This document shows, piece by piece, positions 1 to 64,000 of a DNA stretch of 64,000 nucleotides; position 1 is the first letter of the stretch; every line of letters begins with the position of its first letter. Below the pieces are notes generated by a model, which had not been told where the DNA came from, ran no database searches, and saw only the letters and a program-made list of their open reading frames with translations. Source of the DNA: Halobaculum gomorrense (GTDB taxonomy: Archaea; Halobacteriota; Halobacteria; Halobacteriales; Haloferacaceae); assembly GCF_900129775.1 (NCBI RefSeq), contig NZ_FQWV01000002.1, forward strand, positions 434,001 through 498,000, given 5' to 3'. The translations under genes were made by a program, and so were the position numbers.

Positions 1-1713
1 GGCTACTGGATCCTCCGGTTCGACGCCACGGGCGAGTTCTTCTACCGCCCGATCATCCACGGGCCGTTCCTCCCGGTCGTCAACAACGTCCTCTTCGATT
101 TCATCGGCGCGTCCGACTTCGCCGCGCGGCTCCCGGTCGCGGTCGTCGGGGGCCTGCTCCCGCTGGTCGCGCTGCTGTTGCGCCACCGGCTCCGCGGGCG
201 CGAGCAGGTCGCGCTCGCGCTGTTGCTGGCGGTCGACCCGCTGCTCGTCTACTACGGCCGGTTCATGCGCGGCGACGTGCTCGTCGGCTCGTTCGCGCTC
301 GGCGCGTTCGCGCTCGCCGTGTACGCTATCGACACGCGCCGGACGCTCCCGCTGTTCGGATCGGCGACCTTGCTCGCGCTGGGGTTCTCCGCCAAGGAGA
401 ACGCCCTCGTCTACCTTGCGTGCTTCCTCGGCGCCGGGTTCCTCCTCCTCGATCACCGGCTGGTGCGGACCGCGCGGCGGACCGGCTCGCCGCTGGACGC
501 CGCGGTCGGCGAAGCCGTCGCGCTGCGGCACTTCCTCGACGACTGGACAGCGGGAGCGCGAACCAGACGACGGATAGCGGCGCTGGTCCGCGAGCGCGAT
601 CTCGGGGCGCCCTGGGCGCCCGAGGCGGGGTTCCTCGGCCACCTCGCGATCTGGATCCCGATCGGCGCCGCCGGGGTCGCCGCGACGTTCCTCGGCGTCG
701 TCGCGTTCTTTTACGCCCCGCGCCCGGAGCTGTGGAACGCGTTGGGGCTGGGGAACCTCATGTCCGGGGCGCCGACCCCCGACGCGTCGGTCGGCTCCGT
801 GTGGTACGAGGCGACGTGGGGCGCCGGCGAGAAGTTCTGGAGCACGTGGGCCTCCGGGACTCACTCCGGGCACCCGTACGTCCCGTACCTCTGGGACATC
901 CTCGAGACGCTGGCGTACGGCTCCGGCGTGCTCGTCGTGCTCGCGCTCGTGGGCTTTTTCGCCGACGGCTACGGCGAGACGCGCGGCACTCGACCGCTCG
1001 TCGCGTACGCGACCTACTGGGGCGCAGCGTCGGCGGTCGGGTACCCCGTCGCGACGGACATTCAGGCGCCGTGGGCAGCGGTCCACATCGTGCTCCCGCT
1101 GGCGATCCCGGCGGCCGTGGGGCTCGCCGAGGTCGGCGACTCGCTGCGGGGCGGCTTCGCGAGCGGCGACGCGGTCACAGCGGCGCTCGCGGGACTGGTG
1201 ATCGTCTCGGCCCTCGGGGGGGTCGTCGCTCCGAACGTCGACTACTGGAACTCGGCGTCGGCCGACGACAAGCAGGTGCTCCAGTGGGCGCAGCCGGAAA
1301 ACGAATACAAGACGGCGCTTCGAGACGCTGCAGCCGTCGCCCGCGACAACGAGGGAACCGACGTGCTGTGGATCGGGACGAGCACGAGCAGGGGGACGCG
1401 GCTGTACGTCTCTGAGGAGGCCAGCGTCGACCGAATGCCCCCCGGCGGGCCCAGTTGGCACTCCCGGCTCCCGACGCCGTGGTACCTCGAACGCGCGGGT
1501 GCGAACGTCACGTCGTCGCCGCCGGAGGCCCGGTTCGACGGCCTTCCGTCGGCCGAGGAGATGCCCCCGGTCGTCATCGCGAAGCCGAGCGACGCGGAGG
1601 AGCTGGAGCCCCGCCTCGACGGCTACCAGTCGCGCGAGTACGCCTTCCGGCTGTGGACCGAGCGAATCGTCGTGTTCATCGACGAGGACGCGCTGGCCGA
1701 CGCTCGCGAGTGA
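1..1713 (+). CDS. agl23: Agl23-type membrane protein, 5' end missing
   Basis: The reading frame is open from the first base, so the gene begins upstream of the window; 570 residues are visible. The product is a polytopic membrane protein. Near the visible N-terminus is YRPIIHGPFLPVVNN, followed by a run of hydrophobic helices, a charged loop at about residues 165-205, more helices to about residue 410, and a soluble C-terminal domain. This pattern fits the TIGR03663 family (flippase activity-associated protein Agl23), which resembles the multispanning mannosyl/arabinosyl transferases of N-glycosylation. The role in glycolipid handling is family knowledge, not something the sequence proves. 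It is followed by a promoter and purK, so it is probably the end of its own unit. Confidence 0.65.
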   Translation, partial: GYWILRFDATGEFFYRPIIHGPFLPVVNNVLFDFIGASDFAARLPVAVVGGLLPLVALLLRHRLRGREQVALALLLAVDPLLVYYGRFMRGDVLVGSFALGAFALAVYAIDTRRTLPLFGSATLLALGFSAKENALVYLACFLGAGFLLLDHRLVRTARRTGSPLDAAVGEAVALRHFLDDWTAGARTRRRIAALVRERDLGAPWAPEAGFLGHLAIWIPIGAAGVAATFLGVVAFFYAPRPELWNALGLGNLMSGAPTPDASVGSVWYEATWGAGEKFWSTWASGTHSGHPYVPYLWDILETLAYGSGVLVVLALVGFFADGYGETRGTRPLVAYATYWGAASAVGYPVATDIQAPWAAVHIVLPLAIPAAVGLAEVGDSLRGGFASGDAVTAALAGLVIVSALGGVVAPNVDYWNSASADDKQVLQWAQPENEYKTALRDAAAVARDNEGTDVLWIGTSTSRGTRLYVSEEASVDRMPPGGPSWHSRLPTPWYLERAGANVTSSPPEARFDGLPSAEEMPPVVIAKPSDAEELEPRLDGYQSREYAFRLWTERIVVFIDEDALADARE

Positions 1714-1799
1714 GGCAGTCGTCGCCTCCGCCGCTGCGTCGCCGGCGTCGCCGCGGCTGACGCCACGATCGTGCACACTTCCGGGTGGGTGAAGCAAGA

Positions 1800-1805
1800 T
1801 TTATT
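1800..1805 (+). promoter_or_regulatory. TATA-like box of purK
   Basis: TTTATT is centred about 27 nt before the GTG at 1830. This spacing fits a leaderless haloarchaeal transcript and rules out the longer in-frame start at 1785, which would lie upstream of the promoter. Confidence 0.5.
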
Positions 1806-1829
1806 CGCGGACCTGCCGAAGCCGCGGCC

Positions 1830-3002
1830 GTGAACCCGACCTGTCCCGGGCCGACGCTGGGCGTCGTCGGCGGGGGCCAACTCGGCCGCATGCTCGCTGA
1901 GGCCGCCTCGCCGCTCGGCGTCGACGTGGTCGTGCTCGACCCGACGCCGGCGTGTCCCGCCTCCAGGGTCGCCGAGCAGATCGAGGGACCGTTCGACGAC
2001 CCTGACGCCGTCCGCGAGCTGGCCGAGCGCGCCGACGCGCTGACGCTGGAGATCGAACTCGCCGACCCCGACGTGCTGGAGGCGATCGGCGGGGAGTACG
2101 ACGTGCCGGTGAACCCCTCGCCGGACGCGCTGGGGACGATCCAGGACAAGCTCGTTCAGACGCGGACGTTCGCCAACGCCGGCATCCCCGTTCCGGAGTT
2201 CGTCGCCGTGGCGGACGCCGGCGACCTCGCCGACGCCGTCGAGCGGTTCGACGGCTGCATGCTGAAGGCCCGCACTGGCGGCTACGACGGCCGCGGCAAC
2301 GTTCCCGTCGAACCGGGAGACGACTACGAGGCGAAGCTGGCGGAGGTGGGCGCCGGCGAGGGCGGCGCGATGGCCGAGGAGCTGATCGACTTCGAGCGCG
2401 AGCTCTCCGTGGTCGCCGTCCGCGGCGACGGCGAGCGCCGCGCGTTCCCCGTCGTCGAGAACGTCCACCGCGAGGAGATCCTCCGCGAAACCGTCGCGCC
2501 CGCGCGGTGTTCCGAGGCCGTCGCCGAGCGCGCCCGCGAGGTCGCGCTCGACACGCTGGAGACGCTCGACGGGCGCGGCGTGTTCGCGATGGAACTGTTC
2601 GAGGAGTCCGACGGCACCGTATCCGTCAACGAGGTCGCCCCTCGTCCCCACAACTCCGGCCACTGGAGCATCGAGGGAGCCACGACCTCGCAGTTCGAAC
2701 AGCACGTCCGCGCGGCCCTCGGGTGGCCGCTCGGGACCGCCGAGGCGCGCGCGCCGACCGTGATGGCGAACGTCCTCGGCGACGTGCCCGAACCGCGCCC
2801 CGCGTCGCTGTCGGGCGTCGGCGACGTGCTCGCGGCGCCGAACGCGAACCTCCACTGGTACGGCAAGCACGAGGCCCGCCCGCTGCGAAAGATGGGCCAT
2901 CTGACGATCGTCGACGTCGACGCCTCGACAGACGACACGGCCGCCCGCGACGACCTGCTCGCCCGCGCCCGCGACCTGCGCGACGGGCTGACCTTCGAGT
3001 GA
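1830..3002 (+). CDS. purK: 5-(carboxyamino)imidazole ribonucleotide synthase
   Basis: PurK carboxylates aminoimidazole ribonucleotide with bicarbonate and ATP, a step of purine synthesis in the cytoplasm. The 390-residue protein opens with the nucleotide-binding loop LGVVGGGQLGRML, then the ATP-grasp core (KARTGGYDGRGN), and ends with the conserved EVAPRPHNSGHWSIEG segment and a typical C-terminal domain (GKHEARPLRKMGHLTI). The GTG start is chosen because a TATA-like box sits about 27 nt upstream and the family motif begins directly after it. purE follows 69 bp downstream with no obvious promoter of its own, so the two are likely co-transcribed. Confidence 0.95.
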   Translation: MNPTCPGPTLGVVGGGQLGRMLAEAASPLGVDVVVLDPTPACPASRVAEQIEGPFDDPDAVRELAERADALTLEIELADPDVLEAIGGEYDVPVNPSPDALGTIQDKLVQTRTFANAGIPVPEFVAVADAGDLADAVERFDGCMLKARTGGYDGRGNVPVEPGDDYEAKLAEVGAGEGGAMAEELIDFERELSVVAVRGDGERRAFPVVENVHREEILRETVAPARCSEAVAERAREVALDTLETLDGRGVFAMELFEESDGTVSVNEVAPRPHNSGHWSIEGATTSQFEQHVRAALGWPLGTAEARAPTVMANVLGDVPEPRPASLSGVGDVLAAPNANLHWYGKHEARPLRKMGHLTIVDVDASTDDTAARDDLLARARDLRDGLTFE

Positions 3003-3071
3003 CCGCTCGGCCACCCGCGCGACCACTCCGCCTCACCATCCCAACACACTCACCACCCCGACACACGCACC

Positions 3072-3695
3072 ATGACAACCGTTCAGGACCTGATCGACCG
3101 ACTCGAATCGGAGGCGAACAGCGACGCCGACCCCGACACGACGCCCGACGTGGGCGTGATCATGGGGTCGGACTCGGACCTCGACACCATGCAGGGCGCC
3201 TTCGACGCCCTCGACGGGCTCGGGTTCGCCGAGCAGACCGACTTCGACGACCCGCCGGCCGCGCGCTTCACCTACGAGTCGTACGTCGTCTCCGCGCACC
3301 GGACGCCCGAACTCATGTACGCCTACGGCGAGACCGCGAGCGACCGCGGGCTGGACGTGATCGTCGCCGGCGCGGGCGGCAAGTCGGCGGACCTGCCGAA
3401 CATGACCGCGAGCATCGCCTACCCGATTCCCGTGATCGGTGTCCCGGTGCAGGAGAAGTCCGTCGACTCGGTGATCGGGATGCCCACGGGCGCGCCCATC
3501 GTCGCCGTCGACGCGGGGAAGTCGTTCAACGCGGCGCTGTCGGCGGCACAGATACTCGCGCGGGAGCACGACGAGGTGACGGAGGCGCTCGTCGAGTTCC
3601 ACGAGGAGCAGCGGGCGGGCGTCGGCGACATCTCCGCGGCCCTTCACGACCGCGGGGTCGAGGGGTTCCGGGAGGCACGCGGACGCGAGCGGTAG
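3072..3695 (+). CDS. purE: N5-carboxyaminoimidazole ribonucleotide mutase
   Basis: PurE moves the carboxyl group made by PurK from N5 to C4 of the imidazole. The 207-residue protein carries the class I signature GSDSDL (residues 32-37), the SAHRTPE motif, and GAGGKSADLPNM followed by PIPVIGVPVQ. An acidic N-terminal extension of about 25 residues precedes the catalytic domain, as is common in halophiles. Its pairing with PurK means the organism uses the two-step ATP-dependent route rather than the one-step class II PurE. Confidence 0.96.
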   Translation: MTTVQDLIDRLESEANSDADPDTTPDVGVIMGSDSDLDTMQGAFDALDGLGFAEQTDFDDPPAARFTYESYVVSAHRTPELMYAYGETASDRGLDVIVAGAGGKSADLPNMTASIAYPIPVIGVPVQEKSVDSVIGMPTGAPIVAVDAGKSFNAALSAAQILAREHDEVTEALVEFHEEQRAGVGDISAALHDRGVEGFREARGRER

Positions 3696-3783
3696 TCGGG
3701 TCGGCCGACTCCCGACCCCCGCGCGGGGACGGGAGCCGCTCCTCGCGGCGACCCGATCCGCGTCGCCCCGAACCGGGCGGTAC

Positions 3784-3813
3784 ACGCGTGCACGCGTAAG
3801 TGAAGCACTTATC
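3784..3813 (+). promoter_or_regulatory. nuo operon promoter with upstream palindrome
   Basis: A perfect 14-bp palindrome, ACGCGTGCACGCGT (3784-3797), lies just upstream of the TATA-like ACTTATC (3807-3813). The TATA centre predicts transcription from about 3837, giving a leader of about 18 nt. GGAG lies 9 nt before the nuoA ATG, a possible ribosome binding site. The palindrome covers the position where TFB and regulators bind, so it is a candidate operator. Confidence 0.45.
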
Positions 3814-3854
3814 TGTGGGGGCGCCAAACCGACGTACGATACGGAGAACCCGGT

Positions 3855-4268
3855 ATGAATGCATGGATAGCGATCGGCGCGTTGGCGGTGATGGGCGTGG
3901 GGATTCCGCTCGGCATGATGGCGGTGTCCGCGCTGCTTCGCCCCGGCGTGCCGGAACAGGGCAAAAGCGCCACCTACGAGTCCGGTGAGATCCCGACGGG
4001 GTCGGCGACGGGCATCCAGTTCAACATCCAGTACTACATGGTTGCGCTGCTGTTCGTCGTGTTCGACGTCGAGACCGTTCTGATCTTCCCGTGGGCGGTC
4101 ATCTACCAGCCCGCGCTCGCGTCGGGCGTCGGACTGGCGACGGTGCTGCTCCCGATGCTGATCTTCATCGGGGTGCTCGTCGTCGGACTCGTGTGGGCGT
4201 GGCGACAGGGCGCCGTGAAGTGGGTCTCCAGCCCGCGTGCGGCGAGACAGAAGACGGAGCGTTCCTGA
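3855..4268 (+). CDS. nuoA: NADH-quinone oxidoreductase-like subunit A
   Basis: NuoA is a small membrane subunit at the junction between the arms of complex I. The 137-residue protein has three hydrophobic helices and the diagnostic KSATYESGEIPTG loop and QYYMVALLFVVFDVET motif, whose Glu/Asp residues line the quinone-site loop. It is the first gene of an eleven-gene operon. nuoB starts immediately after its stop codon. Confidence 0.95.
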   Translation: MNAWIAIGALAVMGVGIPLGMMAVSALLRPGVPEQGKSATYESGEIPTGSATGIQFNIQYYMVALLFVVFDVETVLIFPWAVIYQPALASGVGLATVLLPMLIFIGVLVVGLVWAWRQGAVKWVSSPRAARQKTERS

Positions 4269-4269
4269 T

Positions 4270-4971
4270 ATGAGTAGCGACAACAGACCGTTCGTCACGG
4301 ACGACAGCCAGGTACTGACCGACACCCGGGACGCCCGGATGACGGGCGAGGACAACCGCTTCAACTCGAAGCTGCGCGAGGCGTTCGGCTCCTCGCCGTT
4401 CATCCTCACCAAGTTCGACAAGTTCATGAACTGGGTGCGGGGCTCCTCGATGTTCATGCTGCAGTTCGGGATCGCCTGCTGCAGCATCGAGATGATGCAC
4501 ACCTACGCGGTCAAACACGACCTCGACCGCTTCGGTGCGGGTGTGCCGCGCGCGTCGCCGCGACAGGCCGACGTGATCATCGTCCCCGGGACGATCGTCT
4601 CGAAGTTCGCGCCGCGGATGAAGCGCGTGTACGACCAGATGCCCGAGCCGAAGTTCGTCATCGGCATGGGCTCGTGCACGATCTCCGGGGGCCCGTTCCA
4701 GGAGGGCTACAACGTGATCAAGGGTGCAGAGGAGGTCATCCCGGTCGACATCCACGTGCCCGGCTGCCCGCCGCGCCCCGAGGCGCTGGTGTACGGCGTC
4801 GCGAAGCTGCAGGAGCGCATCGCCAACGGCGAGTCCTCGCCGGTGACGGTGAAGCCGTACGAGCTGGAGCAGTTCGGCGACCTCGACCGCGACGAGATCG
4901 TCGACCAGCTCGCACAGGAGATCGACGAGGAGGACCTCGTCATGCGGTACAACTGGGCGGACTCCCCGTAA
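4270..4971 (+). CDS. nuoB: NADH-quinone oxidoreductase-like subunit B
   Basis: NuoB holds the terminal N2 4Fe-4S cluster, which passes electrons to quinone. The 233-residue protein shows the ligands in GIACCSIEMMH (adjacent Cys pair), GSCTISGG and VPGCPPRPEAL. The ATG at 4270 follows the nuoA stop directly. A longer frame would run back into nuoA and is not used. The first 30 residues and the last 40 are acidic extensions typical of halophiles. Confidence 0.96.
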   Translation: MSSDNRPFVTDDSQVLTDTRDARMTGEDNRFNSKLREAFGSSPFILTKFDKFMNWVRGSSMFMLQFGIACCSIEMMHTYAVKHDLDRFGAGVPRASPRQADVIIVPGTIVSKFAPRMKRVYDQMPEPKFVIGMGSCTISGGPFQEGYNVIKGAEEVIPVDIHVPGCPPRPEALVYGVAKLQERIANGESSPVTVKPYELEQFGDLDRDEIVDQLAQEIDEEDLVMRYNWADSP

Positions 4972-4973
4972 CT

Positions 4974-6644
4974 ATGAGTCTGGAAGAACCCGAGCCGGAC
5001 GTTCCGGCCACCGTCGAGGAACAGTCCCCCGACGAGATCGCCGAGATGCTCAGCGATCACGTCATCGGCCGCGAGGAGCACCTGAACGCGCCGGGGTACG
5101 TCATCCGCCCGGACGCAGTGCAGGACGTGCTCTCGACGCTGAAGACCGAAGCGGGGTACGACCACCTCTCGTGTGTCACCGCCCAGGAGTACGAGGACCG
5201 CTACGAGTCCATCTACCACCTGAAGAAGTTCGACGACCCGACCCAGGAGGTCAGCGTCGTCGTCCCTGCCGACCGCGAGAACCCGGTCAGCGAGTCCGCC
5301 GATCCGGTCTTCCGGACGGCCGACTGGCACGAGCGCGAGGCGTACGACCTCGTCGGTATCGAGTACGACGACCACCCCGACCTGCGGCGCATCCTCCTGC
5401 CCGAGACCTGGCAGGGCCACCCGCTGGCGGCGGACTACGACCAGGACCGCCCGCAGGTCGTCCCGCTGCGCGAGAACGCCAACCCGCTGCAGGAGGACCA
5501 GCGCTCCGAGCAGGACACGGACACGATGTTTCTCAACATCGGTCCCCACCACCCCGCGACCCACGGCGTCTTGCACCTGAAGACGACGCTGGACGGCGAG
5601 CAGGTCGCGGACGTGGAGTCCGACATCGGCTACCTCCACCGCTGCGAGGAGCAGATCTGCCAGAACGGCACCTACCGCCACCAGATCATGCCGTACCCCG
5701 ACCGCTGGGACTACATCTCGGCGGGCCTGCTCAACGAGTGGGCGTACGCGCGCGCGGCCGAGGACATGGCCGACATCGACGTGCCCGAGTACGCGCAGGT
5801 CATCCGGACCATGGGGGCGGAGCTGTGCCGGATCGCCGCGCACATGCTCGCGGTCGGGACGTTCGCGCTCGACGTGTACGGCGACTTCACCGCCATCTTC
5901 ATGTACGCGATCCGGGACCGCGAGAAGGCCCAGAACATCCTGGAGGACCTGACGGGCCAGCGGCTCATGTTCAACTACTTCCGCCTCGGCGGGGTCGTCT
6001 GGGACCTGCCCGAGCCCCGCGAGGAGTTCTTCGAGAAGACCCGCGACTTCCTCGAGGACCTCCCGGAGGCGCTGGAGGAGTATCACGACCTCATCTCGGG
6101 CAACGAGATCCTCCAGATGCGCACCATCGACACGGGCGTGCTGCCGCCGGAGGTCGCCAAGAGCTACGGCGCGACCGGGCCGGTCGCCCGCGGCTCCGGC
6201 ATCGACTACGACCTGCGCCGCGACGACCCGTACGGCTACTACGACGAGCTCGACTGGGACGTCGTCACCGAGGACGGCTGCGACAACTACAGCCGCCTGC
6301 TCGTTCGCCTCCGCGAGGTCGAGGAGTCCGCGAAGATCATCGAGCAGTGCATCGACCTGCTCGAGGACTGGCCCGAGGAAGACCGCACCATCCAGGCCAA
6401 CGTGCCGCGGACGCTGAAGCCGGACGACGACGCGGAGATCTACAGCGCGGTCGAGGGCGCCAAGGGCGAACTCGGCATCTACATGCGCTCGGATGGGACG
6501 GACAAGCCCGCCCGGTTCAAGATCCGGTCGCCGTGCTTCTCGAACCTGCAGACGCTGCCCGAGATGGCGGAGGGCGAGTACGTGCCCGACCTCATCGCCG
6601 CGCTCGGCAGCCTGGACATCGTCCTCGGTGAGGTGGACAGATGA
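4974..6644 (+). CDS. nuoCD: Fused NuoC/NuoD subunit
   Basis: This 556-residue protein joins the 30-kDa (NuoC) and 49-kDa (NuoD) subunits of complex I. The NuoC part (to about residue 170) includes DWHEREAYDLVGIEYDDHPDLRRIL. The NuoD part starts at about residue 185 with NIGPHHPATHGVLHL and carries HRCEEQICQNGTYRH and GATGPVARGSGIDYDLR, which shape the quinone pocket. It starts 2 nt after nuoB and overlaps nuoH by 4 nt, showing tight translational coupling. The C-D fusion is a normal arrangement in haloarchaea and many bacteria. Confidence 0.95.
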   Translation: MSLEEPEPDVPATVEEQSPDEIAEMLSDHVIGREEHLNAPGYVIRPDAVQDVLSTLKTEAGYDHLSCVTAQEYEDRYESIYHLKKFDDPTQEVSVVVPADRENPVSESADPVFRTADWHEREAYDLVGIEYDDHPDLRRILLPETWQGHPLAADYDQDRPQVVPLRENANPLQEDQRSEQDTDTMFLNIGPHHPATHGVLHLKTTLDGEQVADVESDIGYLHRCEEQICQNGTYRHQIMPYPDRWDYISAGLLNEWAYARAAEDMADIDVPEYAQVIRTMGAELCRIAAHMLAVGTFALDVYGDFTAIFMYAIRDREKAQNILEDLTGQRLMFNYFRLGGVVWDLPEPREEFFEKTRDFLEDLPEALEEYHDLISGNEILQMRTIDTGVLPPEVAKSYGATGPVARGSGIDYDLRRDDPYGYYDELDWDVVTEDGCDNYSRLLVRLREVEESAKIIEQCIDLLEDWPEEDRTIQANVPRTLKPDDDAEIYSAVEGAKGELGIYMRSDGTDKPARFKIRSPCFSNLQTLPEMAEGEYVPDLIAALGSLDIVLGEVDR

Positions 6645-7717
6645 CCGGGGCGGCCCCGCTCCAACAGGGGATGCTCCCCGACACGATCGCGAAGCTGCTG
6701 GGGCTGGGCGCGTTCGGGGTCGCCGGCGACGTGGTCGCCGCGCTGCTGGGGGCGTTCCTCGTCGCCAACTTCCTGCTCATCAACACGGCCTTCGCGGGCC
6801 CGTGGGCGAAGCGGAAGATCACGGCGGCGTTCACCGACCGGATCGCGGTCAACCGGATCGGGCCGTTCGGCCTGTTCGTCATCGTCGCCGACGCGGTCCG
6901 GCTCCTCTCGAAGGAGCTGGTAATCCCCGAGGGCGTCGACCGCCCCGCGTGGGACCTGGGTCCGATCCTCATCCCGTTCTCGGCGCTGCTCGGCTTCGCG
7001 GTCATTCCGATGGGTAGCGGCCTGCAGTTGGCCGACCCCGAGACGGGGCTGGCGTTCGCGTTCGCCGCCTCGTCGATCGCGTCGCTCGGCCTGATTATGA
7101 TGGGGTACGCGTCGAACAACAAGTACAGCCTGCTCGGCGGCCTGCGTGCCGTCGCCTCCAACCTCGCCTACGAGATCCCGCTCGTCGTCACCGGCATCTC
7201 CGTCGTGCTGTTCACGGGGACGCTCCAGATGAGCGCGATCGTCGAGGCGCAGCAGGCGACGTTCGTCTCGGTGGCCGGGGTCGCGATCCCGCAGTGGTTC
7301 GCGTTCGTGAACCCGTTCGCGTTCGTGCTGTTCGTGCTCGCGAACGTCGCGGAGGTCGGCCGCAACCCGTTCGACATCCCGGAGGCGCCCACCGAGATCG
7401 TCGCCGGGTACCAGACGGAGTACTCCTCCGTCTACTTCGTGCTCATCTACCTCGGTGAGTTCATCCACATCTTCCTCGGCGGCGCCATCGCGGCAACGCT
7501 GTTCCTCGGTGGCCCGGCTGGGCCCGGCCCGGCGGCGCTGGGGATCGTCTGGTTCACGGCGAAGATCTGGGCGTTCTTCCTACTCACCCAGTGGCTCCGC
7601 TCTGCGGTGCCGCGACTTCGCGTCGACCAGTTCATCGAGATCGGCTGGAAGGGCATGCTGGTGCTCTCGTTTGCGAACCTCGTCCTCACCGCGGTGATCG
7701 TGGGGGTGCTCGCGTAA
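6641..7717 (+). CDS. nuoH: NADH-quinone oxidoreductase-like subunit H
   Basis: NuoH is the membrane subunit that forms the quinone channel and connects to the proton-pumping arm. The 358-residue protein has about eight helices. It shows NRIGPFGLFVIVADAVRLLSKE, the family's amphipathic loop, and NPFDIPEAPTEIVAGYQTEY, with the conserved acidic quinone-site residues. Its ATG overlaps the nuoCD stop (ATGA), and nuoI begins 2 nt after its end. Confidence 0.95.
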   Translation: MTGAAPLQQGMLPDTIAKLLGLGAFGVAGDVVAALLGAFLVANFLLINTAFAGPWAKRKITAAFTDRIAVNRIGPFGLFVIVADAVRLLSKELVIPEGVDRPAWDLGPILIPFSALLGFAVIPMGSGLQLADPETGLAFAFAASSIASLGLIMMGYASNNKYSLLGGLRAVASNLAYEIPLVVTGISVVLFTGTLQMSAIVEAQQATFVSVAGVAIPQWFAFVNPFAFVLFVLANVAEVGRNPFDIPEAPTEIVAGYQTEYSSVYFVLIYLGEFIHIFLGGAIAATLFLGGPAGPGPAALGIVWFTAKIWAFFLLTQWLRSAVPRLRVDQFIEIGWKGMLVLSFANLVLTAVIVGVLA

Positions 7718-7719
7718 CA

Positions 7720-8181
7720 ATGATCGGAATACTGAAAGGAATGGCGACGACGATGAAGCACGCGCTGGACGGCAAGACGTTCACGGTGGAGTACCCGGAC
7801 GTCGCGCCCGAGGTGAGCCCGCGGTTCCGCGGGGTCCACAAGTTCTCCCAGGAGCGGTGTATCTGGTGCCGCCAGTGCGAGAACGTCTGTCCCAACGATA
7901 CGATCCAGATCGTGCAGGACGACCAGCGCAACGGCGAACAGTACAACCTCCACATCGGGCAGTGCATCTACTGCCGGCTGTGCGAGGAGGTGTGTCCGGT
8001 GGACGCCATCCTGCTGACGCAGAACTTCGAGTTCACCGCCGACACGAAAGACGAGTTCGTCTACAACAAAGAGCAGCTGAAGAACGTCCCCTGGTACAAG
8101 GGGATCGACCCGCTCAACTCGCGCAACCCCGACCGCAACGCGTGGGTCGGCGAGGGCGACGGCGAGATCGACTACCAGTAA
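7720..8181 (+). CDS. nuoI: NADH-quinone oxidoreductase-like subunit I
   Basis: NuoI is a ferredoxin-like peripheral subunit with two 4Fe-4S clusters. The 153-residue protein has CIWCRQCENVCP and CIYCRLCEEVCP, a perfect pair of CxxCxxCxxxCP motifs. The short N-terminal amphipathic stretch (IGILKGMATTMKHAL) probably anchors it to NuoH. The ATG at 7720 comes directly after the nuoH stop. A gap of 331 bp then separates it from nuoJ, the only real break in the operon. Confidence 0.96.
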   Translation: MIGILKGMATTMKHALDGKTFTVEYPDVAPEVSPRFRGVHKFSQERCIWCRQCENVCPNDTIQIVQDDQRNGEQYNLHIGQCIYCRLCEEVCPVDAILLTQNFEFTADTKDEFVYNKEQLKNVPWYKGIDPLNSRNPDRNAWVGEGDGEIDYQ

Positions 8182-8512
8182 CGTACTCGACGTTCTTCGG
8201 GTTCTCCACCCCTTCGTTCTCGACCCGCGAGCCGCCAGTGCGTGTCGCGCTCGTCGTCGCCGTGGCTGCCGGCTCGCGAACACCCCCTCGCGCGGGCCGA
8301 CGGCGGGTCGGGCGCGTCGACGCCGTGGGGCGTTCGGTCCGTCGGACACCTCGCCGGTCGTCCGATGTCGACTTGTCGACCCGCGTCTGGGCCGCCCGCG
8401 ATCACATATAAAAGTGGATCGGCCGGAACCGGCGACTCGCACACGCACACCCACGCGTACGCGCAAACCGTTCTCGAAACCTTCAAACGGACTCCGGCGG
8501 GAGTGTCCCGTA
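8182..8512 (+). other. Intergenic break inside the nuo operon
   Basis: This 331-bp stretch lies between nuoI and nuoJ and holds no convincing gene. The first 200 bp are plain GC-rich sequence. The last 110 bp hold a strong TATA-like box at 8404-8413, a palindromic CGCGTACGCG within 8451-8465, and a long leader before nuoJ. I read it as an internal promoter region for the distal nuo genes. Confidence 0.5.
8404..8413 (+). promoter_or_regulatory. Internal promoter before nuoJ
   Basis: CATATAAAAG is among the best TATA matches in the window. It predicts a start near 8435 and thus a leader of about 75 nt, unlike the leaderless pattern elsewhere. GGGAGTG, about 7 nt before the nuoJ ATG, could act as a ribosome binding site. 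This would allow nuoJ-N to be expressed separately from nuoA-I. Confidence 0.5.
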
Positions 8513-8788
8513 ATGGTTGTAGAGACTATCGCGTTCGCGCTGTTCGCCCTCGTCACTGTGGGGAGCAGTCTGGGCGTGGTGCTCGTGGAAGACGTGTGGC
8601 ACTCCGCGCTCTTCCTCGGGGCCGCGCTCCTCAGCGTCGCGGTGCACTACGTGATGTTGCAGGCGGAGTTCCTGGCCGCCATGCAGATCCTCGTCTACGT
8701 GGGCGGGGTTCTGGTGTTGATCACGTTCGCCGTGATGCTGGTGCGCAGGGAGGGTGAACCGGAGGCAATGGAGGTGTTCGACGCGTGA
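8513..8788 (+). CDS. nuoJ1: NuoJ N-terminal half (split subunit J, part 1)
   Basis: NuoJ is a membrane subunit of the proton-pumping arm. This 91-residue protein covers only its first three helices and contains EFLAAMQILVYVGGVLVLITFAVML, the pi-bulge helix region with the conserved YVGG. The rest of NuoJ is supplied by the next gene, which overlaps by 4 nt. A split NuoJ is, to my knowledge, usual in haloarchaea, so this is not a recent frameshift. The ATG at 8513 is preceded by a ribosome-binding-like GGGAG. Confidence 0.88.
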   Translation: MVVETIAFALFALVTVGSSLGVVLVEDVWHSALFLGAALLSVAVHYVMLQAEFLAAMQILVYVGGVLVLITFAVMLVRREGEPEAMEVFDA

Positions 8789-9192
8789 GCGACGCCGACT
8801 CGGGGTCGCGTCCGCGGCTGAAGCTCGGGGGGCACTTAGCTCCGGGGCTGGCCGCGGTCGCGCTGTTCGGCGTCCTCGCGCTCGTGTTCCTGCGGGCCTC
8901 TTTCGGCGAGGCCGCGGGCTTCGAGCAGGGCGCGTCGATCACCGCCGCGATCGGCTACGCGATGTTCGACATCGACGCGGGCGCGGTACCCGGCGAGTCG
9001 ATGCTCGTGGCCTTCGAGATTATCGACCTCGTGCTGGTCGCGGCGCTCGCGGGCGCGGTCATGCTCGCGCGCACCGGCGCCGGCGCCAGCGTCGTGACGG
9101 CGCTGACCGACGGGGGAAGAGACTCCGAGTCGGCCACGATCGCCGACTCGGTGCGTGAGCTTCGCGACACGCTCCGCGGGGGTGAGGAGTGA
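8785..9192 (+). CDS. nuoJ2: NuoJ C-terminal half (split subunit J, part 2)
   Basis: This 135-residue protein has two or three hydrophobic segments (residues 18-36 and 67-90) and an acidic tail. It lacks the YVGG motif but fits the C-terminal helices of NuoJ by position and size. The GTG start overlaps the end of nuoJ1 by 4 nt, and its stop overlaps the start of nuoK, so the pair is translationally coupled. Sequence conservation in this half is low; the call rests largely on context. Confidence 0.8.
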   Translation: MSDADSGSRPRLKLGGHLAPGLAAVALFGVLALVFLRASFGEAAGFEQGASITAAIGYAMFDIDAGAVPGESMLVAFEIIDLVLVAALAGAVMLARTGAGASVVTALTDGGRDSESATIADSVRELRDTLRGGEE

Positions 9193-9494
9193 TGGTGCCG
9201 CCGCAGTATTACCTTGTCCTCGCGGCCGCCGTGTTCTGTATCGGCGTGTTCGGCCTGCTCACGCGCAAGAACGCGCTGCTGTTCCTGATGTCGGTCGAAC
9301 TCATGCTCAACGCCGCGAACATCAACCTCGTCGCATTCTCCTACTACTGGGGGAACGTGACGGGCCAGACGTTCGGGCTGTTCACGATGGCGCTCGCGGC
9401 CGCGGAGGTCGCGGTCGGCATCGGGATCATCCTCGTGCTGTACCGCAACTTCAAGGACGTGGACGTGACCGAAGCGGCGACGATGAGGTGGTAA
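9192..9494 (+). CDS. nuoK: NADH-quinone oxidoreductase-like subunit K
   Basis: NuoK is a three-helix MrpC-like membrane subunit with buried glutamates used in proton transfer. The 100-residue protein shows GLLTRKNALLFLMSVELMLNAANIN, with the key Glu in SVELMLNA, and a second Glu in ALAAAEVAVG. The ATG at 9192 overlaps the preceding stop. An in-frame GTG one codon earlier is possible but unnecessary. Confidence 0.94.
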   Translation: MVPPQYYLVLAAAVFCIGVFGLLTRKNALLFLMSVELMLNAANINLVAFSYYWGNVTGQTFGLFTMALAAAEVAVGIGIILVLYRNFKDVDVTEAATMRW

Positions 9495-9497
9495 GTT

Positions 9498-11549
9498 ATG
9501 GCAGGAATCTTTGACTTCGCGCCGGCCATCGTACTGCTCCCGTTCCTCTCGTTCCTGATCGCGGTCGGGACCGCCCTCTCGGGGCGCGACCTGCTGCCGA
9601 AGGGCGGCGCCATCCCCGGCATCGCCGCGACCGGCGGGTCGCTGGTGCTGTCGGTCGCGATGGCGGCCGCCGTCGCAGGGGGCGAGGTGTACGACGAAAC
9701 GATCTACGCGTGGGCCGCCGGGGCGGTCCCCGGCAGCGAGGGGCTCGAACTGACGTTCGGCGTCCTCATCGACCCGCTGTCGGCGATGATGCTCGTCATC
9801 GTGACGCTCATCGCGCTGCTGGTTCACGTGTTTTCTCTGGGGTACATGAACGACGACGGGCAGACCGGCCTTCCGCGCTACTACGCCGGCCTCGGGCTGT
9901 TCACCGCGTCCATGCTCGGGTTCGTCGTCGCCGACAACCTGCTCATGGCGTTCATGTTCTTCGAGCTGGTGGGGCTGTGCTCGTACCTCCTCATCGGCTT
10001 CCACTTCCGCGAGCCCGGCCCGCCGTCGGCCGCGAAGAAGGCGTTCCTCGTCACCCGCTTCGGTGACTACTTCTTCCTCGTCGGCGTCGTCGCCGTGTTC
10101 GCGACGTTCGGCACCGCCCAGTTCGTCGGCACCGAGTCGGCGCCGGGATTCCCGGTACTGGCCGAGCAGGCGCTCCACGGCGAGTTCACGGCGAACACGT
10201 TCCTCGGGCTCGGTCCCCAGGCGTGGTTCACCGTCGTCGGTCTGCTCGTGCTCGGCGGTGTAATCGGCAAGTCCGCGCAGTTCCCGCTGCACACGTGGCT
10301 GCCCGACGCGATGGAGGGTCCGACGCCGGTCTCGGCGCTCATCCACGCGGCGACGATGGTCGCGGCCGGCGTCTACCTCGTCGCGCGGATGTACGGCTTC
10401 TACGCCGTCTCGCCGACGGCGCTTGGCGTCATCGCGCTCGTCGGCGGCTTCACCGCGCTGTTCGCCGGGACGATGGGCGTCGTGAAGCGCGAACTGAAGC
10501 AGGTGCTCGCGTACTCGACCATCTCGCAGTACGGCTACATGATGCTCGCGCTCGGCGCGGGCGGCTACGTGGCCGCGACGTTCCACCTGCTCACCCACGC
10601 GTTCTTCAAGGCGCTGCTGTTCCTCGGCGCCGGGTCGGTCATCCTCGCGATGCACCACAACGAGAACATGTGGGACATGGGCGGGCTGAAGGACAAGATG
10701 CCCGTCACCTACTACTCGTTCCTCGCCGGGTCGCTGGCGCTGGCGGGAATTTTCCCGTTCGCCGGCTTCTGGTCGAAAGATGAGATCCTCTTCGAGACGC
10801 TCGTCCACGGGCTGGGCGGCTCGCCACTGCTGCTGCTGGGCTACGCGTTCGGCCTGCTGGCGGTGCCCGTCACCGCGTTCTACACGTTCCGGATGGTGTA
10901 TCTCACCTTCCACGGTGAGCCTCGGACGGAACAGGCGGAGTCGCCGGAGCCGGTCCGCTGGAACGTGAAGGGGCCGCTCGCGGTGCTTGGCGTCCTCGCG
11001 ACGGTCGCGGGCGCGGTCAACCTCGCGCCGGTGGCCGTCCTCACGGGCGCGCACGTAGACTTCCTCCACTCGTGGCTCGACGGCGGCTTCTCGGCGCTCA
11101 CCGTCCACCACTACGAGGAGATCGACCCGTACGCGTCGGCCTACCTCGGCGGCGAGGTGACGACGGTCCTGCTCGGTGCCGCGGTGTCGCTCGGCCTCGC
11201 GCTGTTGGGTCTGGGACTCGCGTACCGGCTGTACGCGGTGCCGGAGCCGGTCGAGCACACGGACAAGCTCGGCTCGGTCAAGGGCCTGCTGTACGACAAC
11301 TACTACCAAGACGAGTATCAGGTGTACCTCGCGAACCGGGTCGTCCTCCCGCTGGCCCGCGCCGCGGACACCTTCGACCAGGGCGTCATCGACGGCGCGG
11401 TCAACGCCGTCTCCAGCGTGAGCCTGTTTTCGGGCTCGCGGATCCGGCGTATCCAGACGGGCGTGGTGAGTAACTACGCGGCGCTCGTGACGCTGGGGCT
11501 GACGGCGCTGCTTGTCGTCTTCGGCGTTCTCGGGGGGTGGTTACTGTGA
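9498..11549 (+). CDS. nuoL: NADH-quinone oxidoreductase-like subunit L
   Basis: NuoL is the distal antiporter-like proton-pumping subunit with a long lateral helix. The 683-residue protein has the core motifs FFELVGLCSYLLIGF, GKSAQFPLHTWLPDAMEGPTPVSALIHAATMV and KRELKQVLAYSTISQYGYMM, including the conserved Lys and His of the half-channels. The C-terminal part (after residue 480) is less conserved and carries the lateral helix. The stop overlaps the nuoM start (GTGA). Confidence 0.95.
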   Translation: MAGIFDFAPAIVLLPFLSFLIAVGTALSGRDLLPKGGAIPGIAATGGSLVLSVAMAAAVAGGEVYDETIYAWAAGAVPGSEGLELTFGVLIDPLSAMMLVIVTLIALLVHVFSLGYMNDDGQTGLPRYYAGLGLFTASMLGFVVADNLLMAFMFFELVGLCSYLLIGFHFREPGPPSAAKKAFLVTRFGDYFFLVGVVAVFATFGTAQFVGTESAPGFPVLAEQALHGEFTANTFLGLGPQAWFTVVGLLVLGGVIGKSAQFPLHTWLPDAMEGPTPVSALIHAATMVAAGVYLVARMYGFYAVSPTALGVIALVGGFTALFAGTMGVVKRELKQVLAYSTISQYGYMMLALGAGGYVAATFHLLTHAFFKALLFLGAGSVILAMHHNENMWDMGGLKDKMPVTYYSFLAGSLALAGIFPFAGFWSKDEILFETLVHGLGGSPLLLLGYAFGLLAVPVTAFYTFRMVYLTFHGEPRTEQAESPEPVRWNVKGPLAVLGVLATVAGAVNLAPVAVLTGAHVDFLHSWLDGGFSALTVHHYEEIDPYASAYLGGEVTTVLLGAAVSLGLALLGLGLAYRLYAVPEPVEHTDKLGSVKGLLYDNYYQDEYQVYLANRVVLPLARAADTFDQGVIDGAVNAVSSVSLFSGSRIRRIQTGVVSNYAALVTLGLTALLVVFGVLGGWLL

Positions 11550-13078
11550 TAATCGAAGCACTCATCGGAGTGACGTTCCTCGCCGCGCTGGTCGTCATGC
11601 TGGCGCCCGACGAGTACGCAGGCAAGCTCGCGTTCGCGCTGAGCCTCCTGCCGGTCGCCGGGAGCCTGTGGATGTGGGCCGGCTTCGACGCCGGCGGGAA
11701 CGCGCTCATGGCCGGGAGCATCGCCTACCAGACGCAACTCGACTGGCTGACCGTCGCCGGCTACGACCTGCAGTGGTTCGTCGGCGTCGACGGGATCAGC
11801 CTCCCGCTGGTCGTCCTCTCGACGGTGCTGTCCTCGCTGGCGATCGTGTCGGCGTGGACGCCCATCGACACCCGACAGTCGCAGTTCTACGGGCTCATGC
11901 TGTTCATGGAGGCGAACCTCCTGGGCGTGTTCACCGCGCTCGACTTCTTTTTGTGGTTCGTCTTCTGGGAGGCCGTGCTGGTGCCGATGTACTTCCTCAT
12001 CGGCGTGTGGGGCGGCCCGCGCCGGAAGTACGCCGCGATCAAGTTCTTCGTCTACACGAACATCGCCAGCCTCGTCATGTTCATCGGGTTCATGGCGCTG
12101 GTGTTCAACCTCCCCGTCAGCTCCTTTGGGCTGCCGGAGATAACGCAGGCGCTCCAGGCGGGCAAACTGTCCGGGTTCGTCGGGCTCGACCCGGCGACGC
12201 TGAAGCTCGCCGCCTTCACGGCCATGTTCGCGGGCTTCGCGGTCAAGGTGCCCATCGTCCCGTTCCACACGTGGCTGCCGGACGCCCACGTCGAGGCGCC
12301 CACGCCGGTGTCGGTGATGCTGGCGGGCGTCCTCCTGAAGATGGGGACGTACGCGCTGCTGCGCTTCAACTTCACCATGCTGCCTGATGTGGCGACCCGA
12401 CCGCTCGTGGCGACGGTCATCGCGGCCGTCGCCGTCGTCTCGGTCATCTACGGCGCGATGCTCGCGCTGGCCCAGCAGGACCTCAAACGCATTGTCGCGT
12501 ACTCCTCCGTCTCGTCGATGGGGTACGTCATCCTCGGCCTCATCGCCTACACGGGGCTGGGGATCGGCGGCGCGACGTTCCAGATGGTCGCCCACGGCCT
12601 CATCTCTGGGCTGATGTTCATGGCGGTCGGCGTCATCTACAACGTCACCCACACGCGCATGGTGGGCGACATGTCCGGGATGGCCGACCGGATGCCGGTC
12701 ACGGTGGGAATCCTCGTCGCCGGCGCGTTCGGCTACATGGGCCTCCCGCTCATGGCCGGCTTCGCCGCCGAGTACTTCATCTTCCAAGGCGCGTTCGCCT
12801 CCACGGTGATCCCGTCGGCGCCGCTGTTCACCGCGGCGTCGATGTTCGGCATCGTCATCGTGGCGGGCTACCTGCTGTTCGCGATGCAGCGCACGCTGTT
12901 CGGGGAGTTTTCCCTCGAGACGGACTACGAGGTGCGCCGCGCGCACTTCCACGACGTGGCGCCGCTGGCGGTGCTGCTGCTGTGCACCATCGCGCTCGGC
13001 GTCGCACCCAACATCTTCTTCGAGATGATCACTGACGCGATCGAGCCGGTCGTCGCGGTCGTCGGGGGTGGTGCCTGA
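11546..13078 (+). CDS. nuoM: NADH-quinone oxidoreductase-like subunit M
   Basis: NuoM is the second antiporter-like proton-pumping subunit. The 510-residue protein shows FFLWFVFWEAVLVPMYFLIGVWGG with the key Glu, FHTWLPDAHVEAPTPVSVMLAGVLLKMGTY, and LKRIVAYSSVSSMGYV. I chose the GTG at 11546 because it overlaps the nuoL stop as GTGA; another in-frame GTG lies 9 nt upstream. nuoN overlaps its last base. Confidence 0.94.
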   Translation: MIIEALIGVTFLAALVVMLAPDEYAGKLAFALSLLPVAGSLWMWAGFDAGGNALMAGSIAYQTQLDWLTVAGYDLQWFVGVDGISLPLVVLSTVLSSLAIVSAWTPIDTRQSQFYGLMLFMEANLLGVFTALDFFLWFVFWEAVLVPMYFLIGVWGGPRRKYAAIKFFVYTNIASLVMFIGFMALVFNLPVSSFGLPEITQALQAGKLSGFVGLDPATLKLAAFTAMFAGFAVKVPIVPFHTWLPDAHVEAPTPVSVMLAGVLLKMGTYALLRFNFTMLPDVATRPLVATVIAAVAVVSVIYGAMLALAQQDLKRIVAYSSVSSMGYVILGLIAYTGLGIGGATFQMVAHGLISGLMFMAVGVIYNVTHTRMVGDMSGMADRMPVTVGILVAGAFGYMGLPLMAGFAAEYFIFQGAFASTVIPSAPLFTAASMFGIVIVAGYLLFAMQRTLFGEFSLETDYEVRRAHFHDVAPLAVLLLCTIALGVAPNIFFEMITDAIEPVVAVVGGGA

Positions 13079-14586
13079 TGGAGCCCGCGCTCTTGCAGGC
13101 CGATCAGCTCCCCACGTGGACCGCGCTCGCCCCGGTACTGGCGCTCGCGGTGACGGGCCTGCTGCTGCTCGTCATCGACAGCATCGACCCGAACGACACG
13201 CGGCCGACGCTGCTGGCCGGCGTCGGCACCGTCGGCGCGCTCGCCGCACTGGGCCTGGCCGGCTGGTTCCTCTCGGCCGGCACCGGGCAGCCGAGCACGA
13301 ACGGCGCCATCACGCTCTACGGCGATGCGCTGATCGTCGATGGGATGACGCTGTTCTTCCAGGCGCTGTTCGCCTCCGTGACCGCGCTCGTCGTGGTCGC
13401 GAGCTACGACTACCTCCGCGGTCGCGCCTACCAGGCGGAGTTCTACGCGCTGATGCTGTTCGCGGCGACCGGGATGGCGCTGATGGCGGCCGCCAACTCG
13501 CTGGCCGTCGCGTTCGTCGCGCTCGAACTCGCATCGCTTCCGTCGTACGCCCTCGTCGCGTTCCTGAAGCGCGACACGGGCTCGGTTGAGGCGGGGCTGA
13601 AGTACTTCCTCATCGGCGCGCTGTCGTCGGCGGTGTTCGCCTTCGGCATCTCGCTGGTGTACGCCGCGACCGGCAGCCTCCTGCTGCCGGACGTGTACGA
13701 GGCGCTCGCGGGCGATCTCACGGGGCTCACCGGCGTCGCCGGCGTCGGCATCCTGATGGTCGCCGGCGGCTTCGCGTTCAAGACCGCCTCCGTCCCGTTC
13801 CACTTCTGGGCACCGGAGGCGTACGAGGGCGCGCCCGCGCCCGTCTCCGGGTTCCTCTCGTCGGCGTCGAAGGCAGCCGGCTTCGCGGTCGCGTTCCGCG
13901 TGTTCGTCACCGGCTTCCCGCTCGAGGCCGGCGTCGACTGGGTGCTCCTGTTCCAGGTGCTCGCGGTCGTCACGATGACGCTGGGTAACTTCGCCGCGGC
14001 GACCCAGGAGGAGGTCAAGCGAATGCTCGCGTACTCCTCGATCGGGCACGCTGGCTACGCGCTCATCGGGCTGGCCGCGTTCACGGGCGCCGCCGGCGGC
14101 GACGTGCTCGGCGCGTCGATGGCGCACCTGCTCGTGTACGGCTTCATGAACACCGGGGCGTTCCTGTTCGTCGCGCTGGCCGAGCACTGGGGCGTCGGTC
14201 GGACGTTCGACGACTACGCCGGCCTGGCGAGCAAGGCGCCGGTGGCGTCGGTCGCCATGTCGGTGTTCATGTTCTCGCTGGCGGGGCTGCCCCCGTTCGG
14301 CGGGTTCTTCTCGAAGTACTTCCTGTTCATGGGCGCCGTCGACGCCGGCTTCTGGTGGCTGGCGGCCGTCGGCGCGGTCAACAGCGCGCTGTCGCTGTTC
14401 TACTACAGCCGCGTCGTGAAGGCGCTGTGGCTCGACGACGCGGTCAGCGAGTTCGAGCTCGGGTCGACGCCGACGGCGCTGTACGCCGCGGTCGTGTTCG
14501 CGGCGCTCGCGACGGTTCTGTTGTTGCCCGGCTTCGGGCCGGTCATCGAGACGGCCCAGTCGGCCGCGGCGGCGATCGTCCCGTAA
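13078..14586 (+). CDS. nuoN: NADH-quinone oxidoreductase-like subunit N
   Basis: NuoN is the third antiporter-like subunit and closes the operon. The 502-residue protein has about fourteen helices with FVALELASLPSYALVAFLKRD, KTASVPFHFWAPEAYEGAPAPVSGF and VKRMLAYSSIGHAGYALIG. The start codon shares a base with the nuoM stop (TGATG). No NADH-binding subunits (NuoE, F or G) are present, as in other haloarchaea, so the electron donor is not NADH through the usual module. Confidence 0.95.
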   Translation: MEPALLQADQLPTWTALAPVLALAVTGLLLLVIDSIDPNDTRPTLLAGVGTVGALAALGLAGWFLSAGTGQPSTNGAITLYGDALIVDGMTLFFQALFASVTALVVVASYDYLRGRAYQAEFYALMLFAATGMALMAAANSLAVAFVALELASLPSYALVAFLKRDTGSVEAGLKYFLIGALSSAVFAFGISLVYAATGSLLLPDVYEALAGDLTGLTGVAGVGILMVAGGFAFKTASVPFHFWAPEAYEGAPAPVSGFLSSASKAAGFAVAFRVFVTGFPLEAGVDWVLLFQVLAVVTMTLGNFAAATQEEVKRMLAYSSIGHAGYALIGLAAFTGAAGGDVLGASMAHLLVYGFMNTGAFLFVALAEHWGVGRTFDDYAGLASKAPVASVAMSVFMFSLAGLPPFGGFFSKYFLFMGAVDAGFWWLAAVGAVNSALSLFYYSRVVKALWLDDAVSEFELGSTPTALYAAVVFAALATVLLLPGFGPVIETAQSAAAAIVP

Positions 14587-14759
14587 CCCGGAGGCGCGTT
14601 TTCCGCCGGCGCGGTTCCGCCAGCACAACCCGCGATACCGTTCTGTTCTTGTCGTCTTCACCGGTGTCATCGTCGCCTCGCGCCCGATCGCGATCCGGGA
14701 GCCTCGCTCCGCCGGAGGACGGCAGGGTTTTCCCCGATCGGGACCGATTCGACCGTGTA

Positions 14760-16217
14760 ATGCGTCGGCTGGTGCTCGGCTGTGGAACAGTCGGCAGCGA
14801 TATCATCGAGGCGCTGACCGGCCGGACCGGCGACCTGCACGTGATCACCGACGACAGCGGTCGAGTGTCCGCGCTGCGCGACGAACACGTCGCGGCGCTG
14901 GAAGCCGACCCCCGCGACCCGGACAACTACCCCGATCACGCCAACCTCGTCGTCGTGGCGGGGGCGTCGGCGACGGCGAACCTCACGGTCGCCGACCGCG
15001 CGCGAGAGCGCTTCCCCGACGCGGCCCTCGTCGCGTACGCCGGCGACGACGCGACCGAGGCGGACCTCCGGGCGCTGCGCGAGCTGGCGGACCGCGTCAT
15101 CGACCCGATCGGCGTCGTCGCCGACCGCGTGCTCGACGTGGCGACGGGTGCGACAGCAGAGCGCCTTCGCGGGCTCGTGCGGACGCTGCGCTCCGTCGAG
15201 GGGACGCTGGCGGTCGTCGCCCACGACAACCCGGACCCAGACGCGATCGCCTCGGCGATCGCGCTGGTTCGGATCGCCCGATTCGCCGGCACCGACGCCG
15301 AAGCGTGCTACTACGGCGACATCTCCCACCAGGAAAACCGCGCGCTCGTCAACCTCCTCGACATCGAGATGCGCCAGCTCGACCCGGACACGGACCCCCG
15401 CGAGGAGTTCGCCGGGTTCGCGCTCGTCGATCACTCGCGGCCGGGCGTCAACGACTCGCTCCCGGAGGAGATCGATCCGCTCGTCGTGATCGACCATCAT
15501 CCGCCGCGCGAGCCCATTGACGCCGAGTTCCTCGACCTGCGCGACGACGTGGGCGCCACGTCGACGCTGCTGGTCGAGTACCTCGACCGCCTCGGGGTGA
15601 CGCCGGACACGCAGGTGGCGACCGCGCTGCTGTACGGCATCCGGATCGACACCAAAGACTTCACGCGGGAGGTGAGCGAGGCGGACTTCGACGCCGCGGC
15701 GTCGCTGCTGTCGCACGCGGACGCGTCGGTGCTCGACCGGGTGGAGTCGCCGAGCTTCGACCCCGCGGTGCTGAACGTGCTCGCGCGCGCCATCGGGGCG
15801 CGTGAGCAGCGCGGCTCGGTCGTCGCCTCCTGCGTCGGGGAGATCGCCGACCGCGACGCGCTCGCACAGGCGGCCGAGCGACTGCTCGACATGGAGGGCG
15901 TCAACACGACTCTGGTGTACGGCTACCGCGACGGGGTGGTCTACGCGTCCGGCCGGACGCGCGGTACCGACCTCGACTTGGGTGAGACGCTTCGCGACGC
16001 GCTCGATCAGATCGGCTCCGCGGGCGGGCACGCCGACATGGCCGGCGCGCAAATCTCGCTGGGCATCCTCGGCGACGTGGGCGAGGACTCGAAGGAGTCG
16101 CTGACCGAAATCGTCCGCGACATCGTCGCCGGTCGGTTCTTCGAAACGCTCGAGGACGCTCCGGCGACACCCACCCGTTCGGCCGATCGAGCGGTCTCGT
16201 TCCCCGACGAGGGCTGA
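14760..16217 (+). CDS. TrkA_N-DHH-DHHA1 phosphoesterase
   Basis: This 485-residue protein joins a Rossmann nucleotide-binding domain of TrkA/RCK type (residues 1-115, starting LVLGCGTVGSDI) to a DHH phosphoesterase. Metal-binding motifs are HDNPDPDA (155-162), DHS (224-226) and DHH (245-247). The DHHA1 substrate-binding motif GGHADMAG lies near residue 423. All catalytic residues appear intact. DHH-DHHA1 enzymes cleave short oligonucleotides or cyclic dinucleotides; here the substrate is unknown, and cyclic di-AMP is a reasonable guess because RCK-linked domains relate to potassium control. A TATA-like GGGTTTTCC about 27 nt upstream supports the ATG at 14760. The gene follows the nuo operon but has its own promoter. 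Confidence 0.88.
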   Translation: MRRLVLGCGTVGSDIIEALTGRTGDLHVITDDSGRVSALRDEHVAALEADPRDPDNYPDHANLVVVAGASATANLTVADRARERFPDAALVAYAGDDATEADLRALRELADRVIDPIGVVADRVLDVATGATAERLRGLVRTLRSVEGTLAVVAHDNPDPDAIASAIALVRIARFAGTDAEACYYGDISHQENRALVNLLDIEMRQLDPDTDPREEFAGFALVDHSRPGVNDSLPEEIDPLVVIDHHPPREPIDAEFLDLRDDVGATSTLLVEYLDRLGVTPDTQVATALLYGIRIDTKDFTREVSEADFDAAASLLSHADASVLDRVESPSFDPAVLNVLARAIGAREQRGSVVASCVGEIADRDALAQAAERLLDMEGVNTTLVYGYRDGVVYASGRTRGTDLDLGETLRDALDQIGSAGGHADMAGAQISLGILGDVGEDSKESLTEIVRDIVAGRFFETLEDAPATPTRSADRAVSFPDEG

Positions 16218-16267
16218 TCGCCGCCGAGAGGAACGCTTACCTCGGCGCCGTCCGAACCGAGCGACGA

Positions 16268-17098
16268 ATGAACGACGGCGCGAGCGAGCTGTCGGCGCCC
16301 GAAGTTAAGGGGTACATGACGCGCGAGGTGGCGACGGTGTCGCCCGACGACACGGTGCGCGAGGCCGTCGATCGGATCCTCGATAACAACCACAACGGTT
16401 TCCCCGTGACTGACGGACGCACCGTGGTGGGGTTCGTCTCCGCGCGCGATCTGCTGTCGGCCGACGAGGACGCCCCCCTGTTCACCGTCATGAGCGACGA
16501 CATCATCGTCGCGCACCCGGAGATGGACGTCAACGATGCCGCGCGAGTGATCCTCCGATCGGGCATCCAGAAGCTCCCGGTCGTCGACGACGCGGGCAAC
16601 CTCGTGGGCATCATCTCCAACACCGACGTGATCCGCTCGCAGATCGAGCGCGCGACCCCGGAGAAGGTGGGAAAGCTGATGCACACGCTCGAGGAGATCC
16701 ACGGCGTCGCCACGAGCGAGGAGCGACGGGAGGTCCGCCTCGACGACCTTATCCCGACGCAGGCGCGGGTGTACGCCGACGAACTCGAAGGGCGGCGCTA
16801 CGAACTCGAACGGGGACTCGCCGAGCCGCTCGTCGTCATCGACAACCCCAGCGCCAGCGGCGAGATCGAAGACGACGGCACGCTCGTGCTCGCCGACGGT
16901 CACCACCGAGTGATGGCGGCCCACCGGCTCGGGATCAAGGAGATGGACGCGTACGTCATCGCCATCGCCGACCACGTCGAACTCGGCATGGAGAAGACGG
17001 CGCGCAAGGAGGGCCTCCAGTCGATCACCGATATCGAGGTGGTCGACTACGCGCGCCACCCACTGGTCGAGACGACGAAGCGGTTTCAAGACGAGTAG
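16268..17098 (+). CDS. CBS pair plus ParB/sulfiredoxin-like domain protein
   Basis: The 276-residue protein starts with two CBS domains (about 10-65 and 75-130), which usually sense adenosine nucleotides. A ParB/Srx-like domain (about 150-276) follows, with LIPTQARVY, GLAEPLVVIDN and LADGHHRVMAAHRLG. In DNA-partition ParB the last motif is GERR; the DGHHR form here instead resembles the archaeal free-serine kinase SerK and SbnI. It has no HTH, so a role in plasmid partition is unlikely. The likely function is a nucleotide-regulated small-molecule kinase, but this is inference. A TATA-like CGCTTACC about 27 nt upstream supports the start. Confidence 0.8.
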   Translation: MNDGASELSAPEVKGYMTREVATVSPDDTVREAVDRILDNNHNGFPVTDGRTVVGFVSARDLLSADEDAPLFTVMSDDIIVAHPEMDVNDAARVILRSGIQKLPVVDDAGNLVGIISNTDVIRSQIERATPEKVGKLMHTLEEIHGVATSEERREVRLDDLIPTQARVYADELEGRRYELERGLAEPLVVIDNPSASGEIEDDGTLVLADGHHRVMAAHRLGIKEMDAYVIAIADHVELGMEKTARKEGLQSITDIEVVDYARHPLVETTKRFQDE

Positions 17099-17118
17099 GG
17101 ATCGGTCGCTCGCCCCCG

Positions 17119-17361
17119 CTATCGGGATGACTCCTCGGACAGATCGAACGCCTCCTTCCAGTCCGTCACCAGTTCGTCCGCGCGCTCGCGGTCGCCGACC
17201 CGTTCGCGTCGGTAGCTGCGACCGTCGGGCGCCTGTTCGAGTCGGTCGAGCCGGACGACGTAGCTGCCGTCCGCGCGTTCGCGAACGCGCAGGGTCGCGT
17301 AGCCGTCCGCGCGTTCCCACTCGTCGTACCGCTCCGTGGTCTCGACCTCGCTCCATGGCAT
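17119..17361 (-). CDS. Small conserved haloarchaeal protein
   Basis: This 80-residue soluble, highly charged protein begins MPWSEVETTERYDEWERADGY and has alternating strands rich in Arg and Glu. It has no catalytic motif that I recognise. I believe it belongs to a haloarchaeal family of unknown function. The ATG at 17361 is preferred over an upstream TTG, because GAAGG-like sequence lies in front of it. It converges with the CBS-ParB gene and leaves only 20 bp between the two stop codons. Confidence 0.65.
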   Translation of the reverse strand: MPWSEVETTERYDEWERADGYATLRVRERADGSYVVRLDRLEQAPDGRSYRRERVGDRERADELVTDWKEAFDLSEESSR

Positions 17362-17490
17362 GGCCGTCCCTTCGGGTTCCCCCGTCGTCAACGCGGCGGT
17401 TACCGTTCGATCGGGACGCCCAGAACGGTCTCTCCGGTGCGGCGTGCGGTCCGTCGGAGCCGTGACGCGCCGCGAGTCGAACCGTGGCGG

Positions 17491-18870
17491 TCAGAGGGCG
17501 TCGACGATGTCGAGGAAGCCGGACCCGTAGTACGCCTTGTCGTAGCCGTCGGGAACCTCTGCGGCCTTCTTGAGCGCGCTCTCGGCTTGGTTCGCGTTGT
17601 AGTCGGGATTCGCGCTCTTCACCAGCGCGGCCGCGCCCGCGACGTTCGGTGCGGCCATCGACGTGCCGGCCTTCCAGCCGTACGTGTACTCGACGGACGC
17701 GATCCCGACGATGTCGCCGTCGGCGTCGGTCTCGTAGGTGGGGATCGCGAGGGTGTTGAACACGAGATCGAGGTACCACGGGACGCCGGTCCCGATGGCG
17801 TCGAGGTCGGCGTCGCCGCCGGGCGCCCCGAGGGTGATCGCATTGGTGCCGTAGTTCGTGTAGAACGCGGGGCTCTCGGGCGGGGCCGCGAAGTCGGTCG
17901 TCTCGCCGTCGGCGTCGGCGTCCCAGCCGAACCCGATCGGGCCGGTCGCTGCGACCGACACCGCCTGTGCGCCCTCGTTTGGCAGACTGATGAGGTTCTT
18001 GTCGTGCTGGAGGTCGGCGGCGTCGTTGCCCGCGGCGACCACGAGCAGTGTTCCCTCCCTGTTCGCGTACGTCATCACGCTGTTGAGCACCTTCCCGTAG
18101 AACGACCCGAGCCCCTGACGGGGGATCGGGTACGCGCCCAGCGAGAGGTTCGCCACGTCGGCGCCGATCGCTGCGCTGTAGACGACCGCCGCGAGGATAT
18201 CCCCGAAGGACGCCAGCGCGTTCGGCGAGAACACCCGGCAGTCGACCAACTCCGTCTCGGGGGCGGTGCCGACCACCCCATCCCCGTTGTCGAGGGCGGC
18301 GACGATACCGGCGACGTGGGTGCCGTGATCACCGCCAGCGGGGACCGCGGCTCCGAGTCCGTCGCCCGTGAAGTTCCGCGAGAGCGACTCGTTCACCTTC
18401 AGGTCGGGGTGGCCGGCGGCGACGCCGGTATCGATGACCGTCACGCGGGTGCCCGCTCCCCGCGTCACCCCGTGTGCGTCCGGGACGTTCAGCGCCTGCT
18501 TGTCCCACTGGAGGGGATAATACGGCTCGTCTGTCGGACTCGCGGTCGACGACGGGGCGTTCACGTCCGCCTCGTCGACGGTCGGCGCTCCCGTGTTCAC
18601 GTCCGGATCGTCCAGTTCGACCTCGATGTCGGCCGCGTAGCTCTTCACCGCCTTCGACCGCCTCATCTCGGACTCGCTCCCCTCCACGACCGCGAACTGC
18701 ACGCCCGGCATCTCGTGGACCACGTCGAGATCCGAGGGCAGGCGCTTGCCGTTCGTCCCCACGATGAACCGATCGGTGCGCTCGGCCGCCGTGACCGTGC
18801 TTCCGGCGAAGACACCGCCCAGTACGCCACCGCTCAGCTTCAGGAACGTCCGTCGTCCGTGTCGGGACAT
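17491..18870 (-). CDS. Tat-exported subtilisin-like serine protease (S8)
   Basis: The 459-residue precursor begins with a twin-arginine signal (RHGRRTFLKLSGGVLGG) and is thus exported folded. An inhibitor-like propeptide follows to about residue 105. The catalytic triad is Asp147 (VIDTG), His182 (DHGTHVAG) and Ser404 (GTSMAAP), with the oxyanion Asn282 (AAGND). Insertions between 310 and 395 are Asp-rich. It lacks the C-terminal extension found in halolysins, so it is a short form. The ATG at 18870 is chosen over one three codons upstream because the TATA box lies 27 nt before it. Likely an extracellular protease for nutrition or processing. Confidence 0.92.
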   Translation of the reverse strand: MSRHGRRTFLKLSGGVLGGVFAGSTVTAAERTDRFIVGTNGKRLPSDLDVVHEMPGVQFAVVEGSESEMRRSKAVKSYAADIEVELDDPDVNTGAPTVDEADVNAPSSTASPTDEPYYPLQWDKQALNVPDAHGVTRGAGTRVTVIDTGVAAGHPDLKVNESLSRNFTGDGLGAAVPAGGDHGTHVAGIVAALDNGDGVVGTAPETELVDCRVFSPNALASFGDILAAVVYSAAIGADVANLSLGAYPIPRQGLGSFYGKVLNSVMTYANREGTLLVVAAGNDAADLQHDKNLISLPNEGAQAVSVAATGPIGFGWDADADGETTDFAAPPESPAFYTNYGTNAITLGAPGGDADLDAIGTGVPWYLDLVFNTLAIPTYETDADGDIVGIASVEYTYGWKAGTSMAAPNVAGAAALVKSANPDYNANQAESALKKAAEVPDGYDKAYYGSGFLDIVDAL

Positions 18871-18892
18871 ACCACCCATTGAAGATTGATTT

Positions 18893-18903
18893 GATATAAA
18901 ATT
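18893..18903 (-). promoter_or_regulatory. TATA box of the subtilase gene
   Basis: On the minus strand this reads AAATTTTATATC, in a short AT-rich island. Its centre near 18897 is 27 nt from the ATG at 18870, so the message is probably leaderless and the upstream ATG at 18879 is not used. Confidence 0.55.
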
Positions 18904-18966
18904 TCGTAAATGCTGCCTGGTATTCTGTTAATCACGCGCTAACCATAGCCGATACAACAGCCGGCG

Positions 18967-19944
18967 TCACTCGTGACCGGACACCCGGACCGGCTCGTAC
19001 GGCTCCTCGAGGTACGCCATGTCCGACGACGACAGCGAGATGTCGAGCGCCTCGACCGCGTCCTCGAGGTGTTCGGCGCTCGTGGTCCCGACGATGGGGG
19101 CGTCGACGGCGTCCTGCTCGAACAGCCACGCGAGCGCGATCTGGGCCATCTTCACCCCTCGCTCGTCGGCCAGCTCTGCGACGCGGGCGTTGACTTCCTC
19201 GCCGCCCCCCTCCAGGTACGGATGCCGCCGGGCGTGCTCCTCGCTCTCACCGCGCGTCGTGGCGTCGAGCTCGTCGACCGGGCGGGCGAGCCACCCGCGC
19301 GCGAGCGGCGACCACGGGATCACGCCGACGCCCTCGCGCTCGCACAGCGGCAGCATCTCGCGCTCCTCCTCGCGGTACAGGAGGTTGTAGTGGTTCTGCA
19401 TGGTGACGTACCGCTCCAGCCCGAGGTCGTCGGCCGTGTGCAGCGCGTCGGCGAACTGGTGGGCCCACATCGATGAGGCGCCGACGTAGCGCGCCTTGCG
19501 GTCGCGGACCGCCTCGTCGAGCGCCCGCACCGTCTGCTCGACGGGCGTGTCGTCGTCCCACCGGTGCGTCTGGTACAGGTCGACCGTCTCCATGCCGAGC
19601 CGGTCCAGCGAGTTGTCGAGTTCCTGCTGGATCGTCTTCCGGGAGAGGCCGCCCGAGTTCGGGTCGTCCTCGCGCATCTGGAAGTAGCCCTTCGTCGCGA
19701 CGACGAACTCGTCGCGGTCGTACTCGGCGAGCGCGTCGCCGAGCACGCGCTCGGAGGCGCCGTCGGAGTACATGTTGGCGGTGTCGAAGAAGTTCACGCC
19801 GAGTTCGATCGCGCGGTCGACGAGTTCGGTCCCCGCCTCCTCGTCGAGGACCCACTCGCGCCAGTCGGGATCGCCGAAGCTCATGCAGCCCAGACAGATC
19901 CGCGAGACGGTCATTCCCGTGTCGCCGAGGGTTGTGTACTCCAT
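18967..19944 (-). CDS. Aldo/keto reductase
   Basis: This 325-residue NADPH-dependent oxidoreductase begins MEYTTLGDTGMTVSRICLG, typical of the YajO/IolS-like group. It shows DTANMYSDGASERVLG, with the catalytic Asp and Tyr, Lys in VATKGYF, and the His in VDLYQTHRWD. The C-terminus has AQIALAWLFEQDAVDAPIVGTTSAEHLEDA, the cofactor-binding end of the barrel. The substrate cannot be told. A TATA-like GGATTTTTGTCC about 27 nt upstream supports the start. It is divergent from the acyl-CoA synthetase gene. Confidence 0.92.
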   Translation of the reverse strand: MEYTTLGDTGMTVSRICLGCMSFGDPDWREWVLDEEAGTELVDRAIELGVNFFDTANMYSDGASERVLGDALAEYDRDEFVVATKGYFQMREDDPNSGGLSRKTIQQELDNSLDRLGMETVDLYQTHRWDDDTPVEQTVRALDEAVRDRKARYVGASSMWAHQFADALHTADDLGLERYVTMQNHYNLLYREEEREMLPLCEREGVGVIPWSPLARGWLARPVDELDATTRGESEEHARRHPYLEGGGEEVNARVAELADERGVKMAQIALAWLFEQDAVDAPIVGTTSAEHLEDAVEALDISLSSSDMAYLEEPYEPVRVSGHE

Positions 19945-20061
19945 GCGCGGGGGGTCGCCGGCGCGGGACAAAAATCCGAGTGTCGCCCCCCGCCGTGCCG
20001 GGGCCAGAAACGTTCCAACGCGACCCAAACGATTATTCCTCATAGTATCTACGGTCCGCGT

Positions 20062-21720
20062 ATGCCGGTCGACTACGACACCGCCGTCGCCGACTTCGAG
20101 TGGGACATCCCCGACGACTACACCCTCCCCTCGGTCGTCGAGGGCCACGCGGAGGCGTTCGGCGAGCGCGTGGCCGTCACGTTCCTCGACGACGAAGGGG
20201 GACGCGCCGAGCGCACGTACTCGGCCATCCACGGCGACATGAACCGCTTCGCGAACGCCCTCGCGGAGCTGGGCGTCGGCGAGGGTGACCGCGTGATGCA
20301 CCTCCTCCCGCGCCACCCGGACGTGTTCGCGATCCAGTTGGGCGTGCTCAAGCGGGGCGCGCTGGTCGTCCCGTGCTCGGAGATGCTCAAGCCGAAGGAT
20401 CTGGCCTTCCGCGCGAACGACTGCGAGGCGACCACCGTCGTCGCCCACGAGTCGCTCGTCGACATGGTCGATCCCATCCTCGACGAGACGCCCGTCGACA
20501 CCCTGATCGCGGTGGGCGGGGAGGGGCTCGACGGGTGGCACGCCTTCGACGACCTGCTGGAGGGCCAGGAGACCGAACACGACGGGCCCGACGTGGGCGC
20601 GCAGGACCCGATGAGCATCAACTACACCTCCGGCACCACCGGCCAGCCGAAGCCCGTGCTCCACAAGCACCGCTGGATGCGCGCGTTCGAGCTGGTGAAC
20701 GCGCCGTACTGGTGGGGCGTCACCGCCGAGGGCACCGACGCGCCGGGGGTCGAGGACGACGAGGTCGATCTGGACGAAGAGCTGCTGTGGGCGACGACCG
20801 GCACCGGCTGGGCGAAGTGGTTCTGGTCGCCCGTCGGCGTCGGGATCACGACCGGCGCGCGCCAACTGCTGTACGAGGGCGAGTTCGACGCCGACGAGTT
20901 CCTCTCGGTGATGGAGCGCGAGGGCGTCACCCGCCTGTGCGCCGTCCCGACGCAGTACCGGATGTTCACGCAGACCGACCTGAGCCGGTACGATCTGGAC
21001 CTCACGGAGGCGCTGTCGGCGGGCGAGCCGCTCAACCGCGAGCCGATCGAGGCGCTGCAAGACGCCTACGGCATCACCCCGCGCGACGGCTACGGCCAGA
21101 CCGAGACGGTGTGTCTCGTCTCCAACTACCCCGGCATCGACGTGAAGGAGGGATCGATGGGAAAGCCCACGCCCGGCCTCGGAACTACGATCATCGACAC
21201 GCAAGAGGAGACTGAGGTTGAGCCCGGCGAGATCGGCGAGATCGCGGTGCCCGTGGGCTGTCCGGGCATCTTCGAGCAGTACTACGAGAAGCCGAATCTG
21301 GACGACAAGACGTTCTCGGGCGACTACTATCGAACCGGGGATCTGGCCCGTGAGGACGAGGACGGCTACTTCTTCTTCGAGGGCCGCGCCGACGACATCA
21401 TCCTCTCGGCGGGCTACCGAATCGGCCCGTTCGAGGTCGAGGACGCGCTCGTCTCCCACGAGGCCATCGCCGAGGCGGCCGCGGTCGGCTCCCCGCACGA
21501 CGAGCGCGGCAACGTCGTGAAGGCGTACGTCGTCCTCGCCGACGGCTACGAGGGGAGCGACGAGCTGACCGACGAACTGCAAGAGTACATGAAAGAAGAG
21601 ACGGCGCCGTACAAGTACCCGCGGCGGATCGAGTACGTCGACGAGCTCCCGAAGACCTCCTCCGGGAAGACGCGGCGGATCGAGCTCCGCGAGCGCGAAC
21701 AGGAGAAGTTCGGCGAGTAA
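20062..21720 (+). CDS. Acyl-CoA synthetase (AMP-forming)
   Basis: The enzyme activates a carboxylic acid to its acyl-CoA through an acyl-AMP intermediate. The 552-residue protein has the P-loop NYTSGTTGQPKPVLHKH, the DGYGQTETV motif, YRTGDLAREDEDGYFFFEGRADD and the catalytic Lys near the end in KTSSGKTRRIELR. It resembles the medium-chain acyl-CoA synthetase group more than acetyl-CoA synthetase, and the substrate is not certain. ATTATT centred about 27 nt before the ATG marks a leaderless promoter. An acyl-CoA dehydrogenase end lies far away at 64 kb, so no linked beta-oxidation cluster is visible here. Confidence 0.92.
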   Translation: MPVDYDTAVADFEWDIPDDYTLPSVVEGHAEAFGERVAVTFLDDEGGRAERTYSAIHGDMNRFANALAELGVGEGDRVMHLLPRHPDVFAIQLGVLKRGALVVPCSEMLKPKDLAFRANDCEATTVVAHESLVDMVDPILDETPVDTLIAVGGEGLDGWHAFDDLLEGQETEHDGPDVGAQDPMSINYTSGTTGQPKPVLHKHRWMRAFELVNAPYWWGVTAEGTDAPGVEDDEVDLDEELLWATTGTGWAKWFWSPVGVGITTGARQLLYEGEFDADEFLSVMEREGVTRLCAVPTQYRMFTQTDLSRYDLDLTEALSAGEPLNREPIEALQDAYGITPRDGYGQTETVCLVSNYPGIDVKEGSMGKPTPGLGTTIIDTQEETEVEPGEIGEIAVPVGCPGIFEQYYEKPNLDDKTFSGDYYRTGDLAREDEDGYFFFEGRADDIILSAGYRIGPFEVEDALVSHEAIAEAAAVGSPHDERGNVVKAYVVLADGYEGSDELTDELQEYMKEETAPYKYPRRIEYVDELPKTSSGKTRRIELREREQEKFGE

Positions 21721-21746
21721 CGCGACACGAGCGGGGCGGAGCCCCA

Positions 21747-21787
21747 CTCGGCGCACCACTCGCCTCCGCGCTCGGCGCACCACTCGC
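21747..21787. repeat. Two 17-bp direct repeats
   Basis: CTCGGCGCACCACTCGC occurs at 21747-21763 and again at 21771-21787, separated by 7 bp. The pair lies between the acyl-CoA synthetase and the promoter of the zinc-ribbon pseudogene. It may be simple duplication slippage; no function is evident. Confidence 0.6.
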
Positions 21788-21823
21788 TCGGGACTTATCC
21801 TGGACCGCTGAGCTGACGGAGGC

Positions 21824-22104
21824 ATGGCAGCCGCGCCCTCCACCGACAGCGAGGACGGCTGTCCCGAGTGGGGCCACACCGACGCGGAGCTCGGAACCAG
21901 CTCCGCCACCGGCGGCGTTCACGAGACGCACAGCCTCTCGTGAGCCGATCGGAACCCAGGGAAGTCCGATGGCGGTCTAACCGCGCTGTTCGACATCCGG
22001 ACCAACTCGTTCCGGGTGGTCTCGTGCACGAACTGCGGCTCTCGGAGCTGTACCGCGACACCGGCTCCGCAGGCAGCGACCTCGTGGACGTGTTCCGCGG
22101 GTAG
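21824..22104 (+). pseudogene. Decayed zinc-ribbon (DUF2082-like) gene
   Basis: Pieces of a small haloarchaeal zinc-ribbon protein are readable in order: DGCPEWGHTDAELGTSSATGG, then LTALFDIRTNSFRVVSCTNCG, then SELYRDTGSAGSDLVDVFRG. Three lesions separate them. The second zinc ligand is changed to Trp (CPEW for CPEC, one base). A 60-bp insertion at 21916-21975 brings a stop at 21941. One base is missing at about 22040, where the codon after NCG should be. A TATA-like ACTTATC at 21793-21799 still sits 27 nt before the ATG, so a 39-residue remnant could be translated. Confidence 0.75.
21916..21975. repeat. 60-bp insertion with hairpin inside the zinc-ribbon pseudogene
   Basis: Removing these 60 bp restores the family reading frame across ATGGLTALFD. 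The insert is bounded by GGCGG copies (21911-21915 and 21971-21975). It contains a perfect 7-bp inverted repeat, CACGAGA at 21920-21926 and TCTCGTG at 21936-21942, with a 9-nt loop. This looks like a tiny palindromic insertion. No transposase is near. Confidence 0.55.
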
Positions 22105-22269
22105 ATGGCCGGCGTCGGCATCGCCGTCGGGCTGTTCGTGCTGCTCGCGCTCGCGGCGCCGCTCGCGGTGTCCCTGCTGGTCCGCGAGGAGCGCGAGCGC
22201 GACGCCGCGACCGTCGCCGATCGCGAGACGGCCGAGCGGGCGACCCGGCGCGACACTCGCGAGCGCTGA
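22105..22269 (+). CDS. Tiny single-helix membrane protein
   Basis: This 54-residue frame starts with the ATG directly after the stop of the zinc-ribbon pseudogene (TAGATG). It has one hydrophobic helix (residues 4-26), then a strongly charged tail rich in Arg, Glu and Asp. The abutting position suggests it was translationally coupled to the former zinc-ribbon gene. I do not recognise a family. It could be a genuine small membrane protein or a chance frame; composition after the helix favours a real protein. Confidence 0.45.
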   Translation: MAGVGIAVGLFVLLALAAPLAVSLLVREERERDAATVADRETAERATRRDTRER

Positions 22270-22396
22270 GTCGGCCGGCGAGCGGACGGTGGATGGGAGA
22301 TGCGACGCGGCCCCGCTGTGTCCCGCCGCAACGCCCTTGCGCCCGGCGGCCGTGGATCGGTTCGTCGCGCCCGGACCGGCCGGGCCCTCTCCACCC

Positions 22397-23962
22397 ATGA
22401 CCGTCTGGCTCCTCGGCGACCAACTCCACCCCGACGCCGCACCGCTGCAGTCCGACGACCACGTCCTCATGATCGAGGCGCACGGCTTCGCCGAGCGCAT
22501 GCCGTACCACCCGCAGAAGCTCACGCTCGTGTTCTCGGCCATGCGCCACGCCCGCGACGCCCTCCGCGCGGACGGTTACGACGTGACGTACCTCGAAGCG
22601 GAGTCGTTCGGCGAGGGGCTCGACCGCTACTTCGAGGCGAATCCCGGCGACTCGCTGGTGCTCCAGCGCCCGGCGAGTCACGACGCCGGCGCGCGGCTGA
22701 AGGAACTGGTCGAGGCTCGCGGCGGCGACTGCACGCTCGTCGCCAACGACGGCTTCCTCACGACGCCGGACGACTGGGACGAGTGGGTCGCCTCGCGCGG
22801 CGGATCGTCCGCGGGCGACGGCGGCGGCACGTACCGACAGGAGCACTGGTACCGCCACGTCCGCCGGGAGACGGAGATCCTGATGGACGACGACGGCGAC
22901 CCCGTGGGCGGCGAGTGGAACTACGACGACGAGAACCGCGAGACGCCGCCGGACGACTGGTCGCCCCCGCCGGTCCCCGAGTTCGACCCCGACGAGATCA
23001 CCCGCGAGGTCCACGAGTTCGTCGTCGACCGCTACGGCGGCCACTGGGGGAACGCCGAGCTCGACGGGTTCGCGTGGCCCGTCACCCGCGAGGAGGCGCT
23101 GCACGCGCTGGCGCAGTTCGTCGAGGTCCGGCTCCCGGAGTTCGGCCCGTATCAGGACGCGATGGTCGAGGGAGAGTGGGCCCTGGATCACTCGCTGCTG
23201 TCGCCGGCGATCAACCTCGGACTGCTTCACCCCCGCGAGGCCGTCGAGGTGGTCGTCGACGCCTACCGCGACAGCGGCGGCTCCGACGGCGCCGACGGCG
23301 CGGACGGGGCCGTTCCGCTCAACTCCGTCGAGGGATTCGTCCGGCAGGTGATCGGCTGGCGGGAGTTCGTGCGCCACGTCTACCGCGAGTCGATGCCCGA
23401 GATGAGCGAGGCGAACCAGCTCGACCAGACCGAACCGCTCCCGGAGGCGTACTGGACCGGCGACACCGACATGGTCTGTCTCTCGGAGGCGGTCTCACAC
23501 GTCCGCGACCGCGGCTACGCCCACCACATCGAGCGCCTGATGGTGCTCGCGAACTTCGCGCTCGTGTACGGCACGGACCCCCACGAGCTGAACCGCTGGT
23601 TCCATCTCGGGTTCGTCGACGCATTCCACTGGGTGACGACGCCGAATGTCGTCGCGATGGGGTCGTTCGCCACGGATGTGCTCTCCTCGAAACCGTACGC
23701 TTCCTCGGCGAACTACGTGAACGAGATGAGCGACTACTGCTCGGGGTGTCCGTACTCCCACACCAAGACCACCGGCGAGGGGGCCTGTCCGTTCAACGCG
23801 CTGTACTGGGACTTCCTGAAGCGCAACGAGGAGACCCTCCGCGGGACGGGACGAATGGGCCTGATGTACTCCCACGTCGACGGGAAAGACGACGAGGAGT
23901 GGGACGCGATCCGGAAGCGCGCCGACGCGATCCGGGAGCTGGGCGCCAACGGAACGCTGTAG
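22397..23962 (+). CDS. FeS-type cryptochrome/photolyase
   Basis: The 521-residue protein belongs to the deoxyribodipyrimidine photolyase-related group (FeS-BCP, as PhrB and CryB). It begins MTVWLLGDQLHPD, the usual N-terminal antenna domain. The four Cys ligands of a 4Fe-4S cluster are at 361, 448, 451 and 464, in MVCLSE and CSGC followed 12 residues later by ACPF; the spacing matches PhrB closely. Known members repair (6-4) photoproducts with FAD and a ribolumazine antenna. A 30-residue GS/D-rich insertion precedes residue 160, and another lies near 300. Light-driven repair fits a surface brine dweller. It has no visible regulator beside it. Confidence 0.9.
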   Translation: MTVWLLGDQLHPDAAPLQSDDHVLMIEAHGFAERMPYHPQKLTLVFSAMRHARDALRADGYDVTYLEAESFGEGLDRYFEANPGDSLVLQRPASHDAGARLKELVEARGGDCTLVANDGFLTTPDDWDEWVASRGGSSAGDGGGTYRQEHWYRHVRRETEILMDDDGDPVGGEWNYDDENRETPPDDWSPPPVPEFDPDEITREVHEFVVDRYGGHWGNAELDGFAWPVTREEALHALAQFVEVRLPEFGPYQDAMVEGEWALDHSLLSPAINLGLLHPREAVEVVVDAYRDSGGSDGADGADGAVPLNSVEGFVRQVIGWREFVRHVYRESMPEMSEANQLDQTEPLPEAYWTGDTDMVCLSEAVSHVRDRGYAHHIERLMVLANFALVYGTDPHELNRWFHLGFVDAFHWVTTPNVVAMGSFATDVLSSKPYASSANYVNEMSDYCSGCPYSHTKTTGEGACPFNALYWDFLKRNEETLRGTGRMGLMYSHVDGKDDEEWDAIRKRADAIRELGANGTL

Positions 23963-23990
23963 CCGAAAGAGTGGCCGAAGATCGCTCTCC

Positions 23991-26612
<2,622 letters not shown>

Positions 26613-26783
26613 TAGATGTCTATACGGGGGCCATACTCATTCGGTTTGTGACTTCGAGACCCGCACTAATAGACCTCTGAATAGTTTGATTCCGAACTTC
26701 ACAGCGCCAGAAACATTCGAGAGCAAACCGAGCACCGATCCCCGACCGAAACAAGAATGACACTCCGGCCGCTACGGCGAGGT

Positions 26784-26975
26784 ATGACGACGACGATGCG
26801 GATCACCGGCATGACCTGCGGTGGCTGTGAGGCGAGCGTCGTGGAGGCACTGGAGGGCGTTGACGAGGCGACGGCGGACCACGAGGCCGACGAGGCGGTC
26901 ATCGAGGGCGACGCCGACCCGCTCGACCTCATCGCGGCCGTGCCCGGAGAGTACGAGGTCGAGTCGACGGCGTAA
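26784..26975 (+). CDS. CopZ-like heavy-metal-associated domain protein
   Basis: This 63-residue protein is a single HMA fold with RITGMTCGGCEASV, the CxxC metal site, and strand-helix pattern to the end. It is a cytoplasmic copper chaperone that would deliver Cu(I) to the divergent CopA. It is short for a haloarchaeal CopZ but complete for the domain. The ATG at 26784 is preferred; the frame could extend 9 codons upstream to another ATG. The region between copA and this gene (26613-26783) is AT-rich and probably holds both promoters. Confidence 0.85.
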   Translation: MTTTMRITGMTCGGCEASVVEALEGVDEATADHEADEAVIEGDADPLDLIAAVPGEYEVESTA

Positions 26976-27041
26976 CGCCGTCCGGGTCAGTAGGCGGCGT
27001 CCGTCGCCCGGTCGCCAGCGGACCAGCCGGCCGTCTGCCGC

Positions 27042-27635
27042 CTACCGCCCCATCGTGTAGAACTCCTCGTTGGGGCGCCAGTCGGCGAACGTCGCCATCC
27101 GGTTGCTGAGGTTGAAGAATGCAGCGACCATCCCGATGTCCCACACCTCCTCCTCCGTGTAGCCCGCCTCGGACAGCAGGTCGAGGTCGTCGGTCGCTAC
27201 CGCGTCCGGCTCCTCCGTCAGCTTCACCGCCACCTCCAGCATCGCCATGCGTTCGTCGCTCACGTCCGCAGTCCGGTGGTTGGACACGAGCTGGTCCGCG
27301 AGGTGCGGGTCCTTCGCGTAGATGCGCACGAGCGCGCCGTGGGCGACGTTGCAGTACAGGCAGTTGTTCCGCCCGGAGACGGCGACGACGATCATCTCCA
27401 CCTCCTCCCGGTCGAGCGTGGTGTCGTCGACGAGCGCGTCGTGGAACGCCATGAACGCCCGGAAGTGGCTGGGCTTGTACGCCAGCGCCGACATGACGTT
27501 GGGCGTGAAGCCGGCGCGCTCGGTTTCCTCCTCGAGGCGCTCGCGGATGTCCTCCGGAACCTCGTCGTAGTCGGGTATCGGGAAGCGTCGCTGCGCGTCG
27601 TCGAGTAGCTCCGGTCGGGGGGACTCCTCGCTCAT
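27042..27635 (-). CDS. AhpD-like peroxidase-related protein
   Basis: The 197-residue all-helical protein belongs to the carboxymuconolactone decarboxylase/AhpD superfamily, in the peroxidase-related group. The redox motif NCLYCNVAHG carries the CxxC with the following His, which act in thiol-dependent peroxide reduction in AhpD. The N-terminal SPRPELLDDAQRRFPIPDYDEVPEDI precedes the fold. Its real partner is not identified. A TATA-like CCTTTACTCC about 27 nt upstream supports the ATG. Confidence 0.88.
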   Translation of the reverse strand: MSEESPRPELLDDAQRRFPIPDYDEVPEDIRERLEEETERAGFTPNVMSALAYKPSHFRAFMAFHDALVDDTTLDREEVEMIVVAVSGRNNCLYCNVAHGALVRIYAKDPHLADQLVSNHRTADVSDERMAMLEVAVKLTEEPDAVATDDLDLLSEAGYTEEEVWDIGMVAAFFNLSNRMATFADWRPNEEFYTMGR

Positions 27636-27688
27636 GTGCGTGTGGATTCGGCGACTCGGAGTAAAGGGCTATCCCTCGCCCGCCCGGC

Positions 27689-28189
27689 TCAGATCGCCAC
27701 GCCCTGCGCCGCCAGCGCGACGGCGGCGGCCATCGCGAACACGCCGAGGGCGAACAGCCCCCAGTTCCACAGCGTCGAGTCGGCGGTCGTGAGAGACAGC
27801 GACCACTCCCGCGGGTACGGCCACAGGAAGTTGACGCCGGCGGGCGTGATCACGTCGCCCAGCAGGTGGGCGAGGACGGCGCCGAACCCCAGCAGGAAGC
27901 CGAAGGCGACCATCGACACGCCGCCGGGGACGGCGATCGAGAACACCGGCTCGACGAGCGAGGCGGCGCCCGCGAACGCCGCGCCGACGACGCCCGCGAA
28001 CAGCAGCGAGTGGGTCGGCCCGCGGTGGGAGATGCCCGGGATCCGGTGATCCACGTCCGGGAGCATCGCGAGGTACAGCACCGTGCCGGCGACGAGGACG
28101 GCGAACGTCGGATAGCCGTCGACCAGCAGCCAGAACGTGATCGGCGCGAGCGCCAGCATGGCGGCGCCGAGGTGACCCCGTCGGTACAC
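27689..28189 (-). CDS. Membrane-bound metal-dependent hydrolase (YdjM/DUF457-like)
   Basis: The 166-residue protein has about four helices and the metal-binding pattern of the YdjM group: LAMLPDVDHR, HRGPTHSLLFAG and AHLLGDVITPAGV. These give Asp and His ligands on the membrane surface. Members are proposed hydrolases of unknown substrate. The GTG at 28189 is chosen because ATACAAA on the plus strand is centred 27 nt before it; a GTG three codons upstream is less well placed. The protein begins MYRRGHLGAAML with this start. Confidence 0.8.
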   Translation of the reverse strand: MYRRGHLGAAMLALAPITFWLLVDGYPTFAVLVAGTVLYLAMLPDVDHRIPGISHRGPTHSLLFAGVVGAAFAGAASLVEPVFSIAVPGGVSMVAFGFLLGFGAVLAHLLGDVITPAGVNFLWPYPREWSLSLTTADSTLWNWGLFALGVFAMAAAVALAAQGVAI

Positions 28190-28213
28190 ACACGTCACTC
28201 CCGCCCGCTCGGA

Positions 28214-28220
28214 TACAAAC
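28214..28220 (-). promoter_or_regulatory. TATA-like box of the YdjM-like gene
   Basis: TTTGTAT on the minus strand, centred about 27 nt before the GTG at 28189, which settles the start. Confidence 0.45.
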
Positions 28221-28315
28221 GTTCGGGCCGACGGCCGGCGGCGGCCTCGGATACAGCGCCGTCGTTCCGGCCACCGACGGCGAGTCCGCTCCGTGAGCCC
28301 GGAGCGGCGAGGCGA

Positions 28316-29119
28316 CTACCGATTCCAGGCCGCCCCGTCGGGGTCGATGACGCGCTCGCGAACGTCGTACGCCGCGATGCGCGCGAGGTCCTCCTCGTCC
28401 AGTTCCAGTTCCCGCGCCTCGTAGTTCGCCCGGACGTGGTCGCCGGTGGCCTTCGGGATGGGCACGAGCGCCTTCTGTGCGAACGCCCACGCGAGACACA
28501 CCGCGGCGGTGCTGGCGTCGTGCTTCTCGGCGATCTCCGTGAGCAGCGGGTCGTCCAGCGCCTCGCCGCGCCCGAGCGGCGAGTAGCCCACGAGGGAGTG
28601 ACCGTGCTCGACGGCGTACCTCCGGAGTTCCTCCTGCGGGAACAGCGGGTGACACTCGACCTGGTGGGCGGCGACCGGTGAGTCGAGGACCGCCCGCGCC
28701 TCGTCGAGCAGCTCGGGCGGGAAGTTCGAGAGGCCGACGTGGTCGCACAGCCCCTCCTCGCGGAGGTCGCCTATCGCGCGCAGCGTCTCCTCCGGGTCGT
28801 ACGCCGAGGTGGGCCAGTGGACGTACAGCAGGTCGACCGCGTCGAGCCCGAGTCGGTCCAGCGACTCGCGGGCGGTGCGCGTGGCGTCGTCGTACGCGAG
28901 GTTGTCGGGGTGGACCTTCGTCGCCACCACCACGTCCTCGCGGGGCACGTCCGCGCGGCGGATCCCCTCGCCGACGGCCGTCTCGTTGTCGTACATCTGC
29001 GCGGTGTCGACGTGGCGGTAGCCCAGTTCCAGCGCCGCCCGGACGGTCTCGGCGCACTCCTCGAAGTCGTCGTTCGCGGAGGTGCCGAGTCCCGGCGACG
29101 GGAGGTCGAAGTCGGTCAT
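28316..29119 (-). CDS. Aldo/keto reductase (compact 2,5-diketogluconate-type)
   Basis: This 267-residue reductase is shorter than, and of a different group from, the one at 18967-19944. It has GYRHVDTAQMYDNETAVGEG with the catalytic Asp and Tyr, VATKVHP with the Lys, and DLLYVHWP with the His. HQVECHPLFPQEELRRYA and IPKATGDHVRANYEA match the DkgA/prostaglandin F group. The physiological substrate is unknown. The ATG at 29119 lies right before the family start; the in-frame extension upstream has no support. Confidence 0.9.
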   Translation of the reverse strand: MTDFDLPSPGLGTSANDDFEECAETVRAALELGYRHVDTAQMYDNETAVGEGIRRADVPREDVVVATKVHPDNLAYDDATRTARESLDRLGLDAVDLLYVHWPTSAYDPEETLRAIGDLREEGLCDHVGLSNFPPELLDEARAVLDSPVAAHQVECHPLFPQEELRRYAVEHGHSLVGYSPLGRGEALDDPLLTEIAEKHDASTAAVCLAWAFAQKALVPIPKATGDHVRANYEARELELDEEDLARIAAYDVRERVIDPDGAAWNR

Positions 29120-29281
29120 CGGGGAACGTGGGTGCGTACGCGGGGAAAGCGTTCGGGAGGCGGAAGGCGACGGCACCGAGGCGGTGACGAAGCTCCCTAG
29201 CTCCCGGGGCCAGCATGTCGGCGACTCCCCTGCGGCCGGCACGACCACGCGCTTCCGGTTTCCGACCGTTGGACAACAGCC

Positions 29282-29902
29282 ATGGGGCGTCGAGTGATCG
29301 GTCCGTCTGTGTCCCGATCCTCGCAACTGATCGCCGCCGTCTCCGGTATCGCCTCGACCGTGTTCGCCCTCGGTGGAGTCGCCCTCGCGGTCGCGCTCGC
29401 CCCGTGGTTCTCGGTGACGGCGAACGCGCTCTCGGATCTCGGCGTCGCCGACAGCGCCGTCGTCGCCGCTGCGTTCAACGGCGGTCTGCTACTCGCGGGT
29501 ATGCTCGCGCTTCCGTACGCGTGGGCGCTGTGGGTCGCGGCCGGCGACGCCGCGGGCCGCGCGGTCGCCGCGGCGTTCGCGGTCGCGGCGCTGCTCATGG
29601 CCGGCGTCGGCGCGTTCCCCTCGGGCTCACCGCTTCATTACCCCGTCGCGGTCGGCCTCTATCTCGCGATCACGGTCGTGCTGGCGACGGACGGCCTCGG
29701 GCGGCGCGCGACGGCGGCCGGGCGCCTCTCGGGGGTCGCGGCCGCGGTCCACCTCGTACAGTGGTCGCTCTACGTCGAGGGCGTGCGCCTCGGCCCGGGA
29801 CTAGCGATCCCGGAACTCGTCGGCGCGGCGCTGTTGGCCGCGTGGGTGATCGCCGGGTCACCGGTCGCGCCGGTCGACTCGTGGCAGGAAACTGACGAGT
29901 GA
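29282..29902 (+). CDS. DUF998 membrane protein
   Basis: The 206-residue protein has about six hydrophobic helices and fits the DUF998 pattern: WFSVTANALSDLGV near the end of the first helix pair, AFPSGSPLHYPVAVGLYLAI, and a helix pair at the C-terminus. The NxLSDLG motif is the family hallmark. Function is unknown. It is divergent from the aldo/keto reductase and lies 37 bp before the glycosidase gene, on the same strand, though the latter has its own TATA-like site. Confidence 0.85.
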   Translation: MGRRVIGPSVSRSSQLIAAVSGIASTVFALGGVALAVALAPWFSVTANALSDLGVADSAVVAAAFNGGLLLAGMLALPYAWALWVAAGDAAGRAVAAAFAVAALLMAGVGAFPSGSPLHYPVAVGLYLAITVVLATDGLGRRATAAGRLSGVAAAVHLVQWSLYVEGVRLGPGLAIPELVGAALLAAWVIAGSPVAPVDSWQETDE

Positions 29903-29939
29903 CGGAGCAATCAAGCCGATCGCGCCTGTGCGTCGAGCA

Positions 29940-32459
29940 ATGACCACCGGCGCGACCGGGCGAGCGCGCTCGCTCCCGGAGGAGACGGCAGCGTTGGTCG
30001 ACCGACACGAGCGGATCCGCGCGGCTCGCGACGGCGAGTTCGCGGCCGCGAAGGCCCTCGTGTCCGAACTGGGCGCGCACGTTCGCGACGACCACGCGAC
30101 GGTCGGGATCTGGACGCCGGGCCTCGTGGAACACGACGTGCCGGCCGGAGCGGTCGCTCTGGAGGTGCTGACCCCGCCGGCCGACGCCGACCCCGGGGAG
30201 ACGGCCCCGCGCGAGGTGTCGTTCGAGCGCTCGCTCGTCGAGACGCGGCGCGCCGGCGAGGTGACCTACGCCGCCGTCGAGGGGATGGCCGCCGGCACCC
30301 GCGACCGCCTCGGCTCGCTGTACCAGCTGGTGTACGACCCCGCCGACGCCGGGAGCGACGCGGCGCCCGCCGACCTCCCCGGGGAGGTCGGCGAGGACGG
30401 CCTCGCGACGGTGCAGGACCCGCTGGCCGACTCCGTCCCGTTCGGCGCGTTCGCGCCGGCGGAGCTGTACGACCGGGGCCGCCTCGACCGCGAGCGCGAG
30501 GACCGCGAGTACTTCGACGCGCTCGGCACCGACGCCGAGCGCGTCGCCACGAGCGCCGACGACGGCCTGCCGCGCGTCGACCCGGCGACGAGCATGGTCG
30601 AGATCCACCCCGGCACCGCGACCGCGGCGGGGTCGCTCGCCGGCCTCGCCGAGTTCGTCGCGGGCATCGGCGACAAGCGGCGCGCTGGCGAGCCGCTGAC
30701 CCCGTTCGAGGAGACGGTCGCCGGCTACGACGCCGTCCAGCTGATGCCGGTCGAGCCGCTGACGGAGCGCTCGGACGCGGCCGGGAGCTGGCGGGGGCTC
30801 TCCCGCGACGGCGACGCGGCGACCGCGACGGTCGCGCGCCCGGACAAGGTGAACTGGGGGTACGACGTCGTCGTCCGCGGGTTCGGCGCGCCGTGTCCGT
30901 CGGTCCTGGAGTCGGGGCGCCCCGACGAGCTGGTCGACTTCATCGCCGCCTGTCACGGGCTCCCCGAGCCCGTGAAGGTCGTCTTCGACGTGGCGCTCGG
31001 ACACGCCGACGACGGCGGCCTCCGGCTGCTCCCGGACCGCTTCTTCCACGGGCCGGGGATGTACGGCCAACACCTGAACTACCTCGACCCCATGGTCCGC
31101 GCGCACGTGCTCGACCTCCAGCGCCGGAAGATGGACTGGGGGGCCGACGGCATCCGCGTCGACGGCGCACAGGACTTTCGCAACTACAACCCCGAGACCG
31201 ACGAGATGGAGCACGACGACGCGTTCCTCGCGGAGATGGACGCCGTCACCCAGGAGGTGGCGGGCACGGAGTACCGGCCGTGGCTGATATACGAGGACGG
31301 CCGCCCGTGGCCGCGCCACGACTGGGAGCTCGCCTCCACCTACCGGACGCTCATCGAGCGGCACCCCCACTCGTTCCAGTGGTCGCCGATCACGTTCGCG
31401 CACAACAAGCCCGCGATGCTCACCTTCTGGGCGAGCAAGTGGTGGCGCGTCCGCGAGGTCGCGGCGATGGGGCGCAACTGGGTCACGGGCGTCGCGAACC
31501 ACGACACCGTTCGGCGCGGGACGCAGGTGGACGTGCCCGAGTCGTGGGAGGGCGACCCGATCAACCGCTACCTCGGAGACTCACCGCCCGAGATCATTGA
31601 CCGCGCGTACGACAACCCCGCGACGAACGCCTTGCTGCACTGCCTGCTGCCGGGCGTCCCGATGGACTTCTTGAACGCCAACGCGCGCGGTCCGTGGGGG
31701 TTCGTCCGCGACACGGACGCCGAGTGGAACGTGAAGGTCGTCGCCGACGAGCACAACCTCCTCGACTGGCAGGTGCGCCCCGAGCACTACGCGGCCGACG
31801 AGCACTTCCGGCGGCTGAAGGCGCTCGGCTTCGAGACGCGCGGCGACCTCGACGCGTTCGTGAAGGCGCTGGCGGCGACGGTCGACCCGACCGACTACGA
31901 CCGCGAGACGATGGCGGCGATGCTGTCGCAGTTGGACCTCGCGGTCGACCCGGACCCCGAGTTCCTGGACGCGTTCGCGGACGCGTGGATGCGCGACGTG
32001 GCGGACTTCGCGACCCTCTCGCACTGGCGCGACGCGCAAGCGGGCGAGCGGACCGGCTTCGCCCGTCGCGTCCGCGAGTTCCGACAGGCCCGACCGTGGC
32101 TCCGCGAGTCGATGGCGCTGCCGGACGCCCCGGAGGTCGACGCCGACGTGACCGCCGACCGGGCGGCGACGGACCGCTTCGGCTACCGCGAGCCGACCGA
32201 CGGCTCGGTTCTCTACTACGGCCTCCGCGAGTCCCCGGACGGCGGGGAGCGCGTGCTGTTCGTCGGCAACATGGAGGGAGCCGCCGCGAGCGTCACGCCC
32301 GGTGAGCTGTTCGACGACGTCGACCCGGACCCGGCCGCCTTCGACGCGGCGCTCGTCGCCCCGGACGTCGAGGCTCGCCGCGACTCGGCGCCGGCGGTCG
32401 ACCGGCCCGTCCGCCTGGCGACCGGCGAGGCGGTCGTGTTCGTCGCCGACGTGGAGTGA
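29940..32459 (+). CDS. GH13-like glycosidase, probable glucosylglycerol hydrolase
   Basis: The 839-residue protein is a distant alpha-amylase-fold enzyme. Region I reads FDVALGHADD in place of the usual DVVxNH. Region II is GIRVDGAQDFRN with the nucleophile Asp408. LIYEDG offers the acid Glu452. Region IV is GVANHDT with Asp522. The long N-terminal part (1-260) is unusual for amylases but fits the glucosylglycerol hydrolase (GghA) group, which splits the compatible solute glucosylglycerol. That assignment is from memory of the family. No signal peptide is seen, so it acts inside the cell. A weak promoter-like GCAATCAA lies about 27 nt upstream. Confidence 0.65.
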   Translation: MTTGATGRARSLPEETAALVDRHERIRAARDGEFAAAKALVSELGAHVRDDHATVGIWTPGLVEHDVPAGAVALEVLTPPADADPGETAPREVSFERSLVETRRAGEVTYAAVEGMAAGTRDRLGSLYQLVYDPADAGSDAAPADLPGEVGEDGLATVQDPLADSVPFGAFAPAELYDRGRLDREREDREYFDALGTDAERVATSADDGLPRVDPATSMVEIHPGTATAAGSLAGLAEFVAGIGDKRRAGEPLTPFEETVAGYDAVQLMPVEPLTERSDAAGSWRGLSRDGDAATATVARPDKVNWGYDVVVRGFGAPCPSVLESGRPDELVDFIAACHGLPEPVKVVFDVALGHADDGGLRLLPDRFFHGPGMYGQHLNYLDPMVRAHVLDLQRRKMDWGADGIRVDGAQDFRNYNPETDEMEHDDAFLAEMDAVTQEVAGTEYRPWLIYEDGRPWPRHDWELASTYRTLIERHPHSFQWSPITFAHNKPAMLTFWASKWWRVREVAAMGRNWVTGVANHDTVRRGTQVDVPESWEGDPINRYLGDSPPEIIDRAYDNPATNALLHCLLPGVPMDFLNANARGPWGFVRDTDAEWNVKVVADEHNLLDWQVRPEHYAADEHFRRLKALGFETRGDLDAFVKALAATVDPTDYDRETMAAMLSQLDLAVDPDPEFLDAFADAWMRDVADFATLSHWRDAQAGERTGFARRVREFRQARPWLRESMALPDAPEVDADVTADRAATDRFGYREPTDGSVLYYGLRESPDGGERVLFVGNMEGAAASVTPGELFDDVDPDPAAFDAALVAPDVEARRDSAPAVDRPVRLATGEAVVFVADVE

Positions 32460-32499
32460 GCGACGCGGCCGGGCGGCGACGGTTCCGACCGCCCCGCTC

Positions 32500-34122
32500 T
32501 CACGCGAACCGCCCGTTGAATCGGTTCACGGCGTCGTCGGTGCCGGCGACGACGAGCCTGTCGCCGTCGATCACTTTCGTGTCCGGGCCGACGTCCGTGA
32601 GGAGGTCGCCGTCGCGTTCGACAGCAACGACCGTGACGCCGGTCGCGGCGCGCACGTCCGCGCCCGCGAGGGTCCGCCCCTCCAGCCGCGGCGCCGCCGT
32701 CCGCACGAGGTCCACCTGCGTCTCGGGTCGGAGCACCTCCTCGTCGAGCAGGTGCGAGGCGAGCAGGCGGCCGGAGACCGTCGACAGCGAGAGGACGTAG
32801 TCGGCGCCCGCGCGGTACAGCTTCCGCACCGAGTCGGCGTCGTTCGCGCGGGCGATCACCTCCGCGTGGGGCGCGACCTGTCGCACCGCGAGCGTGGCGA
32901 AGATCGTCGTGGTGTCGGAGTCGAGTGCGATCACGACCGCCCGGGCGTCGTCGACCCCCGCGGCCTCCAGCGTCTCGCGGTGTGTCGCGTCGCCGACGAT
33001 GTCGACGCCCGGGGCGTCCGCCTCGTCGACGACGACCACCTCGTCGCGGGGGCGAAGCTCCTCGGCGGCGCTGTGTCCGACCATCCCGTACCCGGCGACG
33101 ATGACGCGCCCGCGCCGCCGCCGTCGGGTCTCCGACAGCGTGAGTTCCTTCAGCGACTCGAGCTCCGACTCGCCGCCGACGACGAGCAGCACGGTGTGCT
33201 CGTCGATGAGGCGGTCGGGCCGCGGCGGCGACTCGAACTCGCCGGCGTCCCATGCGCCGAGGACGTTCGCGCCGGTGCGCTCGCGGATCGCCGACTCGCC
33301 GACCGTGTCGCCCACCAGGGGGCTGCCGCTGTGGACGAGCAGCTCGGCGACCTGGAAGTCCTCGCCGATTTCGACGCCGTCGCCCAGCTCGTCAGCGACG
33401 CTGGTCGTCGCCTTCGCGCCGAGGCTCTCGCCGAGCAGCCGCCGCGGCGACAGCACGCGGTCGGCGCCGGCGTAGCGGTGGTAGTCGGCCACGTCCTCGT
33501 CTTCGACGAGGCTGACGACGCGCAGCGCCTCAGAGCACTCGCGCGCCGAGAGGACGACGCTCGCGTTCGTCTCGTCGTCCGCGTCCGCGACGAGCGCCCG
33601 CGCCGACCCGACGTTGGCGCGTTCCAAGGTCTCGACCGCTTCGGGATCGCCGTGGACGACCTCGTGGTCGGCCGCGAGGTCGACCGCGCGGTCGGCGTCG
33701 GGGACCACGACCACGTACGGCTGGTCGCGCGAACGCAGCTCTCGGACCAGCGTCTCCCCGCGCGGGGTGAACTCGCAGATGACGACGTGGTCCGTCAGGG
33801 TCGTCGTCCGCGGCGGCGAACTCGTCAGTGCCTCGTTCACCAGCGGGACGACGACCGCCGGCAGCGCGAGGAAGATCAGCCCGACCCCCGCCAACTGCAT
33901 CGCGGCCATCAACACGAGCATCTCGTCGGAGCTCCACCGGTCGGCGTCGAGCCCGAACCCGGTCGTGGTGAACGTCTCCACGACAACGTACAGCGAGTGG
34001 ATGTAGTCGACCTGCTCGCCCTCGAACGTCGCGAACCCCCACTGGTAGACGAACGCGAGGAGGAGCATCACGCCGAACGCGCCCAGCAGGTACTCGGTCG
34101 CTCGGCGGATCGCCGAAACCAT
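32500..34122 (-). CDS. RCK-type potassium channel protein
   Basis: This 540-residue protein has two helices (10-28 and 68-92) flanking a pore loop with ETFTTTGFGLD, whose TTGFG is a selectivity-filter variant of TVGYG. Two TrkA_N/RCK units follow: from about 108 (DHVVICEFTPRGE) and from about 330 (RVIVAGYGMVGHSAAEELRP), each with a TrkA_C domain. The second has the intact nucleotide loop GYGMVGHS; the first (CEFTPRGE) is degraded. Ligands are likely nucleotides or calcium. Such channels gate K+ in response to cytosolic signals, important for a salt-in organism. GTTTAATT about 27 nt before the ATG is a clear TATA box. Confidence 0.88.
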   Translation of the reverse strand: MVSAIRRATEYLLGAFGVMLLLAFVYQWGFATFEGEQVDYIHSLYVVVETFTTTGFGLDADRWSSDEMLVLMAAMQLAGVGLIFLALPAVVVPLVNEALTSSPPRTTTLTDHVVICEFTPRGETLVRELRSRDQPYVVVVPDADRAVDLAADHEVVHGDPEAVETLERANVGSARALVADADDETNASVVLSARECSEALRVVSLVEDEDVADYHRYAGADRVLSPRRLLGESLGAKATTSVADELGDGVEIGEDFQVAELLVHSGSPLVGDTVGESAIRERTGANVLGAWDAGEFESPPRPDRLIDEHTVLLVVGGESELESLKELTLSETRRRRRGRVIVAGYGMVGHSAAEELRPRDEVVVVDEADAPGVDIVGDATHRETLEAAGVDDARAVVIALDSDTTTIFATLAVRQVAPHAEVIARANDADSVRKLYRAGADYVLSLSTVSGRLLASHLLDEEVLRPETQVDLVRTAAPRLEGRTLAGADVRAATGVTVVAVERDGDLLTDVGPDTKVIDGDRLVVAGTDDAVNRFNGRFA

Positions 34123-34144
34123 ACCCCGCCTTCCGCGGCGGGTG

Positions 34145-34152
34145 AATTAAAC
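34145..34152 (-). promoter_or_regulatory. TATA box of the potassium channel gene
   Basis: GTTTAATT on the minus strand, with its centre about 27 nt from the ATG at 34122, fits a leaderless message. Confidence 0.5.
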
Positions 34153-34270
34153 ACCACGCACGCGGACCGCTGGACGTGACGGACCCCCTTCGAGACGGCG
34201 GCACCGACCGCCGCCGGAGTCATGGTTCGCCGACCGTCGGCGGCGTGATGGGGGCGCCGCCCGTGAACTG

Positions 34271-34537
34271 ATGAGCCTCGGCATCGAAGCGCGGGCCGTG
34301 CGCGAAGTCACCCTCGACGGGACCGGGCCGCTCCGGCTGGACGAAGACGACATCGACGAGGAGTACGGCGACATCGCGGTGTGCCGGTGCGGACTCAGCG
34401 AGGAGTTCCCGCTGTGCGACGGCTCTCACCGGCGAACCGATGGAGAAGCGGCGGGGGTCCGATACAAGTACGTCGACGGCGAACGGCGTCGGGTCGAGGA
34501 AATCCGACTCGTGGCGGCGGAAGACGACACGGAGTAG
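34271..34537 (+). CDS. CDGSH iron-sulfur protein
   Basis: The 88-residue protein carries one complete CDGSH motif, CRCGLSEEFPLCDGSH, with ligands Cys38, Cys40, Cys49 and His53 for a 2Fe-2S cluster. The pattern C-x-C-x2-S-x3-P-x-C-D-G-S-H is exact. An N-terminal strand (VREVTLDGTGPLRLDEDDID) is typical of archaeal members. Its role, electron or cluster transfer, is family knowledge. It lies between convergent and divergent units with no clear operon partner. Confidence 0.93.
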   Translation: MSLGIEARAVREVTLDGTGPLRLDEDDIDEEYGDIAVCRCGLSEEFPLCDGSHRRTDGEAAGVRYKYVDGERRRVEEIRLVAAEDDTE

Positions 34538-34564
34538 TCGAGACGAGACCGGCGCCGCGATCGA

Positions 34565-35431
34565 TTACGCGCCGACCTCAGCGCCAACGTACAGCGCGAC
34601 GACGAGGAAGATCCAGACGGCGTCGACGAAGTGCCAGTACATCGAGGCCGTCGTCACGGAGACGTGGCGGTCGGCGGAGTACTGGCCCTGGAGGGCGCGG
34701 ACGAAGACGATGGTGAGCAGCACCGCGCCCATCGAGACGTGCAGCCCGTGGAGCCCGGTGAGACCGTAGAATGCCGAGCCGAACAGCCCGGAGGTGAGCG
34801 TGAACTCTTCGTGAACGATGAACTCGTAGTACTCGTACACCTGGCCGCCGATGAACACGACCCCGAGCAGGAGGGTGACGGCGAGCCAGCCGAGGAACTT
34901 CTTGCGGTCGTTCCGTCGGATCGCGCCGTGAGCGAAGTGGAGCGTCACCGACGAGACGATCAGGAGCGTGGTGTTGATGATCACCAGCGATCCGAGCAGG
35001 TGGGGGAGGTCGGCGGCGACCTCGGCCCACGCGTTCTGCGAGCGGATGAAAAAGAAGTAGGTGAAGCCGGCGCTGAAGGTTGCGATCTCCGAGCCGAGGA
35101 ACGCGATCATCCCCCACCGGAGCTTGCTCGCGCTGTGTTCGTCGGCGCCGCGCTCCCAGAAGTGCGTGACGAACGCGTGGTACATCCACCCGTATATCCC
35201 GACGAGGAACAGGCCGATGCTCCCGACCAGCACGCCGGGGCCGACCATCGGCCCGACGATGTTCCGCTCGCCGACGGACATGAGGTACAGCGCCGCACCG
35301 ATGTAGATCCCCGCCCCGCCCAGCGCCGTGACGAACGGCCACCACGAGGCCTCCCCGAACCCGCGCGGCCAGTCCTCGACCGCGGGGAGGTGGTGCCCCT
35401 CGTCGTGGGCGTCTTCCGTTTCTGTAGCCAT
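34565..35431 (-). CDS. Haem-copper oxidase subunit III
   Basis: Subunit III supports the terminal oxidase of the respiratory chain. The 288-residue protein begins with an acidic, His-containing N-terminus, then seven helices. Motifs include AFLGSEIATFSAGFTYFFF, the GQVYEYYEF segment and GLTGLHGLHVSMGAVLL with MYWHFVDAVWIFLVVALY at the C-terminus. Subunits I and II are not in the window, so this gene stands alone. GGATTTTTGTC about 27 nt upstream marks the promoter. Complex I (nuo) is also in this window but 20 kb away. Confidence 0.94.
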   Translation of the reverse strand: MATETEDAHDEGHHLPAVEDWPRGFGEASWWPFVTALGGAGIYIGAALYLMSVGERNIVGPMVGPGVLVGSIGLFLVGIYGWMYHAFVTHFWERGADEHSASKLRWGMIAFLGSEIATFSAGFTYFFFIRSQNAWAEVAADLPHLLGSLVIINTTLLIVSSVTLHFAHGAIRRNDRKKFLGWLAVTLLLGVVFIGGQVYEYYEFIVHEEFTLTSGLFGSAFYGLTGLHGLHVSMGAVLLTIVFVRALQGQYSADRHVSVTTASMYWHFVDAVWIFLVVALYVGAEVGA

Positions 35432-35603
35432 GCGCGCCGGTAGCCGACGCGGAGACAAAAATCCTCCCACCTGCGTCGGCGAGCGCGGGGTCGACGATCG
35501 GACGACGGCGGCCGACAGATCCCGTCGCATCCGCGACGCCGGCCGCGGTAGGTTCCGCGAACGGCCGACACACATACTACGATACGTGACGAGATACCAT
35601 TGT

Positions 35604-35759
35604 ATGCCGGAGTGTAGGAACTGCAGTTCGTTCGTCACCGAACGGTACGTCAGGGTGTTCGCGCCCGAAGGGATGAGCAACGTCCGCGTTTGCCCCGCCT
35701 GCGAGGACATGGTGCGCGAGGGTGCAGACGTGCGAGAAGCCCGATCGAAGCGAGTGTAG
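35604..35759 (+). CDS. Small zinc-finger protein (DUF7563-like)
   Basis: The 51-residue protein has two Cys pairs, CRNC and CPAC, separated by about 25 residues, which should bind one zinc. It begins MPECRNCSSFVTERYVRVFAPEGM and ends basic (REARSKRV). It matches from memory a haloarchaeal family of small zinc fingers. A role in nucleic-acid or protein binding is possible but unproven. CATACTA about 27 nt before the ATG fits a leaderless start. The frame upstream is open, but no promoter is seen there. Confidence 0.75.
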   Translation: MPECRNCSSFVTERYVRVFAPEGMSNVRVCPACEDMVREGADVREARSKRV

Positions 35760-35841
35760 CCTGCGAGAGACAGTTCTTCGCTACCTTGACAGGCCCCCAA
35801 TCGCCGGTGGAGTTTTTATTGGCGGGCGTTGCCGTCCGGTG

Positions 35842-36309
35842 ATGGCGCTGTACGACACCGCTCTCGGCGCGCTCGACCGAGACAGCGCCGACGTTCCGTC
35901 ACGCGCACGCTTGATCGGCGTCCCGGCGGAGTCGCCGCGTCGGCTACGCGCGGTCGTCGACGAGGTTCGCCCGGCGCTGGCGCCGCCGCCGGCGCTCCTC
36001 GACGACCACGCGGACGCCGCGGCCGCCTTTCGGATCGACGGCCTGTGCGAGTCCGGCGCGCACAACGCCGCGTGGGACCGCGTCGACTTCGCCGAGCGCT
36101 ACCGCGACCACCTCGCGACCGACCCCGACGCCCAGACCACGGTCGACGCGCTGCGCGCGGATCTGGCCGCCGGCGATGACCTCGCGCTCGTCGGTCCCGA
36201 GTCCACCGACGAACTGCGCAGCCACCGGACGGTCCTTCGGGCGGTGCTGACAGACGAGGAGGGGGGGCCCGACGCCGACACCGATCGCAGCGGCGGGACG
36301 GCCGACTGA
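35842..36309 (+). CDS. DUF488-like protein
   Basis: The 155-residue soluble protein resembles haloarchaeal DUF488-type proteins: LIGVPAESPRRLRAVVDEVRPALAPPPALL, GLCESGAHNAAWDRVDFAERYRDHL, and DLALVGPESTDELRSHRTVLRAVL. The usual CHR site of DUF488 is here SHR, so the conserved Cys is replaced. DUF488 function is unknown. TTTTTATT about 27 nt before the ATG at 35842 is a strong TATA box. Confidence 0.7.
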   Translation: MALYDTALGALDRDSADVPSRARLIGVPAESPRRLRAVVDEVRPALAPPPALLDDHADAAAAFRIDGLCESGAHNAAWDRVDFAERYRDHLATDPDAQTTVDALRADLAAGDDLALVGPESTDELRSHRTVLRAVLTDEEGGPDADTDRSGGTAD

Positions 36310-36393
36310 CCGCGGCGGCGACCCGACCGTCGCAGCCGCCGCCCCCGCGACGGTTTCGCAAGCTACTCGGCCGCCCGCTCTCAACTGCGAGTG

Positions 36394-37791
36394 ATGGATC
36401 GCCACTCACGCAGCGCGCGCGTCGTCCGCCGCGCGGTTCCGCTGGCGTCGGCAGCGCTGGCCGCGCTCGCGAGCGCGTCGCGCGCCGCCGCGCACGCCGG
36501 CGGCGTTCGCAGCGCGACGCGCGAGACGGTGACGGTGCCGACGTGGCTGTTTCTCGCCACCGGCGGCGCCGTCGTTGGCGCCTCCTTCCTCCTCGCGTCG
36601 GCGGTCACCGACCGCGCGTACATCCGCCGGATCGACACGTGGGGGCGCGCGCTCCCCGACGCCGGCCGCGCCGCCCGAGTACTCGCGAGAGGCATCGGGG
36701 TCGCTGCTCTCCTCATCACGGTCGTCGCCGGGCTGTTCGGTCCTGTTGCGCCCACCGAGAACGCGGCCGTCCTGATCGTGTGGGTCGGCTGGTGGGCGGC
36801 GTTCGTCCTCTCGGCGTACCTCCTCGGCAACGCCTGGCCCGCGGTCGACCCGTTCCGGGCGATCGCCGGCGCGCTCCCCTCGCTCGACCGCCCGTACCCC
36901 GAGCGGCTCGGCTCGTGGCCGGCGACCGCCGGCCTGCTCGCGCTCGTGTACCTCGAGGTCGTGACGCCGATGGCCGACGACCCGCGGCTGCTCACCGGCC
37001 TCGTGCTCGCGTACCTCGGCGTCTCTGTCGCCGGGAGCGTCGTCTTCGGCGCCGACGACTGGTTCGTCAGCGCCGACCCGGTCTCGCGGTTGCTGGCCGC
37101 CTACGGGCGGGTCGCGCCGGTCGCGCGCGCCGACGACGGCGGCCTCCGACTCCGGCTGCCCGGAATGGCGCTGACCGACGCCGAGTGGATCGACGGCCGC
37201 GACGACATCGGGTTCGTCGTCGCGGTCGTGTTCGTCACCACCTACGACGGCTTCGTCGGCACCGCCGCCTGGGCCGGCGTCGCGCGCCCGCTCGTCGAGG
37301 CCGGTGCGCCCGCCCTGCTCGTCTATCTGCTCGCGATGCTGGTCGGGTACGGCCTGTTCCTCGCGCTGTACCTCGTGTCGGCGCGCGCGGCCCGCCGGAC
37401 GGCCGACACCTTCCTCGCGCCCGGCGAACTCGCCCGGCGGTTCGCCCCGTCGCTGCTCGCGATCGCCGCCGGCTACCACCTCGCGCACAACCTCGCGACG
37501 GCGCTGTCGCTGTCGCCGACGCTGGCGGTCGTGCTCACGTCGCCGCTGTCGCCGCCGGCGACGATCCCGGTGTTGCTCGTGCCCGGGTGGGTCGGCGGCG
37601 TCGGCGTCGCGGCGGTGTTGGGCGGACACCTGCTCGCCGTCTGGGTCGCTCACGCGACCGCGTACGACCTGTTCCCCGACCGACTGCAGGCGGTCCGGAG
37701 CCAGTACGGCGTCACCGTCGCGATGGTGGCGTACACGATGGCGAGCCTGTGGATCGTCTCGCGTCCCGGAGGTGCGCCCCCCTTCGTATGA
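36394..37791 (+). CDS. Polytopic membrane protein, distant fenitrothion-hydrolase-like family
   Basis: The 465-residue protein has a signal-like N-terminus (ARVVRRAVPLASAALAALAS, ending in AHAGG) and about ten helices. Conserved-looking features include PTWLFLATGGAVVGASF, WPAVDPFRAI, GVARPLVEAGAPALL and YHLAHNLATAL with paired His. I recall actinobacterial membrane proteins named fenitrothion hydrolase with this layout; the enzyme name may not apply here. The stop overlaps the start of the zinc-finger gene (ATGA), implying coupled expression. An in-frame GTG one codon upstream is an alternative start. Confidence 0.65.
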   Translation: MDRHSRSARVVRRAVPLASAALAALASASRAAAHAGGVRSATRETVTVPTWLFLATGGAVVGASFLLASAVTDRAYIRRIDTWGRALPDAGRAARVLARGIGVAALLITVVAGLFGPVAPTENAAVLIVWVGWWAAFVLSAYLLGNAWPAVDPFRAIAGALPSLDRPYPERLGSWPATAGLLALVYLEVVTPMADDPRLLTGLVLAYLGVSVAGSVVFGADDWFVSADPVSRLLAAYGRVAPVARADDGGLRLRLPGMALTDAEWIDGRDDIGFVVAVVFVTTYDGFVGTAAWAGVARPLVEAGAPALLVYLLAMLVGYGLFLALYLVSARAARRTADTFLAPGELARRFAPSLLAIAAGYHLAHNLATALSLSPTLAVVLTSPLSPPATIPVLLVPGWVGGVGVAAVLGGHLLAVWVAHATAYDLFPDRLQAVRSQYGVTVAMVAYTMASLWIVSRPGGAPPFV

Positions 37792-38183
37792 GCCGCGACG
37801 ACGCTTCCGCCGACGCGGCCTCCCGCGCCGTCGACGCGACCTCTCGCGCCGCCGACGCGACCGCATCCGAGACGGGCGACTCCGGCGCGGCTGCGAGCGC
37901 GCCCGCCACCGGCGCGCGCGGCCGACCGGCCGCGCCGTACGACGTTCCGCCGGGCGCGACCGCGTTCACCTGCTCGCGCTGCGGTCGCCCGTTCGCCCGC
38001 GAGCGCCACCGCGACCTCCACCTCGGCCAGGTCCACGCCGAGCTCGACGGCGACGAGCGCGCCGCCTACGAGGCCGCTCGCGACGAGGAGGCCGACGACC
38101 TCCGACGATTCCGAATCGTCTCGCTGGGCATGCTGGTTGCCCTCTACTTCGGCTTCCTCTTCTTGTACGCCGTCGCCGGGTGA
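37788..38183 (+). CDS. C2H2 zinc-finger protein with membrane anchor
   Basis: The 131-residue protein begins with an Ala/Ser/Asp-rich disordered stretch (1-50). A C2H2 finger follows: CSRCGRPFARERHRDLHLGQVH. A charged linker and one C-terminal helix (110-129, SLGMLVALYFGFLFLYAVAG) anchor it in the membrane. Haloarchaeal proteins of this layout (DUF7410, from memory) accompany respiratory or membrane genes. Its ATG overlaps the stop of the preceding membrane protein, so the pair likely works together. Confidence 0.78.
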   Translation: MSRDDASADAASRAVDATSRAADATASETGDSGAAASAPATGARGRPAAPYDVPPGATAFTCSRCGRPFARERHRDLHLGQVHAELDGDERAAYEAARDEEADDLRRFRIVSLGMLVALYFGFLFLYAVAG

Positions 38184-38293
38184 GTCGGCGGGAGCCGACG
38201 CCTCCCGAACCTGTCAGATCAGCACACGAGCGCGTCGGACGGCTGTCCGACCAGGCGGAAGGTATTTGCGTCGGACGCAGCGATGTACCGCCG

Positions 38294-40660
38294 ATGGACG
38301 GCGAAACAGTCGAAACGGTGACCGGATGGGGGTCCGAGCCGCTCTCGGGGGGGATCAACGGGCTCCGCACGTTGCAGTCCCGGGAGTTCACCGGGGCGGT
38401 CACCGAGGGACACGCGTGGCTGTTCATGTTGAACGGTCGCGTGGTCGGCGTGTTCGACGGGTCGCTGGACTCGTTTGCGGACGCCGACGGCACCGCATAC
38501 GTCGCGCCCGACCCGTCGCTGCCGCTGTTGTTCGCGATGCGCGAGCGCGGCGGAGAGACGAAGGCGCGCTACTACACCAACGACACGGCTCTGTCGGCCG
38601 CGGACGCGAAACTCTCCTCGGGGAAGTTCACCGGCTACGTCGAGCTGTCGGAGAACGTCCTCTCGGGCGATTACTACGCGGTCTACTACGGCGGTCGCCG
38701 CCTCGCGTGCGCGTTCGTCGGCACCGGCGAGCAGAAGCAGGTGCTCACCGACGACGAGGCGTTCGAGGCGGCCGACGACGAGGTCGGCATCTACGAGGTC
38801 GTCGCCGTCGACATCGACGTCGTCGACATCCCCGACCCGGAGCCTGAGCCGGAACCGGAGCCGACTCTGATGCCCGACGACGGGACGACGGGATCGATCG
38901 GGGGCGCGGACGACGGCACGGGCAACGGCTCCAGTGCGGGCGACGACGACCAGCCCGGAGGCGACTCGCCAACGAGCGTCACGTTCGGCGGCGCCGGCGG
39001 ATCGACCGACGCCGGCGGATCGACCGACGCCGACGAGTCCGCGGCGACCGCGTCCGCCGCTGACGCGAGCGAGGACGCAGCTCCCCCGGACACCGCGGCG
39101 ACGGAGTCCGGCGCAGCGGACGCGACGGCCGAACCGGATGCGGCGGCGGAGTCAGACGCGGCGACTGCGACCGCAGACGCCGGCGGCCCGACCGCCGAAG
39201 CGCCGGCGGACAGCGATGCGACGCAGGGGCGGATGCGGCCGACCGGCGACCCCGCCGACGGCGACGGCACCGAAAACGAGACCGCGCCGGTCGAGTCCGC
39301 TCCGGTCGACTCCGGCCGGTCCGTGTCGTCGCGACCGGCGGAACCGCCACGGAACGCCGCAGGCGACGACGAGTCTGACGGCGACGGCGACGGCGACCCG
39401 TTCTCCGCCGAAGAGCAGTGGCGCGAGACCAGAGCGATCCCGTCTCTCGACCCGTCTCGAACGGCGACGGGCGACGCCGATAGAACGCCGGCGAGCGGGT
39501 CGGCGGGCGCCGACTCCCGTCGTCGCCGTGATCGGTCGGCCCGCGACCGCCCCTCGGACGCGACCGGCCCGTCGGGGGCTCGCGGTGAGGCATCCTCCGC
39601 CGCCGACAGCGACGCCGACGGCCGTGATCGGCGCTCCCCGGACCGGGATGGCGGCCCGGCCGCTCGCGACGAGGGAGCCGGCACCGACGACGAGCCCGCG
39701 GCCGCGCGCGAGGCGCTGGCGACGGCCCGCGCCGAGCGCGACCGAGCTATCGAGGGCGCTCGCGAAGCGCGCGACAAGCTGGAGTCGAACGAGAGCGAAC
39801 TCGCTCGACTCCGCGAGGAGAACGACCGTCTCACCGAGCGGGTCGAAGCGCTGGAGTCGCAGCTCGCGGAGGCGCGCGAGGAGCTGTCGGCCGCGCGCGA
39901 ACACACCGAGGGCGGCGGCGGAGACGGGGATGACGCACCCGCCCGGACGGTCCCCGCCGACCGAGCGCTGGCGGGGACGAACCTGTTCGTCCGCTACGAC
40001 TCGAAGGGCGGGGCGACGCTGGCGAAGGCGCACGCCGGTGGCACGAGTCGCTCGGACGTGAACGACAACCTCCGTCTGGAGGTCCACACCGACTTCGAGG
40101 CCGACGACGCGGTCGTCGACGGACGGCCGTTCCGGGAGTTCCTCACCGGCACCATCGAGTACGGGTTCGTCGAGTGGGCGGTGCGAGAGCTGTTGTACGA
40201 GATCCAAAGTACCGGCAACGAGTCGGCGCTTCGCGACCTGTTCGACGCCATCCCGGACGTCGACCGCGCGGAGCTGAACGGCACCGTCGCGCTCGACGGC
40301 GAGGACGGCGCGACCGAGCACACCTTCGACGTGGTGTTGCGCGACCGGATGGGCAACCCGCTGTTGGTGGCCGACGTGACCGAGGGTCGCGACGCGACCA
40401 CCGAGTCGATGCTGGACGGGCTCGTGGGCGACGCGAGCGCGGTCGCCGACGCCGACGACCACCTCGCGGCCGGCTTCTACGTCACCGCGTCGTTCTTCGA
40501 GCCCGGCGCGCTGGAGGCGGCCGCGGACGCGACGGGGGGCGGGCTGCTCTCGCGCGGCAAGCGCAAGAGCTTCGTGAAGCTCTCGCGCAAGCGGGGCTTT
40601 CACCTCTGCCTGGTCGAGTCGCGCGAGGGAGAGTTCCACGTGAACGTCCCCGAGCTGTAG
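38294..40660 (+). CDS. Large modular haloarchaeal protein (DUF7527-like)
   Basis: The 788-residue protein has four parts. Residues 1-178 are a globular domain with two related units, EFTGAV...FMLNGRVVGVFDG and KFTGYV...YYGGRRLACAFVG. Residues 179-470 are a low-complexity acidic linker (Asp, Ala, Glu, Ser, Thr) beginning with an EP repeat. Residues 471-540 form a coiled coil (ESNESELARLREENDRLTER). Residues 555-788 are a second globular domain whose FDVVLRDRMGNPLLVADVTEG resembles the core of a PD-(D/E)xK nuclease but lacks the Lys. No membrane segment is seen. TATTTGC about 27 nt before the ATG fits a leaderless start. It may be a scaffold or signalling protein; function is unknown. Confidence 0.72.
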   Translation: MDGETVETVTGWGSEPLSGGINGLRTLQSREFTGAVTEGHAWLFMLNGRVVGVFDGSLDSFADADGTAYVAPDPSLPLLFAMRERGGETKARYYTNDTALSAADAKLSSGKFTGYVELSENVLSGDYYAVYYGGRRLACAFVGTGEQKQVLTDDEAFEAADDEVGIYEVVAVDIDVVDIPDPEPEPEPEPTLMPDDGTTGSIGGADDGTGNGSSAGDDDQPGGDSPTSVTFGGAGGSTDAGGSTDADESAATASAADASEDAAPPDTAATESGAADATAEPDAAAESDAATATADAGGPTAEAPADSDATQGRMRPTGDPADGDGTENETAPVESAPVDSGRSVSSRPAEPPRNAAGDDESDGDGDGDPFSAEEQWRETRAIPSLDPSRTATGDADRTPASGSAGADSRRRRDRSARDRPSDATGPSGARGEASSAADSDADGRDRRSPDRDGGPAARDEGAGTDDEPAAAREALATARAERDRAIEGAREARDKLESNESELARLREENDRLTERVEALESQLAEAREELSAAREHTEGGGGDGDDAPARTVPADRALAGTNLFVRYDSKGGATLAKAHAGGTSRSDVNDNLRLEVHTDFEADDAVVDGRPFREFLTGTIEYGFVEWAVRELLYEIQSTGNESALRDLFDAIPDVDRAELNGTVALDGEDGATEHTFDVVLRDRMGNPLLVADVTEGRDATTESMLDGLVGDASAVADADDHLAAGFYVTASFFEPGALEAAADATGGGLLSRGKRKSFVKLSRKRGFHLCLVESREGEFHVNVPEL

Positions 40661-40792
40661 GCGAGCCGCTCGGGGCGCCGCCGACCGGTCTCCGGCCGCG
40701 CGGCTCGGCGCCGCGACGAACGTGAGAAGAGAGACGGATCGACCACTCGTAGACCGCAGCGAGCGTCCGCTAGATCCGTGATCGGGCGCAGA

Positions 40793-41098
40793 TCAGCCTT
40801 CCAGTTCTGGCGCGTCCTCGATCCGCATGCCGCCGATCTTGTCGACGATCTCGTCGATCTTGCCGTCGAGTTCGTCGACGAACTCGGCGGTTCGCTCGGT
40901 CGTGATCGCGCCCTGACTGGACGGCTCGATGAGGTTCTCCTCCTCGAGCACGCGCAGCGAGTAGCGGACCTTGTGGTGGGGGTATCCCGTCTCGTTGGAC
41001 ATCTTCACGATCCCGATCGGTTCGTTCTCGATGACCATTCGGAGGACTTGGAGGTGCCGCTCCAGCATATCGACCTCCTTCTCTAGTCTGTCTATCAT
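40793..41098 (-). CDS. HTH transcriptional regulator
   Basis: This 101-residue protein begins with a short amphipathic helix (IDRLEKEVDMLERHLQVLRMV), then a winged-helix core: EPIGIVKMSNETGYPHHKVRYSLRVLEEENLIEPSSQGAITT. A C-terminal helix (FVDELDGKIDEIVDKIGGM) may dimerise. It is small and likely a DNA-binding regulator found across haloarchaea. Target unknown. A perfect TTTTAAAA lies about 27 nt from the ATG and the gene is divergent from purA, 260 bp away. Confidence 0.82.
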   Translation of the reverse strand: MIDRLEKEVDMLERHLQVLRMVIENEPIGIVKMSNETGYPHHKVRYSLRVLEEENLIEPSSQGAITTERTAEFVDELDGKIDEIVDKIGGMRIEDAPELEG

Positions 41099-41124
41099 GG
41101 CACGTGTTAACTCGTCCGTCCACC

Positions 41125-41132
41125 TTTTAAAA
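41125..41132 (-). promoter_or_regulatory. TATA box of the HTH regulator
   Basis: TTTTAAAA is one of the cleanest AT boxes in the window. It is centred about 30 nt before the ATG at 41098, leaving at most a few nt of leader. Confidence 0.55.
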
Positions 41133-41359
41133 GTTCTCCTCCCGGCCGGGATCAGGTTCCCGGACCGTCACGATGTCGGGCGGTTCTCGATGCCAACTCC
41201 GGTGTGGGTGTGGTTAACGGTTACGCCCGCGGGTCGCGGCTGTGATGCGTGGACTCGGATACCGCCGATATCTGCCGTCGATCGATATCCACACCTGTGG
41301 ATCATCTCCGCAAACGGACCGTAATCGGTTTACCGCCCGGCGCGGAACCGACGCCCGGT

Positions 41360-42694
41360 ATGACTGTCACCATCGTCGGATCCCAGCTCGGGGACGAGGG
41401 CAAGGGCGCCCTCGTCGACCTGTGGGGCGGGGACGCCGACGTCGTCGTGCGGTATCAGGGCGGCGACAACGCCGGCCACACGGTCGTCGAGGGCGGCGAG
41501 GAGTACGCACTTTCGCTGGTGCCCTCCGGCGCCGTCCGCGGCAAGGTCGGCGTGCTCGGCAACGGCTGCGTCGTGAACCCGCGGACGCTCTTCGAGGAGA
41601 TCGGGACGCTGCGCGAGCGCGGGCTCGACCCGGACGTGCGCGTCGCCAAGCGCGCACACGTTATCATGCCGTATCACCGACGCCTCGACGGCATCGAGGA
41701 GGAGGCCAAGGCCGACTCCGACTCCGGCGTCGAGGTCGGCACCACCGGCCGCGGGATCGGTCCCACCTACGAAGACAAGGCGGGCCGCCGCGGCGTCCGT
41801 ATCGGCGACCTACTCGACCCGGACGCGCTGTGCGACCGGCTGGAGTACGTCGTCCCGCAGAAGCGCGCGCTCGTCGAGGACGTGTACGGACTCGACGCCG
41901 GCGAGGCGTTCGACGTCGACGCGCTCCACGAGGAGTACGCCGAGTTCGGTCGCCGCCTCCGCGAGGAGCGGATGACCGTCAACTGCTCCGACTTCCTGTA
42001 CGAGCGCCGCGCGGCCGGGGAGAACGTCATGTTCGAGGGCGCGCAGGGCACGCTCATCGACGTGGATCACGGGAGCTACCCGTACGTCACCTCCTCGAAC
42101 CCGACCGCCGGCGGCGCCGCCACCGGCACCGGCGTCGGCCCGACCGTCACCGGCCGCGGCGAGGTCGTCGGCGTCGTGAAGGCGTACCTCTCGCGCGTCG
42201 GCGAGGGGCCGATGCCCACGGAACTCGACGGCGACGAGCGCGAGGAGGCGCTTGCCTCCGACATCCGCGAGAAGGGCGGCGAGTTCGGCACTGTCACCGG
42301 CCGGCCGCGCCGCATCGGCTGGCTCGACGTGCCGATGCTGCGCCACGCCACCCGCGTCAACGGCTACACCGGCATCGCCGTCAACCACCTCGACGTGCTC
42401 GCCGGGCTGGACGAGCTGAAGGTCGGCCACGCGTACGACCTCGACGGCGAAGAGCGCCTGTCCCTGCCGGCGACGACTGAGCGCTGGGCCGAGTGCGAGC
42501 CGGTGGTTCGCGAGTTCGAGCCCTGGGAGGCGTTCGACGCGACCGCCGTCGCCGAGGAGGAGTACGACGCGCTTCCGGCGGCGGCTCGCGAGTATCTGGA
42601 GTACCTGGAGGAGCAACTCGACACCCCCGTGTACGCCGTCGGCGTCGGGCCTGACCGCGAGCAGACGGTCGTGCGAACGAACCCCTGGGAGTGA
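41360..42694 (+). CDS. purA: Adenylosuccinate synthase
   Basis: PurA joins IMP and aspartate with GTP in the first committed step to AMP. The 444-residue protein has GDEGKG at residues 11-16, the GDNAGHTVV motif, GTTGRGIGPTYEDKAGRRG, FEGAQGTLIDVDHGSYPYVTSSN and RIGWLDVPMLRHATRVNGYT. All known active-site segments are present. The ATG at 41360 lies about 27 nt after the TATA-like GGTTTACC; the in-frame upstream sequence is ignored. With purK and purE at 2-3.7 kb it makes three purine genes in one window, not one operon. Confidence 0.96.
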   Translation: MTVTIVGSQLGDEGKGALVDLWGGDADVVVRYQGGDNAGHTVVEGGEEYALSLVPSGAVRGKVGVLGNGCVVNPRTLFEEIGTLRERGLDPDVRVAKRAHVIMPYHRRLDGIEEEAKADSDSGVEVGTTGRGIGPTYEDKAGRRGVRIGDLLDPDALCDRLEYVVPQKRALVEDVYGLDAGEAFDVDALHEEYAEFGRRLREERMTVNCSDFLYERRAAGENVMFEGAQGTLIDVDHGSYPYVTSSNPTAGGAATGTGVGPTVTGRGEVVGVVKAYLSRVGEGPMPTELDGDEREEALASDIREKGGEFGTVTGRPRRIGWLDVPMLRHATRVNGYTGIAVNHLDVLAGLDELKVGHAYDLDGEERLSLPATTERWAECEPVVREFEPWEAFDATAVAEEEYDALPAAAREYLEYLEEQLDTPVYAVGVGPDREQTVVRTNPWE

Positions 42695-42775
42695 CGCGAC
42701 CGCACGCCCGGGCGCCGCCGGCCGACCCCGATTCCGTCTCTCAGCCGTCGTCGGCGTCGCCGCCCGCCGCGACCG

Positions 42776-43468
42776 CTACAGCCGCCGCCGGACCTCACGG
42801 GTGGTCTCCTCGCGCACGCGCGTCTCCGCGCGGCGCATCGCCCGACGCGCCTCGTCGGTGAACTCCACGCGCATCTCCGGCAGCCCTCCGGCCAGGAGTC
42901 CGCCGACGCCGCCGAGCAGCTCGCCGGGGTCGATCGTCACCGCCAGCCGGAACGCGTCCGGGTAGCGGGCCATCGGCTCGGTGAACTCGAACCGCTCGTC
43001 GACGAACCGCAACGCTCGGTCGACCGTGAAGACGTCCGCGAGCGCGTTCCAGAAGTCGTCCTCGTCGCTGTCGAGCAGCGGCTCCACGTCCTCGACCAGT
43101 CTCCGCTGGCGGGCGAGCAGCGCGTCGCGGATCTCCTCGCTCCGGTCGTCCGAGAGGTCCGACCGCATCGCCAGCGCGTACGCGTCGTGCGCGAGGATCC
43201 GGTCGCGGTGCGCCTCGAACGGCTCCTCGGACTCGACGGCGTCGAGCGCGGCGTGAAACTCCGCGAGCACCCGGTCGCGGTAGTCGTCGAGTTCGGGTCG
43301 GACGACCCGGCGCTCGAGCAGTTCGTTGCGCTTGAGCAGCCGCTCGGTGACGCCCGGCGGTCTGTTCCCCCCGCGGAGCGCGTTCACGACGGAGAACTCC
43401 TCGTAGGTCGCCCGGACCGCGTCCTCGACGAACCGCTCGAACCCCTCCTCAACGGCGGCGCGCGTCAT
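42776..43468 (-). CDS. Conserved haloarchaeal protein of unknown function
   Basis: The 230-residue protein is mostly helical and highly charged, with no signal peptide. It opens AAVEEGFERFVEDAVRATYEEF, contains HRDRILAHDAYALAMRSDL, and ends in a basic helix (ARRAMRRAETRVREETTREV). A short hydrophobic patch lies at about 190-205 (LLGGVGGLLAGGLPEM). No catalytic motif is seen. GGAGTTACC is centred about 27 nt before the ATG and supports the start. It is divergent from the redoxin gene, with 81 bp between the two start codons. Confidence 0.7.
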   Translation of the reverse strand: MTRAAVEEGFERFVEDAVRATYEEFSVVNALRGGNRPPGVTERLLKRNELLERRVVRPELDDYRDRVLAEFHAALDAVESEEPFEAHRDRILAHDAYALAMRSDLSDDRSEEIRDALLARQRRLVEDVEPLLDSDEDDFWNALADVFTVDRALRFVDERFEFTEPMARYPDAFRLAVTIDPGELLGGVGGLLAGGLPEMRVEFTDEARRAMRRAETRVREETTREVRRRL

Positions 43469-43549
43469 TACCGATCCTGAAGGCGGCGAGGTGGTAACTC
43501 CGTCGCCCGGTCGGGAAACGCATACCCGACTGTGGGCCCTGCATCCGGT

Positions 43550-44089
43550 ATGCCCGATTCGACGGCGGCCGGTGCGCCCGCCCCGACGTTCTCCTTGCGC
43601 AATCTCGGCCCCGGCCCGGACCCGTACGGCCTCGCGGACGCCGCCACCGACAACGACGCCCTCCTGTTGCTGTTCCAGCGCGACTACCTCTGTGGCAACT
43701 GCCGGAAGCAGGTCGCCCGCGTGAAGACGCGGTACGAGGAGTTCGCGGCCGTCGACGCCGAGGTGGCGTCGGTGCTCCCCGAGTCGCCCGAGCGCACCCG
43801 CGACTGGCAGGAGTCGGTCGAGTTGCCGTACCCGGTGCTCGCGGACCCCGACGGCGAGACGAGCGACGCCTACGACCAGCCGGTTCGGTTCGGCGTCCTC
43901 GGCAACCTGTTCGACCTCGTCGGGCGGATGCCACTGGCGCTCGTCGTCGACCTCCGCGACGAACCGACCATCGCGTCCGCCTTCCCCGGAACGCGACCCG
44001 CCGACCGGCCGGCTATCGACGACCTCCTCGCGGCCTGTCGGGCCGTGACCGAGGGAGCGTCCGGCGGCTCCGACCCCGAGCGTGCGTAG
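43550..44089 (+). CDS. Redoxin (peroxiredoxin-like) protein
   Basis: The 179-residue thioredoxin-fold protein has LFQRDYLCGNCRKQVARV, with a CxxC at the position of a peroxidatic Cys, and PYPVLADPDGETSDAYDQP, typical of AhpC/TSA-like proteins. It is cytosolic and probably reduces peroxides or disulfides; the exact partner is unknown. GCATACC about 27 nt before the ATG fits a leaderless start. Its end overlaps the start of the UbiA-family gene by 8 nt, so they are coupled. Confidence 0.85.
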   Translation: MPDSTAAGAPAPTFSLRNLGPGPDPYGLADAATDNDALLLLFQRDYLCGNCRKQVARVKTRYEEFAAVDAEVASVLPESPERTRDWQESVELPYPVLADPDGETSDAYDQPVRFGVLGNLFDLVGRMPLALVVDLRDEPTIASAFPGTRPADRPAIDDLLAACRAVTEGASGGSDPERA

Positions 44090-44978
44090 GCGGCTCCGCG
44101 CACTGTGGCGGATGACCCGACCGTCACAGGTGCTGCTCATCGTCGTGGTGTACTGGCTCGGCGTCGCCATCGCACTCGCTCGCGGCGGGTCGTTCGACGC
44201 CGTCGCCGTCGCTGCCGGTGCGGGTGCGACCGTCGCGACGGCCGTCACGGTCCACTACGCCAACGAGTACGCCGACTACGACACCGACCGCCGAACCGAG
44301 CGCACGCCGTTTTCGGGTGGGAGCGGGGCGCTCGTCGACCTCGACGTGCCCGACCCACGGCGCTTCGCGTGGCGAGCGACGGTCGTCAGCGGCGTCGTCG
44401 CCGTCGCCGCCGTACTCGCGGTCGGCGCGGTCGGCGTCTCGCTGGCGACGCAGGCGTCGTTGCTCGCGGTGTTCGGCCTCGGGTGGGCGTACTCGCTCCC
44501 GCCGGTTCGGCTGATCGCTCGCGGGGTCGGTGAGGCGACGAACGTCCTCCTCGGCGCACTCGTGCTCCCGCTGGCGGGGTACGCGACGGTCGCCTCACCC
44601 GACGCGGTGGCGGTCCTCGCGTTGGCGCCGTTCGCGTGGCTGGTCGTCCCGAACCTCCTCGCGACCCACTACGCCGACCGCGAGGCCGACGCCGCGACGG
44701 GCAAGCGCACGCTCGCAGTTCGCCTCTCCGTCTCGCAGGTGCGGCGCTTGGGCGTCGTGTTCGCCGCGGGCTATCCCGTCCTCGTGGCCGTCGTCTCGCT
44801 CGTCGGTCTGTTCCCGTCCGTCGTCGTCGTCGCCCACGTGCTCGCAGTCCTGCCGGCCGCGTGGACCGCGCGGACGCTCACGCGGCGTCGCTCGCCGCTG
44901 CCCGCCGTCGCCGCGATGGTGACGCTGGCGGCGACGACTTCGCTCGCCTGGACGTGGACGTGGCTCGCGCACGCCTGA
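44082..44978 (+). CDS. UbiA-family prenyltransferase
   Basis: The 298-residue membrane enzyme attaches an isoprenoid chain to an aromatic or related acceptor. Two Asp-rich motifs bind the diphosphate through magnesium: NEYADYDTDRRTERTPFSGG and HYADREADAATGKRTLAVR. About nine helices are visible. It resembles the MenA-like and other archaeal UbiA proteins, so a menaquinone or lipid product is possible; the exact acceptor is unknown. The GTG at 44082 overlaps the redoxin stop, and an internal ATG at 44112 is an alternative. Confidence 0.88.
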   Translation: MRRRLRALWRMTRPSQVLLIVVVYWLGVAIALARGGSFDAVAVAAGAGATVATAVTVHYANEYADYDTDRRTERTPFSGGSGALVDLDVPDPRRFAWRATVVSGVVAVAAVLAVGAVGVSLATQASLLAVFGLGWAYSLPPVRLIARGVGEATNVLLGALVLPLAGYATVASPDAVAVLALAPFAWLVVPNLLATHYADREADAATGKRTLAVRLSVSQVRRLGVVFAAGYPVLVAVVSLVGLFPSVVVVAHVLAVLPAAWTARTLTRRRSPLPAVAAMVTLAATTSLAWTWTWLAHA

Positions 44979-45014
44979 GTAATCCCCTTTGTGGTCGCGG
45001 CCCCACTACTGGTC

Positions 45015-45761
45015 GTGAATCACCCCGTCGAAGACGACGAGTCATCGGCCGCCGCCACTGACCCGCTCGTGGTGAGTCGCGCGTTGCTGGTCGGCGTCAA
45101 GCGCGGGGTGTCGGTCGAGGCGGAGCGTGCGTCGCTGGCGGCGCTTCCCGAATCGGCGTTGGACACGCTGGGGCCGGCCGAACGCCTCGCGTGCTGGCTC
45201 AACTGCTACAACGCCGCCGCCCAACTGCTCGCCGCCGACCGGCCCGCCCTCTACGAGTCGCGGCGGCGGTTCTTCGCCGCGGACGCGCTGACGGTCGCCG
45301 GCACGGCGCTGTCGCTCGACGACATCGAACACGGCCTGCTCCGCGGCCGCTCGAAGTATGGCCTCGGCTACCTCCCGCGCGTGCGTCCGTCGGCGTTCGA
45401 GCGCCGCCACCGCGTCGACTCGATCGAGCCTCGTGTCCACTTCGCGCTCAACTGCGCGGCGGCGTCGTGTCCCGCCATCGCCGCGTACTCGACCGACGTG
45501 GACGCCGAACTCGACGACGCGACGGCACTGTACCTCGACCGCACCGTCGAGTTCGACCCCGACGCCGGACCGTTCGGCCGTGGTGTCGTCCGCGTGCCGC
45601 GCCTGTGTCTGTGGTTCCGTGGTGACTTCGGCGGGGCCGCGGGGGTTCGGTCGCTGCTGCGCGAGTACGACCTGATCGATACGGACGACCGCCCGTGGGT
45701 CCGGTATCGAGGCTGGGACTGGACCCGACGAGTCGGGCGGTTCCGCGACGGCGAGGCGTGA
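45015..45761 (+). CDS. DUF547 protein
   Basis: The 248-residue protein matches DUF547: ERLACWLNCYNAAAQLLAA, with the conserved WLNCYN, DDIEHGLLRGRSKYG, and VHFALNCAAASCPAIAAYS. The Cys-Cys segment and GxxSCP are family marks. DUF547 has no established function and some relatives are near Cys-based enzymes. The GTG at 45015 lies about 27 nt after a CTTTGTG element and is the preferred start; an in-frame GTG at 44991 is also possible. Confidence 0.85.
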   Translation: MNHPVEDDESSAAATDPLVVSRALLVGVKRGVSVEAERASLAALPESALDTLGPAERLACWLNCYNAAAQLLAADRPALYESRRRFFAADALTVAGTALSLDDIEHGLLRGRSKYGLGYLPRVRPSAFERRHRVDSIEPRVHFALNCAAASCPAIAAYSTDVDAELDDATALYLDRTVEFDPDAGPFGRGVVRVPRLCLWFRGDFGGAAGVRSLLREYDLIDTDDRPWVRYRGWDWTRRVGRFRDGEA

Positions 45762-45817
45762 GACTGCGGGACGGGGAACCCGCATACTTTTGGCCGGCCC
45801 GCGCAAGGTTTCGGGTA

Positions 45818-46009
45818 ATGAAGGAGTCCCTGTTGGACATCGTCTGCTGTCCGCTCGACAAGCACGACCTCGACCTCGAGGTGACCGAGCGCGAGGCGGG
45901 CGAGGACGGCGAGATCACCGCGGGCACGCTCACCTGCACGGACTGCGGCGAGACGTACCCCATCGAGGACGGGATCCCGAACCTGCTGCCGCCGGACATG
46001 CGCGAGTAG
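45818..46009 (+). CDS. Trm112-like zinc protein
   Basis: The 63-residue protein has CCPLDKHDL near the N-terminus and LTCTDCGETYPIEDGIPNLLPPDM near the C-terminus, which is the Trm112/YcaR signature. Trm112 activates several methyltransferases that modify tRNA, rRNA and translation factors. Its two Cys pairs (CC and CxxC) may bind zinc. A TATA-like CATACTTTT lies about 30 nt upstream. Partner methyltransferases are not in the window. Confidence 0.88.
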   Translation: MKESLLDIVCCPLDKHDLDLEVTEREAGEDGEITAGTLTCTDCGETYPIEDGIPNLLPPDMRE

Positions 46010-46057
46010 GGATCGGACGCGCCGCCGCGAGCGATCCGCCCTCGCCGCGGCGACGAA

Positions 46058-46065
46058 CTTTTTTA
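46058..46065 (+). promoter_or_regulatory. TATA box deciding the start of the DUF7524-like gene
   Basis: CTTTTTTA is centred at about 46062. The GTG at 46089 lies 27 nt away, while the GTG at 46068 would be too close to the box to be transcribed. Confidence 0.55.
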
Positions 46066-46088
46066 CCGTGTCGACGGGAGGAGAACCC

Positions 46089-46850
46089 GTGTCGTCAGAG
46101 GCAGCCGTCCTGGGGGTGACGCTGAACCGCGACAGACTCAACGAGGTGACCGTGCCGGAGTCGTTCGCGACCGACGGGTCGTTCGCCGTCGAACTACGTA
46201 ACGAGGGGGAGCCGGTCCATGTCCACCTGCGATTCGCCGGACCGCTCGCGGAGATCGCGTCGGTCACGCCGCCCAACCACTACGTCGACGGCGAGTCGAC
46301 CCGCACGGTTCGGGTGTCCGTCGCGTCCGTCGACCCCGCGGTCGAGGGAGCGCTGTCGGTCATCGTGGGTCACGGCGCCGAGGAGGCGACCGTGCCGCTC
46401 CGGGTCGACCCGTCGGCGAGCGCGGACGACGGCGGGTCCGCGGGTGCCGAGGAGGCGGGCACCGATCCGGCCGGCGTCGGCTCGGCGACCGACGAGCGCA
46501 TACGCGACGGCCGAGCGGGGTCGCCCTCGGCAAGCGCCGCCGGCGGACCGACGGGCGACCCGTCACAGGGTCCGGAGTCGGACGATCACGGCGACTGGGC
46601 ATCGACTGCGGTCCTTCGGCCGATCGACGAGGGGATCGCGCGCGCTCGCGACGCCGCGCGCGCGGCGCTCAACGGCGAGGTCGACGTTCCCTCGCCGGAG
46701 CCGGGGACGATCGCGGTCGGCGCGCTCGCGGCCGCAGCGCTCGTCGGGGCGGGGATCGTCGCCACAACGCTCGACGGGCTCGCGGTCACGCTTGGAGTGG
46801 TCGCGGTGTGCGTGGCCGTGCTGGTCGCCGGGTTCCTGCTGCTCGGGTAG
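46089..46850 (+). CDS. Membrane-anchored protein (DUF7524-like)
   Basis: The 253-residue protein begins with a beta-rich region (1-110: LGVTLNRDRLNEVTVPESF, FAVELRNEGEPVHVHLRF), which looks like an Ig-like or adhesion fold. A low-complexity Gly/Asp/Ala linker follows to about 180. Two hydrophobic helices occupy the C-terminus (205-253). There is no N-terminal signal. I recall a haloarchaeal family of this layout. The GTG start is decided by promoter spacing. Function unknown. Confidence 0.72.
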   Translation: MSSEAAVLGVTLNRDRLNEVTVPESFATDGSFAVELRNEGEPVHVHLRFAGPLAEIASVTPPNHYVDGESTRTVRVSVASVDPAVEGALSVIVGHGAEEATVPLRVDPSASADDGGSAGAEEAGTDPAGVGSATDERIRDGRAGSPSASAAGGPTGDPSQGPESDDHGDWASTAVLRPIDEGIARARDAARAALNGEVDVPSPEPGTIAVGALAAAALVGAGIVATTLDGLAVTLGVVAVCVAVLVAGFLLLG

Positions 46851-46923
46851 GACGGCTGGCGGCTGGTCCCTGGAGGCGACGCGGATCGGGTCTCGGGAGA
46901 CGGGTCCAACCGTGTCAGAAGTC

Positions 46924-46930
46924 TTATTTA
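46924..46930 (+). promoter_or_regulatory. TATA box of the four-helix membrane protein
   Basis: TTATTTA is centred near 46927. The ATG at 46957 follows by 30 nt, giving little or no leader. In-frame starts upstream of the box are excluded. Confidence 0.55.
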
Positions 46931-46956
46931 ACGGCTTGTTCGACCACCATTCCGGG

Positions 46957-47418
46957 ATGGGATTTCGCAGATGGCTCCTCATCGGGATGCTCGCCGGTGG
47001 CGGAGTGGCGCCGGTTCTGCAGGGGTTCTCGAAGAGCCTCCTCGAGAGCCTGAACGAGGACATGTTCGAAGCGATCCAGTTCTTCCGGTCTGTCGGCGTC
47101 TACGTCCCGACGTTTTCCACCGGCCAACTGGAGACGCTGGGTGCCCTTCTGGCAGCCCTGACGACGATCACGTGTGTCCTCCTCACTGGACTCGCGTTTC
47201 TAACAGGCAGTAGTTACACGGGCAAGTTCTTCTCTGGTGCGGGGGCCTTCCTCGGCGTTCACGCCGGATCGCTGATGATTGGACTGCCCGCCGGGTACGC
47301 GTTCACGTCGGTTCGATCGGCGATCGTGCTCGGTGTGTACTCGATTTTGGTGAGCTTGTTCGTGATCGTCGGCTCCGCAGTCGCGCTGTTCGGGCTGCGT
47401 CTGTGGATACGACTGTAA
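46957..47418 (+). CDS. Four-helix membrane protein of unknown family
   Basis: The 153-residue protein has four hydrophobic stretches: about 6-22, 55-78, 85-110 and 118-145. It begins MGFRRWLLIGMLAGGG. There are no catalytic or binding motifs. Codon use looks less strict, with many more A/T third positions than its neighbours, so it may be a recent arrival. Its TATA-driven promoter and start are clear. I do not recognise it. Confidence 0.55.
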   Translation: MGFRRWLLIGMLAGGGVAPVLQGFSKSLLESLNEDMFEAIQFFRSVGVYVPTFSTGQLETLGALLAALTTITCVLLTGLAFLTGSSYTGKFFSGAGAFLGVHAGSLMIGLPAGYAFTSVRSAIVLGVYSILVSLFVIVGSAVALFGLRLWIRL

Positions 47419-47613
47419 GCACGGCTCCGGGAGAACGCAGCGTCACCGGGTCGTCTCACGTGGGTCACAGAACGCGACCCTGCGGCGGGCTCGCCGCCCG
47501 GCCGGATCGAAGGCGTCTCCGCCGGTCTGTTGACGGAGGCGGGACCGATACGACACCCGGCCGCCAGCGTAGAATCGCCATCCGGACGAGACCGTTCGGT
47601 CGGCCTCTCGTGG

Positions 47614-48753
47614 CTACTCGGCTTCGTGGTGCTCCTCGGGATCGGTGGGAACCCCGCCGAGGTTGCCGTGGTCGTCGAACAGCTTCGCACGGAGGTAGCG
47701 CGTCCGGTAGCGGTTGGCGTCCTCGTACACGTCGGCCTCGCGGATCTCGTCGACCCGGCCGTCGGCGACCGCGTCGAGGACCCCCTCGATCTGCTCTTTC
47801 TCGCTGGGGGTGAGGCGGAACGTGTACTCGCGGGGCTCTTCTTCCTCCAACTTCGTCCACTTCCGACCGGCGGCGATCACGAGCGAGCACGGCTCCCGGC
47901 ACGGGAACGCGCCCGTCCCGCCGTCGGCGGCGAGTTCGTCGTCCGCGCTGTACTGCCACTCCCGCCGCTTCACGCACTGGGAGTCGTCGCAGGCGGCCTC
48001 GGCGACCCACTCGACGGCCTCGCGGGGCAGCTCCGAGACGACCCCGTAGATGCCCGTCTGGCGGTCCGTCGTGTCCGTCCAGTGGTCGATGTCCAACTCC
48101 CCTCGCTGCTCGCGGTACCAGTTCGCGACCGTCGCGGGGTACAGCGTCTCGACGGTCTCGACTGCGTCGCGCCAGTCGAGGCCGTGGAATGCCCAGCCGG
48201 TCGGCATGTTCGCGCCGGTCTTCAGCGGGCGGTACATCCCGTCGTAGTCGTACTTCGCTAGTTCGCGGGCGCCGAGCGGGTCGTCGTGCCGCTCCAGGTC
48301 CGCGACCGCGCGGTCGGCGTCGTCGACGTGGCGCACGTCGTACCGCCGGGAGCCGTCGCCGTCGCCCGACAGCGTCGCCTCGATTCGGAGTTGGCCCCAC
48401 TCGGTGACCATGCCGTCGCCGAGCGCTTCGTGGCGTGCGGCGGCGTCGTGCTCGTCGGCGGCCTCGGCGCGCCGGAGGAACGCGCGACGGGGCGAGTCGT
48501 GACGCTGCACCTCGCGCTCCCAGAAGTACCAGTTGGTGACGTACGGGCTCCCCTCGGCGTGGGCGTGAAGCTCGGACTCCGAGAGGCCGGTCGCCTCGTG
48601 TGCAGGGGTGGCGAAGGTGTAGCCACCGGCGTCTGCGGCCGCGCCATCCTCGGCGTCACCGCCGCCCTCGCGGGCGACGCGGAGGCCGTCGAACTCGACC
48701 CCGCCGTCGGCGTCGGCGGCCCTCAGGAGGGCGTCGAACTGTCTCGCGAGCAT
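47614..48753 (-). CDS. DR2241-family protein
   Basis: The 379-residue protein matches the DR2241 group, which in Deinococcus and archaea lies beside CbiX-type chelatases. The N-terminal half has alpha/beta segments (TGLSESELHAHAEGSPYVTNWYFWER). The C-terminal half has four Cys in CDDSQCVKRREWQY and FPCREPCSLVIAAG, spaced like an Fe-S or zinc site. It starts directly at the end of cbiX (stop codon and ATG touch), so the two are translated together. The role is likely in tetrapyrrole metal handling, by context. Confidence 0.8.
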   Translation of the reverse strand: MLARQFDALLRAADADGGVEFDGLRVAREGGGDAEDGAAADAGGYTFATPAHEATGLSESELHAHAEGSPYVTNWYFWEREVQRHDSPRRAFLRRAEAADEHDAAARHEALGDGMVTEWGQLRIEATLSGDGDGSRRYDVRHVDDADRAVADLERHDDPLGARELAKYDYDGMYRPLKTGANMPTGWAFHGLDWRDAVETVETLYPATVANWYREQRGELDIDHWTDTTDRQTGIYGVVSELPREAVEWVAEAACDDSQCVKRREWQYSADDELAADGGTGAFPCREPCSLVIAAGRKWTKLEEEEPREYTFRLTPSEKEQIEGVLDAVADGRVDEIREADVYEDANRYRTRYLRAKLFDDHGNLGGVPTDPEEHHEAE

Positions 48754-49632
48754 TCAGTCGTCCGCCCCCGGGGCGACGCGGGTCGTCTCGCGGACGGATT
48801 CGATGGCGGCGCCCACGTCGGCGCCGGCGTCGGCGGCGCGCTCCAGCACCACGTCGGCCATCAGCGACTCCGTGCCGACGGCGCCCGCGTACCAGACCCG
48901 GTGGCCGTCGACCGCGGCGGGCACGTCGTAGCCCGTGCGGTAGTCGTCGGTGAGCCCCATGTCCTCGGGGATGTCCTCTTGGGTGTGGAAGCCGTCGGAG
49001 ATGAACAGCGGGACGACGACCACGTCCTCGACGGTGAAGTAGTCGGTCACGTCGTCCACCTCGGGCTCCTCGTCCATGTACAGCGCCTGCACCTCGTCGA
49101 AGCGGTCGAGGTCGCGCACGCGCTCGGCGTGGTACTCGATCGCCTTCGCGGAGTTCTCGTTGCGCTCGGTGCCGTGGCCGACGACGGCGAACCCGAAGCC
49201 CTCCCCCACGTCCGGGTCGTTCGTCACGCTCTCGGCGCGCCGTACCAGCACGTCCGTCATCGACCCGTGGGTGCCGACCGGCCCGCAGTAGTGGACGGTC
49301 TGGCCGGTGTCCGCGGCGGTGTAGGTGGCCACGTCCGCCGAGAGACCGTCGGAGTCCCAGTCGGCCACGTCCCAGTCGTCGAGGCGGAGTTCGCGGGGGA
49401 TCACCTGCTCAGTGAAGTACCCCTCCGAGATGAACATCGGGACGACGTACACCTCGTCGGCCTCGCAGGTGCGCAACACCTCGCGGAGGCTCGGTTCCTC
49501 CTTCCAGAACCCCGTCCGGACCTCGTCGAACGCGCCGGCCGCGCGGATGGTGTCCGCGTGGTCGTAGGTGGGCGCGCTCGATCCGGGGTTCAGGTGCGAC
49601 CCGTGGGCGACGATAACCAGCGCCTGACTCAT
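48754..49632 (-). CDS. cbiX: CbiX-type sirohydrochlorin chelatase
   Basis: CbiX inserts cobalt or nickel (or iron) into sirohydrochlorin. The 292-residue protein has two fused CbiX units: the first begins VIVAHGSHLNPGSSAP with the catalytic His, and EVYVVPMFISEGYFTEQVIP; the second has FAVVGHGTERNENSAKA with a His, and VVVPLFISDGFHTQEDIP. Thus both active sites appear kept. CGATAAGG about 27 nt before the ATG marks the promoter. It heads an operon with the DR2241 gene and no other cobalamin genes are nearby. Confidence 0.9.
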   Translation of the reverse strand: MSQALVIVAHGSHLNPGSSAPTYDHADTIRAAGAFDEVRTGFWKEEPSLREVLRTCEADEVYVVPMFISEGYFTEQVIPRELRLDDWDVADWDSDGLSADVATYTAADTGQTVHYCGPVGTHGSMTDVLVRRAESVTNDPDVGEGFGFAVVGHGTERNENSAKAIEYHAERVRDLDRFDEVQALYMDEEPEVDDVTDYFTVEDVVVVPLFISDGFHTQEDIPEDMGLTDDYRTGYDVPAAVDGHRVWYAGAVGTESLMADVVLERAADAGADVGAAIESVRETTRVAPGADD

Positions 49633-49769
49633 GGACGAATCGAGGGCCGGAGCGACCTTATCGCCTTCGGCAGGAGAGGTACCCCGCCAGGGTCCGGCGC
49701 CGGGGTGGTAGAGGAGGGCGCGGACGATGGAGAGAGAGGCGCGTCAGCGGCGACCGCGACCCGACCGCT

Positions 49770-50024
49770 TCAGACCTCGACGCAGGCGCGGGTTCCGGGG
49801 AGACAGACCCGTCGGCGACGCCGGCGTCCGAGCCTGCTCCATGCGCCGGCCAGCACTGTCCGTCCGACCGCCGCCGCGACCGCGCCGGCCAGCGCCGCGC
49901 CGACCAGCGGGAACGCGAAGGCGACGAACGTCGCCAGCGCCGCCACAGACACCGCCACCGTCGGGCCGACCGATACGTCATCCGGGTCGGGAACCCCGCG
50001 GTCCCCGTGCAGTGGTCGTCTCAT
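49770..50024 (-). CDS. Small two-helix membrane protein
   Basis: The 84-residue protein begins MRRPLHGDRGVPDPDDVSVG, then two hydrophobic helices (about 20-60), then a very basic stretch (GRRRRRRVC) and a short tail. It fits a small membrane protein family seen in haloarchaea. ACTAAACG on the plus strand is centred about 27 nt from the ATG at 50024, which I prefer to an ATG eight codons upstream. No function known. Confidence 0.55.
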   Translation of the reverse strand: MRRPLHGDRGVPDPDDVSVGPTVAVSVAALATFVAFAFPLVGAALAGAVAAAVGRTVLAGAWSRLGRRRRRRVCLPGTRACVEV

Positions 50025-50226
50025 TGCAGCTGATCGATCGAATCCCACCCACTAAACGATACTCTGAATGATATTTTTGTCCCGCAGCTTACTGAACCCC
50101 GTTTCAGCCGGGGTCCAGCCCGCCCCCGCCCGCTCGGCCCCGTCCGGCCGCCCGACTCGTCCCGGCTCGACCACCCGACCTCCGGGAACCGCCGCCGTTA
50201 TGCCCGACGCGGCCGCGACTCCGCGC

Positions 50227-50790
50227 ATGACCGTCGCCGAGGAGACCCGCGCCGCCGTCCGCGAGCGACCGTTCCTGCACGACGCGCTCCGCGCCGGCGT
50301 CGTGAACTACGCGGCCGCCGCGGCGACGCTCGACATCGACGCCGACCGCGACGCGGTGGCGACGGCGCTGCGGCGGTTCGCGGACGACCTCGCCGCCGGC
50401 GCGGGGGGAACGACCGACGGCGACGTCGTGGACGCCCGGGTCACGATGGAGCGTGGGGTTGGTCGCGTCGACGGCGGGGGCGACGCCGGCAACGGGGCGG
50501 ACGCAGCCGCCACCGACGGCGACGCCGTGGACCACGAGGCCCTGCTGTCGGTCGGCGACGCCGCGTTCGCCGTCGATGCCGGCGACGCGACGGCGGTCCT
50601 CGCCAGGGGGACCGTCGACGCGATCCACCTCGAGCGGGTCCTCGGACGGCTTCGGACCGCCGGTGTCCCCGTCGAGGCGGCCGGCGTGACGCCGTCGGCC
50701 CTGCTCGTCGTCGTGGGGCGCAGGGACGGGGCGACTGCCCTCCGCGTCGTCGAGACGGCCGTCGAGGGCGACGGCCCGCTCAACGCCTGA
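50227..50790 (+). CDS. DUF7523-like haloarchaeal protein
   Basis: The 187-residue protein has an N-terminal helical domain (MTVAEETRAAVRERPFLHDA, GVVNYAAAAATLDIDADRDA) that resembles a degenerate HTH, a flexible Gly/Asp linker, and a C-terminal ACT-like domain (AGVPVEAAGVTPSALLVVVGRRDGATAL). An ACT domain suggests amino-acid binding, but this is inference. TTATG about 27 nt before the ATG at 50227 supports that start; an ATG nine codons upstream is also open. It precedes cysS by 53 bp. Confidence 0.7.
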   Translation: MTVAEETRAAVRERPFLHDALRAGVVNYAAAAATLDIDADRDAVATALRRFADDLAAGAGGTTDGDVVDARVTMERGVGRVDGGGDAGNGADAAATDGDAVDHEALLSVGDAAFAVDAGDATAVLARGTVDAIHLERVLGRLRTAGVPVEAAGVTPSALLVVVGRRDGATALRVVETAVEGDGPLNA

Positions 50791-50843
50791 CCCGATCCGA
50801 TCTTCGACCGTTTAACACGGAGGACCGCGTAGCGGCGCCCGAT

Positions 50844-52373
50844 ATGGGTCTGTCCGTGACCAACACCCTGACGGGCGAACGGGAGGCGTTCGAGCCGGCA
50901 AGCGACGACGAGGTCCTGCTGTACGTCTGTGGGCTGACGGTCTCGGACGACGCGCACCTCGGGCACGCCCGGCTGTGGTTCCACGCCGACGTGCTCCACC
51001 GGTGGCTCGACCACCTCGGCTACGACGTGCACCACGTCGAGAACGTCACCGACGTGAACGAGAAGATCGCCGCGCGCGTCGGCGAGCGCGAGGAGTGGGA
51101 CACCGAGGCCGACGTGGCCCGCCACTTCACCCGCGAGGTGATCGAGGACATGCGCGGGCTCAACCTCAAGCGCGCGGCGGTGTACCCCCGCGTCTCTGAG
51201 CACGTCCCCGAGATCGTCGCGCTCGTCGAGCGGCTGATCGAGTCGGGCCACGCCTACGAGGCCGACGGCTCGGTGTACTTCGACGTGACCAGCTTCGACG
51301 ACTACGGCCACCTCTCGAACCAGCGCCCCGAGGAACTGGAGGCCAACGAGGGGGAAGACGAAGACGTGCTCGCCGAGAAGCGCCACCCGGCGGACTTCGC
51401 GCTGTGGAAGGCCGACGGGGTCGGCGCCGACGCCGTCCACGAGCACCGCAAACACGAGCACGAGGGCGACCTCCCGACGGGCCAGACGTGGGAATCCCCG
51501 TGGGGAGAGGGCCGCCCCGGCTGGCACATCGAGTGCTCGGCGATGTCGACGACGCACCTCGGCGACACCCTCGATGTCCACATGGGCGGGCGCGATCTGG
51601 TGTTCCCGCACCACGAGAACGAGGTCGCCCAGAGCGAGGCTGCGACGGGCCACACGTTCGCGCGCTACTGGCTCCACAACGGCCTGCTGGAGACAAAAGA
51701 CGACAAGATGTCCTCCAGCCTCGGCAACTTCTTCACCGTCTCGGACGCGCTCGACGAGTTCGGGGTGAACGTCCTGCGCACGTTCTACCTCGGCGCGCAG
51801 TACCGCGGTGATCAGGTGTTCTCCGAGGACGCGATGCGCGAGGCCGAGGAGCGCTGGGAGCGCCTCGAACGCGGCTACGAGTCCGCCGTCGACGGCTGCG
51901 ACTCCGTCGACGCCCGCGCGAAGGCGACCGACGACGACCTCCGCGGGGCGGTCGACGAGGCGCGCGAGACGTTCGTTGCGGCGATGAACGACGACCTGAA
52001 CGTCCGCGAGGCGTTCGGCGCGCTGCTGGATCTGGCCGGTTCGGTACACCGGCACGTCGAGCGCGTCGACGACGGAGGCGACGGCGACGGTGACGCTGAC
52101 GACACGGCGGCCGACGCCTACGACTACCGCGGCCTCCGCCGCGCGGTCGAGGCGTTCGAGGCGTTCGGCGGCGACGTGTTCGGGCTCGAACTCGGGGCCG
52201 AGGCCGGCGGCGACGTGGAGCTCGTCAGCGACCTCGCGGACCTGGTGCTCGACGTGCGCGAGGCCGAGCGCGAGGTGGGCAACTACGAGCGCGCCGACCG
52301 CCTCCGCGACGACTTGGAGGCGCTGGGGCTCACCGTCGAAGACGGCGACGACGGGCCGACGGTTCGCTTCTGA
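50844..52373 (+). CDS. cysS: Cysteinyl-tRNA synthetase
   Basis: CysRS charges tRNA-Cys and is a class Ia enzyme. The 509-residue protein has the zinc Cys29, the HIGH-like motif HLGH (38-41), [10 protein letters not shown] with further zinc ligands, and KMSSS (288-292). It carries the C-terminal DALR-like anticodon domain. An Asp-rich insertion lies near residue 410. CGTTTAACA about 30 nt upstream is a TATA-like promoter. An ordinary housekeeping gene. Confidence 0.96.
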
Positions 52374-52418
52374 TCGGCCGCGGGTCGGTCACTCATCGCC
52401 CCGTCGCTCGCGGGTCGG

Positions 52419-53378
52419 TCACTCGGGCGACTCGCCGTCAGCGCCCGCCTCCGCGTCGACCGATCCCTCGGCGTTCTCGAACGTCTCGGCGGACGCCGGC
52501 ACGACGAGTACGGGGCGGTCCGCGGCCCGGAGGATCCGCTCGGCGACGGATCCGAGCACGACCCGGCGGACGCCCGTTCGGCCGTGGGTTCCGACGACGA
52601 CGAGGTCCGCGTCGGCGTCTCGGGCGTACCCGCAGACCGCCCGGCTCGGCTCGCCCGCGATCATCTCGGCGTCGGCGTCGAGGCCGGCGTCCTCGGCGCG
52701 CTCCAGCACTCGATCGACCGCGTCGCCCGCTCGCTCGCTCAGCGCCCGCTTGACCGACTCGATCGTCTCGTTCGTGAGCACGCCGCCGCCGACGTTCGCG
52801 AGCGTCCGCGCCTCGTCGATCGCGCTGACGGCGGTGAGGCGCGCGCCCAGCGTCGCCGCGAGGTCGACGCCGATCCGCTCTGCCGGGACGACGGCGTCGC
52901 TGCCGTCGGTCGCGACCACGAGCCGGCTCTCGGACCCCCACTCGCGGCGCTCGCCGTCGCCGTGGACCACGAGCACCGGCACGTCCGCGGTGCGGACGAT
53001 CGCCTCGGCGACCGACCCGAGGAGCACCCGCCGTGCGCCGCCCCGCCCGTGCGTGCCGACGACGACCACGTCCGCCCCGACCTCGTCGACGCACGCGAGC
53101 AGTTCGTCGGCCGGCACGCCCTCCCGGAGGGTCGCGACGGCGTCGACGCCGGCTTCCTCGGCCCGCGACGCGATCGATTTGACGCGTTCCTCCGCCTCCT
53201 CCCGGTGGTCCCTGAGGTCGGTGAGCTTCTGTCCGGTGGGGAAGGGGTTCACCACCGTGCAGGCGTGCAGCCTCGCGCCGGTGCCGGCGGCGAGCCCGAT
53301 CGCCGCCTCGACGGCCGCGGCGGCCGGGTCGCTCCCGTCGGTGGCGACGACGATGTCCGAGAGTCGAGTGTCGTCCAT
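52419..53378 (-). CDS. Tandem universal stress protein
   Basis: The 319-residue protein has two UspA units. Each has a nucleotide loop near its end: VVVGTHGRGGARRVLLGSVAE and VVVGTHGRTGVRRVVLGSVAE. Both fit the ATP-binding pattern GxxGx9G(S/T). The protein starts DIVVATDGSDPAAAA. ATP-binding Usps act as stress sensors. GTTTTATTC about 27 nt before the ATG at 53378 is the promoter. The C-terminal 20 residues are Glu-rich and disordered. Confidence 0.92.
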   Translation of the reverse strand: MDDTRLSDIVVATDGSDPAAAAVEAAIGLAAGTGARLHACTVVNPFPTGQKLTDLRDHREEAEERVKSIASRAEEAGVDAVATLREGVPADELLACVDEVGADVVVVGTHGRGGARRVLLGSVAEAIVRTADVPVLVVHGDGERREWGSESRLVVATDGSDAVVPAERIGVDLAATLGARLTAVSAIDEARTLANVGGGVLTNETIESVKRALSERAGDAVDRVLERAEDAGLDADAEMIAGEPSRAVCGYARDADADLVVVGTHGRTGVRRVVLGSVAERILRAADRPVLVVPASAETFENAEGSVDAEAGADGESPE

Positions 53379-53401
53379 ACCCGAGTCTTGTCGCGATCGA
53401 A

Positions 53402-53410
53402 GAATAAAAC
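53402..53410 (-). promoter_or_regulatory. TATA box of the uspA gene
   Basis: GTTTTATTC on the minus strand is centred about 27 nt from the ATG at 53378, implying a leaderless message. Confidence 0.5.
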
Positions 53411-53453
53411 CGCCGCCCGGGTTCGGGGGGGTTGGGCGGACCCCCGACTTCGC

Positions 53454-53741
53454 TCACTCCGTCGTGAACAGGGCAGTGTCCTCGGGGATCGCGAACAGTC
53501 CCATGCGGACGCCGCAGTCGAGCCACCCGTAGCCGTAGGAGTACGACGCCAGCGCGTTCACGGGATCGTCGGCCTCGCGGAAGTGCCGTCCGTCCTCGAG
53601 GTAGGAGACGGCCATCTCCTCGCACTCTTCGGCCATCCCGTACAGCGGCGTCCCCTCGGGGACGCACACTTCCGCCTCCTCCAGGGCGGACGCGAGCATC
53701 TCCCCGTAGCGGGTCGTCTTCTCGTCGAGATCGGCGGGCAT
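53454..53741 (-). CDS. DUF357 protein
   Basis: The 95-residue helical protein matches DUF357: MAVSYLEDGRHFREADDPVNALASYSYGYGWLDCGVRMGLF. It begins MPADLDEKTTRYGEMLASALEEAEVC. The family is archaeal and is of unknown function; the fold is a helix bundle with conserved Tyr and Asp. No clear TATA is seen 27 nt upstream, so the ATG at 53741 is chosen by homology and could be longer. It is divergent from trxB. Confidence 0.85.
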   Translation of the reverse strand: MPADLDEKTTRYGEMLASALEEAEVCVPEGTPLYGMAEECEEMAVSYLEDGRHFREADDPVNALASYSYGYGWLDCGVRMGLFAIPEDTALFTTE

Positions 53742-53802
53742 GCGTGCGTCTGCGTGGCCGCCGCCCGTGAGGGTGTCGTTGTTCCTCACCCGCCGCTGAT
53801 TC

Positions 53803-53825
53803 GTATTGTCTATTGTTTGCAATAC
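53803..53825. promoter_or_regulatory. Inverted repeat upstream of trxB
   Basis: GTATTG (53803-53808) and CAATAC (53820-53825) form a 6-bp inverted repeat with an 11-nt AT-rich spacer. It lies in the 148-bp region between DUF357 and trxB, some 35 bp upstream of the trxB TATA-like CTACATACC. Candidate regulator site; also could be chance. Confidence 0.35.
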
Positions 53826-53889
53826 TGTCGTTCGCAGTCCGAGCACGACAGCACAACCTACATACCCCGTTCGACCCTACCCGAAGCTA

Positions 53890-54948
53890 ATGACAGACAC
53901 CTCCGATATCGTCGAGCACCGCCCGCTGATCATCGCCGGGACCGGCGCGGCCGGGCTTACGGCGGCCATCTACGCGGCCCGCTCCAACAACGAGCCGCTC
54001 GTGTTCGAGGGCGACGAGCCCGGCGGACAGCTCACCCTCACCTCCGAGGTCGAGAACTTCCCGGGCTTTCCCGAGGGAATCAACGGCGCGGAGTTCATCA
54101 ACAACGCCAAACAGCAGGCGACGCGCTTCGGCGCCGACGTGCAAAACGGCGTCGTCGAGCGCGTGGACGATTCCGAGCGCCCGTTCCGCGTCGAGCTCTC
54201 CAACGGCGACGTGTACACCGCCGACGCCGTCATCGCCGCCTCCGGCGCGTCCGCGCGGACGCTCGGCATCCCCGGGGAAGACGAGCTGATGGGCTTCGGG
54301 CTGTCGACGTGTGCGACGTGTGACGGCGCGTTTTTCCGCGGCGAGGATATGCTCGTCGTCGGCGGCGGCGACGCCGCGATGGAGGAGGCGAGCTTCCTGA
54401 CGAAGTTCGCCGACACGGTGTACATCGCCCACCGCCGCGAGGAGTTCCGCGCGGAGGACTACTGGATCGACCGCGTGATGGACCACGTCGACGAGGGGAA
54501 CATCGAGATCATGCGAAACACCGAGGTGACCGAGCTCCACGGGACGGCCGAGGCGGGCGTCGAGTCGGTCACCCTCGTGCGCAACCCGGAGGGACACCCG
54601 ACCGACAAGCTCGACGATCCCGACACCGAGGAGTGGGAGTTCGAGGTCGGCGCGGTGTTCTACGCCATCGGCCACACGCCCAACACCGGCTACCTCGCCG
54701 ACACGGGCGTTGAACTCGACGACGACGGCTACCTGCAGACCGTCGGCGGCACCGGCGGCGGCCAGACCGAAACCGGGGTGCCCGGGCTGTTCGGCGCCGG
54801 CGACGTGGTCGACTACCACTACCAGCAGGCCGTGACGGCCGCCGGGATGGGGAGCAAAGCGGCCATTGACGCCGACGACTACCTGGAGGACCTGAAGCGG
54901 GAGGCGGCGGCTCAGGCCGAGGAGGAGCCCGCGGCCGCAGACGACTAG
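53890..54948 (+). CDS. trxB: Thioredoxin reductase
   Basis: TrxB moves electrons from a pyridine nucleotide through FAD to thioredoxin. The 352-residue protein has the FAD loop GTGAAG (17-22), the redox pair CATC at residues 141-144, the nucleotide loop VGGGDAAMEEA, and the FAD-binding GLFGAGDVVDYHY near the end. The redox motif and domain order are those of standard low-Mr TrxB. CTACATACC about 27 nt before the ATG is the promoter. The acidic tail is halophilic. Confidence 0.94.
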   Translation: MTDTSDIVEHRPLIIAGTGAAGLTAAIYAARSNNEPLVFEGDEPGGQLTLTSEVENFPGFPEGINGAEFINNAKQQATRFGADVQNGVVERVDDSERPFRVELSNGDVYTADAVIAASGASARTLGIPGEDELMGFGLSTCATCDGAFFRGEDMLVVGGGDAAMEEASFLTKFADTVYIAHRREEFRAEDYWIDRVMDHVDEGNIEIMRNTEVTELHGTAEAGVESVTLVRNPEGHPTDKLDDPDTEEWEFEVGAVFYAIGHTPNTGYLADTGVELDDDGYLQTVGGTGGGQTETGVPGLFGAGDVVDYHYQQAVTAAGMGSKAAIDADDYLEDLKREAAAQAEEEPAAADD

Positions 54949-55259
54949 AAACCTCTTTTCACCTCGGGTTTCCTCGCGGCCAGCTTCGCCGACCGCTGCG
55001 GGAACCGCTCGGCGAAAACTCGTTCATGCTGTCGAATTCGACGAATTCGACCGCTAATCAGACGCCGACGCCCGTCTGATGATGTCGTCAGAATGCGGAG
55101 CGTTCTGACTACTAACCAGAATCGCTCCGTGATTCTGGTGATGCCAAAGCCACTCGCTCGCCAGCCTTCGGCTGGCTCGCTCGCGGTATAATAACCTCCC
55201 CGACCGTGACGCAGTACCAGACCCACGGACCTTTATGTCCGGTAACCATCCGGAGAGCC
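54949..55259. other. Intergenic region with hairpin cluster
   Basis: This 311-bp stretch is between trxB and the next gene. It begins with a T-rich CTCTTTTC (terminator-like), then a short direct repeat of GAATTCGAC (55034-55051). Four hairpins follow (55059-55176). It ends with the promoter of the following gene (CCTTTATG, about 27 nt before its ATG). An antisense frame here looks spurious. It is AT-richer than its surroundings. Confidence 0.5.
55059..55176. repeat. Cluster of four inverted repeats
   Basis: Four stem-loops lie in 118 bp. The first is CAGACG/CGTCTG (55059-55078, 8-nt loop). The second is TCAGAATGC/GCGTTCTGA with a 3-nt loop and one wobble pair (55088-55108). The third is CCAGAATC/GATTCTGG with a 7-nt loop (55116-55138). 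The fourth is GCCAGCC/GGCTGGC with a 3-nt loop (55160-55176). The second and third share CAGAAT and CGGAGCG when one is reverse-complemented, so they are inverted copies. The array could be a decayed palindromic repeat or a structured RNA. Confidence 0.6.
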
Positions 55260-55544
55260 ATGGTTGGAACTGAAACCTACACGATCACCGGTCCGGACGG
55301 AGACAGCGACGAGGTCGACCTCCCCGAGGGGCTCGTCGACATGCTCGCCGAGCAGGGCGAAAATCCCAGCGAGGTCATCAGCGACGTGGTCCTCCAGGCG
55401 TTCGCCCAGCAGGCACACGCCATCGCCCACCACAGCGAGGGCGAGGCACCCCAGGACGTGCTCGACATCAACGAGAAGGCGGAGGAGCTGTTCGAGGAGC
55501 GCTTCGGCCAGAGCCTCTCGGATGCGATGGGCCACTCCCACTGA
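55260..55544 (+). CDS. Small acidic protein (DUF7545-like)
   Basis: The 94-residue protein begins MVGTETYTITGPDGDSDEVDLPEGLVDMLAEQGE, a strand pair and a helix, followed by a helical C-terminal half (VISDVVLQAFAQQAHAIAHHSEGEAPQ). It is soluble, acidic and without motifs. I recall it as a haloarchaeal family of unknown function. CCTTTATG about 27 nt before the ATG at 55260 supports the start over an in-frame one upstream. It converges with the ZIP gene. Confidence 0.72.
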   Translation: MVGTETYTITGPDGDSDEVDLPEGLVDMLAEQGENPSEVISDVVLQAFAQQAHAIAHHSEGEAPQDVLDINEKAEELFEERFGQSLSDAMGHSH

Positions 55545-55578
55545 GCCGCTGATCCGGCCGCGGCCGACGTTCTTCCCG

Positions 55579-56391
55579 CTACACCGACGTGACCGACAGC
55601 AGCGGCACCATCGCCGCGACCCCGACGATGACGCCGGCGACGAGCTCGCGCTTCCCGTCGCCCGCGAGCCCATCGCCCAGCTCCAGCGCCTCCGGGATGA
55701 ACTCCGTGAGCACGAGGTACACCATCGCCCCCGCGGCGAAGCCGAAGCCGATCGGAAGGAACCGCCGAGCCAGCGTGACGAAGTAGAAGGCGATCACCGC
55801 GCCGACCGGCTGCGGAAGGCTGGAGAACACCGCCCACCACACCATCTTCGGCGGCGACACGTCCATCGACCGAAGGGGGATCGACACCGCCACCCCCTCT
55901 GGGACGTTGTGGACCGAGATGGCGACTGTCATGAACACCGCCAGCAGCGGCACCGCAGTGCCGAACAGCACGACTCCGCCGGGCGTGTCGAACCCCAACT
56001 CCGCGAAGGAGACGCCGACGGCGACGCCCTCGGGGAAGCTGTGGACCGTGAGCACGCCGAGGATGAGCAGGAGCTTCCGGTAGTCGGCCTGCTCGTACTG
56101 CTTCGGGTGCACCTCTGCGCCCTCGATGACCTCGTGGGCGACGACGACGAGCAGGACACCCGCCAGCGCGCCGACGCCCAACTCCACGGGGCCGCCGTAC
56201 GCGAGCCCCTCGCTCACCAGCCCGAACAGCGACGCGCCGAGCATGATCCCCGAGGCGAGCCCCCACAGGACCACGTTCCAGCGGTCGCCGATGTCGTCGA
56301 CGAGCAAAAAGGGGATCGTGCCCAGCCCGGTCGCGAGGGCGGTTACTACCCCCGCGACGAAGACGAACACGTACGCGCCGGCGTCGACCAT
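55579..56391 (-). CDS. ZIP-family metal transporter
   Basis: The 270-residue protein has about eight helices with the ZIP metal-site motifs HSFPEG (helix 4) and HNVPEG (helix 5), both with His and Glu ligands. HEVIEG at about residue 85 is an additional His motif. It imports zinc or a similar divalent ion into the cytosol. AACTTAAC about 27 nt before the ATG is the promoter. It does not share a unit with the M24 peptidase gene. Confidence 0.94.
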   Translation of the reverse strand: MVDAGAYVFVFVAGVVTALATGLGTIPFLLVDDIGDRWNVVLWGLASGIMLGASLFGLVSEGLAYGGPVELGVGALAGVLLVVVAHEVIEGAEVHPKQYEQADYRKLLLILGVLTVHSFPEGVAVGVSFAELGFDTPGGVVLFGTAVPLLAVFMTVAISVHNVPEGVAVSIPLRSMDVSPPKMVWWAVFSSLPQPVGAVIAFYFVTLARRFLPIGFGFAAGAMVYLVLTEFIPEALELGDGLAGDGKRELVAGVIVGVAAMVPLLSVTSV

Positions 56392-56544
56392 ATCAGAGCT
56401 ACCCGACCCGCGGAGTTAAGTTTCACGTCACTGACTATTTTCGGCCGACCGAAACCGACGGGACAGACGATCCCGAACACGTGCGGGAGATCGTCGGAGC
56501 CGTCAGTCGCGCGATCCTGCTCAGAAATCAGTCACTTCCCGGGG

Positions 56545-57747
56545 CTACGCCGTCTTCCAGTCGCGGTCGGTTCGGTTCAGACGCACGCAGCCGTCGTCGG
56601 TGACGACGACGAGGTCCTCGATCCGGACGCCGAACTCACCGGACAGGTAGATTCCGGGCTCGACGCTGAACACCATGCCCGGCTCCAGTTCTCGCTCGCC
56701 GCCCGAGCCGACGAACGGCTCCTCGTGCACGTCGAGACCGACGCCGTGGCCCGTCCGGTGGACGAACTCGTCGCCGTAGCCGGCCTCCTCGATGACCTCG
56801 CGGGCGGCGGCGTCGACCTCCTCTGTCGTGACGCCCGGCTCGCCCGCCTCGACGGCGGCCTCCTGCGCCTCGCGGACGACGCGGTGGACCTCGCGGAAGC
56901 CCTCGGACGGCTCGTCGTCGCCGAACACGAGCGTTCGGGTCTGATCTGAGGGATAGCCGTCGACGCGCGTGCCGAAGTCGAGGACGACGGGGTCGCCCGC
57001 CCCGATCACGCGGTCGCCGTGGGCGTGGTGGGGCATCGCGCCGTTCGGTCCGGAGCCGACGATGGTCTCGAAGGAGACGCCGGTGCCGCCGTGGGCCTCC
57101 AAGCGGTCCTCGATGCGGTGCGCGAGGTCGGTCTCCGTCATCCCGACGACCTCCTCGCCCCATTCGCGCAGGTCGCGGATCACCGCGTCGGCGGCCTCGC
57201 CCGCGCGGCGGAGGGCAGCGACCTCGGCGTCGTCCTTGGTCACGCGCAGGTCCCCGAGCACGTCGCCCGCGAGCCCGAACGTCGCGTCCGGGAGCACCTC
57301 GCGGAGGTCCTGCGTGAACCGGGCGTGCATGGTGTCGTCGACGAGGACGCGGGGCGAACCGCCGTGGCTGTCGTCGCCGTCGTCGTCGCGGCGGGTCAAG
57401 CCGAGGCCGTCCGCGACCGCCGCCAGCGCGGCGACGGGATCTTCGCCGTCGGCCCACGTGCGCACGTCGTTGACGGCGGCCTCGGCGCGCACCTGTTCGC
57501 CGGACAGTTCGGGGACGAGGAACACGGGGTCGCGATCGGGGGTGACGAACAGCAGGAAGTGGCGCTCGCTGGGGTGCTCGCTGTAGCCCGTGAGGTAGCG
57601 GAGGTTCGTGCTCGGGAACAAGACGAGCGCGTCGGCGTCGGCGGCGAGGCGGTCCCGGGCGGCGTCGAGTCGGCGGGCGTACGGGTCGTTGGAGGCGGAC
57701 GAGGCGTCGGGGGCGGACGAGGCGTCGGAGGCGTCGGAACCGTTCAT
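56545..57747 (-). CDS. M24 Xaa-Pro peptidase
   Basis: The 400-residue protein belongs to the aminopeptidase P/prolidase group. The metal ligands are seen as Asp in VVLDFGT, Asp in YPSDQTRT, His in HRTGHGVGL, Glu in FSVEPGIYL and Glu in RIEDLVV. The N-terminal half is the creatinase-like domain (STNLRYLTGYSEHPSERHFLL). The first 25 residues are a Ser/Ala/Asp repeat. GTTCAATT about 27 nt before the ATG supports the start. It hydrolyses proline peptides in the cytosol. Confidence 0.93.
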   Translation of the reverse strand: MNGSDASDASSAPDASSASNDPYARRLDAARDRLAADADALVLFPSTNLRYLTGYSEHPSERHFLLFVTPDRDPVFLVPELSGEQVRAEAAVNDVRTWADGEDPVAALAAVADGLGLTRRDDDGDDSHGGSPRVLVDDTMHARFTQDLREVLPDATFGLAGDVLGDLRVTKDDAEVAALRRAGEAADAVIRDLREWGEEVVGMTETDLAHRIEDRLEAHGGTGVSFETIVGSGPNGAMPHHAHGDRVIGAGDPVVLDFGTRVDGYPSDQTRTLVFGDDEPSEGFREVHRVVREAQEAAVEAGEPGVTTEEVDAAAREVIEEAGYGDEFVHRTGHGVGLDVHEEPFVGSGGERELEPGMVFSVEPGIYLSGEFGVRIEDLVVVTDDGCVRLNRTDRDWKTA

Positions 57748-57825
57748 GCGCGACGGTTCCGTCGCCGCCGAATTGAACGCGTCGGAAAGGTCGCCTGCGG
57801 TCCGGGCTCGGAGCCGGTCGCCGAC

Positions 57826-59469
57826 TCAGTCGCCGCGGACGAACCGGTCGTACGCCGACAGGAAATCCTCGTCGGACTCGGCGGTGCGCGCCCAGTCGGC
57901 GAGCCCGCGCTCCTCGTTGGTGCCGGGGATCAGGTTGTCGAGGGTGAACGCGACGACGCCGCCGACGCTGATGGCCGTCGACCCGACGACGAACACCGTG
58001 TCGGCGACCACATCGGTGCCGAGCACCGCGCCGAGGACCGGCACCGCGGCCATGCTCTGCGCGAAGAACGCTGCGCCGCCCATCCCGTCGGGCGCGGCGG
58101 CGGCGACGTTGCCGAAGTACTCGGGGACGAACAGTCCGGCGAACAGCGACACGCCGAGCACGAAGAGGTTCCGCTGGGAGTCCAGGTCGACGTACTTCAG
58201 GTTCGAGAGGCCGACGCCGACGATCTGGCCGAACATCGCGACGTAGAGACCGCCGACGACCGGGTCGGGAATGCTGGCGATGAGCGCGCCGAACGGGCCG
58301 AAGAAGCCGACCACGAGCATCGCCGCCGCGCCCACCTGCACGACGTACCGCGAGGCGACGCCGGTGAGCCCGATGGCGCCGATGTTCTCCGAGTAGGAGG
58401 TAGAGCCGCCGGCGCCCATCAGCCCGGCGAAGACGTTCGCGATCCCCTCCATCCCGATGCCGTGGGTGATGCGCTTCTCGGAGGGCGCGCCGACGCCTGA
58501 GAGCCGCGCGACTGCGTGGTAGTCGCCCAGCGACTCGATGATCGACGCGATCACGCCCGCGAGCATCCCGACGACGAAGCTCGCCGTCACCCGCGGGACG
58601 CCCCACTGGAGGGGGTAGATGGCGACCGCCAGCGGCGCCTCCGCGACCGGCCCGAGGTCGACGTAGCCGGGCGTGCCGGGCGCGTACACGCCCGCCGCAG
58701 ACAGCGCGAGCGCGACGGCGTAGGCGACGACGATCCCCAAAAGCACCGGGAACAGCCGGAACGCCCGCGAGCGGTCGCCGAGGAACTGCGAGAAGGCGGC
58801 GATGAGGCCGAACGTGAGCAGCAGCAGCGGCCAGTTTTGCGTCGCGCTGGCGACCTGCGGGGCCGAGAACAGCGTCAGCCCGATGAGGACGATCACCGGC
58901 GCGATCACGACCGGGGAGACGTAACGGCGCAGGCGCCCCACCAGCCCGAGGTAGCCGATGGCGACTTCGAAGAGGGCGGCGACGACGATCGCTCCTTGCA
59001 ACTGCAGCAGGGCGGCGCGCCACGCCGCCACCCCGCCGCCGGGCGGGTTCGCGACGACGACGCCGACGATCGCCAGCGCGGGCGCCAGCATCGAGAACGG
59101 CGCCCCCTGCACGATCGGGTAGCGGTTCCCGAGCGTCGTCTGTGCGAGCGTGGCGATCCCCGAGACGACGAAGAACGTCCCGACGAACCGCGGAACGAAC
59201 TGGTCTGGCATCCCCATCGCGCCCGCGAGGATCAGCGGGACGGCGATGTTCGCCCCGACCATCGTCAGGTAGTGCTGGAGCCCCAGCCCCAGCGACTGGA
59301 GGAACGGCGGCCGGTCGTCGATCCCATAGGTGATGAGCGACGATCCGCCGTCGCCGCCGTCGGTGCGTGCGCGGTCCGCCGAGGCGGACGGGTCGCTCGG
59401 CGGATCCGTTCCGCCCTGGCTGGTATCCCCTGGCATCTCTGCCGAGTCGTTCGCAGTTTCGGACTTCAC
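57826..59469 (-). CDS. Nucleobase:cation symporter (NCS2, uracil/xanthine type)
   Basis: The 547-residue protein has about 14 helices. NCS2 motifs are QHYLTMVGANIAVPLIL near the first helix, IIESLGDYHAVARLSG (the helix 8 Glu), and MGAGGSTSYSENIGAIGLTGVASR (helix 10, the uracil/xanthine signature region). It carries uracil, xanthine or a related base. The first 45 residues are disordered and acidic. A GTG at 59469 gives the full length, but an ATG at 59436 is also plausible. No operon partner. Confidence 0.92.
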   Translation of the reverse strand: MKSETANDSAEMPGDTSQGGTDPPSDPSASADRARTDGGDGGSSLITYGIDDRPPFLQSLGLGLQHYLTMVGANIAVPLILAGAMGMPDQFVPRFVGTFFVVSGIATLAQTTLGNRYPIVQGAPFSMLAPALAIVGVVVANPPGGGVAAWRAALLQLQGAIVVAALFEVAIGYLGLVGRLRRYVSPVVIAPVIVLIGLTLFSAPQVASATQNWPLLLLTFGLIAAFSQFLGDRSRAFRLFPVLLGIVVAYAVALALSAAGVYAPGTPGYVDLGPVAEAPLAVAIYPLQWGVPRVTASFVVGMLAGVIASIIESLGDYHAVARLSGVGAPSEKRITHGIGMEGIANVFAGLMGAGGSTSYSENIGAIGLTGVASRYVVQVGAAAMLVVGFFGPFGALIASIPDPVVGGLYVAMFGQIVGVGLSNLKYVDLDSQRNLFVLGVSLFAGLFVPEYFGNVAAAAPDGMGGAAFFAQSMAAVPVLGAVLGTDVVADTVFVVGSTAISVGGVVAFTLDNLIPGTNEERGLADWARTAESDEDFLSAYDRFVRGD

Positions 59470-59560
59470 GCTGTCGCTCTCGGGACGAACGTGTCGACGG
59501 GACGACGACAGACGACCGCGACGACGGATGACCGGACGGACGGGTCGGCCTCGCCTTCGG

Positions 59561-60508
59561 CTACCGGTCGGTCAGGAACCGATCGACCGCCTCGCGCGTC
59601 GGAATCGCCGCCATCGCGCCCTGTGCGGTCGTCGCGCGGGCGCCGACGGCGTTGGCGAACCGCAGCGCCGCCCCCAGCGACGCCCCGCCGTCGAGCGCGT
59701 CGACGACGCCCGCGGTGAAGGCGTCGCCCGCGCCGGTCGTGTCGACCACGTCGGCGTCGAATCCCGGGTGTTCGGCGTGCCCCGCACCCCACGGGGCGCC
59801 GGCGGTCGAGCGGGCAGTCGCCCCCGCGGCGCCGCGGGTGATCACCGCGGTGTGTGGCCCGTCGGCGACGACGGCCGAGGCGAGCGCCTCTGCGGTCCCC
59901 TCGTAGCCGGCCGGTTCGAGGTCCTCCGCGGAGGCGACGAGCACGTCCACGTCGGGCAGCGCCCGCGCGAGCGTGTCGGTGTAATCGAACTCGCGCCACA
60001 GCGAGGGGCGCGCGTTCGGGTCGAACGAGACGGTCACGTCGGCGGGAACGCGCTCCAGCAGGTCGAAGACGGTCGAGCGGACCGGCTCGTGGGCCAACTC
60101 GACGCCGCCGACGTGGACCCAGTCGAGGTCGGTCAGCGCCGCGTCATCGACGGTCGCGGGGTCGAGGGCGGCGGCGGCCGTCCCCTCCAGGTACAGCGAG
60201 AACGACCGCTCGCCGTCGGCGTCGAGGGCCACGAGCGCGAGCCCCGTGGGCGCGTCCGGGTCGCGTTCGACGTACGCCTCCGGGATCGCCTCCTCGCGGA
60301 GCGTGTCCGCGAGGAAGTCGCCGAAGCCGTCGTCGCCGAGGCGGGTCCACAGCGCCGGCGCCTCGCCGAGGCGCGCGAGGCCGACCGCGACGTTCGCGGG
60401 CGCGCCGCCCGGATGGCGCACGTACGCGTCCGCGTCGCCGAGGTCGCCGGCGGCGGCCGCGGCGGGGTGGAGGTCGACGATGCACTCGCCGACGACGAGC
60501 CGGGTCAT
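59561..60508 (-). CDS. PfkB-family sugar kinase
   Basis: The 315-residue protein begins LVVGECIVDLHP and has RHPGGAPANVAVGLARLG, the substrate-binding glycines, and near the end VDTTGAGDAFTAGVVDAL, whose Asp is the catalytic base. It fits the fructokinase/KDG kinase side of PfkB. The actual sugar is unknown. Its ATG overlaps the stop of the isomerase gene upstream (ATGA), so the two are translated as a unit and probably act on the same sugar. Confidence 0.92.
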   Translation of the reverse strand: MTRLVVGECIVDLHPAAAAAGDLGDADAYVRHPGGAPANVAVGLARLGEAPALWTRLGDDGFGDFLADTLREEAIPEAYVERDPDAPTGLALVALDADGERSFSLYLEGTAAAALDPATVDDAALTDLDWVHVGGVELAHEPVRSTVFDLLERVPADVTVSFDPNARPSLWREFDYTDTLARALPDVDVLVASAEDLEPAGYEGTAEALASAVVADGPHTAVITRGAAGATARSTAGAPWGAGHAEHPGFDADVVDTTGAGDAFTAGVVDALDGGASLGAALRFANAVGARATTAQGAMAAIPTREAVDRFLTDR

Positions 60509-61326
60509 TCGTCTCCCTCTCGGTCGCTTCGATCGCTGCGAGCGGCCGCCAACAGCTCCTCGATCCGATCGCGGCTGTGCCCGAGGTACGCCGCGTCGCG
60601 GGTGAACACCTCCGCAGAGAGCGTCCCCGTCCAGTCGTCCGGCAGCGCGCCGAACAGCCGCTCGAAGTCGACGAATCCCGCGCCGATCGGGAGGTGCTCG
60701 TCGTCGGGGCCGCGCACGTCGTTGCAGTGGAAATGCGAGATCCGGTCGGCGCGCTCGTCGATCAGCGCCGCGATCCCGCCGTCGTCGCGGCCGTCGACGC
60801 GGGCGTGGCCGGTGTCGAGACACATCGACACGTCGGTCCGGTCGAGCAGTTCTCCGATCCGGTTCGTGTCGAACCGGCCGCGAGGGATGTTCTCGGCGAC
60901 GATCTCGACGCCGCGGCCGGCGGCGTACGCGTCGAGGTGGCGGACCGACTCGACGATCGCGTCGCCGACCGTCTCGTCGTCATGTGCGGGCGCCCACGCG
61001 TCGGTGGTCGGGTGCAGCGTCGCCTTCGTCGCCCCGAGGTCGGCCGCGAGGTCGACGTGCGCCTCCAGCTCGGCGACGGCGCCCGAGCGGACGGCGTCGA
61101 AGGGGGAGCCGGGGTCGATCGACCCGAACGGGAGGTGGACGGTGCAGCCGATCCCGCGCTCCGCGAGCGCAGAGCGAAGGTCCTCGCGGCGCGGGGCGAG
61201 GCTGTTGCGGGCGCCGGCGCCGTCGAGCATCACCTCGACGTAGTCGTAGCCGCGGTCGGCGGCCGTCGCGACCGCCTCCAGCGGGTCCATTCCGAGTTGG
61301 GTGACGAACCCGACGTCGACGTTCAT
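60505..61326 (-). CDS. Sugar phosphate isomerase/epimerase (AP endonuclease family 2)
   Basis: The 273-residue TIM-barrel protein begins MNVDVGFVTQLGMDPLEAV, has EVMLDGAGARNSL, CTVHLPFGSID with a His ligand, IVAENIPRGRF with the metal Glu, MCLDTGHA with Asp and His, and ISHFHCNDVRG. The ligand set (Glu, Asp, His) is that of xylose isomerase-like sugar isomerases and DNA endonuclease IV. The sequence lacks features of a DNA enzyme and pairs with PfkB. The ATG at 61326 is the clear start. Confidence 0.88.
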   Translation of the reverse strand: MNVDVGFVTQLGMDPLEAVATAADRGYDYVEVMLDGAGARNSLAPRREDLRSALAERGIGCTVHLPFGSIDPGSPFDAVRSGAVAELEAHVDLAADLGATKATLHPTTDAWAPAHDDETVGDAIVESVRHLDAYAAGRGVEIVAENIPRGRFDTNRIGELLDRTDVSMCLDTGHARVDGRDDGGIAALIDERADRISHFHCNDVRGPDDEHLPIGAGFVDFERLFGALPDDWTGTLSAEVFTRDAAYLGHSRDRIEELLAAARSDRSDREGDE

Positions 61327-61437
61327 ACCCACCGTACCACGCGTCGCCACTTCGACCCTCCGACCGCGGACGGCCGTCCCGGGAGTGCCGTCGACCCGCG
61401 GCCGCGTCGGCAGAACGCTGCGGCGGCCGTGGTCGGC

Positions 61438-63684
61438 TCAGCTGTCGTCGCCGGTCGTCTCGCCCGGCGTCGACTCCCCGAGCGGTCGCCACTCGTCGGG
61501 GCCGCCGTCGGCGCGCTCGGCGCCGGCGGCGACCCCCCACGGGTCCATCTGGTCGAGCGCAGTCGGCGGATCCGCAGTCGGTTCGGCGGCGCGGAGGCAC
61601 ACGATCACGACCGTGCCGATGTCGTCGAGCGACTCGTGCGCCGGTTCGTCGGCCGCCGCGTCCCCGCCGTCGAGGAAGGCGAGCTCGCCGTCGACGCCGT
61701 CGACGATCCACCGGACCAGCCACAGGCCGAGCCCGCTGGCGTGGCGAAGCTGCGTCTCGTGGCCCGACTCCACGGCCGCGCGGTCCTCCTCGGGGATCCC
61801 AGGCCCGTCGTCGGCGATGCGGAGCTCGACCTCGTCGGAGCCGGCGGTGAGCCCGACCGCCACCCGCGCGCGCTCGCCGTCGTGGTGGCGCACGGCGTTC
61901 TCGACGACGTTCCACACGGCGGTTGCGAGCAGCTCGTCGGCGTACGCGGCCGCGTCTGCGTCGGCGTCGACGGTCACCGTGGCCGTCGGGAATCGCTCGC
62001 GGGCGCGGGCGGCCACCTCCTCGACGACGCGAGTCACGTCGACCGGTCGCCCGCCGTGGTCCGTCCGACGCAGCGTCTGGTCGACGCCGCGGACGCGGGT
62101 GCCCAGCGAGGCCAGCCGCTCGGCCGAGCGCTGGATCCGTTGTGCGTACTCGGCGGCGGCGTCGCCGGCGGTGGATTCGATCACGTCGGCGTAGCCGAGC
62201 ACGACGTTCAGTTCGTTGCGCAGGTCGTGCCGGAGAACGCGCGTCAACACGCGGAGGCGCTGCTCGTAGCGGTCCCGCCGGGTCTCGTCGCGGAGGGTGA
62301 GCAAGTAGCCGCCGATGTGCGGGTCGTGAAAGCGGTTGACGCCGACGCCGTCGAGGATCCGCCAGCCGCCGTCGCGGTGTTCGACCCGGAACGAGACCCT
62401 GACGCGCTCGCCCGGCCGCCCGAGGCTCTCCGCGAACCGCTTTGCGACCGACCGGCGGTCGTCCGGGTGAATGTACTCGGTGAACTCGCCGCCGGTGACC
62501 TGCTCCGGATCGTATCCGAGCACGGTCTCCACGGCGGGGCTGACGTATTCGAGAACCCCGTCGGCGTCGGCGACCGCGACGATGTCCTCGGAGTGTTCGA
62601 CGTACGAGCGGTAGCGCCGCTGGATCTCGGTCTGTTCGGTCACGTCGCGAAACACGAGGAGTCGGACCCCCTCGCGTCCGAGCGACTCGCAGGTCGCCTC
62701 GAAGTAGCGCGGCCCCGCGGCGCCATCGCCGAACACTCCGCCCGCCGGGGCGTCGTCGTCCCGCGGGTCGAGCACGATCTCCGCGTCCTCGCCGTCGAGG
62801 AGGTCCGTCTCGACGACGGCGTCGGGAAGCACGTGCGCGGCGTCCGACCCCACCCAGTCGTCGCCGAGGGCGAACGCCTCGCACGCGGCCGGATTCGTTT
62901 CGAGCACGCGCTCGTCCTCGTCGACCACGACGATGGCGTCGTCGAGTTCCGCGAACACCGTCTCGTGGGCGACGGCGGCCACGTCGAAGAGGTCGTACCT
63001 GGCCATCGCAAGCAGCAGCGCCAGGCTGACCGTCCCGAACGCCACGGGGGTCGCGTCGAACGGCGGCGCCCACGACGGCCGGAGGACGAACAGCGACGCG
63101 GTCGCGACCGGCACCGCGGTCCCGCCACAGAGCAGGGCCGCCTGCATCCGGTATGAGTCGGACGACCGCAGCGCCGCCCGGCCCAACAGCGAGACGAACA
63201 CCACTCCCGCGAGCACGCCGTACGCGACGTGCGCGACGAGCACGGGACCGGGGTCGCCGACGAGCAGCGTCGCGCCGTAGGCCGTCCGCGCCTCGATGTC
63301 GGCGAAGAAGAGGCCGGCGGGATTCACCACGGCGATCGCCCCGACGAGCGCCGGCTCGACCGCGAGCGCGGCGACTCGCGGCGGCGTCAGCCACCCGCCG
63401 TGGCCCGCGTACGTGACCGCGAACAGCAGCGACGTCGTCACGACGGGGAGCGAGACGATCCACTTCAGTCGCGCCAGGTCGGCGGCCTGGGCTGTCGTCC
63501 CGGCCATCGTGTGGAGGCCGAACGTCGTCGCCCACACCGCGACGATTCCCAGCGTGACGGCGATGGCGCCGCCCGCGTGGTCCGTCCGCTCGCGAGTCCG
63601 GAGAAACGCGAGCGCCCCTGCCGCCGCCGACACCAACGCGGAGCCGAATGCGGCGGCGGCGAGCACGTCTGAAGCGTGGACCAT
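61438..63684 (-). CDS. 7TM-PAS-PAS sensor histidine kinase
   Basis: The 748-residue protein has seven helices (1-215), as in 7TM histidine kinases. Two PAS domains follow (about 235-350, then 355-475, with EYVSPAVETVLGYDPEQV). The H-box is VLRHDLRNELNVV with His486. The ATPase has VVENAVRHHDG, DDGPGIP and SGLGLWLVRW. No response regulator is close. Signals might be a ligand at the membrane and a redox or light cue through PAS. The TATA-like TTTATAATC lies between arms of an inverted repeat, with about 8 nt of leader. Its C-terminal 50 residues are a proline-rich tail. Confidence 0.92.
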   Translation of the reverse strand: MVHASDVLAAAAFGSALVSAAAGALAFLRTRERTDHAGGAIAVTLGIVAVWATTFGLHTMAGTTAQAADLARLKWIVSLPVVTTSLLFAVTYAGHGGWLTPPRVAALAVEPALVGAIAVVNPAGLFFADIEARTAYGATLLVGDPGPVLVAHVAYGVLAGVVFVSLLGRAALRSSDSYRMQAALLCGGTAVPVATASLFVLRPSWAPPFDATPVAFGTVSLALLLAMARYDLFDVAAVAHETVFAELDDAIVVVDEDERVLETNPAACEAFALGDDWVGSDAAHVLPDAVVETDLLDGEDAEIVLDPRDDDAPAGGVFGDGAAGPRYFEATCESLGREGVRLLVFRDVTEQTEIQRRYRSYVEHSEDIVAVADADGVLEYVSPAVETVLGYDPEQVTGGEFTEYIHPDDRRSVAKRFAESLGRPGERVRVSFRVEHRDGGWRILDGVGVNRFHDPHIGGYLLTLRDETRRDRYEQRLRVLTRVLRHDLRNELNVVLGYADVIESTAGDAAAEYAQRIQRSAERLASLGTRVRGVDQTLRRTDHGGRPVDVTRVVEEVAARARERFPTATVTVDADADAAAYADELLATAVWNVVENAVRHHDGERARVAVGLTAGSDEVELRIADDGPGIPEEDRAAVESGHETQLRHASGLGLWLVRWIVDGVDGELAFLDGGDAAADEPAHESLDDIGTVVIVCLRAAEPTADPPTALDQMDPWGVAAGAERADGGPDEWRPLGESTPGETTGDDS

Positions 63685-63706
63685 TGCGAAGGGTGGATCC
63701 GGGTGA

Positions 63707-63735
63707 CTGGAGTCCGATTATAAATTCGACTCCAG
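63707..63735 (-). promoter_or_regulatory. Candidate operator: inverted repeat around the histidine kinase TATA box
   Basis: CTGGAGTC (63707-63714) and GACTCCAG (63728-63735) are perfect inverted copies, 21 bp apart centre to centre (two helical turns). The 13-bp spacer is the TATA box (ATTATAAATT). A dimeric repressor bound here would block TBP. This is the clearest operator-like site in the window. Confidence 0.6.
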
Positions 63736-63801
63736 AATTATCAGATCGGATTGTCCGGCGTTCGACCTCGGACGCAGCTGTTTGGGCTGGCCGGACCCCG
63801 C

Positions 63802-63858
63802 TTACAGCCCGAGTTGCCGACCGATGATGAGGTGCTGGATTTCGCTGGTCCCGCTCGA
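63802..63858 (-). pseudogene. C-terminal remnant of an acyl-CoA dehydrogenase
   Basis: On the minus strand this reads SSGTSEIQHLIIGRQLGL and stop, the exact C-terminus of an acyl-CoA dehydrogenase. Nothing before it fits the family; upstream is GAGCGAACGAGCGAG-type simple sequence. Compared with the intact end at 63972-64000, three of 29 bases differ, all in third codon positions. It is the leftover tail of a second, deleted gene copy. Confidence 0.7.
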
Positions 63859-63971
63859 GAGCCCTCGCTCGTTCGCTCCGCTCGCGGGTCGCGTGCGCTT
63901 CCCGCTCGCATCGCGGCCTCCCGCCGGTCGGCCGCGCGTCTCACTCGCTCGCCCTTTTCATGTCAAACAGG

Positions 63972-64000
63972 TTACAGTCCGAGTTGTCGACCGATAATGA
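63972..64000 (-). CDS. Acyl-CoA dehydrogenase, 3' end only
   Basis: Only the last nine codons are inside the window: IIGRQLGL and a TAA stop. This is the typical C-terminus of haloarchaeal acyl-CoA dehydrogenases, which oxidise acyl-CoA to enoyl-CoA with FAD. The rest of the gene lies to the right. The match is short, but the paralogous tail 114 bp away with the longer GTSEIQ motif makes the call safe. It could feed on products of the acyl-CoA synthetase at 20 kb. Confidence 0.65.

Follow-up and report, generated by a model that had tools for sequence, protein, structure and literature searches.

Two fused-domain genes downstream of nuoN

The window analysed here, a stretch of 64,000 nucleotides from Halobaculum gomorrense, carries two adjacent forward-strand genes behind the nuoJ, K, L, M and N genes of a complex-I-like operon (8785–14586, +; assigned by Pfam, nuoJ weakly). 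The first, which we call the DHH gene (14760–16217, +), begins 173 bases after the end of nuoN and encodes a predicted dinucleotide phosphodiesterase of 485 residues with the architecture TrkA_N-DHH-DHHA1, its start codon being backed by an alignment of relatives. Fifty bases further on lies the gene for a CBS-CBS-ParB-like protein of 276 residues (CBS-ParB; 16268–17098, +), downstream of which a small convergent gene (17119–17391, −) encodes a DUF7543 protein. An earlier reading made from the letters alone (the sequence-only reading) had picked out the two genes as domain fusions, an observation confirmed by their open reading frames at these coordinates and by the Pfam domains found in them; the upstream nuoJKLMN genes were absent from that reading.

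All three domains of the DHH protein exceed the Pfam cut-offs. The TrkA_N (Rossmann) domain (residues 4–116; 14769–15107, +; PF02254, 3.6e-10) carries GCGTVG at residues 7–12 and is followed by the DHH domain (residues 151–294; 15210–15641, +; PF01368, 1.3e-11) and the DHHA1 domain (residues 353–456; 15816–16127, +; PF02272, 3e-13). The DHH motifs had been described as intact, and they are: H155-x3-D159-P-D161, D224, D245-H246-H247 (codons at 15492–15500), D297 (15648–15650, just outside the Pfam DHH match) and, within DHHA1, GGH at 422–424 are all present. TrkA_N was the sole TrkA part detected, Pfam finding no RCK_C (TrkA_C) domain in the protein. In known TrkA/RCK potassium regulators RCK_C is the part that binds c-di-AMP.

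In CBS-ParB, a CBS pair (residues about 13–130; 16304–16657, +; PF00571, 2.6e-29, in two stretches) precedes a ParB-like domain of the ParBc_2 type (residues about 155–232; 16730–16963, +) with the motifs PTQ (Q165 at 16760–16762), GLAEP and DGHHR (residues 210–214, 16895–16909), the last of these as had been noted. The CBS pair is over its cut-off, and ParBc_2 matches 14 of 14 family members (best 4.1e-7), the window protein lying just under the Pfam cut-off at 1.1e-3; these are the components of the archaeal CBS-ParB fusion. ParB_N and DUF1015 give weaker matches, DUF1015 being weak in the window protein also. Pfam found no match to the helix-turn-helix DNA-binding domain of canonical ParB, in agreement with the earlier view that this is not a DNA-partition ParB; nor was a parA gene recognised among the neighbouring genes of the window. 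The closest named relatives are from Halobaculum (88–89% identity); haloarchaeal members share about 70% identity, and euryarchaeal members as a whole about 50%. Among 35 members DGHHR is invariant, PTQ, DEL, GR, GL.EP and HPL are invariant or nearly so, D120 is invariant and D61 nearly invariant. A conserved CBS aspartate usually contacts the ribose of the ligand, and because D61 and D120 are conserved it is plausible that the CBS pair binds adenine nucleotides, a candidate function that the sequence-only reading had also proposed and for which the usual ligand-site residues are in place. The c-di-AMP-binding CBS protein CbpB was rejected as an identity (NCBIfam NF041630, 31.4 bits against a cut-off of 125). 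The structure model of CBS-ParB is poor (pLDDT 65), and the best 50 matches in its fold search were all CBS-containing structures, with no ParB fold among them.

Intact and degenerate TrkA-DHH paralogues

The same genome encodes a second TrkA-DHH copy (C12:240655-242154; L251:653-2155), 11 kb from its diadenylate cyclase gene (C12:229444). In our trees the orthologues of the DHH gene form one clade and the second haloarchaeal copy groups with the single euryarchaeal TrkA-DHH, each of the two haloarchaeal clades having 100% support; the DHH-gene clade is a haloarchaeal side branch of the TrkA-DHH family. We scored the catalytic motif at eleven positions (155, 159, 161, 224, 245–247, 297 and 422–424). 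The full motif was present in 17/17 and 25/25 sequences of the DHH-gene clade (two sets that may overlap), in all six members of that clade checked from genus g2 and, with Glu allowed at 297, in 16/16 other euryarchaeal TrkA-DHH proteins. Of the 60 second-copy sequences, by contrast, not one has it; these come from 54 genomes by a hand count over the locus lists, and in 47 of the 54 DHH lacks its second His. Two alignments left out rows containing stop codons. From these residues we infer that the second copy has lost activity.

Nine genomes that carry both copies served to compare domain identities. The DHH-gene clade has 34% for TrkA_N where the second copy has 72%; for DHHA1 the values are 57% and 79%, and for DHH 63% and 66%. 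Taken with the motif counts, these values show that the second copy keeps its binding domains and the DHH-gene copy its catalytic residues. In two basal haloarchaeal families a degenerate TrkA-DHH is accompanied by an intact DHH-DHHA1 protein that lacks TrkA_N (L324, L326, L327 and L332). At two loci of genus g3 (L278 from G115, L279 from G138), a degenerate and an intact TrkA-DHH gene stand divergently side by side, adjoining CBS-ParB. Haloarchaea also carry a third DHH-DHHA1 protein, with an intact site and probably membrane-anchored, that could be a rival for the role of main phosphodiesterase. At L074:4207-5376 its gene stands directly upstream of the DHH-gene orthologue, and the protein has a hydrophobic segment at its N-terminus, a probable membrane anchor; the Halobaculum genome encodes a relative at C13:74098-75078.

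We also followed the co-occurrence of TrkA-DHH (alignment A2) with diadenylate cyclase (PF02457) in 148 euryarchaeal genomes. The two occurred together in 130 and were jointly missing from 10, while each alone was absent in 4 (Fisher p = 9e-10, uncorrected). The association persists with family f33 counted once (p = 3e-5) and, in complete genomes, with the two joint-loss clades collapsed (p = 0.008). Within a single genus, g69, two genomes lack both genes (G201 and G225) and two have both (G158 and G253). Loss of TrkA-DHH and of the cyclase is thus mostly joint in euryarchaea, which is new; the co-occurrence, with few independent losses, ties the whole TrkA-DHH family, rather than the DHH-gene clade alone, to c-di-AMP.

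Of solved sequences, the GdpP catalytic domain (1e-12) comes closest to the DHH protein, followed by the c-di-AMP phosphodiesterase 9n0l (2.3e-12) and then by a pyrophosphatase (1.3e-9) and NrnA (about 3e-7). The top fold matches of the AlphaFold2 model of the DHH protein (pLDDT 84) are the TM1595 phosphodiesterase, GdpP and DhhP. A phosphodiesterase role is the best-supported reading, with the substrate predicted from homology. The suggested link to potassium or a cyclic dinucleotide is supported in its second part, the nearest solved relatives acting on cyclic dinucleotides; the potassium link is weak, because TrkA_N, the least conserved part of the protein and missing from the intact protein of the basal families, drifts and RCK_C was not found. 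DHH-DHHA1 proteins often take pApA and short RNA, relatives often acting on several substrates, and the protein sequence cannot by itself tell c-di-AMP, pApA and nanoRNA apart. It is accordingly possible, if on balance unlikely, that the protein is mainly an NrnA-like nanoRNase or pAp phosphatase that recycles RNA of 2–5 nucleotides or pAp, with c-di-AMP as a side substrate. NrnA and Rv2837c are close to it in both sequence and fold, and the breadth of substrates in the family fits such a role; however, GdpP and the c-di-AMP phosphodiesterase score better, and a loss that tracks the cyclase is not predicted for a housekeeping nanoRNase.

Gene order and the pairing with CBS-ParB

The DHH query matches 144 of 146 sampled genomes of the order and all 122 complete ones, a count that takes in paralogues, so that universality of the orthologue is not established by it alone; the CBS-ParB query matches 142/146 and 122/122. 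Such conservation goes far beyond what chance would give. Both places are listed for 135 genomes and both lie on one contig in 131, in 110 of which the two genes are adjacent, on the same strand and less than 600 bases apart (median about 150). That the genes would prove to be neighbours in other haloarchaea, the check proposed by the sequence-only reading, is thereby borne out. Non-adjacency clusters in genus g2, the Halorubrum-like group, and in some others. The order nuoN-DHH-CBS-ParB occurs at 49 of 80 named loci and in most sampled families; four further loci show DHH-CBS-ParB with no nuoN seen, some of them at contig ends, and 26, many from Halorubrum, have CBS-ParB alone. In two sampled lineages (L073 and L082) CBS-ParB comes after nuoN and the DHH gene is absent from between them. 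A methylmalonyl-CoA mutase gene (cluster c3; L081:10170-12041, for example) lies a few genes from CBS-ParB at 9 of 20 sampled haloarchaeal loci.

At 20 loci from other euryarchaea CBS-ParB is not beside a DHH gene. At seven of these, from five families (L235, L237, L238 and L240–L243), it is closely followed, sometimes with overlap, by hisE, which encodes phosphoribosyl-ATP pyrophosphohydrolase (PRA-PH). In family f19 the cyclase and TrkA-DHH are present in 18/18 sampled members, and none of the matches listed there is a full-length CBS-ParB. The pairing seen in haloarchaea is thus lineage-specific, and this counts against the earlier proposal that the two genes together form one switch: there is no pairing at the loci sampled outside haloarchaea, and f19 keeps the cyclase and TrkA-DHH with no full-length CBS-ParB listed. 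We retain a joint switch, or co-regulation with nuo, as a hypothesis.

A stronger form of that hypothesis would make the DHH protein and CBS-ParB one module tied to the complex-I-like operon that uses adenine nucleotides or c-di-AMP to tune respiration or energy charge. The frequency of the three-gene order and the adjacency in 110/131 genomes are what such a module would predict, but a place next to complex-I genes may reflect no more than a common transcription unit. In L073 and L082, moreover, CBS-ParB stands by nuoN without a DHH gene, most of one genus has the two genes apart, and hisE takes the place beside CBS-ParB in some other euryarchaeal lineages. We consider this module improbable. 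An elaboration in which haloarchaea split an ancestral TrkA_N-DHH enzyme into an active phosphodiesterase, the DHH protein, and a pseudoenzyme that retains the Rossmann and DHHA1 domains and senses c-di-AMP or NAD(H)/ATP, possibly as a regulatory partner, and in which the two, with CBS-ParB, would link the complex-I operon to the levels of c-di-AMP and adenylates, is likewise a speculative extension with little probability.

A combined explanation and its relation to known systems

Two further assignments can be set against profile scores and aligned residues. A RecJ-like nuclease of DNA repair, or else a pyrophosphatase, is a very unlikely identity for the DHH protein: DHH family membership allows it, and HVO_0990 of Haloferax volcanii is placed under DNA recombination/repair and, like HVO_1690, is up under hypochlorite (PMC10294847), but the protein reaches just 12.6 bits for NCBIfam RecJ_archaeal (cut-off 360) and 50.9 for the Mn-dependent (family II) pyrophosphatase (cut-off 283).

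The sequence-only reading had likened CBS-ParB to SerK-type serine kinases, which would make it a SerK/SbnI-type kinase of free serine, with adenine nucleotides as the gate. SerK and SbnI (PDB 5x0b and 5uje) belong, like CBS-ParB, to the ParB/Srx fold family, and SerK has the DGHHR P-motif in common with it. A SerK sequence query reaches a CBS-ParB gene at E = 0.0016, pairwise hhalign gives a probability of 83%, and the CBS-ParB profile finds SerK marginally among PDB sequences (the E30Q mutant 5x0j, 0.4), as against 4.2e-4 for ParB 4umk. The comparison used a SerK sequence identical over 126 residues to PDB 1vk1, and also that of 5x0b. In these alignments SerK Glu30 falls opposite CBS-ParB Q165, which is Gln in 35/35 members. 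Glu30 is reportedly, in work by Nagata et al. of 2017, the catalytic base of SerK, and it is the residue replaced by Gln in PDB 5x0j and 5x0k and by Ala in 5x0e-g. Since Glu30 aligns with an invariant Gln, a SerK-type mechanism is unlikely for CBS-ParB. CBS-ParB differs further from SerK in its additional CBS pair, and ParBc_2 is the closer family match. Searches of other genomes with ParB_N and SerK found no SerK, and close SerK homologues are, according to the paper on SerK, limited to Thermococcales and Desulfurococcales (PMC5120207). Judged by its motifs, then, CBS-ParB is unlikely to be a SerK-type serine kinase, and a kinase gated by adenine nucleotides is the reading to which we give least credence.

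The explanation that we favour, with chances that we regard as evenly balanced, combines an intact DHH phosphodiesterase, split roles of the paralogues and a nucleotide-gated CBS-ParB that is not of the SerK type. Its domains, motifs, phylogeny, gene order and co-occurrence are established. The DHH protein, through a two-metal DHH centre of the Mn2+ type, would hydrolyse c-di-AMP, its product pApA, or both, to AMP, and would thereby oppose the diadenylate cyclase, whose gene lies in another part of the genome. An old duplication would have been followed by a division of roles, in which the DHH-gene copy kept its catalytic residues while its TrkA_N domain was free to drift, and the other copy, its nucleotide-binding domains kept and its catalytic motif partly lost, perhaps became a sensor or partner. 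The CBS pair would take adenine nucleotides and so gate the ParB-fold NTP-binding domain. We infer the substrate, the sensing, the way labour is divided and any contact of the DHH protein with CBS-ParB.

Among known enzymes, GdpP (5xsi), TM1595 (5o1u) and DhhP (9r7o) have the DHH-DHHA1 core, the metal-site motifs and GGH in common with the DHH protein. GdpP carries PAS/GGDEF domains and membrane segments, whereas the DHH protein has an N-terminal TrkA_N domain and a predicted substrate.

In Haloferax volcanii the c-di-AMP-degrading enzyme was reported as unknown in 2021 (PMC8646023), and HVO_0990, HVO_1690 and HVO_0756 are tabulated as predicted c-di-AMP phosphodiesterases, citing reference 332, in a part of PMC8305020 that gives no ranking of the three. 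HVO_0990 is very likely the orthologue of the DHH gene, its locus tag being close to that of nuoB (HVO_0979). We take the table's reference 332 (PubMed 32095817) to be He et al. 2020. As HVO_0990 is already a published candidate, the c-di-AMP idea for the DHH protein is not new; the contrast between intact and degenerate paralogues is, as are the findings that speak against CBS-ParB acting like SerK. Of the Haloferax candidates, the HVO_1690-type paralogue is here degenerate in its motif and the HVO_0990 type fully conserved, which sets a concrete order for testing them and predicts a pseudoenzyme among the TrkA-DHH paralogues.

Kaljevic et al. 2025 (PMC12704722) report CBS-ParB, in the part of their paper that deals with it, as the commonest archaeal ParB fusion, found mainly in Methanobacteriota and Haloarchaea, and describe it there without a function. 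The architecture and range of these fusions, as given there, are those of the window protein. To them we add the context of nuoN and the DHH gene in haloarchaea, that of hisE in some other lineages, and the change of E30 to Gln; the replacement of Glu and the neighbouring hisE together steer work on this widely conserved archaeal family away from serine kinase activity.
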